Shown one piece after another: positions 1 through 31,923 of a DNA stretch of 31,923 nt. Position 1 is the stretch's first letter; every line of letters begins with the position of its first letter. The notes beneath the pieces were generated by a model that was not told the origin of the DNA, did not search any database, and saw only the letters and a program-made list of their open reading frames with translations. The translations under genes and the position numbers were made by a program. The stretch is from a virus: positions 1-31,923 of the IMG/VR virus record IMGVR_UViG_3300001851_000051; one strand, given 5' to 3'.

Positions 1-407
1 ATGATGCCTTCCTTGAACGTTTCGCTATCACTGTTGAGCAGGAATATCCTTCCGCTGCGGTGGAAAAGAAGATCGTTCTTAATAAGATGGCTAAGGTTGG
101 TGCAATCGATGAAGAGTTTGCTACCAACCTGGTAACTTGGGCTGAAATCATCCGCAAGACCTTCTACGATGGTGGTATTGATGATCTGATTTCCACTCGC
201 CGTCTGGAACACATCGTCAACGCCTTTGCCATGTTCAAGGATCGTGCTAAGGCTGTGGAATTGTGCGTCAATCGTTTCGACTCTGATACCAAGGCTGCCT
301 TTCTTGATCTCTATACCAAGGTAGATGCTAAGGTAGATGTAGTCACGATGCAACAGCCCACAGCGCCTGAAGAGGGTGTTTTTGATAATGATGAGCCTGC
401 GTTTTAA
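1..407 (+). CDS. CobS-like AAA+ ATPase, C-terminal part (5' truncated by window)
   Basis: The reading frame is open from base 3 and enters the window without a start, so this is the last ~134 residues of a longer protein. It begins with DAFLERFA, which fits the end of the AAA+ sensor region, followed by a helical lid. The run ISTRRLEHIVNAFAMF and the following ELCVNRFD segment match, from memory, the C-terminus of the 'porphyrin biosynthesis CobS' ATPases common in T4-like cyanophages and alphaproteobacterial phages. Those proteins belong to the MoxR/CobS AAA+ clade; despite the name, their phage role is unproven. The Walker motifs would lie upstream and cannot be checked. The tail after residue ~115 is acidic and low-complexity. 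Family call fairly sure; function not. Confidence 0.72.
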   Translation, partial: DAFLERFAITVEQEYPSAAVEKKIVLNKMAKVGAIDEEFATNLVTWAEIIRKTFYDGGIDDLISTRRLEHIVNAFAMFKDRAKAVELCVNRFDSDTKAAFLDLYTKVDAKVDVVTMQQPTAPEEGVFDNDEPAF

Positions 408-423
408 TTGAGGATAAATGAAT

Positions 424-624
424 ATGTCTAATCTTACTTTTCAGCAGTACTACGAAGATCGGTTTGAGGAACTTCTTGACGATGTTAAACAGGAAATTCC
501 TGAAGCCACAGTCCAAGAAATTGGAATGTATCTAAATCAGACTGACTATGGCAAGTTTAAGGCTTTGCTTGATAAGGCAGCAATTAAAATTGCTGAACAG
601 AAACTTTACGAGGAGTGTGAGTAA
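424..624 (+). CDS. Small hypothetical protein (66 aa)
   Basis: A short acidic, helix-rich protein starting MSNLTFQQYYED. I do not recognise a family. Two ATGs compete: 418 and 424. The AGGA at 411-414 is only 3 bases from 418 but 9 from 424, so 424 is preferred. It lies between the CobS-like gene and the DUF3310-like gene. The GAGGAG near its 3' end (610-615) probably serves as ribosome binding site for the next gene. It has no transmembrane segment, no cysteine pair and no catalytic signature. The gene is supported by co-directional tight packing and a good Shine-Dalgarno, not by homology. Confidence 0.6.
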   Translation: MSNLTFQQYYEDRFEELLDDVKQEIPEATVQEIGMYLNQTDYGKFKALLDKAAIKIAEQKLYEECE

Positions 625-625
625 T

Positions 626-1102
626 ATGGAAACAATCGATTATAAGTTTAATGAAGACTATCTTATTTCCGAGTTGAAGGAGTACGTGGACTCAACATAC
701 TCCGGACACTATTCGCGAAATAAGTTTCAGGCGACAGAGTTTATCATTGACTCTGGTCATGGTATGGGTTTCTGTATTGGAAACGTTCTGAAGTATGCTC
801 AGAGGTACGGACACAAGGAGGGATACAATAGGAAAGACCTGTTGAAGGTTCTGCATTATGCCTTGATTGCCCTTAGTGTACATGACCGAGATGAACAGAA
901 TAGGATGAATGAAGCCAAAGGAATTTGGGAAGACGGATACGAGAACGAATTTTCAATCGCTGTTGATGATCACATTACATTGACTGACGCAAATGAAAAC
1001 TTCTTGACAAATCCAGATTGGAATGATACCATGATTTCTAATTCTCAATATGACTTTACTACTATTAAAACTGTTGACATTAACAATCCGAATCAATCTT
1101 AA
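626..1102 (+). CDS. DUF3310-like phage protein
   Basis: Residues ~40-83 contain GMGFCIGNVLKYAQRYGHK followed by RKDLLKVLHYALIAL. This is the pattern of the DUF3310 fold (also annotated SaV-like or nucleotide-kinase-like): a short helix with N-x-x-K-Y, a basic turn, then an amphipathic helix with a D-L-x-K core. DUF3310 proteins are frequent in early and nucleotide-metabolism regions of tailed phages, and their biochemical role is not settled. The start at 626 is chosen because GAGGAG lies ten bases upstream and the open frame further 5' overlaps the preceding gene. The C-terminal ~70 residues are acidic and unlike the domain. It sits directly upstream of the sliding clamp gene. Confidence 0.6.
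   Translation: METIDYKFNEDYLISELKEYVDSTYSGHYSRNKFQATEFIIDSGHGMGFCIGNVLKYAQRYGHKEGYNRKDLLKVLHYALIALSVHDRDEQNRMNEAKGIWEDGYENEFSIAVDDHITLTDANENFLTNPDWNDTMISNSQYDFTTIKTVDINNPNQS
1004..1032 (+). promoter_or_regulatory. Weak sigma70-like promoter candidate upstream of the clamp gene
   Basis: TTGACA at 1004-1009 is followed after exactly 17 bases by TACCAT at 1027-1032, which matches four of six positions of a -10 box. It lies inside the preceding coding sequence, about 85 bases before the gp45 start. It resembles the stronger promoters found elsewhere in this window, but the weak -10 keeps confidence low. Confidence 0.25.
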
Positions 1103-1117
1103 ATAATGGAGAACTAA

Positions 1118-1774
1118 GTGAAACTTTCTACCGAAACCCTCAATCTACTCAAGAACTACGCTAGTATTAATACCAACATTCTTTTTCGACAGGGTAATAC
1201 TCTGTCTACTGTTAGCCCAGGTAAGAATATTTTTGCCCGAGCAACTGTAACGGAAACCTTTCCGCGTGAGTTTGCTGTATACGACCTAAATAGTTTTCTT
1301 TCGCTGCTGACTTTCATGGAAGACCAAGACGTGGAGTTTTCCGAGAAGAGCATCAAGGTTACCAAAGACGGTTCAGAGTTTGAGTATTTTTACTCAGACC
1401 CAGGTACGGTAACTGCGGCTCCCGACAAGAGTTTGGAAATTGAACCGTTCTGGTCATTTGAACTTTCTTCAGACATGATCAATACCCTTCTTCGCGCATC
1501 TGCAATTACTGGTGCACCTATGATCAGTGTCGTTTCCGATAGTAAGTCTGTTGTTCTTAAGGTTGGTGATCCAAACAATCAATCTTCCAACTCTTTCAAG
1601 AAGACTATTGCCGGTGAAGCTCCTGTGTTTGATTGCCGACTGAAGACGGAAAACCTTAAGGTCATTAGTGATAATTATACCGTTTCTCTGGGACGTAAGC
1701 GGGCTATGTCACTTGTAAGTAAGGGTCGAGATTTAACTTATTACCTCGCTCTCGACCCATCTTCTTCCGTTTAA
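1118..1774 (+). CDS. 45: Sliding clamp, DNA polymerase processivity factor gp45
   Basis: T4 gp45 is a trimeric ring that tethers the polymerase to DNA and, with gp33/gp55, activates late transcription. This 218-residue protein has nearly the length of T4 gp45 (about 228). Its N-terminus, MKLSTETLNLLKNYASIN, parallels the T4 start MKLSKDTTALLKNFATIN, and AVYDLNSFLSLL parallels the T4 IYDLNGFLGIL segment. The start is GTG with GGAG at 1108-1111, six bases upstream; no ATG fits this N-terminus. The gene heads the usual T4-like block 45-44-62-regA. A 92-base structured gap separates it from the clamp loader gene, an unusually long spacer here. Confidence 0.95.
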   Translation: MKLSTETLNLLKNYASINTNILFRQGNTLSTVSPGKNIFARATVTETFPREFAVYDLNSFLSLLTFMEDQDVEFSEKSIKVTKDGSEFEYFYSDPGTVTAAPDKSLEIEPFWSFELSSDMINTLLRASAITGAPMISVVSDSKSVVLKVGDPNNQSSNSFKKTIAGEAPVFDCRLKTENLKVISDNYTVSLGRKRAMSLVSKGRDLTYYLALDPSSSV

Positions 1775-1782
1775 CTCGGCTG

Positions 1783-1834
1783 CTGGCGTAAGATCGTCAG
1801 AGCCTGTGGATTACTAGTAGTGATCGCGACAGGC
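1783..1834 (+). promoter_or_regulatory. Tandem hairpins in the gp45-gp44 intergenic leader
   Basis: Two adjacent stem-loops fill the gap between the clamp and clamp-loader genes. The first pairs CTGGCG (1783-1788) with CGTCAG (1795-1800), including one G-U. The second pairs GCCTGT (1802-1807) with ACAGGC (1829-1834). Inside it, GATTACT (1809-1815) pairs with AGTGATC (1819-1825), again with one G-U, leaving a three-base loop. A T/A-rich stretch follows, then GGAG and the gp44 ATG at 1867. It is not a tRNA. It could be a translation-control element, an RNA processing site or a leaky terminator. Structure was read by eye; no folding energy was computed. Confidence 0.5.
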
Positions 1835-1866
1835 ACCTATTTTATATTATGTATGGAGACTGATGT

Positions 1867-2805
1867 ATGTCTAATCGTGACGAATTCCTGTGGACTGAAA
1901 AATATCGCCCACGCAAACTAGATGATTGTATTTTACCAGATGACCAGCTAACTACCTTTAGCCAGTTTGTTGCTACCGGTGAAGTTCCTAATATGCTTCT
2001 CTGTGGTTCTGCTGGTGTAGGAAAGACAACTGTTGCGCGAGCCATATGCGAACAACTTGGCTGCGACTACATTGTTATCAACGGTTCAGAGGAGTCTGGT
2101 ATCGATGTTCTGCGAACAAAGATTCGAGACTTCGCATCTACCGTGTCCTTTACTGGCAAGACGAAGGTTGTTATTCTAGATGAGGCTGATTATCTAAATC
2201 CCAATTCTACACAGCCAGCCCTTCGCGCCTTTATTGAAGAGTTCTCTAAGAACTGCCGATTCATCTTTACTTGTAACTTCAAGAATCGTATCATTGCCCC
2301 TCTTCATAGTCGAACTACCGTTATTGAGTTTAAGATCAGTAAGAAAGATCGACCCAAGATTGCTTCCAAGTTTATGGATCGTCTTTCTGGGATTCTTGAG
2401 AGTGAAGGTATTCCATATGATAAAACTGTGGTTGCTGAAATTCTCAAGAAGCATTTTCCTGACTATCGCCGTGTTCTAAACGAACTTCAACGATATTCTA
2501 TCAACGGCAAGATCGATGAGGGTATGCTTGTTAATCTTCAAGAAGTTAACATGCGAGAACTTGTCGCCTCTCTAAAGGCCAAAGACTTTAAAAAGGTTCG
2601 ACAGTGGGTTGTGGACAATATCGACAACGATCCGTCTCAAATTTTCCGTAAGATTTATGATGTGGTTGTTGATGAAGTAAAGTTTCCCGCTGCTCTAATT
2701 GTTCTTCTTGCCGACTATCAATACAAGTCTGCGTTTGCGGCAAATCAAGAAATCAATCTTGTGGCATGTCTGGCTGAAATCATGGCTTCTTCGGAGTGGA
2801 AGTGA
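1867..2805 (+). CDS. 44: Clamp loader large subunit gp44 (AAA+ ATPase)
   Basis: gp44 forms, with gp62, the ATP-driven loader that opens the gp45 ring onto primer-template DNA. Visible motifs: Walker A GSAGVGKT at residues 47-54, Walker B VVILDEAD ending at 108, sensor-1 region FTCNF near 134-138, and the arginine-finger motif read here as SRT (148-150) where loaders normally have SRC. The N-terminal LWTEKYRPRKLDD is the classic clamp-loader box. Length (312 aa) matches T4 gp44 (319). GGAG lies eight bases before the ATG. The last bases overlap the start of gp62 in a TGATG arrangement, consistent with translational coupling of the two subunits. Confidence 0.95.
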   Translation: MSNRDEFLWTEKYRPRKLDDCILPDDQLTTFSQFVATGEVPNMLLCGSAGVGKTTVARAICEQLGCDYIVINGSEESGIDVLRTKIRDFASTVSFTGKTKVVILDEADYLNPNSTQPALRAFIEEFSKNCRFIFTCNFKNRIIAPLHSRTTVIEFKISKKDRPKIASKFMDRLSGILESEGIPYDKTVVAEILKKHFPDYRRVLNELQRYSINGKIDEGMLVNLQEVNMRELVASLKAKDFKKVRQWVVDNIDNDPSQIFRKIYDVVVDEVKFPAALIVLLADYQYKSAFAANQEINLVACLAEIMASSEWK

Positions 2806-3260
2806 TGGAAGCCATTCTTGATGGACTTGGACCACCAAAAGTAGAGTATAAAGCGGAAGACTATCAAGAAAAGAAGAAGGGTATTTCGCCCTTCGACTTT
2901 ATCAATGATATAAATTCCACTAAGAAGAATCTCATCGTAGATGATTGGTCAGAGAAGCAATATAATCCATGGATTATCAATCGTGGACTGAGCTTTAATC
3001 TGGAAACCATTCATCAGGCCAATGCGATGAATTGTCGTCCCCACCTGGCCAAAGCCATGCAAAATGTGTTCCTTATAAATACTATTAGGGCAAAGAGACG
3101 TTTTGACAAGTGGATTAAACTTGTTGATGATGCCCAAGTGGAGATGATTAAGGAGTATTATGGCTATAGCAATGAAAAGGCTCGCCAAGCACTCACAATT
3201 CTCTCTGAAGAACAAAAAGAATATATAAAAGAGAAATTGTATAAAGGTGGAAAAGCATGA
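2805..3260 (+). CDS. 62: Clamp loader small subunit gp62
   Basis: Small, non-ATPase subunit of the T4-type clamp loader. Identification rests on position between gp44 and regA and on cyanophage-type gp62 signatures: SPFDFINDINSTKKNL, an NPWIINRGLS segment and EYYGYSNEKARQAL. At 151 residues it is shorter than T4 gp62 (187), as in environmental T4-like phages. The ATG at 2805 shares its A with the gp44 stop codon and has CGGAG eight bases upstream. In-frame GTG codons at 2796 and 2802 are less likely starts. Its own end overlaps regA by ATGA. A TATAAATA at 3074-3081 inside this gene was judged probably fortuitous. Confidence 0.88.
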   Translation: MEAILDGLGPPKVEYKAEDYQEKKKGISPFDFINDINSTKKNLIVDDWSEKQYNPWIINRGLSFNLETIHQANAMNCRPHLAKAMQNVFLINTIRAKRRFDKWIKLVDDAQVEMIKEYYGYSNEKARQALTILSEEQKEYIKEKLYKGGKA

Positions 3261-3676
3261 GCGAGAGACTCTTTGATATCGACTATCCGGGATATTCCCC
3301 GCTAGAAGTATCCCTAACAAATCCAGATGACTTTCTAAAGGTACGCGAAACTCTTTCCCGTATTGGTGTGGCTTCGCGTAAAGACCAGATTCTTTATCAG
3401 TCATGTCATATTTTACATAAGCAGGGTAGGTACTTTATCGTTCACTTTAAGGAACTATTTGCGCTAGACGGTAAAGCAGCGGCATTTAGTGACAACGATC
3501 TTCAGCGTAGAAATGCTATCGCACATCTACTAGAGGGTTGGGGTTTAGTTAAGATTGTAAACCCAAGTGAGAATGAGGATAAGGCATCTCTAAATCAAAT
3601 TAAAATTATCTCTTTCAAAGAGAAGAACGATTGGCAGCTTGTCCAAAAATATAATATTGGAACTCGCAAAAAATAG
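3257..3676 (+). CDS. regA: Translational repressor RegA
   Basis: T4 RegA binds the initiation region of many early mRNAs and blocks ribosome access. The match is clear: NPDDFLKVRETLSRIG and LYQSCHILHKQGRYFIVHFK line up with T4 residues PEDFLKVKETLTRMG and LYQSCHILQKKGLYYIVHFK, followed by LLEGWGLVKIV and ISFKEKNDW. The protein (139 aa) is longer than T4 RegA (122), with an extra ~14-residue N-terminus. The start at 3257 overlaps the gp62 stop (ATGA) and has AAGGTGG six bases upstream. It is the last gene before a terminator-like hairpin, so it likely closes the clamp operon. It could act on the structured gp44 leader, but that is inference. Confidence 0.94.
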   Translation: MSERLFDIDYPGYSPLEVSLTNPDDFLKVRETLSRIGVASRKDQILYQSCHILHKQGRYFIVHFKELFALDGKAAAFSDNDLQRRNAIAHLLEGWGLVKIVNPSENEDKASLNQIKIISFKEKNDWQLVQKYNIGTRKK

Positions 3677-3707
3677 TTGACTTCCTCTTTGTAATCTGTT
3701 ATAAATA
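3677..3707 (+). promoter_or_regulatory. Host-type promoter with overlapping late element before hsp20
   Basis: TTGACT (3677-3682) begins right after the regA stop and is followed by a 17-base spacer and TATAAA (3700-3705). The same -10 bases form TATAAATA (3700-3707), the T4 late promoter consensus. The site could therefore be read by host sigma70 early and by phage late sigma (gp55-like) later. Predicted start is about 3712, inside the 5' arm of the terminator hairpin that follows. Confidence 0.65.
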
Positions 3708-3745
3708 ATAAGACTGCTTCGCTTCGGGTTGCAGTCTTATTTTTA
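3707..3745 (+). terminator. Intrinsic terminator after regA
   Basis: A perfect 11-base inverted repeat, AATAAGACTGC (3707-3717) and GCAGTCTTATT (3731-3741), encloses a 13-base loop and is followed by TTT (3742-3744). It would end transcripts arriving from the clamp/regA operon. RNA starting at the overlapping promoter (about 3712) would lack the outer part of the 5' arm and form only a shorter stem. Confidence 0.72.
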
Positions 3746-3768
3746 ACTCGCTTAACAAGGAGAACATT

Positions 3769-4248
3769 ATGGTTACTAAGAGATATACGGTCTCGGACAT
3801 CAACGAGATCATCGATAATTTTAAGCCGTTCACGGTAGGATATGAGAGACTATTTGATACTCTCATGCACAATTCTACAGAGACTTACCCACCTTACAAT
3901 ATCATCCACAATTCTGAAGAGAATTTTACGATTGAAATTGCTGCGGCTGGATTCAAGCAAGACGAGCTAACAATCACTCATTTACCAGAGACAAATAAAC
4001 TTACCATTTCTGGCTCTAAGACAGAAACTACTGGTACCGAAAAGCAATACACATATCGTGGTATTGCAAATAGGAATTTTACCAGAACTTTCAATCTTGC
4101 TCCAGATGTAGTAGTGTTGGAAGCAGCGTTTGCTGATGGCATTCTGTCTGTAACTCTTGAACGTGTTGTTCCTGAAGAGAAGAAACCCAAGACTATTACC
4201 ATCAAGGGTAAGTCTAAGTCGTCTCAAGTATTGAATGAATCACAGTAG
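3769..4248 (+). CDS. Small heat shock protein, Hsp20/IbpA family
   Basis: A 159-residue alpha-crystallin-domain chaperone. The N-terminus has the IbpA-like FTVGYERLFDTL segment. The alpha-crystallin domain spans roughly residues 42-145, with the motifs AAAGFKQDEL, YRGIANRNFTRTFNLA and the A-x-x-x-G-I-L signature in FADGILSVTLER. A lysine-rich tail carries KTITIKG. Hsp20 genes are a hallmark of environmental T4-like phages, placed next to the replication block as here. In family terms it is an ATP-independent holdase, perhaps aiding capsid or fibre folding; the phage target is unknown. AAGGAG lies six to seven bases before the ATG, downstream of the 3677 promoter. Confidence 0.93.
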   Translation: MVTKRYTVSDINEIIDNFKPFTVGYERLFDTLMHNSTETYPPYNIIHNSEENFTIEIAAAGFKQDELTITHLPETNKLTISGSKTETTGTEKQYTYRGIANRNFTRTFNLAPDVVVLEAAFADGILSVTLERVVPEEKKPKTITIKGKSKSSQVLNESQ

Positions 4249-4274
4249 TAAATAATTTATTTAATGGAGTTGCT

Positions 4275-4574
4275 ATGTCCAATGTCAAATGTGTGAAGCT
4301 AATTAGTGGTGAAGATATTATTGCCGATGTTGATGAGAGTGTACAAGGATTAGTAGTCCTTAAAAATCCACTTCTTGTCATGATGATTCCTAATCAGAAT
4401 AATCAGTTTGGCATTGGACTAGCCCCATTTTGTCCACACGCTAAAGATTCTACAGTGCCGGTTATGGCTGGTGCCGTGATTGCCGTATTTGAACCTGAGA
4501 TTGGTATGAGGAATGAGTACAATACCAAGTTCGGTACGGGTGTTCTTATTCCAAATAACAAGCTAAAGGTATGA
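4275..4574 (+). CDS. Lsm/SH3-like small phage protein
   Basis: A 99-residue beta-rich protein starting MSNVKCVKLISGEDIIADV. The K-L-x-S-G-E-D-I-I-A opening, a second strand VVLKNPLLVMM and the block GIGLAPFCPH recall the small Sm-like proteins that recur in T4-like cyanophages near hsp20 and regA. The assignment is by pattern only; RNA binding is a plausible but untested role. GGAG at 4265-4268 sits six bases before the ATG. The stop overlaps the Shine-Dalgarno region of the downstream nuclease gene, so the two are probably cotranscribed. Confidence 0.5.
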   Translation: MSNVKCVKLISGEDIIADVDESVQGLVVLKNPLLVMMIPNQNNQFGIGLAPFCPHAKDSTVPVMAGAVIAVFEPEIGMRNEYNTKFGTGVLIPNNKLKV

Positions 4575-4583
4575 GGTAAGTAT

Positions 4584-5030
4584 ATGAATGTAAAGAAGTT
4601 TATCAGCAGTGGTATGTGCCTTTCGTTCCTGGCTCTCTCCAGCGCCGCCTGGGCTAATCCCTATGACTACAAGGTAGTCGAAGTTGTCGATGGGGATACG
4701 GTCAAGGTGGAAGCGTCCTGGTTGCCTAAGGAACTAGGCTCATCTCTGTCTCTGCGCGTCATGGGTATTGACACTCCAGAGAAGGGTGGACGAGCTAAAT
4801 GCCAGCAGGAGGCAGAGCTAGGAGCTAAGGCTACGAAGTTCGCTAAAGATACCATCAAGCCTGGCCAGATCATCCAGGTGAACATCCTGGACTGGGACAA
4901 GTTCGGTGGTAGGATTGATGCCGATATCTTTATTAACGGTAAGAAGTTTGCAGACATGCAGATTGCTGCCGGTCTTGCCAGACCCTACTTCGGTGAAGCT
5001 AAGTCGAGTTGGTGTGGAGCAACAAAATAA
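4584..5030 (+). CDS. Secreted thermonuclease (staphylococcal nuclease-like)
   Basis: A 148-residue SNase-fold nuclease. Residues 1-24 form a Sec signal peptide: basic start, hydrophobic core LSFLALSSAAWA, likely cleavage after AWA. The catalytic residues of staphylococcal nuclease have counterparts: D36 in VVDGDTV, R58, D63, T64 and E66 in LRVMGIDTPE, and R110 in KFGGR. It should cleave DNA and/or RNA with Ca2+. The signal peptide would send it to the periplasm, away from phage DNA, which is odd for a gene between hsp20 and the polymerase. Codons are more G/C-ending than in its neighbours, suggesting separate acquisition. GAGG lies seven bases before the ATG. Cysteines 73 and 144 could form a disulfide after export. 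Confidence 0.88.
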   Translation: MNVKKFISSGMCLSFLALSSAAWANPYDYKVVEVVDGDTVKVEASWLPKELGSSLSLRVMGIDTPEKGGRAKCQQEAELGAKATKFAKDTIKPGQIIQVNILDWDKFGGRIDADIFINGKKFADMQIAAGLARPYFGEAKSSWCGATK

Positions 5031-5033
5031 GTA

Positions 5034-5062
5034 TTGACTTTCAATGTGTAACGTGCTATTAT
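5034..5062 (+). promoter_or_regulatory. Host-type promoter before DNA polymerase
   Basis: TTGACT (5034-5039), a 17-base spacer and TATTAT (5057-5062) lie in the short gap after the nuclease gene. The predicted start is about 5069, giving a ~17-base leader that contains GAAGG (5075-5079) before the gp43 ATG. It fits an early promoter for the polymerase operon. Confidence 0.7.
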
Positions 5063-5085
5063 TATGAATAACTTGAAGGTACAAT

Positions 5086-7590
5086 ATGATGAATTTTTAC
5101 ACATGCGCTCACCAGTATGGATCTAAAGTCCTAACTCGCGGAATAGTTAATGGTAAACGTGTAACAAGACGGGCAGATTTCAAGCCCGTCTTGTTCGTTC
5201 GTTCTCCAACTTCGTCAGAATATAAATCCCTCTACGGTGAGTCTTTGCAGCCTATGCAGTTTGAGGACTGCAAGGAAGCCAAGAATATGGTTGAGACGTA
5301 TAAGGACGTAGAAAATTTTCCTATATACGGTCAGACAAATTTTGGCTATCAGTACATTACTACACAATATCCGGGTGAAATCCAGTGGGATATGTCCAAG
5401 ATTAAAATTTGGACTATCGACATTGAGACTTCATCCGAATTTGGTTTTCCGAATGTAGCTAATCCTATTGAGTCTGTTCTACTAATTTCGATCAAAGATT
5501 TGGTAACGAACAAACTGGTGGTTTATGGCTGTGGTGAATTCAATAATTACCGAGACGATGTTTGGTACATAAAGTGCCGAGATGAGCGACATCTTCTAGA
5601 ACGATTCCTTCAAGACTGGTCCGTTGATCCGCCAGATGTTGTTACTGGTTGGAACTGTGAGTTGTTTGATATTCCATATCTTGTTGCGCGAGTTGAACGC
5701 ATCTTGTGTCTCGGAGATGAAGACAATGATTGGAAAAGAAAGTTTTCACCTTGGGGTCTAGTTCGTAGAAATCCTCAGACTATCATGGGTCGTGAGTACA
5801 TCAAGTATGATATTACTGGTGTTGCGGTTCTTGACTATCTTGAGTTGTATAAAAAGTTTACATACTCCAATCAAGAGTCCTACAAGCTAGACCACATTGC
5901 CTCAGTTGAGCTTGGTAAAACTAAGTTAGAAAACCCCTATGATACCTTTCGTGAGTTTTACACCAAAGACTGGCAAAAGTTTACCGAGTATAACATTCGA
6001 GATACTGAGCTAGTAGATGAGTTAGAACGTAAGCTAAAACTCATTGAACTTTGTCTTACTATGGCATATGACGCCAAGTGTAACTTCAATGATGTATTTT
6101 CTCAAGTTCGTACTTGGGATTGTCTGATTTATAATCATCTACACAACAAGAACATTCAAATTCCAGCTAAGAAGGTGCAAGCTGGTCGCCCGATTGAAGG
6201 TGGGTATGTCAAAGAGCCTAAACCTGGCAAATACGATTGGGTTGTTTCATTTGACGCAACATCTCTATATCCCTCCATCATCATGCAGTACAATCTATCT
6301 CCCGAAATGATGATTCGTGATCGCGTATATGACACAACCGTTCGTGGTATGTTGGAAAAGACTCATGATCTACAAAGTCTGCATGACGATGATCATTGCA
6401 TGACGGCTAATGGTTATTGTTACTCTCGGGAAAAGCAAGGTCTATTTCCAGAAATTGTGGAAAAGTTTTTTGATGATCGTCAGAGATACAAGAAGCTGAT
6501 GCTTGCCGCACAGAAAGAATATGAAAAGACTAAAGATCCAAATCTGAAGAATGATATTTCCAAATATAATAACTTCCAGATGGCAAGAAAGATTCAGCTA
6601 AATTCTCTCTTTGGTGCCATGGGTAATGAGTACTTTCGGTATTACGATGCGCGTATTGCCGAGGGTATTACTATGACGGGTCAGTATATCATTCAAGAAG
6701 TTGGTAATTCTCTAAATACATATCTAAATAAAATTGTTGGTTCAGAAAATTATGACTACTCTTTCTACAGCGATACTGATTCTTGTTATATTTCCTTGGA
6801 GCCTCTTGTTACTAAGTTCTATCCTGATTTGGACCGCGATAAGCTCATTGGTATTATCGATAAAATCTGCGAAGAGAAAATCACACAGGCAATTAACAAG
6901 AGTTGTGATAACCTCGCGACTTATACCAATGCATTTCAAAAGAAGATTGTCTTCAAACGTGAGGCAATCGCGGAATGTGGTATCTGGGTTGCGAAGAAGC
7001 GTTATGCCCTCAATGTCTATGACAACGAAGGGGTCAGATACAAAGACGCAAAACTTAAGGTGATGGGTCTTGAGATTGTCAAATCTTCTACTCCTGCCGC
7101 AGTTCGAGACTCACTACGAGAAGCCGTAAAAATCATTCTTTCTGGAAATGAAAATCTATTACAGAAATTTGTTGAGTCTGCCCGAGAAAAGTTTAACAAT
7201 CTAACTCCTGAAGAGATTGCGTTTCCTCGTAGTGTTAATGGTTTGGAAAAATATTCTTCTGCCACTAGCATCTATACTAAGGGTACACCTATCCACGTTC
7301 GTGGTGCGCTACTATATAATAATAGATTGGGTAAAGATAGTCTCAATAAAAAGTATGAGACGATTCAAGAGGGTGAGAAGATTAAATTTCTTTACCTCAA
7401 AGAGCCTAACACACTGAGAGAGAATTGCATTTCGTTTATTTCCAAACTGCCTGTGGAGTTTGACTTAAATAAGTATGTTGATTATGATATGATGTTTCAG
7501 AAAACGTTCGTTGATCCTGTAAATCAGATTGTTTCTGGTCTTGGATGGTCATCTGAACCTAAAGCAACTTTAGAGGATTTGTTCGCATGA
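5086..7590 (+). CDS. 43: DNA polymerase gp43 (family B, with 3'-5' exonuclease)
   Basis: Replicative polymerase of the T4 type. Exonuclease motifs: Exo I DIET (residues 112-115), Exo II WNCELFDIPYL, Exo III YNIRDTELVDE. Polymerase motifs: A FDATSLYPSII (about residue 390), B KIQLNSLFGAMGN (the usual NSxYG is NSLFG) and C YSDTDS (about 562). All catalytic aspartates are present, so both activities should be intact. The 834 residues make it slightly shorter than T4 gp43 (898). The C-terminus ends TLEDLFA, a plausible clamp-binding tail. Start: two consecutive ATGs at 5086 and 5089 both fit GAAGG at 5075-5079. The stop overlaps the next gene by ATGA. Confidence 0.97.
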   Translation: MMNFYTCAHQYGSKVLTRGIVNGKRVTRRADFKPVLFVRSPTSSEYKSLYGESLQPMQFEDCKEAKNMVETYKDVENFPIYGQTNFGYQYITTQYPGEIQWDMSKIKIWTIDIETSSEFGFPNVANPIESVLLISIKDLVTNKLVVYGCGEFNNYRDDVWYIKCRDERHLLERFLQDWSVDPPDVVTGWNCELFDIPYLVARVERILCLGDEDNDWKRKFSPWGLVRRNPQTIMGREYIKYDITGVAVLDYLELYKKFTYSNQESYKLDHIASVELGKTKLENPYDTFREFYTKDWQKFTEYNIRDTELVDELERKLKLIELCLTMAYDAKCNFNDVFSQVRTWDCLIYNHLHNKNIQIPAKKVQAGRPIEGGYVKEPKPGKYDWVVSFDATSLYPSIIMQYNLSPEMMIRDRVYDTTVRGMLEKTHDLQSLHDDDHCMTANGYCYSREKQGLFPEIVEKFFDDRQRYKKLMLAAQKEYEKTKDPNLKNDISKYNNFQMARKIQLNSLFGAMGNEYFRYYDARIAEGITMTGQYIIQEVGNSLNTYLNKIVGSENYDYSFYSDTDSCYISLEPLVTKFYPDLDRDKLIGIIDKICEEKITQAINKSCDNLATYTNAFQKKIVFKREAIAECGIWVAKKRYALNVYDNEGVRYKDAKLKVMGLEIVKSSTPAAVRDSLREAVKIILSGNENLLQKFVESAREKFNNLTPEEIAFPRSVNGLEKYSSATSIYTKGTPIHVRGALLYNNRLGKDSLNKKYETIQEGEKIKFLYLKEPNTLRENCISFISKLPVEFDLNKYVDYDMMFQKTFVDPVNQIVSGLGWSSEPKATLEDLFA

Positions 7591-8375
7591 ATATATTAAT
7601 TGTTGGTTATGGCTTCGTTGGTAAAGCCACAGAGTATTTGTTTAGACACGCTGATGTTAAAGTTGAGATTGATGATCCGAAATATGACTTCAAACCAACG
7701 TCTGAGGAATTCGATTATATTTTCCTATGTCTTCCTACTCCAGAGGTGGCTGGAAAACTCGACACGGATTTACTTAAAGACTGTTATGAACGTTGGATGC
7801 CATACGGCAAGATTGTAATTCGTAGCACGATTGGTCCAGATCAGATTGAAGATTTTCCGGACTCAATCATGATGCCAGAATTTCTGCGCGAACGTCATTG
7901 GCAAGAAGATGTTGATGATATTACGTTGCCTATTATTGTTGGCGATCCAGAATTTGCTGAAGTTTGTAAGCAACTTCTTCCTCATAAGAAGGTATACTAC
8001 GTTCGAAATTCTGAAGCAATGATGTATAAATTGGCAAGAAATACCGCATTAGCTATGAGAGTAGCTATAGCAAATGAGTTTAAGGAAATTTGTGACGCAT
8101 ACTTCTTAAACTATGATCTAGTACAAAGCCTTTTAGAAAATGATCTTGTAGTTGGAGGCACACATTGGAAAGTTCCAGGACCGGATGGAATGTTGGGTTT
8201 TGGTGGAACTTGTCTGCCAAAAGACTTGACACATATGAGTTCTTTATGCTACAATCAGATCAATATATTTCGTGACGCTATGATAACAAATCTAGAGAGG
8301 CGTTATCCTAGATCGGACGAGTTTTATTCAAATGTTCCTGTAGACGATGATGGAGAAGATAATGAGCTTAATTGA
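7587..8375 (+). CDS. Short nucleotide-sugar (UDP-glucose/GDP-mannose type) dehydrogenase
   Basis: A 262-residue member of the UDP-glucose/GDP-mannose dehydrogenase family. It has the NAD-binding glycine motif GYGFVG (7-12), the MPEFLRER block (96-103), the K148/N152 helix KLARNTAL and the active-site signature GFGGTCLPKD with Cys209, Lys212 and Asp213. Full-length enzymes have ~400 residues; here the C-terminal nucleotide-binding domain is missing and replaced by a short acidic tail. Oxidation of a UDP-sugar to a uronic acid is the family reaction. Whether this truncated form uses a nucleotide sugar is uncertain. It is translationally coupled to gp43 (ATGA) and overlaps uvsX by 14 bases, so it sits inside the replication operon. 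Confidence 0.82.
   Translation: MNILIVGYGFVGKATEYLFRHADVKVEIDDPKYDFKPTSEEFDYIFLCLPTPEVAGKLDTDLLKDCYERWMPYGKIVIRSTIGPDQIEDFPDSIMMPEFLRERHWQEDVDDITLPIIVGDPEFAEVCKQLLPHKKVYYVRNSEAMMYKLARNTALAMRVAIANEFKEICDAYFLNYDLVQSLLENDLVVGGTHWKVPGPDGMLGFGGTCLPKDLTHMSSLCYNQINIFRDAMITNLERRYPRSDEFYSNVPVDDDGEDNELN
8226..8255 (+). promoter_or_regulatory. Possible internal promoter for uvsX
   Basis: TTGACA (8226-8231), an 18-base spacer and TACAAT (8250-8255) lie within the dehydrogenase gene, about 107 bases before the uvsX start. Both boxes are good; placement inside coding sequence and the longer spacer lower confidence. Confidence 0.35.
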
Positions 8376-9447
8376 TAAACTGAAAAGCAATAGTACGATT
8401 AAAGATACAGCAATTCTTGCTGAAAGTAGACTTTTTAATACCAAGGATCTTATTCAGACTTCCGTTCCTGTATTGAACGTTGCTCTGTCTGGACAATTAG
8501 ATGGTGGCTTGACGCCTGGTCTGACTGTTTTTGCTGGTCCATCAAAGCACTTCAAGACTGCGTTTGCGATGATGCTTGCTAAGAGTTTCCAGACAAAGTA
8601 TGAAGATGGTGTTATCTTGTTCTATGACTCAGAATTTGGTGCACCCCAGGGCTATTTCCAAAATTTTGGAATAGACACTGCGAAGGTTGTTCATACTCCT
8701 ATTACTGACATTGAGCAATTAAAGCATGACGTTATGAAGCAGCTAAACGAGTTGGAACGTAAAGATCATGTTATGATTATTGTAGACTCTGTGGGTAATC
8801 TGGCATCTAAGAAGGAAGTTGATGATGCTCTTGATGGGAAGTCTGTGGCTGATATGACGAGAGCCAAGCAGATGAAGTCTCTGTTCCGTATGATCACACC
8901 ACATCTTACCATCAAGGACATTCCTATGGTAGTTGTCAATCATACTTACATGGAAATTGGTATGTTTCCCAAAGCAATCGTTGGTGGTGGCACTGGCATT
9001 TATTACTCCGCTGATAATATTTTTATCATCGGTCGTCAGCAAGAAAAAGATGGTCAAGAAGTTGTTGGTTACAATTTCATCATTAACGTTGAGAAGTCTC
9101 GCTATGTTCGTGAGAAGTCTAAGATTCCTATTGAAGTTACCTTCGAAGGTGGTATCAGTAAGTGGTCTGGACTGCTAGATATGGCACTTGAGTCTGGTCA
9201 CGTTATCAAGCCATCAAATGGTTGGTATCAGAATCCTAAGATTGATAAGAAGTATCGCATAAAAGAAACATATACAAAAGACTTCTGGATGCCAATTCTT
9301 ACAGATAACACTTTTAGCGAGTGGGTAGAAAAACATTATCGTATGGCAGGTGGACAGATGCTTCGAGATGATAACATCAATTTGTCCGATGAAGATGTAG
9401 AGAAGGCGTTTGATGATGTTGAAGTGGATTTTCAGCAAGATATTTAA
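8362..9447 (+). CDS. uvsX: Recombinase UvsX (RecA-like)
   Basis: Strand-exchange ATPase that coats single-stranded DNA in T4 recombination-dependent replication and repair. The Walker A motif is GPSKHFKT (59-66), the same unusual form as T4 GPSKSFKS. A Walker B-like strand, VMIIVDSVGNL, follows, then VVVNHTYMEIG, IVGGGTGIYYSADNIF and ISKWSGLLDMA, all characteristic of phage UvsX. Length is 361 aa (T4: ~390). ATG at 8362 is chosen over 8347 because GGAG lies six bases upstream and MSLIDKLKSN resembles family N-termini. The acidic C-terminus (EDVEKAFDDVEVDFQQD) matches the acidic tail of UvsX/RecA. Neighbours are gp43 upstream and gp41 downstream. Confidence 0.95.
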   Translation: MSLIDKLKSNSTIKDTAILAESRLFNTKDLIQTSVPVLNVALSGQLDGGLTPGLTVFAGPSKHFKTAFAMMLAKSFQTKYEDGVILFYDSEFGAPQGYFQNFGIDTAKVVHTPITDIEQLKHDVMKQLNELERKDHVMIIVDSVGNLASKKEVDDALDGKSVADMTRAKQMKSLFRMITPHLTIKDIPMVVVNHTYMEIGMFPKAIVGGGTGIYYSADNIFIIGRQQEKDGQEVVGYNFIINVEKSRYVREKSKIPIEVTFEGGISKWSGLLDMALESGHVIKPSNGWYQNPKIDKKYRIKETYTKDFWMPILTDNTFSEWVEKHYRMAGGQMLRDDNINLSDEDVEKAFDDVEVDFQQDI

Positions 9448-9631
9448 ACGCAACATAAAAACTTGCGATCAATGCGGATGCAGCATCAATGTAAAATCTG
9501 ATGCTGCATTATGCTTGCATGGTACAGAAAAAGATGTTATATTTGAACTATGGATATGTGAGCCGTGTTGTAAGAGAATTGCTGAAGAAGATGATTGTTT
9601 TGACGAGGTGAAACTTGCAGAAGAAGATTGA
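9413..9631 (+). CDS. Cys-rich, probable zinc-binding mini-protein
   Basis: A ~72-residue protein overlapping both neighbours: it starts inside the uvsX 3' end and ends past the gp41 start. A basic N-terminus (FSKIFKRN) is followed by CDQCGC, a further C-L-H, then ICEPCCKRI and an acidic tail. The two CxxC-type knuckles, 34-38 residues apart, look like a zinc ribbon or treble clef. ATG codons at 9413 and 9416 both lie near AGAAGG (9401-9406). I do not recognise a named family. Its position between recombinase and helicase suggests a replication-associated role, which is inference. Confidence 0.62.
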   Translation: MMLKWIFSKIFKRNIKTCDQCGCSINVKSDAALCLHGTEKDVIFELWICEPCCKRIAEEDDCFDEVKLAEED

Positions 9632-11021
9632 AACTATTATTCTAGGTAAACTATTTACCGATGAAGACTACATGCGCAAGGTTATTCCTTTTATCAAGGA
9701 GGAATATATTCAAGATGTAGTTGATAAAACTATTTTCCAACAAATTAAAACGTTTATTTCTAAATACAATGCCCTTCCAACATTAGATGCCATAAGTATT
9801 GCTCTTGATAAAGATAAAACAGTAAATGAAAAACTGTATGCGTCTGCTGTACAACGTCTACAAGAGTTCAAGGAACCTATCGAAGTAAATTTGGCCTGGG
9901 TTCTTGAAGAGACTGAGAAATTTTGTAAAGATCAAGCGGTTTATAATGCTATCATGAAGTCTATTCAGATCATTGATGGCTCAGAGAAGACGCTTTCGAA
10001 AGATGGCATTCCCAGTATTCTATCTGAAGCCCTAGCCGTGGCTTTCGACAACAACGTGGGTCACGATTATATCGAAAATGCCACAGATCGTTATGAATTC
10101 TATCATCAAGTAGAAGAGAAGATTCCCTTTGATCTTGAGATGTTCAATAAGATGACTAATGGTGGTTTGCCAAATAAGACTTTGAATATTGTTCTTGCTG
10201 GTACGGGCGTAGGTAAGTCTTTGTTCATGTGTCATGTTGCCGCGTCAGTCTTATCACAAGGTAAGAATGTGTTGTACATCACGTTGGAAATGGCAGAAGA
10301 ACGTATCGCTGAACGTATCGATGCCAATCTGATGAATATCAACATTCAAGAACTAAAAGATTTGCCTAAGTCGATGTTTGATGATAGACTTGCTAAGATT
10401 AAGAACAAGACTGAGGGTAGATTAATCATCAAAGAATATCCTACAGCCGGTGCGCATGTCGGACATTTCAAGGCTTTGTTAAATGAACTTGCGCTAAAGA
10501 GAAATTTTTCACCCGATATCATCTTTGTTGACTATCTGAATATTAGCGCATCAAGTCGTATTAGACAGGGTGGATCGGTAAACTCATACACATATATCAA
10601 GAGTATTGCCGAAGAACTTCGCGGTCTTGCAGTAGAATTTAATGTTCCAATTGTTTCCGCTACACAAACCACACGTAGTGGATACGCAAACTCTGATATT
10701 GAACTTACTGATACATCCGAGTCTTTTGGTTTGCCTGCAACAGCCGATCTAATGTTTGCCATTATTTCTAATGAAGAGTTGGAAAAACTTGGTCAGTTGA
10801 TGGTAAAACAGTTGAAGAATAGATACAATGATCCTTCGGTAAACAAGAGATTTATGATTGGAGTTGATCGAGGTAAGATGAAGTTGTATGATGTGGAAGA
10901 TTCACAACAGGTTGGCATTACGGATTCTGGACAAGAAGAACTGACAACTCCAGTATTTGACAATACTAGAACAGGCGTAACAATGTTCGGTGTTAGAAAA
11001 CGACAGGAATTAAACTTCTGA
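9615..11021 (+). CDS. 41: Replicative DNA helicase gp41 (DnaB-like)
   Basis: Hexameric 5'-3' helicase of the T4 primosome. The N-terminal helical domain (1-~130) is followed by a RecA-like core with Walker A AGTGVGKS (about 195-202), VLYITLEMAEERIAERIDAN, the Walker B region FSPDIIFVDYLNI, the SYTYIKSIAEELRGLAVE block and QLKNRYNDP. These match T4 gp41 segment by segment (T4: VLYISMEMAEE, IIIVDYLGI, AIAEELRALAVE). Length 468 aa, T4 475. The start is a TTG at 9615 with GAGG six bases upstream; no ATG or GTG in this frame gives the conserved N-terminus. The stop overlaps the next ATG (TGATG). Confidence 0.95.
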   Translation: MQKKIETIILGKLFTDEDYMRKVIPFIKEEYIQDVVDKTIFQQIKTFISKYNALPTLDAISIALDKDKTVNEKLYASAVQRLQEFKEPIEVNLAWVLEETEKFCKDQAVYNAIMKSIQIIDGSEKTLSKDGIPSILSEALAVAFDNNVGHDYIENATDRYEFYHQVEEKIPFDLEMFNKMTNGGLPNKTLNIVLAGTGVGKSLFMCHVAASVLSQGKNVLYITLEMAEERIAERIDANLMNINIQELKDLPKSMFDDRLAKIKNKTEGRLIIKEYPTAGAHVGHFKALLNELALKRNFSPDIIFVDYLNISASSRIRQGGSVNSYTYIKSIAEELRGLAVEFNVPIVSATQTTRSGYANSDIELTDTSESFGLPATADLMFAIISNEELEKLGQLMVKQLKNRYNDPSVNKRFMIGVDRGKMKLYDVEDSQQVGITDSGQEELTTPVFDNTRTGVTMFGVRKRQELNF

Positions 11022-11596
11022 TGGACTTCATAGGCAAATATCCCAACGTACTATCTAAAGAGATGTGTGCGAAAACTTGTGAGGTAGCAGATCAAATTCT
11101 TTCTAGAGAAGACCCCGGAAATGGAGTTAGATTTTCTAATGACAGTAGTAGGGTAGATCATAACATCTTTAGTGGAAAGTATGGTAGTTTAATTCCATAC
11201 GAAGATGCCATCATTGAAGCCGTTCGATCCTGCTGGCAAGAATATAATCTAGAATATGATGTCACTACAAATCATTTTTCTATTTTGTTTGATAAAGGAT
11301 GGAAAATACAAAAATCTGAAACCGGTGGTGGATTCTATTCTTGGCATTATGAACAGGGACCAGGCAAATCTAAAAATAGATTTGCAGTTTGGATGATGTA
11401 TCTAAATACCGTTGAAGATGGTGGTAAAACCCAGTTTTTACATCAACAACTGGATGTCAAACCTGAAGCTGGCACAGTTTTAATTTGGCCCGCTGGATAC
11501 ACACATATACATAGAGCAGCACCAGATTTGGTAGGGAAAAAATATATTGCAACAGGCTGGTTTAACTTTCCAGATAGAGACAGAAAAACCTCTTGA
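11021..11596 (+). CDS. 2OG-Fe(II) oxygenase (prolyl 4-hydroxylase-like)
   Basis: A 191-residue double-stranded beta-helix dioxygenase. Iron ligands appear as His109 and Glu111 in SWHYEQG plus a distal histidine in THIHRAA (162 or 164). Lys173/174 in GKKYIATGWF is placed to bind 2-oxoglutarate. FAVWMMYLNTVEDGGKTQF and KPEAGTVLIWPAGYTH are the strand patterns of P4H-type oxygenases. An HxE rather than HxD pair is a tolerated variant. Such genes are common in T4-like phages, with unproven substrates; hydroxylation of a protein side chain is the family's usual reaction. The gene is coupled to gp41 (TGATG) but uses more AGA arginine codons than the replisome genes. Its stop lies within the next promoter's -35 box. 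Confidence 0.8.
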   Translation: MDFIGKYPNVLSKEMCAKTCEVADQILSREDPGNGVRFSNDSSRVDHNIFSGKYGSLIPYEDAIIEAVRSCWQEYNLEYDVTTNHFSILFDKGWKIQKSETGGGFYSWHYEQGPGKSKNRFAVWMMYLNTVEDGGKTQFLHQQLDVKPEAGTVLIWPAGYTHIHRAAPDLVGKKYIATGWFNFPDRDRKTS

Positions 11597-11621
11597 CAAA
11601 TTGAACCGGGTTTGATATTAT
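11593..11621 (+). promoter_or_regulatory. Strong host-type promoter before tRNA-Arg
   Basis: A consensus TTGACA (11593-11598), a 17-base spacer and TATTAT (11616-11621) end ten bases before the tRNA. This is the best sigma70-like match in the window. The predicted start is about 11628, so the primary transcript would begin only a few bases before the mature tRNA 5' end. Confidence 0.8.
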
Positions 11622-11630
11622 ATAGAATAT

Positions 11631-11707
11631 GCGCCCGTAACTCAGCTGGATAGAGTACATGCCTTCTAAGCATGATGTCACAGGTTCGAATCCTGTCGGG
11701 CGCGCCA
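11631..11707 (+). tRNA. tRNA-Arg (anticodon UCU)
   Basis: A complete cloverleaf. The acceptor stem GCGCCCG (11631-11637) pairs with CGGGCGC (11697-11703); discriminator G and encoded CCA end at 11707. The anticodon stem CATGC/GCATG flanks the loop CTTCTAA with anticodon TCT (11665-11667). The T arm is ACAGG-TTCGAAT-CCTGT. It reads AGA (and AGG), the arginine codon favoured by the late and accessory genes of this window and avoided by clamp, loader and ribonucleotide reductase genes, consistent with supplementing the host pool. Confidence 0.96.
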
Positions 11708-11730
11708 AAATTTAATAAAAGGTAAGAATA

Positions 11731-12186
11731 ATGGCAGAAAATGAACTATTAAAAATAAATCTAGATACTCCGGTAAATGTTGAGTTGGATGCTCCAGAAA
11801 TTCCAGAGGATATGGTACCCCTAAAGTTAATTATTGCCACTCAGACTTGGGCAAACGTGGGTAGCAGCGAAATGCCTTTGTGGAAAATTGTTGGAGGTAA
11901 GGAGTTTTTAGGTGGATTTTTTAAGGGTCCTCCATCGATAACAGAGATTGTCGAGCAAGTTAATAAGGTTTCCCACATGTTTGAGGGAGCAAATTTTGAC
12001 ACAAGAGAAGTAATCTGTGGTTGGCAATTATTTTTTGCCGATGTTCCAACAAATTCAGAGAAATTCCAACTAGATAATAATTCCGTAATTGATTTTCCAC
12101 CCATTAATGTTCTTGATATCGATGTTGAACAAGAAATGGAAAGAATTTTTGGTGATATTGTCGGTTCTATTCCATCGGAAGAATAG
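11731..12186 (+). CDS. Hypothetical protein (151 aa)
   Basis: An acidic, soluble protein with no signal peptide or membrane helix. A central beta-rich part (PLKLIIATQTWANVG, then MPLWKIVGGKEFLGGFF) is followed by a helical segment (SITEIVEQVNKV) and another strand block (REVICGWQLFF). The C-terminus is strongly acidic. I do not recognise the family. It is the first gene after tRNA-Arg and may be transcribed from the same promoter. GG with AA-rich context lies eight bases before the ATG. The next gene starts behind its own late promoter, so this one may be expressed earlier than the block that follows. Confidence 0.65.
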   Translation: MAENELLKINLDTPVNVELDAPEIPEDMVPLKLIIATQTWANVGSSEMPLWKIVGGKEFLGGFFKGPPSITEIVEQVNKVSHMFEGANFDTREVICGWQLFFADVPTNSEKFQLDNNSVIDFPPINVLDIDVEQEMERIFGDIVGSIPSEE

Positions 12187-12205
12187 TATTCCCGAGTCTA
12201 GGTGT

Positions 12206-12213
12206 TATAAATA
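12206..12213 (+). promoter_or_regulatory. T4-type late promoter
   Basis: An exact TATAAATA lies in the gap before the DUF6267 gene, 27 bases upstream of its ATG, with no -35-like box. This is the form of T4 late promoters, which depend on the gp55/gp33 sigma system and the gp45 clamp. The predicted start is near 12219. Confidence 0.7.
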
Positions 12214-12240
12214 GGGGGTAAGATTAATTTTGGATCCCCT

Positions 12241-13383
12241 ATGCAAACCTTTTTATCATATCTAAATGAAGACGTAGCACACGAAGGCGGAATTGCTCAT
12301 ATTGAGCATCCATCCGACCGAACCTTTGACAGTAAAGAAGCCTCACACCACGCGCTTAAAATGCTGCGTGGTGTTTTGTCAGGTAATGCCAAGCTTACCA
12401 GAAAGATTGACGATAGAATGTCGTTTCACGCAATGCGAAATCCAGACGGATCGATTGCGGTAAAATATAAGGGTGCTGGAGCAAAATATAATTATAGTCA
12501 CGATGACATAGACAAACAGCACGGCGAAAAACCCTATCTTGCTGCGCCACTTCACGCACTTTTAGAACACCTAGGTAAAGTTCTCCCTAAAGAACCTGGA
12601 GAATATCAAGGTGGATTCATGTCTACCCCGCAGACCAGAGACGTTACACCAGCGGGAGAAATCACTCACACGCCAAACACCATAGAATATAGAGCAGCTA
12701 AGAAAAGTCCAGAGGGACAAAAGCTGATGAAGTCTAAAGTGAGCGCGGTAATTCATTCTAGGTTAGTCGGCCCAAATAGAAAAGCGGAACCGATTACAGA
12801 TACCTCAGATTTCCATTCTCATCCGGATGTTCATCTGGTTCAGCATACAGTTGAACCGGAACATATGCTCATGTCTCCTAAAGAAAAACAGCAAGCAAAA
12901 ATGCATTTAGATGCAGCAGATGAGTTGATGCACAATCATTCTTGGGAAGATTTAAATGGACATGAGAAACATTTGAGAACGTATATCAATAGAACTGTTG
13001 ATAGTGGAGATGTTCCAAATGTTTCCGATTATATCGAACATCTAAAGAATGTTCATCAAAAATTGATTGATAAAGTTAAAACTCAAAAAGCTAAAGACGC
13101 GAAAACTTTAACTATGGAAGCAGATATTGGCCATGTTCTAAACAACAGAAAATCTTTCGCTAAGGCATTTGATATTCATAACCATGTGCAACAAGCAACA
13201 AATATCATGGCAAGAAATTTAGATAGACATGGTGCAGGTGGCTTTACAACTCATATTGGTGGCAAGGCTTCTGGCGGTGAAGGTTACGTCTCTGAAGGAC
13301 TAAAAATTGTTGATAGGCAAGGCTTCTCTAAGGCAAATAGAGAGAGAAGTGCTGTGCTTAAAGCCTCAAGGAATAAAAAATGA
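12241..13383 (+). CDS. DUF6267-family protein, nucleotidyltransferase/ligase-like
   Basis: A 380-residue protein resembling, from memory, the DUF6267 proteins of T4-like phages. Shared features are a short N-terminal amphipathic MQTFLSYLNE, a KIDDRMSF segment (55-62) where relatives have a ligase-like KxDGSP, then VKYKGAG, PGEYQGGFM (119-127), TPNTIEY (144-150) and VSAVIHSRLVG (167-177). The order resembles nucleotidyltransferase motifs I, III, IV and V of DNA/RNA ligases. Here motif I reads K-I-D-D instead of K-x-D-G and motif V has R in place of K, so catalysis is doubtful. The C-terminal half is helical and His/Lys-rich. It is coupled by ATGA to an adenylyltransferase-like gene, a recurring pairing. 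The late promoter lies 27 bases upstream. Confidence 0.62.
   Translation: MQTFLSYLNEDVAHEGGIAHIEHPSDRTFDSKEASHHALKMLRGVLSGNAKLTRKIDDRMSFHAMRNPDGSIAVKYKGAGAKYNYSHDDIDKQHGEKPYLAAPLHALLEHLGKVLPKEPGEYQGGFMSTPQTRDVTPAGEITHTPNTIEYRAAKKSPEGQKLMKSKVSAVIHSRLVGPNRKAEPITDTSDFHSHPDVHLVQHTVEPEHMLMSPKEKQQAKMHLDAADELMHNHSWEDLNGHEKHLRTYINRTVDSGDVPNVSDYIEHLKNVHQKLIDKVKTQKAKDAKTLTMEADIGHVLNNRKSFAKAFDIHNHVQQATNIMARNLDRHGAGGFTTHIGGKASGGEGYVSEGLKIVDRQGFSKANRERSAVLKASRNKK
12345..12377 (+). terminator. Terminator-like hairpin inside the DUF6267 gene
   Basis: A perfect nine-base inverted repeat, ACACCACGC (12345-12353) and GCGTGGTGT (12366-12374), with GC-rich arms and possible two-base inner extension, is followed by TTTT (12374-12377). 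It sits ~105 bases into the gene. It may be a leaky terminator/attenuator after the late promoter, or just coding sequence. Confidence 0.35.
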
Positions 13384-13994
13384 TTCATCATATTACACAA
13401 GGAAGAATGAATCCTGTTCATGCAGGACATGAGCTTGTCGTTAATCAAGTTAGAAATGCGGCAAATAAAAATGGGCATACTATTATTTTAACTGGCTCCC
13501 ATGATCCAAAAAAGAATCCACTAACACCAGAACAAAAATTAAAACACGCTAAACGTGCCTTTCCTGGTGCAAATATCATAACAGCATCAAAAGAACATCC
13601 AACACTTTTACACCAACTTTCCAGATTGCATAGCAACGGAGTTACTGAACTGCATATGCATGTTGGTTCAGATAGAGTCGGTGAATTTAAAGAACTACTT
13701 AACAAATATAACGGTGTAGAAGGTAGACACGGATATTATAAATTCAATAAGATTAAAATTCATACCGTAGGTGAAGAGCGTAGTGATGAGAAACATGGCG
13801 CTGCTGGCGCATCGGCATCAAAAATGCGAGCCGCAGCGGCCGCTGGTGATAGAGAAGCATTTCATTCCATGTCACCAAGTGGTATGTCCGTAGAACACCG
13901 AGATGAGATGTATAATGACGTTAGACGAGGAATGGGAATTAGAGAGTCACTAGAGACTTTCAAAAATTTCATCGGGAGAATGTTGCATGTTTAA
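13380..13994 (+). CDS. NMN-adenylyltransferase/cytidylyltransferase-like nucleotidyltransferase
   Basis: A 204-residue Rossmann-like nucleotidyltransferase. The HxGH motif is HAGH (14-17) within GRMNPVHAGHE; QSxDPKKNPL-type text (SHDPKKNPLTPEQKL), the VGSDRVGEF block (96-103) and the C-terminal SASKMR (145-150, the SxSxxR signature) all match. Family enzymes transfer AMP or CMP to a phosphorylated substrate such as NMN. The exact phage substrate is unknown, and NAD+ salvage is one option. This protein type repeatedly accompanies DUF6267 in T4-like phages, as here by ATGA overlap. A C-terminal extension (ESLETFKNFIGRML) resembles the short SF-x-x-F motifs seen in neighbouring late proteins. 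It overlaps the next gene by eight bases. Confidence 0.82.
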   Translation: MIHHITQGRMNPVHAGHELVVNQVRNAANKNGHTIILTGSHDPKKNPLTPEQKLKHAKRAFPGANIITASKEHPTLLHQLSRLHSNGVTELHMHVGSDRVGEFKELLNKYNGVEGRHGYYKFNKIKIHTVGEERSDEKHGAAGASASKMRAAAAAGDREAFHSMSPSGMSVEHRDEMYNDVRRGMGIRESLETFKNFIGRMLHV

Positions 13995-14229
13995 ATATAT
14001 TTCCGATATGATGGCAGATACTTGTGGTAGTCCATCAACTAAACGCTGGATTGCCATGCTTTCAATGCTACTAATTATTATTGCGTTCATTGCAAATTTA
14101 TTTTGGCATTATACAATAGACGAGTTTATATTCAATGGCGTAATGTATATCGTTATTGGTTCATTAGGAATTACTGGAATTGAAAAGTTTGCTCCAAAAG
14201 CACCAAGTGATTCCGGAGAGGAAAAATAA
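13987..14229 (+). CDS. Small membrane protein, holin candidate
   Basis: Eighty residues with two hydrophobic helices: IAMLSMLLIIIAFIANLF (about 22-39) and FNGVMYIVIGSLGITGI (about 49-65), a short extramembrane N-terminus and a charged C-terminal tail (KAPSDSGEEK). Size and topology fit a class II holin or holin-like protein. It is immediately followed by the Rz and Rz1 spanin genes, which supports a lysis role. GGGAGA lies six bases before the ATG. A second candidate holin precedes the endolysin gene at 19844, so which protein forms the lethal hole is not decided by sequence. Confidence 0.55.
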   Translation: MFKYISDMMADTCGSPSTKRWIAMLSMLLIIIAFIANLFWHYTIDEFIFNGVMYIVIGSLGITGIEKFAPKAPSDSGEEK

Positions 14230-14230
14230 A

Positions 14231-14749
14231 ATGTTTAGTTTGATTCCATTTCCAGTTAAAATTGGAGTATTGTTATTTTTAGTTATTGGGGCCGCAGGTT
14301 GGGGTTATATGAAGGGAGCTAATCAAGCTGAAGTGGCTCTAGCAAACTACAAAGCAGAAGCCGAGCAGCAGATTAGACATCTGCAAGATGAGAATATTAG
14401 GATTTCAGATAACGTTCAAATTAAATATGTTGATCGCGTGAATACTATTAAGGAACATGAGATTGTATATAAAGATGTGGCTACAAATGTTCTGCAACCT
14501 GTAAATCAAGTAAGCAATGGTTTTGTTGAGTTGCACGATTCGTCCGCTTCGCATAGACTTCCAGATACAAATATTGTTGCCGATAGTAACGCATCTGGCG
14601 TTTTTGATAATACCGCATTAGGCGTAGTAATTAGTAACTACGCGGTGTGCGAACAAAATAAACAACAACTCATTGCATTGCAGAGTTGGATTACACAAAA
14701 TCAAGAAGCAGTAAATAAAGTTAAAGCTGAGGCTGAGAAAAAGAAATGA
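14231..14749 (+). CDS. Inner-membrane spanin (Rz-like)
   Basis: A 172-residue protein with an N-terminal membrane anchor (IGVLLFLVIGAAGWGYMKG, about 10-28) followed by a coiled-coil-prone periplasmic region (NQAEVALANYKAEAEQQ and on) and a lysine-rich end. This is the architecture of Rz-type i-spanins, which together with an outer-membrane lipoprotein fuse the two membranes in the last step of lysis. The start at 14231 is preferred over upstream in-frame codons because GAGAGG lies about nine bases before it. The stop overlaps the Rz1-like gene (ATGA), the usual spanin arrangement. Confidence 0.8.
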   Translation: MFSLIPFPVKIGVLLFLVIGAAGWGYMKGANQAEVALANYKAEAEQQIRHLQDENIRISDNVQIKYVDRVNTIKEHEIVYKDVATNVLQPVNQVSNGFVELHDSSASHRLPDTNIVADSNASGVFDNTALGVVISNYAVCEQNKQQLIALQSWITQNQEAVNKVKAEAEKKK

Positions 14750-14946
14750 GAATAATTTTAGCAATTAGTTTGGCTCTATGTCTTAGTGGATGTACAATGT
14801 TCAAAAGAACTGTTCTAGTTCCTACACCCGTAATGCCAACTCCTCCTGGAGTATTAATGCAGCCACCAAAAGAGTTGAAGACGATTAAAGATAGTGTACC
14901 TCCAACTACAAAACAAGAAGCTCCACCAGTTAAGCCAACTCCTTAA
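14746..14946 (+). CDS. Outer-membrane spanin lipoprotein (Rz1-like)
   Basis: A 66-residue lipoprotein. The signal sequence MRIILAISLALCLSGC carries a lipobox LSGC with the lipidated Cys at residue 16. The mature part is rich in proline (VPTPVMPTPPG, then PPTTKQEAPPVKPTP), as in Rz1. It would sit in the inner leaflet of the outer membrane and bind the Rz-like partner encoded just upstream. The gene begins on the Rz stop codon (ATGA) rather than nested inside Rz, so this is an overlapping-end spanin pair. It shows that the host has an outer membrane. Confidence 0.86.
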   Translation: MRIILAISLALCLSGCTMFKRTVLVPTPVMPTPPGVLMQPPKELKTIKDSVPPTTKQEAPPVKPTP

Positions 14947-14949
14947 TAT

Positions 14950-14957
14950 TATAAATA
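14950..14957 (+). promoter_or_regulatory. T4-type late promoter
   Basis: An exact TATAAATA lies between the Rz1-like gene and the 675-residue multi-module gene, 25 bases before the ATG, with GGAG at 14971-14974. No -35-like box is visible. Predicted start is about 14963. Confidence 0.72.
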
Positions 14958-14981
14958 TAGTAGATTATCTGGAGACTTCTA

Positions 14982-17009
14982 ATGAAAAATGATCCATGTT
15001 GGAAAGGCTACGAAATGGTAGGCACAAAAAAGAAAAACGGAAAAACCGTACCTAATTGTGTGCCTGTAAAAGAAATGGCTGCAAGTATTCTTGAGCGTGC
15101 CATAAAGAGGAAGCAGGTTTGCGATACTTCCGAGTCAACGGATTATTATCCAAGACCTGGATTTCCAAAAGAGGGTGAATATGGTTATAGCGAAAATCCT
15201 GGTCTAAAGCCTCAAGAAAGTGATAAAGACCAGGACATGGATAAAGCGTATAAGATTGCCAATGAAAAAGAAGGTAAGAAACCCCTAAACGTTAAACCTA
15301 TAGAGGTTTCTAATAAGCTAGAAGAAAAGCGCGGCTCAGAATATACGTTGTATCACAAGTCATATACTGATGCAGTAAATCATGCGCTATCGCACCATGA
15401 AAAGTCTGGATTAAAAGTATCAGATGATGACAGATTTCATCATGTAGGGTTAATGTCAAAGAAGCCAAGTGAAGGCAATACAACCTCTCTACATCTTCCT
15501 GCTACGCATACCAGTGGCAAGAAGCATATGATTCATGTTCAAGTTTTTAACAAAGGTGGCACACATCCTTACGAACTAAACACTTACTCAAGTGGTATGG
15601 GTAAACACGTTAAGGAAGAAGTAGAAGATATTATGGAACGTGGTGAAGACGATAAGGGTTATTATCGCTCGACAGAATCTGGTGCTGGTCTAACTCGCAA
15701 GGGTGCAAAGCACTTCGGTATTAAGACTGCCGTCACAACGCCACCCAGCAAGTTAGATCCAAATGGTAAAGCCGCAAAGCGCCGCAAGTCATTCTGCGCC
15801 CGTATGGGTGGCATGAAAGGTCCAATGAAGGACGAAAAGGGACGTCCAACTCGCAAAGCTATGTCTCTGCGCCGTTGGAATTGTCACGAAGAGTTGGGTA
15901 AAGACAACGAATGGGGTCGTCCAGAACTTCGTAAGAAGTTTGCTGCTGTGACACCAGGACAAGAAAGTTTAACTGCGGATAAAATTCCAGTGATGGATCC
16001 GCATACAGGTTTTGCTCCCAGTGCTGATAAGAAGTTAAATGAAATATCAGCCAAGGGCGCGAAAATGAGGTCTGATTTTGCTGCTAAACTACAAAAAAGG
16101 CTTGCGGACTATAATGCTTCGGCTAAGAAAACAAAGCAAGATATTCAAAAACATCAGGCAGCCTCAGATTCTCCCTCAGAGCATTTAGTTATGCAACTGA
16201 GAAAAGCATCGTCTATCGGATCTAAAGTAAAATTTAGAGATGGTAGCGAACATCATGTAGCACCAAATCATGTAGAAAAATTCAACGATAGATATCATTC
16301 GTTAAAATCTTCGATTGAAAAAGAAAGTTATGTGAAACGTGCGCACAAGTCACACGCAGATTTTATGCATGCCATATCTGAAGGCGTTTACATGATGCCT
16401 ATGGTGTCTGGAGGTATTGCAGCTCCATGCACCTCAAGCGTTTCTAGTGCAAACTATCCTACTCCAGATCAAGTATCTCCAGCTCCAGAGTTTGGCGATA
16501 TGAATAATGACGGTAAAGAAAATGAGTGGGATGATGCCGCAATTGAGGCAGATGTTACAAAAGAAATTGAAAACTCAAATTGGAAAGATTTGATTCAATA
16601 TTATGATGATGAAGACCTTGAAGATGAGGAAGACTCTGAAGATGAAAATGAAGTCGAAAAGGAAGATGACATTTCAGAGGGTCTGACCCCACAAGGTAGA
16701 TTGAAAAAGAAGTTTGCAGCCATTCGCACAAAAGGTAGACGCAATCTTGCCAAGAAACTACAACTTCAAAGAGTTGCGACACCAGACAGAATTAAAAAGC
16801 GTTCTATTCGCGCTGCAAGAAACATGGTTTATAAAAGAATTCTTAGAAATAGAGATAGATCAACGCTATCTGCCGGAGAGAAAGCTAGAATTGAAGCCAT
16901 GGTAAAACGTATGGCTCCAACTGTAGGAAGATTGTCTATCAGATTGCAACAAAAAGAAAGACAAATTGATAGAAACAGAATTCAGAATCGTGGCAAAAAG
17001 AAAAAGTGA
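14982..17009 (+). CDS. Multi-module late protein (DUF6321-like region), probable virion or head-core protein
   Basis: A 675-residue patchwork. Modules: an N-terminal C-W-K-G-Y ... NCVP cysteine cassette (1-30); a His-rich region around 120-210 ending in HPYELNTYSSG; a very basic block with SKLDPNGKAAKRRKSFCAR and a closing RRWNC (about 255-300) that recalls DUF6321-type phage sequences; a helical lysine-rich stretch; an extremely acidic linker (EDLEDEEDSEDENEVEKEDD, about 545-565); and an arginine-rich C-terminus (TPDRIKKRSIRAARNMVY onward). Such cassettes recur in different combinations in T4-like phages near head-core genes. A role as internal head, scaffold or DNA-associated protein is inference. 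It has its own late promoter, and the C-terminal third uses AGA heavily. Confidence 0.55.
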   Translation: MKNDPCWKGYEMVGTKKKNGKTVPNCVPVKEMAASILERAIKRKQVCDTSESTDYYPRPGFPKEGEYGYSENPGLKPQESDKDQDMDKAYKIANEKEGKKPLNVKPIEVSNKLEEKRGSEYTLYHKSYTDAVNHALSHHEKSGLKVSDDDRFHHVGLMSKKPSEGNTTSLHLPATHTSGKKHMIHVQVFNKGGTHPYELNTYSSGMGKHVKEEVEDIMERGEDDKGYYRSTESGAGLTRKGAKHFGIKTAVTTPPSKLDPNGKAAKRRKSFCARMGGMKGPMKDEKGRPTRKAMSLRRWNCHEELGKDNEWGRPELRKKFAAVTPGQESLTADKIPVMDPHTGFAPSADKKLNEISAKGAKMRSDFAAKLQKRLADYNASAKKTKQDIQKHQAASDSPSEHLVMQLRKASSIGSKVKFRDGSEHHVAPNHVEKFNDRYHSLKSSIEKESYVKRAHKSHADFMHAISEGVYMMPMVSGGIAAPCTSSVSSANYPTPDQVSPAPEFGDMNNDGKENEWDDAAIEADVTKEIENSNWKDLIQYYDDEDLEDEEDSEDENEVEKEDDISEGLTPQGRLKKKFAAIRTKGRRNLAKKLQLQRVATPDRIKKRSIRAARNMVYKRILRNRDRSTLSAGEKARIEAMVKRMAPTVGRLSIRLQQKERQIDRNRIQNRGKKKK

Positions 17010-17011
17010 AC

Positions 17012-17461
17012 ATGGAAGAATTACAAGTAGCATTAAAAATTGTCTTAGCTAATACATATGCCATGTATTTTAAGGCGCATGGCTTTCATTGGAATTTAGA
17101 AGGAAATGTTTTTCCTGAATACCACACTTTCTTTGAGAATATCTATACAGAAGTGTATGGTGCAGTTGATGACATTGCCGAAAGAATTCGTGTCTTAGAA
17201 ACTTATGCTCCGGCAAATATGGCAACTTTAAGCCAGATGTCAACTATTACTGAGGGTGATATCTGCGGAACTCTTGTTAAAGACATGCTTGAAAATTTGC
17301 AGAAGGCAAATGAGTCTGTTATTGAATCTTTAAATGCTGCGCACAAATTAGCAGAAGATGCAAAACAATTTGGCATAGTTAATAAACTTGAAGAGAGATT
17401 AGACATGCACAATAAACATGCATGGATGATTAGATCGACATTAAAAGGTACAAGTCTATGA
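17012..17461 (+). CDS. Dps-like ferritin-family protein
   Basis: A 149-residue four-helix ferritin-like protein. The Dps ferroxidase residues have counterparts: His26 in AHGFHWN, His38 and Glu42 in YHTFFE, Asp53 and Glu57 in DDIAER, followed by RIRVLETYAP and a C-terminal HNKHAWMIRSTL. Dps proteins form 12-mers that oxidise and store iron and can protect DNA. In a phage the role is open: protection of replicating DNA, or a virion part. The ATG at 17012 is chosen; a GTG at 17006 overlapping the previous stop is possible and would add two residues. The Shine-Dalgarno is poor, suggesting coupled translation. It overlaps the next gene by ATGA. Confidence 0.8.
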   Translation: MEELQVALKIVLANTYAMYFKAHGFHWNLEGNVFPEYHTFFENIYTEVYGAVDDIAERIRVLETYAPANMATLSQMSTITEGDICGTLVKDMLENLQKANESVIESLNAAHKLAEDAKQFGIVNKLEERLDMHNKHAWMIRSTLKGTSL

Positions 17462-18228
17462 ATTTAGAAGCAACAATTAAACAGTTGATGGAAGGATCAG
17501 ATGTTGATACTAGATTAAATCAACTAGTTCGTTCTGGTCTGATGTCACCAAGTTCCTTACCACTATTGAGAAGAGCCATATCAAAAGTTCAAAGTGGCTT
17601 AGCTCTACAGGGTGCAGAGAGAGAAACAATTGCAACCTTTTTAAATGCGATGATGTCGATTGTTTTGGGTGACGATACGATATTCAATAGAGCTAGAACA
17701 AACGCTAAGGATTATGTAGCTAACGAAGAAGTAGAACAGATTGATGAGCGTGATGAGGGTAAACCAGGTAAGAACTTTGCTAAGATTGCCGCAAAAGCAG
17801 CTAAGAAGTATGGTTCAAAAGAAGCTGGCAATCGTGTAGCTGGTGCTATTCGTGCAAAAATTTTAGCAAAAGAAGACGCAGCCCAAGCCATTAAATCTGC
17901 AAAGGGTGTAGCATTTGATCCTCGTTATAAGGGCGGTAACATGACTGGTGCCGTTAATGTCATCAATAAGATTGGTAAAAAACAGGGAATTAAAAATCTT
18001 GCAGATCATCCTGAAGTATCTTCTGCTTTAAAAAGAGCGAATGAATCGCGCAAAAATGATGCTGTAGAAGATATCGAAAACGTAAAGAAAATGAATGAAT
18101 CGTATAAGACAACGTTCAATTCCGCACTAGATAAATATAATATCAAGTCTCCCTCTGAGCTTGATGAGGGGAAAAGAAAAGAGTTTTTTAATTACGTTGA
18201 TCAACAGTTTAAAAAAGGAGAACTATAA
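17458..18228 (+). CDS. Late structural-type protein with phage helical cassettes (256 aa)
   Basis: A mostly helical, charged protein. The N-terminal ~75 residues (LNQLVRSGLMSPSSLPLLRRAI onward) form one compact domain. A Lys/Ala-rich middle (GKNFAKIAAKAAKKYGSKEA) follows. The end carries KYNIKSPSELDEGKRKEFF followed by NYVD, a short motif that recurs in many T4-like head-core or unknown proteins. I do not recognise an enzyme signature. Position in the late block after the Dps-like gene and translational coupling to it (ATGA) suggest a virion or assembly role. Its stop overlaps the next gene, whose GGAG lies within this gene's last codons. Confidence 0.6.
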   Translation: MNLEATIKQLMEGSDVDTRLNQLVRSGLMSPSSLPLLRRAISKVQSGLALQGAERETIATFLNAMMSIVLGDDTIFNRARTNAKDYVANEEVEQIDERDEGKPGKNFAKIAAKAAKKYGSKEAGNRVAGAIRAKILAKEDAAQAIKSAKGVAFDPRYKGGNMTGAVNVINKIGKKQGIKNLADHPEVSSALKRANESRKNDAVEDIENVKKMNESYKTTFNSALDKYNIKSPSELDEGKRKEFFNYVDQQFKKGEL

Positions 18229-18473
18229 TGTCAGCATGGTCAAAAACAGTTAAGCCAGTAGTTACTGGTTATAATCCAGATAACATCTACATGGTAGATG
18301 AAGCAGAGTGTGCAGCAAATCCTGGTATTGCACAGCCTGGCTGGGTTTACGTTCAACAGGTAGGTGAGCGCAAGAAGTATGAAACTCTTGTTGCTATGGC
18401 TGATGCATTTACCGATGCTGAGTACGAAGCAGCGGGTGGTGCAGACGATGATGCGGTACTACCAGACGCCTAA
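18228..18473 (+). CDS. Small late protein, possible virion component (81 aa)
   Basis: A small acidic protein, MSAWSKTVKPVVTG at the start, with a beta-type core PGWVYVQQVGERKKYETLVAM and an acidic Ala-rich tail. The G-W-V ... G-R-x-x-x-E-T-L-V-A-M pattern recalls small structural proteins preceding fibre or neck genes in T4-like marine phages, but I cannot name a family. GGAG sits seven bases before the ATG. Both neighbours are late-type genes in the same direction. Confidence 0.6.
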   Translation: MSAWSKTVKPVVTGYNPDNIYMVDEAECAANPGIAQPGWVYVQQVGERKKYETLVAMADAFTDAEYEAAGGADDDAVLPDA

Positions 18474-18484
18474 GGTAAATTAAA

Positions 18485-18943
18485 ATGGCAGACAGCAAAG
18501 TAACTACGATGCAGGCAGCGACTGAGATTTCCTCAGCCGATGTTTTGTATTTGATTAAACCCAGTACATCTCCATATGATTTTAAGGTTACTATTGCCAA
18601 TCTGTTTGGTGGTATTCCTGTACCTGCAACCTTTGAAAAGCCCGTCAATTTATCTGGTACTATCCAGACATTGACGGGCGGTTCTGGAGCAGCGATAGAT
18701 ATCACTAAAACTGTGACGAAAGTTGTTAACCCCGATGGATCTGGCGTTTTAACTATAACAGCAGGAACTGAGGGGCAAATTAAAATTATCGTCATGACAA
18801 GCAATCCAGCTGGACATGCCTTAGCTCTTACTGGAGATATGGGAGTACCAATTCAATTTACAGCCACAGGTCACACCGCAACATTAATGTGTGTATCTAA
18901 TAAATGGTGGTTCATTGGAGGAACGGCTTCGTTAGTAGACTAA
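18485..18943 (+). CDS. Late beta-rich protein, possible virion/decoration protein (152 aa)
   Basis: The sequence is dominated by short strands with Thr, Val, Gly and Ser, for example VLTITAGTEGQIKIIVMTS and the ending TLMCVSNKWWFIGGTASLV. The closing C-V-S-N-K-W-W-F-I-G-G strand resembles C-terminal strands of phage fibre and decoration proteins, where a similar N-x-W-Y-I segment ends the fold. The N-terminus (ISSADVLYLIKPSTS) resembles the start of tail-fibre-associated repeats. No catalytic motif is seen. It is placed eleven bases after the previous gene, with AAGG upstream. Structural role is likely but not proven. Confidence 0.55.
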   Translation: MADSKVTTMQAATEISSADVLYLIKPSTSPYDFKVTIANLFGGIPVPATFEKPVNLSGTIQTLTGGSGAAIDITKTVTKVVNPDGSGVLTITAGTEGQIKIIVMTSNPAGHALALTGDMGVPIQFTATGHTATLMCVSNKWWFIGGTASLVD

Positions 18944-18946
18944 AAA

Positions 18947-19312
18947 ATGATTATTGAACTTAATGATGATACATTCCTGATACATGCCATAAAACATTAC
19001 GACAGTCCTGGTGGCGTTGGAATGTCTGACTTAGAAGAAGACTTGAAAAGATTTAAATATCTAAAAAGACTCTTCAGAAAATATGATGTGTCGAAAGTTT
19101 TAAGCGAGAGATTGATACTAAATCACATTATCGTGTTGTATAATGTTTTTGGTGACGAAGCTGCTGTACTATTATTATACAAGATCGATAAGAAATATTG
19201 GTCTTATTTGAAAACATTTTTATTATATCTTAATAGAATGTCACCGGAAGATTTATCAGAAATACCAGTAAACTTAGATATAGCAAACACTCTGAGAAAA
19301 ATAAATGGCTAG
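18947..19312 (+). CDS. Conserved T4-like phage protein (DUF7207-like, 121 aa)
   Basis: A helical protein with the characteristic run DLKRFKYLKRLFRKYD, LSERLILNHIIVLYNVFGDEA and LKTFLLYLNRM. This pattern is shared, in my recollection, by a widespread uncharacterised family of T4-like phages (DUF7207). Function unknown. The gene starts three bases after the preceding stop and overlaps the next by eight bases. In related phages this gene and the next two occur together, so they probably form a functional unit; possibly assembly or membrane-associated, but that is inference. Confidence 0.65.
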   Translation: MIIELNDDTFLIHAIKHYDSPGGVGMSDLEEDLKRFKYLKRLFRKYDVSKVLSERLILNHIIVLYNVFGDEAAVLLLYKIDKKYWSYLKTFLLYLNRMSPEDLSEIPVNLDIANTLRKING

Positions 19313-19847
19313 AATTATAGACAATATGATAACGCTGCGCATCTTAATGATGCTAACGACTCCGTTTAACCAAACGGATGCATATCGTTTGGGCATTATC
19401 GATGATCAGGGTAGAGAACTGAAGCATATGTCTGAATTAAAAACGGACGCCGAACTTTCCGCATATACTCTTCTACATAGACTAGTATTTCGCTTAAAGA
19501 AAATCATCCATCTGGTTCCTTTTGAACAAAAAAACTTTCTTTCTTTTGCTGCCGCATACGCATTAGTGAAAGAGAATGTTGATCCGGATGATGAATATTT
19601 AGAGGAGCTATTTTATATGGCACAAGAAAGAGATGACGTTAAAAAACTTGCCGAAGATTTAAAGGAAAACAAATATGTTTCATTTAAGTCATTCATCAAT
19701 GAAGAGATGGGTGTAGCTGGCGGCGCTGTTGCTGGTATCGGTATTGAAAATCCAAATATCCCAAATCAAGCCGAACCTGGCGTTTCAAAAAAGAAACAAA
19801 AGAAGTGGCAAAAAAGTAATGCAATTTTCAGAAGGAAATCGAAATGA
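19305..19847 (+). CDS. Conserved T4-like phage protein (180 aa)
   Basis: The N-terminal half, MARIIDNMITLRILMMLTTPF followed by AYRLGIIDDQG and LLHRLVFRLKKIIHLVPF, matches a conserved uncharacterised family adjacent to the DUF7207-like gene in T4-like phages. Residues 125-140 contain SFKSFINEEMG, the same style of short motif found at the start of the DUF6267 protein. The C-terminus is very basic (SKKKQKKWQKSN). No enzyme motif is visible. It overlaps the preceding gene by eight bases and the following one by ATGA, so all three are cotranslated. Confidence 0.65.
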   Translation: MARIIDNMITLRILMMLTTPFNQTDAYRLGIIDDQGRELKHMSELKTDAELSAYTLLHRLVFRLKKIIHLVPFEQKNFLSFAAAYALVKENVDPDDEYLEELFYMAQERDDVKKLAEDLKENKYVSFKSFINEEMGVAGGAVAGIGIENPNIPNQAEPGVSKKKQKKWQKSNAIFRRKSK

Positions 19848-20296
19848 GCATTATGTCTTTCATTACCAGTGAAGAGAAAATTAATACACTCCAAGATTTA
19901 GAAATTGCCAAGGGTAAAATACAATTAGTCATCATGAAGATGGCTGCTTTTATTCTTGGATTAATTATGGTATCTGTTGTTCTTGTTATGATGATAGGAT
20001 TATTTGTTCCTAATAGTGTTATAGACAACAACGAAATTTTTAAAATTATTGGTCCAGCATTCTCAACTATTGTTGGTGCCTTTGTTGGTGCCTTCGCGAC
20101 AATGATGGGCATGAAAACCGCTGAGTTCGATCCAAATGTTAAAGTTCAAGAATTAGGCAAGACAGATTACGTTAAGATTGCTGAAGCAAGAACTGAAGAT
20201 GCTAAAGCACATTCTATTGAACTCGATAACGAAGCAAAAGAACTGGAAATTCTTAACAAATATAAGAATTCGAGTGAAGATCATGGGCCATTCTGA
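19844..20296 (+). CDS. Membrane protein before endolysin, second holin candidate
   Basis: A 150-residue protein with two hydrophobic helices: MAAFILGLIMVSVVLVMMIG (about 33-52) and IGPAFSTIVGAFVGAFATMM (about 69-88). A polar loop with NNEIFK lies between them, and a long charged cytoplasmic-type tail follows. It ends on the start of the M15/GH19 endolysin gene (TGATG). That coupling and the hairpin topology make it a good holin candidate. Similar proteins occur in other T4-like environmental phages, usually annotated only as membrane proteins. AAGGA lies seven bases before the ATG. The 80-residue protein at 13987 is the competing holin candidate. Confidence 0.55.
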   Translation: MSIMSFITSEEKINTLQDLEIAKGKIQLVIMKMAAFILGLIMVSVVLVMMIGLFVPNSVIDNNEIFKIIGPAFSTIVGAFVGAFATMMGMKTAEFDPNVKVQELGKTDYVKIAEARTEDAKAHSIELDNEAKELEILNKYKNSSEDHGPF

Positions 20297-21486
20297 TGTC
20301 AAAATTAACAGAACATTTTTCTCTTGAAGAGCTTACAGTATCACCAACTGCTAAGAAATTAGGACTAGATAACACTCCCACTCCAGAGCATATTGAAAAT
20401 ATGCGCTACTGTTGTGAGAAAATTCTTGAGCCTGTCCGCGCTAAGTTTGGTCCTGTTACAGTAAATTCATCATATCGATCACCTAGAGTTAATGCCGCAG
20501 TTGGCGGTTCAAAGACATCTCAACATGTTAATGGTCAAGCTATTGACTTTGAGGTTAATGGTGTTGACAACAAGACAGTTGCAGACTGGGTTGCAGATAA
20601 TCTAGAGTTTGATCAAGTCATTTTGGAATTTTATTCGGCAGGAGATAAGAACTCTGGTTGGGTACACGGGTCAATTAAAAAGGAAGGTGGCAATCGCCGT
20701 CAACGTTTGATCGCCACTAAGTCTAAAGCGGGCGGAACAACTTACACAGCCGTCAAGGACTTTGATCCTTCAACTCTTCCTGATCGATCTGCTGTAGCAT
20801 CTCCAGTAGAAGTTCCTCAAGCATCTGTTCCACAGACACCTGTTCAAAATCAAACTCCAGTTGCTTCAAATCTTGGTGCATTAGCGCAACTCCAATCTAA
20901 GTGTGGTATTGCCCCAGACGGTAAATGGGGTCCATCTACTTATAAAGCCGCTAGAGACTATTTTAAGCTATCAAATAATCAAGCCGCACATTTCTTTGGA
21001 CAATGTGCGCATGAATCAAATGACTTTAAGGCATTTTCTGAGAATCTAAATTATTCTGATAAGGGACTAAACGGCGTATTTAGAAAATACTTCCCAACTA
21101 TTGCTTCCACAGCAGGATATGCCCGTCAACCAGAAAAGATTGCGAATAAAGTTTATGCTAATCGCATGGGTAATGGTCCAGAATCTTCTGGTGACGGATA
21201 TAAATATCGTGGACGTGGACCAATTCAGTTGACTGGAAAGGATAATTATACTGCATTTTCTCAAGCAATCGGTCGCTCTGATGTTTTGAGTAATCCTGAT
21301 GTTGTAGCAACAGAACTTGCATTTGAATCTGCATTATGGTTCTTCAAAAAGAATGGACTATTTACTATTGCTGATAGAGGCGTTAATGATTCTGTAATTG
21401 GTATTGTTAGTAAGCGCGTAAATGGTGGAACAATTGGTTTAGATGATCGAATTAAAAAGACAAAACTATTTGCCTCTTGGGGCTAA
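20296..21486 (+). CDS. Bifunctional endolysin: M15 peptidase plus GH19 muramidase
   Basis: A two-domain peptidoglycan hydrolase of 396 residues. The N-terminal domain (1-~145) is an M15-type D-Ala peptidase: SSYRSPRVN, then zinc ligands His77 and Asp84 in QHVNGQAIDFE and His124 in WVHGS. A Pro/Gln-rich linker (about 160-190) follows, then a short peptidoglycan-binding-like stretch (GIAPDGKWGPSTYKAA). The C-terminal domain is glycoside hydrolase family 19, with catalytic Glu240 in CAHES and Glu249 in SENLNYS, plus YKYRGRGPIQLTG. Both active sites look complete. Together they can cut peptide stems and glycan strands. No signal peptide is seen, so release through a holin is expected; the candidate gene directly upstream overlaps it. 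Confidence 0.92.
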   Translation: MSKLTEHFSLEELTVSPTAKKLGLDNTPTPEHIENMRYCCEKILEPVRAKFGPVTVNSSYRSPRVNAAVGGSKTSQHVNGQAIDFEVNGVDNKTVADWVADNLEFDQVILEFYSAGDKNSGWVHGSIKKEGGNRRQRLIATKSKAGGTTYTAVKDFDPSTLPDRSAVASPVEVPQASVPQTPVQNQTPVASNLGALAQLQSKCGIAPDGKWGPSTYKAARDYFKLSNNQAAHFFGQCAHESNDFKAFSENLNYSDKGLNGVFRKYFPTIASTAGYARQPEKIANKVYANRMGNGPESSGDGYKYRGRGPIQLTGKDNYTAFSQAIGRSDVLSNPDVVATELAFESALWFFKKNGLFTIADRGVNDSVIGIVSKRVNGGTIGLDDRIKKTKLFASWG

Positions 21487-21491
21487 AAATA
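21484..21491 (+). promoter_or_regulatory. Possible weak late promoter before collagen-like fibre
   Basis: TAAAAATA in the 23-base gap before the fibre gene differs from the late consensus TATAAATA at one position. It begins within the endolysin stop region. No host-type boxes are present. Weak evidence. Confidence 0.25.
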
Positions 21492-21509
21492 CTAAACAGG
21501 AAATAATTC

Positions 21510-23134
<1,625 letters not shown>

Positions 23135-23135
<1 letters not shown>

Positions 23136-23911
23136 TGCATACATTTAAATCAGTTTCGAGCAGTTTTGCTACCGGTAGAAGAGCTACCGGAAGAATTTCT
23201 ACGCCTACAGTTATACCAAATAATACCTATTGGTTTAGTAGTTTTGAAAATACTGCTGCTGAATTTGGTTCTATTCTCTCTGATGGTGCCACGATTTCAA
23301 CATGGAAAGACAAGTCTGGAGCAGCACACGATTTAAACAAAGCGGGTAATGCCGGTGTAAAACCGGTGTATAAAACCAACATTCAAAATGGTGCTGGTGC
23401 TGTCTACTTTAATGGTGGCAATAGAAGTCTGAATGTTAATCCAATATCATTCATGCAAAGTCAAAGCGCATTTACTTTGTTCGTTGTTGCTAAACCCGGT
23501 TCATTTGTAGATGGTATGGCACTAACATGCACGGATACTGACGGCTATAAAATATTTTATACTAGTGGTCATTGGGCAGTAACTGCCGCAAATGGAACTG
23601 GAATTGGAGCAGGGAGCAATAGCACAAAAACCAGCGTATTTACGCTAATCTATGATGGTACAAAAACCGGAAACGCAAATAGATTGAAGTTTAGAGTTAA
23701 TAAAACGGATCAATCTCTAAATTTTGGAGTAACTACGGTTGGTGCTACAACCTCAGCTTCCTCATCGTATTTTTATGCGGGCAGAAATAGTGATGATACT
23801 GCTAGATATAATGGATACTTAATGGAAATTGTGTTGTATTCTACGGCCTTGACACCAGCAAATGTCTCTGACGTAGAGAATTATTTTATTAATCGATGGC
23901 AAATTGTGTAG
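23135..23911 (+). CDS. LamG/concanavalin-like lectin-fold fibre protein (adhesin)
   Basis: A 258-residue beta-sandwich protein. Residues ~30-258 read as a LamG/ConA-like jelly roll: an early W-F followed by a D-G-A-T-I-S-T-W-K-D-K-S-G-A strand, FTLFVVAKPG, then YFYAGRNSDD and the typical ending YNGYLMEIVLYSTALTPANV with a final NRWQ. Such domains bind carbohydrates and are used as tips of phage fibres. It starts on the last base of the collagen-like gene's stop codon (TAATG), so the two products are likely made together and may form one receptor-binding device. No signal peptide. Specificity cannot be predicted. Confidence 0.75.
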
Positions 23912-23913
23912 CG

Positions 23914-23921
23914 TATAAATA
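23914..23921 (+). promoter_or_regulatory. T4-type late promoter
   Basis: An exact TATAAATA three bases after the adhesin stop codon and 32 bases before the dockerin-like gene start. No -35 box is visible. Predicted start is about 23927, giving a leader with AGGAG. Confidence 0.72.
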
Positions 23922-23952
23922 TAGTGTTAGTAAATTAAATTAGGAGATGACT

Positions 23953-24159
23953 ATGTTAAACAAAGTAAAGGCCTTTTTCAAGAAACTGTTTGGTTATGCT
24001 GATCTTAATGCTGACGGCAAAGTGGATATGGCCGATGCTCAGGTTGTAGTTAACGAAGTTAAGACTGTAGTTAACGATGTCAACACTGTAGTTAGCGATG
24101 TTAAGGCTTCAGTAAAAAAGGTAAAAGCTGCTCGTTCAAGCAAAAAGAAGACCAATTAA
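23953..24159 (+). CDS. Dockerin/EF-hand-like coiled mini-protein
   Basis: A 68-residue protein. A basic amphipathic N-terminus (MLNKVKAFFKKLFGY) is followed by one calcium-loop motif DLNADGKVDMADA (residues 17-29), with the D-x-N-x-D-G-x-V-D-x-x-D pattern of dockerin type I repeats. Three near-repeats of V-V-N-E/D-V-K/N-T-V follow as a likely coiled coil, and a Lys/Arg-rich end. Dockerins normally carry two loops and bind cohesins; here only one is present. The start at 23953 is chosen because AGGAG is six bases upstream, while the ATG at 23947 touches it directly. It has its own late promoter. Function unknown. Confidence 0.68.
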   Translation: MLNKVKAFFKKLFGYADLNADGKVDMADAQVVVNEVKTVVNDVNTVVSDVKASVKKVKAARSSKKKTN

Positions 24160-24186
24160 GTTTTTATCTAACATGGGATAAATTCT

Positions 24187-24654
24187 GTGGAATCCTTAGA
24201 AACCAAAGTTGCGATTATAGAAAACGATCTGAAGCAAGTTCAGAATGTTTTCAGTCGTCTTGATTTGGCTATAGATAAAATTGGCGATGTTTCAAATTCT
24301 ATTAATAAAATGCTTGCTGTGCATGATGAGAAGTTGGACCATCAAGATAAAGTCAACGAAGATGTCTATAGGAGTTTAGAAGTGCATAGGCAAGAAACTA
24401 AAAGTAGTAATGCCGAACTGCATTCTAGGATTACCACGGTTACCCGTGAACTAGAGACGAAAATTAGCGATACTGAAAAAAAGGTTCTAGACGCGGTTGC
24501 TGATCTAAAAAAGACTGTTAAAAAGGAAGATGAGATTAGAGAGTCGAGAATTCGAAGTCTAGAATCTTCAAAATATATTATGGTAGGTATAGGGACAGCC
24601 TTAGGTTTCATATTTTCTAAGGCCTTACCCGCAATTATGGCATTATTTAAGTAA
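24187..24654 (+). CDS. Coiled-coil protein with C-terminal membrane anchor (DUF7201-like)
   Basis: A 155-residue protein starting MESLETKVAIIENDLKQV, long heptad-rich coiled coil to about residue 128, then a single hydrophobic segment YIMVGIGTALGFIFSKALPA near the C-terminus. This tail-anchored layout matches an uncharacterised family frequent in T4-like phages (DUF7201 in my recollection). The start is GTG at 24187; GGGA at 24175-24178 serves as a modest ribosome binding site and lies in a small hairpin (TTTATC 24163-24168 with GATAAA 24177-24182). The role may be in lysis timing or membrane association of virion assembly; both are guesses. It ends the late block. Confidence 0.62.
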   Translation: MESLETKVAIIENDLKQVQNVFSRLDLAIDKIGDVSNSINKMLAVHDEKLDHQDKVNEDVYRSLEVHRQETKSSNAELHSRITTVTRELETKISDTEKKVLDAVADLKKTVKKEDEIRESRIRSLESSKYIMVGIGTALGFIFSKALPAIMALFK

Positions 24655-24662
24655 AAAGCCTA

Positions 24663-24691
24663 TTGACATACGTTACGGACTGTAGTAATAT
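24663..24691 (+). promoter_or_regulatory. Host-type promoter before primase
   Basis: TTGACA (24663-24668), a 17-base spacer and TAATAT (24686-24691) precede the primase gene so closely that the predicted transcript start (~24698) coincides with the ATG. It marks the switch from the late block back to early-type genes. Confidence 0.75.
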
Positions 24692-24697
24692 GTCTGT

Positions 24698-25735
24698 ATG
24701 AGTATGTACATCGACATCAAGTTCCTCCAGTTCATATCTTTCCGACTGGAAAACTTCAAGAAAAAGAACGATCTCTTGTGGAACTGCAGGTGTCCAATCT
24801 GCGGTGATGGCTCGCGTAAAAAGAAGGCTAGAGGTTATTTCTTTTCTGGAACTGGGAAGAATTATCTCCAGTATAAATGTCATAACTGTGGCGTAAGTCG
24901 CAGATTTGATACTTTTCTAAAAGATTTTGATCCGACACAATACGGAAGATATATTCTAGAGAAGTATGCGGATAACAATAACAACACAGATAAAAAGAAT
25001 GTTGAGTCTGTATTTTCTGTTTCTGAACCCGTGTTCAAGAAATCGGAAACAAGTTCAATTGATGAGTTGATGACGAGACTTGACAAGTTACCTGAAAATA
25101 ATGAGGCCAAACAATATGTCATACGGCGAAAAATTCCTTCTACTGCATATAATAAGTTGTATTTCATTGGTGATATCAGCACCGTTAGTAGACTTAATTC
25201 CAAGTATAAGGGCACGATCACTAGTAATGAGCCGCGCCTCTGTATTCCTTTTTTCAGTAGGAGTGGTAAACTTACTGCTGTATCTTGTCGTGCTATTAGA
25301 GATGAGTCTCTTAGGTACATTCTTGTAAAGATTGAGGAAGATTCTCCAACAGTTTTTGGTCTAGATTCTGTTGATCTAGAAAAAGAAGTTTTTGTTGTTG
25401 AGGGTCCAATAGATTCCTTATTTTTACCGAATTCAATTGCATGTGCTGGAACAGCATTTAGTAAGATTGCTGACCTAAATATACCTAAAGATAAAATAAC
25501 AATTATTTTTGATAATCAGCCAAAAAATCGTGAAGTCTGCAATTTGATGTATAAGTATATCGAACAGGGATATAAAATTGTTTTGTGGCCAAATAATGTT
25601 CCTGGAAAAGACATCAATGAGATGATTCAAAACGGAGTAGAGTCGGTGGAAATTCAGCGACTCATTAAAGAAAATACTTTTTCTGGTCTAGCCGCAAAAG
25701 CAAAATATTCAATGTGGAGAAAAATATATGAGTGA
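24698..25735 (+). CDS. 61: DNA primase gp61
   Basis: T4-type primase that makes RNA primers for lagging-strand synthesis together with gp41. The N-terminal zinc site has Cys32-x2-Cys35 (CPIC) and Cys61-x2-Cys64 (CHNC), as in T4 gp61 (CPVC/CYNC). Then come KKKARGYFFSG and the catalytic TOPRIM region, with VFVVEGPIDSLF, then IIFDNQP and KIVLWPNNVPGKDINEM. Length 345 aa (T4: 342). ATGs at 24698 and 24704 are both possible; the conserved YIDIKFL beginning means initiation must be here. No Shine-Dalgarno is present and the promoter start falls on the ATG, suggesting leaderless initiation. It overlaps the next gene by eight bases. Confidence 0.93.
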   Translation: MSMYIDIKFLQFISFRLENFKKKNDLLWNCRCPICGDGSRKKKARGYFFSGTGKNYLQYKCHNCGVSRRFDTFLKDFDPTQYGRYILEKYADNNNNTDKKNVESVFSVSEPVFKKSETSSIDELMTRLDKLPENNEAKQYVIRRKIPSTAYNKLYFIGDISTVSRLNSKYKGTITSNEPRLCIPFFSRSGKLTAVSCRAIRDESLRYILVKIEEDSPTVFGLDSVDLEKEVFVVEGPIDSLFLPNSIACAGTAFSKIADLNIPKDKITIIFDNQPKNREVCNLMYKYIEQGYKIVLWPNNVPGKDINEMIQNGVESVEIQRLIKENTFSGLAAKAKYSMWRKIYE

Positions 25736-26030
25736 TTTAGTTGCGAATGAATATGGAGTGGAAACAGTACATATTCGCATTACAAAATTGAGAATTCATC
25801 GAACAGATGGTAAGTGGTTAGTTGAATACCGCAGAGAACCTAGTTGGTTTCTTGGTCTAGATCGTTGGTGGTGGTTCGATGACGGAACATATGTTGAATA
25901 CACCGATGCTTTAGCTAGAGTGAAATTTTTAACTGATGCTGGCTTCATTAGCAAGACACAATTCCAATCAGTAAAAGAATTTAAAGTTTCTGAACTTGGT
26001 TATGTAAGTGTGGAAGAAAATAATGAGTAA
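25728..26030 (+). CDS. Hypothetical protein (100 aa), Trp-rich
   Basis: A small protein with a striking aromatic patch: EPSWFLGLDRWWWFDDGTYV in the middle, flanked by strand-like LRIHRTDGKWLVEYRR and a helical stretch YTDALARVKFLTDAG. It resembles short phage proteins of unknown function that share a W-W-W-F-D-D-x-T core, but I cannot name the family. It sits between primase and thyX with overlaps on both sides (eight bases each), so it is cotranslated with early DNA metabolism genes. No signal peptide or membrane segment. Confidence 0.62.
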   Translation: MSDLVANEYGVETVHIRITKLRIHRTDGKWLVEYRREPSWFLGLDRWWWFDDGTYVEYTDALARVKFLTDAGFISKTQFQSVKEFKVSELGYVSVEENNE

Positions 26031-26700
26031 AGTTAATTTGATCGGTATCACTAAGCCGAGCGAATACACAGAATGTACCACTGCCAATGAACTTGTGGCA
26101 TGGGCCGCAAGAGTCTCTAATCCCACAAATCAGAACAACACTGCCACTGCACCTAAACTAGTGCAGTATCTTATCAAGAATCAGCATTGGTCTCCGTTGG
26201 AGATGGTACATATCTCAATTGAAATCCGAACAACCAGAGATATTGCGCGTCAGATCCTGCGACATCGTTCTTTCTCATTTCAAGAGTTCAGTCAGCGTTA
26301 CGCTGATCCAACCAAGGATCTTGGATTTGTTACACGGGAAGCCCGACTCCAGGACGCCAAGAATCGACAGAATTCAGTCGAACTAACCCCGGATGAAAAT
26401 CGTCTTGCCGAAGAGTGGAACGTAATGCAAACTCAGGCAACTAATGCGGCTAAGATGGCATATCAGTGGGCAATTGAACGTGGTATTGCCAAGGAACAGG
26501 CGCGTGTAGTTCTACCTGAGGGTAACACCGAGTCTGTGATGATCATGGCTGGTTCTCTTCGTTCGTGGGTTCACTATTGCCAACTTCGCATGGATAAGGC
26601 GACTCAAAAGGAACATCGTATTGTAGCCGAGCAATGCTGGGAAATTATAGGTCAACATTTCCCAGATGTAATCAAAGCTCTTGATGACCAAAATACCTAG
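26023..26700 (+). CDS. thyX: Flavin-dependent thymidylate synthase ThyX
   Basis: Converts dUMP to dTMP using FAD, NADPH and methylene-tetrahydrofolate. The ThyX signature RHRxxSxxxxSxR is present as RHRSFSFQEFSQR (residues 80-92). HWSPLEMVHISIEIR precedes it, and EQARVVLPEGNTES with the LRSWVHYCQLRM block follows, all diagnostic of the family. Length 225 aa is normal. ATG 26023 is chosen, GGAAG about six bases upstream, overlapping the previous stop; the longer open frame has no better start. ThyX, NrdA, NrdB, glutaredoxin and MazG in this stretch form a dNTP supply module. Confidence 0.96.
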   Translation: MSKVNLIGITKPSEYTECTTANELVAWAARVSNPTNQNNTATAPKLVQYLIKNQHWSPLEMVHISIEIRTTRDIARQILRHRSFSFQEFSQRYADPTKDLGFVTREARLQDAKNRQNSVELTPDENRLAEEWNVMQTQATNAAKMAYQWAIERGIAKEQARVVLPEGNTESVMIMAGSLRSWVHYCQLRMDKATQKEHRIVAEQCWEIIGQHFPDVIKALDDQNT

Positions 26701-26708
26701 GTCATTTT
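26684..26708 (+). terminator. Weak terminator-like hairpin at the thyX stop
   Basis: ATGACC (26684-26689) pairs with GGTCAT (26700-26705) across a ten-base loop; TTTT (26705-26708) follows. The stem overlaps the thyX stop codon. Only six base pairs, so termination would be partial. The following 64 bases before the epimerase gene hold no convincing promoter. Confidence 0.35.
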
Positions 26709-26772
26709 AAAAACGGCAGAATCGAATTTTTTTCGCGCCAAAATTTTGACTGGAAAAAGTCGGGAATAAAAT

Positions 26773-27648
26773 ATGAGAGTGTTGGTAACTGGAGCAACAG
26801 GATATATTGGTAGCCACTTGGTAAAATCTCTTGCCGAGTGGGGCAACATGGTGTATGCTACAGACTTCAACATGCAACAAAATAATATAGAAAAGTATAT
26901 CGTATCTGGTAAGCCAACTTATTGCGACATAAGACACGATACTAATTACTCAAGTGGAAAATTTTTTGGTTATACGCAATTTGATGTCGTAGTACATTGT
27001 GCTGCTGCCACAAAAGTATCACTATCTGTTACCGATCCATATAATTACTATTTGACCAATATAGTCGGTACGCAAAATATTATAAATCATGTAGAATTTG
27101 ATCATTTCATATATTGTAGTACAGGGTCCGCTTTTCAGCCAGGCTCAAGTCCTTATGCGACAAGTAAACGTGCAGCCGAAGATTTGGTTAGCATTTTGCC
27201 CAAATACACAATTACAAGATTTTATAATGTATCTGGTAACGATGGTATGAGAAAATATGACGATGGATATTTTCATCTAATTAGAAAAGCTGCTGCTGTT
27301 GCTAATCGCAAGTTTCCTAAACTTGATATATATGGCACAGATTGGGAAACTAGAGACGGAACAACTGTTCGCAACTATACACACATTAAAGACATAGTTG
27401 ATGCTACTGTTGCTATTGTTCATAATGGACCGACAAACAAAATTGAGTGTTTAGGAACAAAACGCGGTTCTACAGTTAGAGAAGTTGTTGCTGCTATGAA
27501 GAGTATTTCTTGGGATTTTCCAACAGAAGATGCTCCACGAAGACCTGGAGAGGTAGCAATATCTACTATGCCAGAACAAAGTAGATTTTTTGTGGAAAAT
27601 GAAAGTTTAGTAGATATGTGCAAATCTGCAATGGAGTATGAAAAATGA
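26773..27648 (+). CDS. NAD-dependent epimerase/dehydratase (GalE-like extended SDR)
   Basis: A 291-residue extended short-chain dehydrogenase/reductase. The NAD motif GATGYIG lies at residues 7-13, followed by DVVVHCAAAT, an STGSA segment around 116-120 with the catalytic Ser/Thr, and YATSK (128-132) with catalytic Tyr128 and Lys132. TRFYNVSG and the NYTHIKDIVDA block (R-x-x-V/T-H-x-x-D-x) are typical of UDP-sugar 4-epimerases. Family reaction: interconversion of UDP-glucose/galactose or UDP-GlcNAc/GalNAc. It is slightly short compared with GalE (~338). A GGGA lies upstream of the ATG. Together with the dehydrogenase at 7587 and the glycosyltransferase at 29970 it hints at sugar modification. 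AGA is the dominant arginine codon. Confidence 0.85.
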   Translation: MRVLVTGATGYIGSHLVKSLAEWGNMVYATDFNMQQNNIEKYIVSGKPTYCDIRHDTNYSSGKFFGYTQFDVVVHCAAATKVSLSVTDPYNYYLTNIVGTQNIINHVEFDHFIYCSTGSAFQPGSSPYATSKRAAEDLVSILPKYTITRFYNVSGNDGMRKYDDGYFHLIRKAAAVANRKFPKLDIYGTDWETRDGTTVRNYTHIKDIVDATVAIVHNGPTNKIECLGTKRGSTVREVVAAMKSISWDFPTEDAPRRPGEVAISTMPEQSRFFVENESLVDMCKSAMEYEK

Positions 27649-28193
27649 AAACCGATGTTGTTAAAGTAGAGTATGATGCCAGTACAGATACGCACTATAT
27701 CTGCTCAAAACTTTTTGAAGATGCTGGCTGGAACATTGGCGACACAATAGAATGGATTGATAATAAAGATGGAAGTTGGACGGTAAGAAAAGTGGAACAA
27801 AATATTCAAAAAGACGTATCGGCTTTTATGAAGGCAGCCGATCAATATGTTGGGGAAAAGCCACATCTGAACGAAAACAATCAAGCTCAAGCAAAGCTAT
27901 ATATTGATTTGATCGATGAAGAGTTTCGTGAACTTTGTGACGGATTTCTTCGCAATCATATTGGCGATATTGCCGATGGTGGAGCAGATTTAGTTTGGGT
28001 AGTTCAGGGTCTATTCACTACACTAGGAATAGATTTTAATCAGGTTTGGGAAGAAGTTAGAGCCTCAAACATGAGTAAAGTTTCAGAAAACGGAAAAATT
28101 AAGAAGCGGGCAGACGGTAAGATTCTCAAACCAGATACTTACTTTAAGCCAGACATCGAAAAGGTTTTGAAAAATCAAGGGTATACGGCATGA
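27645..28193 (+). CDS. MazG-like nucleotide pyrophosphohydrolase with N-terminal AbrB-like domain
   Basis: A 182-residue fusion. Residues ~5-50 (VKVEYDASTDTHYICSKLFE, then GWNIGDTIEWIDN) look like a SpoVT/AbrB-type swapped-hairpin fold. Residues ~60-180 are an all-alpha NTP pyrophosphohydrolase of the MazG type: EEFRE (92-96), then DIADGGADLVWVV (108-120), GIDFNQVWEEVRASNMSK and KRADGKILKP. Metal-binding acidic residues are in place. Phage MazG may hydrolyse dNTPs, dUTP-like or alarmone nucleotides. It is coupled to the epimerase gene upstream and to nrdA downstream by ATGA overlaps. The N-terminal domain assignment is tentative; the C-terminal one is firm. Confidence 0.82.
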   Translation: MKTDVVKVEYDASTDTHYICSKLFEDAGWNIGDTIEWIDNKDGSWTVRKVEQNIQKDVSAFMKAADQYVGEKPHLNENNQAQAKLYIDLIDEEFRELCDGFLRNHIGDIADGGADLVWVVQGLFTTLGIDFNQVWEEVRASNMSKVSENGKIKKRADGKILKPDTYFKPDIEKVLKNQGYTA

Positions 28194-29989
28194 AAGAGAA
28201 CTATCTAGGAATTGAAATTGATTTGTCGCGTGACAACTTATTTGACAGGTTAGGAATTCAGCGTCTACAGGAATCCTATATGCGAGAGGAGGAAACTTCT
28301 CCTCAGCATAGATTTGCTTTTGTTTCTAAGACCTTTAGTTCAAATCCAGAGCATGCCCAACGTTTATATGAGTATGCGTCAAAGCACTGGCTTTCATATG
28401 CAACTCCAATTCTCTCGTTTGGTCGTTCTAAGCGAGGAATGCCCATTTCATGCTTTTTAAATTTTATTGAAGACACCGCGGAGGGTCTAGTTGATAATCT
28501 TTCGGAAACTAATTGGCTTTCTATGCTGGGTGGTGGTGTTGGTATTGGCTTTGGTATTCGCTCCGCAGATGATAAATCTACTGGTGTTATGCCTCATCTT
28601 CAAATTTATGATGCTTCTAGTTTGGCTTATCGTCAAGGTCGCACTCGCCGTGGGTCTTATGCTGCTTATCTGGATATTTCTCATCCTGATGTTTCACTTT
28701 TTCTAGACATGCGTAAGCCTACTGGCGATCCAAATATGCGGGCACTCAACTTACATCATGGTATTAACATTACCGATGATTTCATGGAAATTATTGAACG
28801 TTGTATGACCGATAAAGACGCAAATGATGATTGGAATCTCAAGGATCCACATTCTGGTGAGATCCGCGAAACGGTATCTGCAAAAGAACTTTGGCAGAGA
28901 ATTCTAGAACTGCGTATGCAGACTGGCGAACCATATATTCACTTCATCGATACTTCCAATCGCTTGATGCCAGATTTTCAGAAAGCTCTAGGTCTAAAGA
29001 TTCATCAATCTAATCTTTGCTCGGAAATCATTCTGCCAACTGACAAGAAGCGTACAGCCGTTTGCTGTCTGTCTTCCGTCAATCTAGAATATTATGATTC
29101 GTGGTCACGCGATTCGTTGTTCCTTAAAGACATGGCAGAAATGCTAGACAATGTTTTACAGTATTTCATTGATAACGCACCCAAACAAGTTTCTCGCGCC
29201 ATTTATTCTGCTAAGAGGGAACGATCTATTGGAATTGGCGCATTAGGCTTTCACGCATATTTGCAACGCAAGGGTATTGCTTGGGAATCTGCTGTTGCCA
29301 AGGGTACAAACATGCGCATATTCAAGCACATGAAAACTCGTCTAGATGAAGCGAATCTTCAACTTGGCGCCGAAAGAGGTGAGGCACCAGATGCTGCCGG
29401 AACTGGTCGCCGTTTCTCTCATATGCAAGCAATTGCACCAAATGCATCTTCGTCAATTATTATGGGTAATACCAGTCCATCTATTGAGCCATATCGCGCA
29501 AATGCATATCGTCAAGATACTCTATCTGGAGCATATCTGAATAAGAATAAGTATCTAGATGCTGTAATTCGCGAACATCTTGGGGACAATACCGCAGAGG
29601 AAGAATATAACAATATTTGGTCATCAATCATTGCAAATGATGGTTCTGTACAACATCTCTCTTGGATGTCAGACTTAAACAAAGATATCTTCAAAACTTC
29701 TATGGAAATCGATCAGCGTTGGATTATTGATTTTGCCGCAGATCGTCAAAAGTTTATCGATCAAGGACAATCATTAAATCTTTTCTTTCGCCCAGATTGC
29801 AATATCAAGTATCTTCATGCAGTACACTATCTTGCTTGGAAGCAAGGTCTGAAAACTTTATATTATTGTCGATCAGAAAAAATTGGTAAAGCAGATAAGG
29901 TTGCCAAAAAGATTGAACGTGAAGCAATTAAAGAAATTGATTTTAAAGCTATGATTGAGGGTGATACTTGTGTTGCGTGTGAGGGCTGA
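28190..29989 (+). CDS. nrdA: Ribonucleotide reductase class I, alpha subunit (short NrdA)
   Basis: Reduces ribonucleoside diphosphates to dNDPs with NrdB. Key residues are visible: Cys88 in PISCF and Cys292/293 (redox pair), the radical Cys277 and Glu279 in SNLCSEI with Asn275, and the C-terminal shuttle pair Cys594/Cys597 (CVACEG). At 599 residues it is ~150 shorter than T4 NrdA (754). It starts directly with the reductase core, so it lacks the N-terminal ATP-cone that mediates dATP feedback inhibition. That should leave it active at high dATP, useful during phage replication. ATGA overlap with mazG and AAGGG upstream set the start. The 3' end overlaps the glycosyltransferase gene. Confidence 0.95.
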   Translation: MKENYLGIEIDLSRDNLFDRLGIQRLQESYMREEETSPQHRFAFVSKTFSSNPEHAQRLYEYASKHWLSYATPILSFGRSKRGMPISCFLNFIEDTAEGLVDNLSETNWLSMLGGGVGIGFGIRSADDKSTGVMPHLQIYDASSLAYRQGRTRRGSYAAYLDISHPDVSLFLDMRKPTGDPNMRALNLHHGINITDDFMEIIERCMTDKDANDDWNLKDPHSGEIRETVSAKELWQRILELRMQTGEPYIHFIDTSNRLMPDFQKALGLKIHQSNLCSEIILPTDKKRTAVCCLSSVNLEYYDSWSRDSLFLKDMAEMLDNVLQYFIDNAPKQVSRAIYSAKRERSIGIGALGFHAYLQRKGIAWESAVAKGTNMRIFKHMKTRLDEANLQLGAERGEAPDAAGTGRRFSHMQAIAPNASSSIIMGNTSPSIEPYRANAYRQDTLSGAYLNKNKYLDAVIREHLGDNTAEEEYNNIWSSIIANDGSVQHLSWMSDLNKDIFKTSMEIDQRWIIDFAADRQKFIDQGQSLNLFFRPDCNIKYLHAVHYLAWKQGLKTLYYCRSEKIGKADKVAKKIEREAIKEIDFKAMIEGDTCVACEG

Positions 29990-31004
29990 TGGAACAATCT
30001 TTATAAGCATTGCCAGCTATAGAGATAATTTGCTTGAATTTACGCTAAAGCAAGCGTATGCCATGGCAACAAACAAAAAGAATCTAGTTTTTGGCGTAGT
30101 AGAACAAGCGACAGAAGAGGAAGCTCTAAAGTTAGATTCTTTGAAGTTTAAGGATCAAATTCGTTACATTAGAGTCGATCCAGAATATAGCAGAGGTTGT
30201 TGTTGGGCAAGAAGTCTAGTACAATCGTTATATCAAGGAGAAGATTATTTTCTTCAGATAGACTCACACACTGCATTTGAGGCAGATTGGGACAAGACCT
30301 TAATTCTAAGACTCAAATATCTATTGCAACATCACGAAAAACCTGTTATAACTAATTATCCAAATGGTCTTCAGTTTGATGCTGATGGAAATGCCATAAA
30401 GATCCAGCCAAAAATTGCAAATAATATTATGGGTGTTTTGTTGGCTCCACCTTTGAATGAACCCACATTTGCAAATAAAGATGCTGGATTTATTATAAGT
30501 AGAAGCACGGCAGTTGAAACAATTCAAGAATATGTTTTTGGATTCTTCTTATCGGCTGGCGGTCTATTTACTATCGGTAAAGTTGTTGAAGATGTGCCAT
30601 ATGATCCGTATCTGATGTTCGGTGGAGAAGAGCCTAGTCTAGCGTTAAGATTGTTTACAAGTGGATACAACATCTTCCATATAAGAAAAATGCCACTATT
30701 TCATTTATATACTGATCATGAGAAAAGAACAAGAAAACTTTTTTGGGATAAATCAGAAAACGAAAATAGAAATGGATTCTCAGCAAGTCAGATTCAAATT
30801 AAATCAGATAAAAGATTGCCACTGATTTTAACTGATAAACTTTCTGGTGTATATGGTTTGGGTAAAGTTAGAACTTTGGAAGACTATAGGATATTTTCTG
30901 GCATAGATTATCTAAATAGAAGTTATAAGCCAAGTGATATCTGGAGAATGGATCACAAGACAGACGTAGATAGATTGCTAAAACGAGAAAGAGGTAAGTT
31001 ATGA
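29970..31004 (+). CDS. Glycosyltransferase, GlcNAc-transferase family (Skp1 GnT/GT60-like)
   Basis: About 344 residues. The core IFISIASYRDNLLEFTLKQA, VFGVVEQA, YSRGCCWARSLVQSLYQGED and YFLQIDSHTAFEADWD match the Pfam 'glycosyltransferase (GlcNAc)' family, whose known member modifies hydroxyproline of Skp1 in Dictyostelium. The D-S-H at 98-100 is the metal/nucleotide-sugar binding motif of the family; FGGEEPSLALRLF is a further conserved block. Start is uncertain: GTG 29970 has GAGGG eight bases upstream inside nrdA; GTG 29979 or 29961 are alternatives, and the ATG at 29989 is in another frame. Acceptor unknown: protein, glycan or DNA. It sits between nrdA and glutaredoxin, ending with an ATGA overlap. 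Confidence 0.82.
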   Translation: MLRVRADGTIFISIASYRDNLLEFTLKQAYAMATNKKNLVFGVVEQATEEEALKLDSLKFKDQIRYIRVDPEYSRGCCWARSLVQSLYQGEDYFLQIDSHTAFEADWDKTLILRLKYLLQHHEKPVITNYPNGLQFDADGNAIKIQPKIANNIMGVLLAPPLNEPTFANKDAGFIISRSTAVETIQEYVFGFFLSAGGLFTIGKVVEDVPYDPYLMFGGEEPSLALRLFTSGYNIFHIRKMPLFHLYTDHEKRTRKLFWDKSENENRNGFSASQIQIKSDKRLPLILTDKLSGVYGLGKVRTLEDYRIFSGIDYLNRSYKPSDIWRMDHKTDVDRLLKRERGKL

Positions 31005-31237
31005 CGCAGTATTTTGCACAGATAGTCACAAAGTCAGATTGCCCATATTGTGTAAAAGCAAAAGAGTTTATGGTTGGTATGGATATTCAATATACCGAAA
31101 TGGTTGTGGGAAAGGATTGCTCATGGGAAGAAGTTAAGATGCAGTTACCCCATGTTACAACTGTTCCTCAGATTTGGATAAATGGCCAACATATTGGTGG
31201 TTATGATGATTTGGTGAAGTGGGCATCGGAGATTTAA
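31001..31237 (+). CDS. Glutaredoxin
   Basis: A 78-residue thioredoxin-fold electron donor. The active site is CPYC (Cys14, Cys17), followed by the cis-Pro region TTVPQIWINGQHIGGYDDL, which binds glutathione. It would reduce the C-terminal cysteines of NrdA after each turnover. T4 has a similar small redox protein (NrdC). The start shares ATGA with the glycosyltransferase stop, with AGGTAAG upstream. The stop is immediately followed by the nrdB ATG, placing glutaredoxin within the reductase operon as expected. Confidence 0.94.
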   Translation: MTQYFAQIVTKSDCPYCVKAKEFMVGMDIQYTEMVVGKDCSWEEVKMQLPHVTTVPQIWINGQHIGGYDDLVKWASEI

Positions 31238-31923
31238 ATGACATCATTGACAGAAGAAAGATCATATTTTAAGCCCTTTAATTATCCTTGGGCTTACGAT
31301 GCTTGGTTGAAGCATGAGCAATCACATTGGCTTCACACCGAAGTTCCTATGATCGAAGACGTAAACGATTGGAAAAAGCGACTCAATGATGGTGAGCGTC
31401 ACTTTTTAACAAATATTTTTCGTTTCTTTACACAAGGCGACATTGACGTTGCTGGCGGTTATGTAAAGAATTATCTACCATACTTTCCACAGCCAGAAAT
31501 TCGTATGATGCTGATGGGATTTGCAGCAAGGGAAGCACTTCATGTGGCAGCGTATTCTCATCTTATTGAGACTCTTGGCATGCCGGAATCCACGTATCAA
31601 GAATTCCTTGAATATGAAGCCATGCGAGCCAAGCACGATTACTTCACAGATTTGTCGAATGCAAATGGCACGAAGGAGTCGGTTGCTACGAACATTGCTG
31701 CTTTCTCGGCCTTCACTGAGGGTATGCAATTGTTCTCATCATTTATCATGCTACTCAACTTTCCTCGACATGGTAAAATGAAGGGTATGGGACAAATTGT
31801 TACTTGGTCTATTGTCGATGAAACACAACATGCCGAATCAATGATTAAACTGTTTAGGGAATATGTTAAGGAAAATATTGAAATTTGGGATGATACCGTC
31901 AAATCACAAATCTATACGATTGC
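31238..31923 (+). CDS. nrdB: Ribonucleotide reductase class I, beta subunit NrdB (3' truncated by window)
   Basis: The open frame begins ATG-ACA-TCA at 31238, directly after the glutaredoxin stop, and runs off the window, giving the first ~228 residues. It is a ferritin-like di-iron protein that generates the radical used by NrdA. Metal and radical residues are visible: an Asp at 68 or 70 in QGDID, Glu99 and His102 with Tyr106 in EALHVAAY (the E-x2-H-x3-Y motif with the radical tyrosine), Glu in FTEGMQLF, and the E-x2-H pair in DETQHAE. Tyr106 argues for a normal tyrosyl-radical enzyme and not the Phe-containing class Ic. No clear Shine-Dalgarno; likely translationally coupled. Confidence 0.95.
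   Translation, partial: MTSLTEERSYFKPFNYPWAYDAWLKHEQSHWLHTEVPMIEDVNDWKKRLNDGERHFLTNIFRFFTQGDIDVAGGYVKNYLPYFPQPEIRMMLMGFAAREALHVAAYSHLIETLGMPESTYQEFLEYEAMRAKHDYFTDLSNANGTKESVATNIAAFSAFTEGMQLFSSFIMLLNFPRHGKMKGMGQIVTWSIVDETQHAESMIKLFREYVKENIEIWDDTVKSQIYTI

Follow-up and report, generated by a model that had tools for sequence, protein, structure and literature searches.

A Ligase-like Protein and an Adenylyltransferase-type Partner as Candidate Head Cargo of T4-like Phages

Results and Discussion

The window, by which we mean the whole stretch of DNA analyzed, is a 31,923-base virus fragment from IMG/VR. It carries a DUF6267 gene, here called A, and an HxGH nucleotidyltransferase gene, here called B (Table 1). 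The stop codon of A and the start codon of B share an ATGA overlap on the plus strand, which bears out the tandem translation proposed in an earlier sequence-only reading of this DNA. A matched PF19782 (DUF6267) with an E value of 1.5e-43 and 150.1 bits against a curated cut-off of 27, and B matched PF01467 (CTP_transf_like) with 24.7 bits against a cut-off of 21. B was also matched by phrog_3041/395, labeled "cytidyltransferase". Another family, phrog_455, covers both an A half and a B half, with A as its N-terminal half, and thus already points to a fusion. By eye, the genes upstream of A resemble a T4-like replication block. Two genes upstream of A lies a tRNA-Arg (TCT) gene (11631-11707, +), adjoined by a 2OG-Fe(II) oxygenase gene (11021-11596). 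Downstream of the pair, a 151-aa protein (17006-17461, +) has a Dps/ferritin-type appearance by eye, and relatives have one too.

Table 1. Features of the A-B locus, and genes of related loci referred to in the text
Feature	Position	Strand	Basis
T4-type late promoter TATAAATA, 35 nt before A start codon	12206..12213	+	Motif match
A: DUF6267 protein, 380 aa, ligase-type nucleotidyltransferase fold	12241..13383	+	ORF, family match, predicted structure
Capsid-targeting-type leader MQTFLSYLNE of A; predicted cut after Glu10	12241..12270	+	Pattern match; residues 1-17 pLDDT <50
Motif I of A, K55-I-D-D-R-M-S-F62 (wider family K-x-D-G)	12403..12426	+	Alignment
Motif III of A, Q123-G-G125 (wider family Q-G-D)	12607..12615	+	Alignment
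Helical insert of A, residues ~206-330, motif III side to motif IV	12856..13230	+	Model secondary structure
Motif IV of A, E347-G-Y-V350	13279..13290	+	E347, G348, V350 invariant in 97 sequences
Motif V region of A, K355-I-V-D-R359	13303..13317	+	K355, R359 invariant in 97 sequences
B: HxGH nucleotidyltransferase, 204 aa	13380..13994	+	ORF, family match, predicted structure, motifs
HAGH motif of B, residues 14-17	13419..13430	+	G16, H17 invariant
SASKMR motif of B, residues 145-150	13812..13829	+	S145, R150 invariant
C-terminal tag of B: I-R-E189 (protease-type cut motif), then SLETFKNFIGRMLHV	13938..13991	+	Pattern conservation
Prohead protease genes of relatives (examples; others exist)	L261 2815-3471; L285 3017-3661; L290 16704-17441; L252 2706-3356; L256 46657-47298		
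Leader-bearing HAD genes of relatives	L261 15571-16176; L267 4434-5045; L274 1253-1858; L280 17943-18542		

The sequence-only reading had suggested a two-protein system and had named co-occurrence across phages as a check, and the survey of related loci agrees with it. B directly followed A in 79 of 81 close loci (the window is L081, and L001 is 99.7% identical to it in A), and the contigs of the remaining two end 1 and 7 nt past A. Across all 246 loci, B was adjacent in 165, fused to A in 1, and elsewhere in the locus in 40; the loci lacking B comprised 15 with less than 700 nt of room and 25 without it despite room. All 10 long contigs carried both A and B, and in S-PM2 the two domains lie on one protein, a natural fusion. 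In a named phage collection, A was found in 467 records (cyanophage query, E up to 0.001) and B in 494 records (window query, E up to 0.1), with overlapping hosts. B also occurs beyond the named groups of A, in some Pseudomonas, Klebsiella, Erwinia, Escherichia, and Salmonella phages. Long forms of B have zeta-toxin-like, DUF5824, or other modules attached.

The model of A had a mean pLDDT of 92.3, with values below 50 for residues 1-17 only. A had been read as a ligase-like nucleotidyltransferase, and the predicted fold is consistent with this assignment. All 50 VIA-align matches listed were DNA or RNA ligases, with no unrelated fold among them. The best match listed was the Naegleria RNA ligase, with 182 residues aligned at Z 8.2 and rmsd 4.1; a Z near 8 is moderate. 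REL1 (Z 6.9) and T4 Rnl1 (Z 6.7) scored lower, and human DNA ligases came close to the RNA ligases. Foldseek against the PDB gave weak matches, the best being a DNA ligase IV complex at E 0.039 and none reaching E 0.001. PDB sequence searches with A, as a single sequence or a profile, returned no ligase, so it is the predicted fold, together with the motifs, that ties A to ligases. Motifs I, III, IV, and V follow one another in the nucleotidyltransferase order that had been claimed. As modeled, A is a protein of nucleic-acid-ligase nucleotidyltransferase fold. A fold unrelated to nucleotidyltransferases was the refuting outcome named in the sequence-only reading, and it did not occur. After motif V, the model has just a helix, with no OB-fold or other known ligase C-terminal domain. 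This bare end and the insert before motif IV are not known from other ligases.

Alignment of A covered 97 nonredundant sequences (22 KxDD, 54 DLP6-like, and 21 cyanophage-type). Invariant columns include Lys55, Asp57, Lys77, Gln123, Gly124, Glu347, Gly348, Val350, Lys355, and Arg359, as well as H20, which lies before motif I. The wider family has K-[WF]-D-G at motif I in 75 of 75 sequences, and the KIDD of the window is unchanged in every close relative covering that site. Position 58 of motif I and position 125 of motif III differ together: Gly58/Asp125 was present in 75/75 wider-family sequences, and Asp58/Gly125 in 22/22 window-clade sequences. The sequence-only reading had noted K-I-D-D at motif I and Arg for Lys at motif V, and had set A as a degenerate enzyme beside a canonical partner. 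The letters were read correctly, but the degeneracy does not hold. KIDD is invariant in 22/22 sequences of the clade, on which ground we reject a degenerate enzyme, and R359 is a family trait rather than a sign of decay since it is invariant in 97/97. What had looked like a degenerate-canonical pair is one in which the motifs of A are strictly constrained and carry a clade-wide paired substitution. Judged from the alignment, the window form of A is a fixed alternative active site, in which the active-site acid has probably moved from motif III to motif I.

A tree built without columns 58 and 125 placed the swap as a single change with support of 100. The swap therefore counts once and is no repeated covariation, and a reading of the G58/D125 pairing as strong covariation was dropped. 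A could instead be a catalytically dead relative, kept as a binding or structural head protein. The window clade has lost the motif III acid and the motif I Gly, and the region after motif V has no OB-fold or other known ligase C-terminal domain, both of which would suit a dead protein. Yet Lys55, Asp57, Glu347, Lys355, and Arg359 are invariant in the 97 sequences, and decay would not preserve them, which makes a dead A improbable.

B had been described as an HxGH/SxSxxR enzyme, and both motifs are in place as HAGH and SASKMR. Twelve columns were invariant in 74 sequences of B, including R9, G16, H17, S145, and R150, and the model had a mean pLDDT of 90.3. The top Foldseek match was NaMN adenylyltransferase (E 2.7e-5); phosphopantetheine adenylyltransferase and NMNAT came next, and the tRNA acetate ligase TmcAL was also among the matches listed. 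VIA placed phosphopantetheine adenylyltransferase (Z 15.3) above NMNAT (Z 13.9). A PDB sequence search with B alone found nothing, and a search with its profile gave weak adenylyltransferase matches (best E 0.087). No cytidylyltransferase was among the 50 matches listed for B by either Foldseek or VIA, so the "cytidyltransferase" label has no special support. In its model, B is of adenylyltransferase-type fold.

These matches bear on an explanation in which A is an NAD-dependent ligase releasing NMN and B is an NMN adenylyltransferase remaking NAD. Such a cycle would explain why A and B are fused in S-PM2, and it accords with the similar fit of B to NMN/NaMN and phosphopantetheine adenylyltransferases and with the invariance of H20 before motif I in 97 sequences. 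However, an NAD-dependent ligase was not among the 50 VIA matches listed for A, phosphopantetheine adenylyltransferase came first for B by VIA, and no NMN-binding domain was recognized. An NAD cycle between the two proteins is highly improbable in our estimate.

The N-terminus of A resembles a capsid-targeting sequence. In T4 (PMC9026906), residues 4 and 7 of that sequence serve targeting, while residues 8 and 10 serve cutting at L/I-x-E. The leader of A fits these positions with F4, Y7, L8, and E10. The A frame offers no start codon before position 12241, and the next Met lies inside the fold. A tight leader pattern, M-x-x-[FY]-x-x-[FYI]-[IL]-x-E, was found on A in 48/81 close, 57/80 DLP6-like, and 0/80 cyanophage-type loci. 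Among the 97 nonredundant sequences, the leader was present in 22/22 KxDD, 54/54 DLP6-like, and 0/21 cyanophage-type proteins, the 76 positive rows comprising 49 tight matches, 8 loose matches, and 19 variants judged by eye. Across eight sets of called genes, 21 of 3661 start codons lying close to a gene start had the tight pattern, compared with 3 of 9768 internal start codons (Fisher p 1.1e-9). Across about 70 kb of T4 screened, it occurred in ipIII only; T4 IPI comes close to the pattern yet fails it.

B carries a related signal at its other end. A cut motif [LI]-x-E followed by F-x-x-F-[LIV] ends 28 of 28 unique complete short close relatives of B; in one same-clade example, B ends in GMGLHETLSFTQFVG and A starts with MLSFTQFITE. 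As background, 7 of 1429 genes fit this form, of which 4 are B itself and 1 is the S-CREM2 prohead protease. Without the cut motif, the loose C-terminal pattern was discarded as not significant (34 matches in the 1429 genes); what we count is the form that includes L/I-x-E, with its 28/28 conservation. The pattern suggests that the C-terminal tag of B is a head address. T4 gp21 has no such C-terminal tag, so the tag is no T4 rule. The prohead proteases of seven T4-like relatives (examples in Table 1) end in F/L-x-x-F/L-[LI], perhaps a shared core-binding end.

The motif TATAAATA upstream of A is that of the late promoter of T4 and KVP40 (PMC2984593). It occurred 6 times in the window versus 2.37 expected by shuffling. 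At -34 to -40, it was present in 29 of 45 distinct window-like upstream regions, with a chance expectation of about 0.013 to 0.02 per 80 nt. It was present in 0/47 cyanophage-type and 3/58 DLP6-like upstream regions, the latter at -42 to -47. In relatives, the same motif precedes the gene adjoining the prohead protease and the next gene, which we read as probably scaffold and major capsid. A-B looks late because of the motif spacing upstream of A and the same motif before these presumed head genes, which suggests that the A-B pair of the window clade forms a late unit like the head genes. As a counterpoint, the late promoter is seldom present before DLP6-like A, even though that A bears the leader. 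TATAAATA also occurs at 14950-14957, before a 675-aa DUF6321 protein (14982-17009, +) that starts with DPCWKGYEMVGTKKKNGKTVPNCVP. A Cys motif akin to that of the DUF6321 protein is found in S-SZBM1 ORF 139 and S-CREM2 gp160, both listed as virion proteins; from its sequence, the 675-aa protein may be a virion protein too.

B homologues have been listed in published virion mass spectrometry of S-SM1, S-SCSM1, S-CREM2, and S-SZBM1. The literature drawn on included PMC3037559, PMC9602691, PMC10665884, PMC9146016, and PMC9958956. In these four phages, respectively, B bears the leaders MKKFSAFLNE, MKSFLQFLKE, MKNFSSFLTE, and MRFRQFIIE; the last is one residue short, and the S-SZBM1 homologue was assigned by annotation and sequence. 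In two of them, A is leaderless and was not detected: S-CREM2 A (gp87) is absent from the 52 virion proteins listed for that phage, and S-SZBM1 A (ORF 141 by position, its numbering tied by the matching lengths of two neighbors) is absent from the published virion list, both in the available parts of the sources. No homologue of A was found among the called genes of S-SCSM1. No virion proteome of a phage with a leader-bearing A was found in the literature searched.

S-CREM2 allows a wider view of the leader. Its leader genes are gp6 (SAM hydrolase), gp14 (kinase), and gp154 (B), and loosely gp13 and gp175; 4 of these 5 were detected in the virion versus 52 of 219 proteins overall (p 0.012). 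S-CREM2 gp175 and S-SCSM1 gp30 went undetected in those lists despite a loose leader. S-CREM2 gp12 (L255 7704-10313), a Cas9 reported in the virion, has a leader-like stretch, LRFASFMAEA, some 17 residues from its start and carries TFRDFLN at the other end, a sequence arrangement that suggests a protein doubly tagged for the head. Of 10 related long contigs, 9 have a gp21-type prohead protease (PF03420); the fragment that makes up the window lacks the gene.

The same proteomes can be read in a more ordinary way, with A and B as a cytoplasmic pair working late in infection, for example in RNA/DNA end joining or NAD supply, the leader as an amphipathic tail, and virion B as carry-over. Cyanophage A has no leader (0/80 loci) and is missing from the two virion lists in their available parts, and the S-SCSM1 and S-CREM2 papers state that carry-over of abundant proteins is possible, a warning that comes from the authors of both proteomes. 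An amphipathic tail would be hard to reconcile, though, with a leader that fits the mapped T4 rules (residues 4, 7, 8, and 10), that is nearly missing at internal start codons, and that predicts which nonstructural proteins the S-CREM2 virions show. A purely cytoplasmic pair appears rather unlikely to us.

Other leader-bearing proteins in relatives include HAD, P-loop, and ADP-ribosyltransferase proteins and several unknowns. The HAD protein matched phrog_415 "polynucleotide kinase" with an E value of 2e-13 (two scanned), and in 3 of the 4 relatives with such a gene (Table 1), it and A were the sole two tight-leader genes called. The P-loop protein matched AAA_33, zeta toxin, and phrog_505 "polynucleotide kinase". 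The ADP-ribosyltransferase (PF03496, E 1.8e-14) of L284 (14264-15049) has the leader MKSFKEFLFEE and is a possible counterpart of T4 Alt. In T4, Pnkp and Rnl1 heal and seal ends in tRNA repair. An RNA end-repair kit delivered from the head could work alike, with A sealing RNA ends healed by the HAD phosphatase and P-loop kinase. The "polynucleotide kinase" matches of leader-bearing HAD and P-loop proteins, the zeta-toxin-like match on long B forms, and the RNA ligases among the nearest folds of A all agree with this idea. Against it, human DNA ligases score nearly as high for A, these families span many substrates, the kinase and HAD genes are absent from the window, and B has no role in known RNA repair. 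We regard an RNA kit as possible but doubtful.

From the leaders and the virion B homologues, with leaderless A undetected in two phages, we infer packaging and ejection of A and, probably, of B too. We lean slightly towards A and B being a late-expressed enzyme pair, loaded into the head and ejected with the DNA. In this mechanism, the T4-type late promoter, recognized by its motif and spacing, would transcribe A and B together. The 10-residue leader of A would dock on the prohead core, much as T4 IPIII does through its capsid-targeting sequence, and B would follow by its related C-terminal tag or may also ride on A, as their sequences and the virion mass spectrometry of B homologues suggest. 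The gp21-type prohead protease, present in relatives, is predicted to cut at the motifs after Glu10 of A and Glu189 of B. After ejection, A would act as a ligase-family nucleotidyltransferase through Lys55, with the acid at Asp58, in line with its fold and constraint. B, given its fold, would make an adenylylated metabolite, by conjecture most plausibly of the NAD or CoA kind. The purpose, most likely and as the most tentative step, would be to mend, early on, nucleic-acid ends or nucleotide cofactors that host defense has damaged.

A broader and more speculative reading, which we would not expect to hold in full, is that T4-like phages of many hosts load a head enzyme kit by a simple address code, in which A and B would form the end-repair core, entering the cell along with the DNA and reversing damage done by the host ahead of all phage gene expression. 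The code itself, equally conjectural, would be either a leader at the N-terminus, M-x-x-F-x-x-F-[IL]-x-E, or a tag at the C-terminus, [LI]-x-E...F-x-x-F-[LI]. The kit might then comprise, just as tentatively, the ligase-like protein, adenylyltransferase, HAD phosphatase, P-loop kinase, ADP-ribosyltransferase, SAM hydrolase, and, in one phage, Cas9. If true, the sequence of a protein would be enough to predict whether it is cargo.

Conclusions

Herein, two unexplained core genes of marine T4-like phages are turned into a testable prediction, namely of enzymes that are injected and whose end tags and cut sites are defined, and a sequence rule is offered for the puzzling nonstructural proteins in cyanophage virions. 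An acid seemingly exchanged between two motifs of a ligase active site is a clear target for enzymology. The motif III change, leader, C-terminal tag, and late promoter were absent from the sequence-only reading; its view that the system is so far undescribed stands for A, as "DUF6267" was not found in the literature searched. Our searches covered DUF6267, capsid targeting sequence in cyanophage, and packaged RNA ligase or NMNAT. They found no description of A as head cargo in the available parts of that literature, most subscription journals lying outside its scope. The virion presence of B homologues is already published.

Several known systems resemble the pair in part. T4-GC_71, which corresponds to DUF6267 and the N-terminal half of phrog_455, likewise follows replication genes and precedes the "cytidyltransferase" T4-GC_190. 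The window clade has K-I-D-D and Q-G-G where other DUF6267 proteins have K-W-D-G and Q-G-D, and it has a leader and late promoter, neither of which is present in the cyanophage type. The RNA ligases of Naegleria, T4 (Rnl1/Rnl2), and trypanosomes (REL1) share with A the nucleotidyltransferase fold and the succession of motifs I, III, IV, and V; A differs in having about 125 helical residues inserted before motif IV, no domain after motif V, and Asp in place of the motif I Gly. The virion proteins annotated as NMNAT or cytidylyltransferase in S-SM1, S-SCSM1, S-CREM2, and S-SZBM1 are homologues of window B; they carry the leader at their own N-terminus, whereas in the window the N-terminus of B has none and the leader is on A. 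The leader pattern of A also matches T4 internal protein III, but here the predicted cargo, recognized from its sequence, would be a ligase-like enzyme whose partner B is tagged at the C-terminus.
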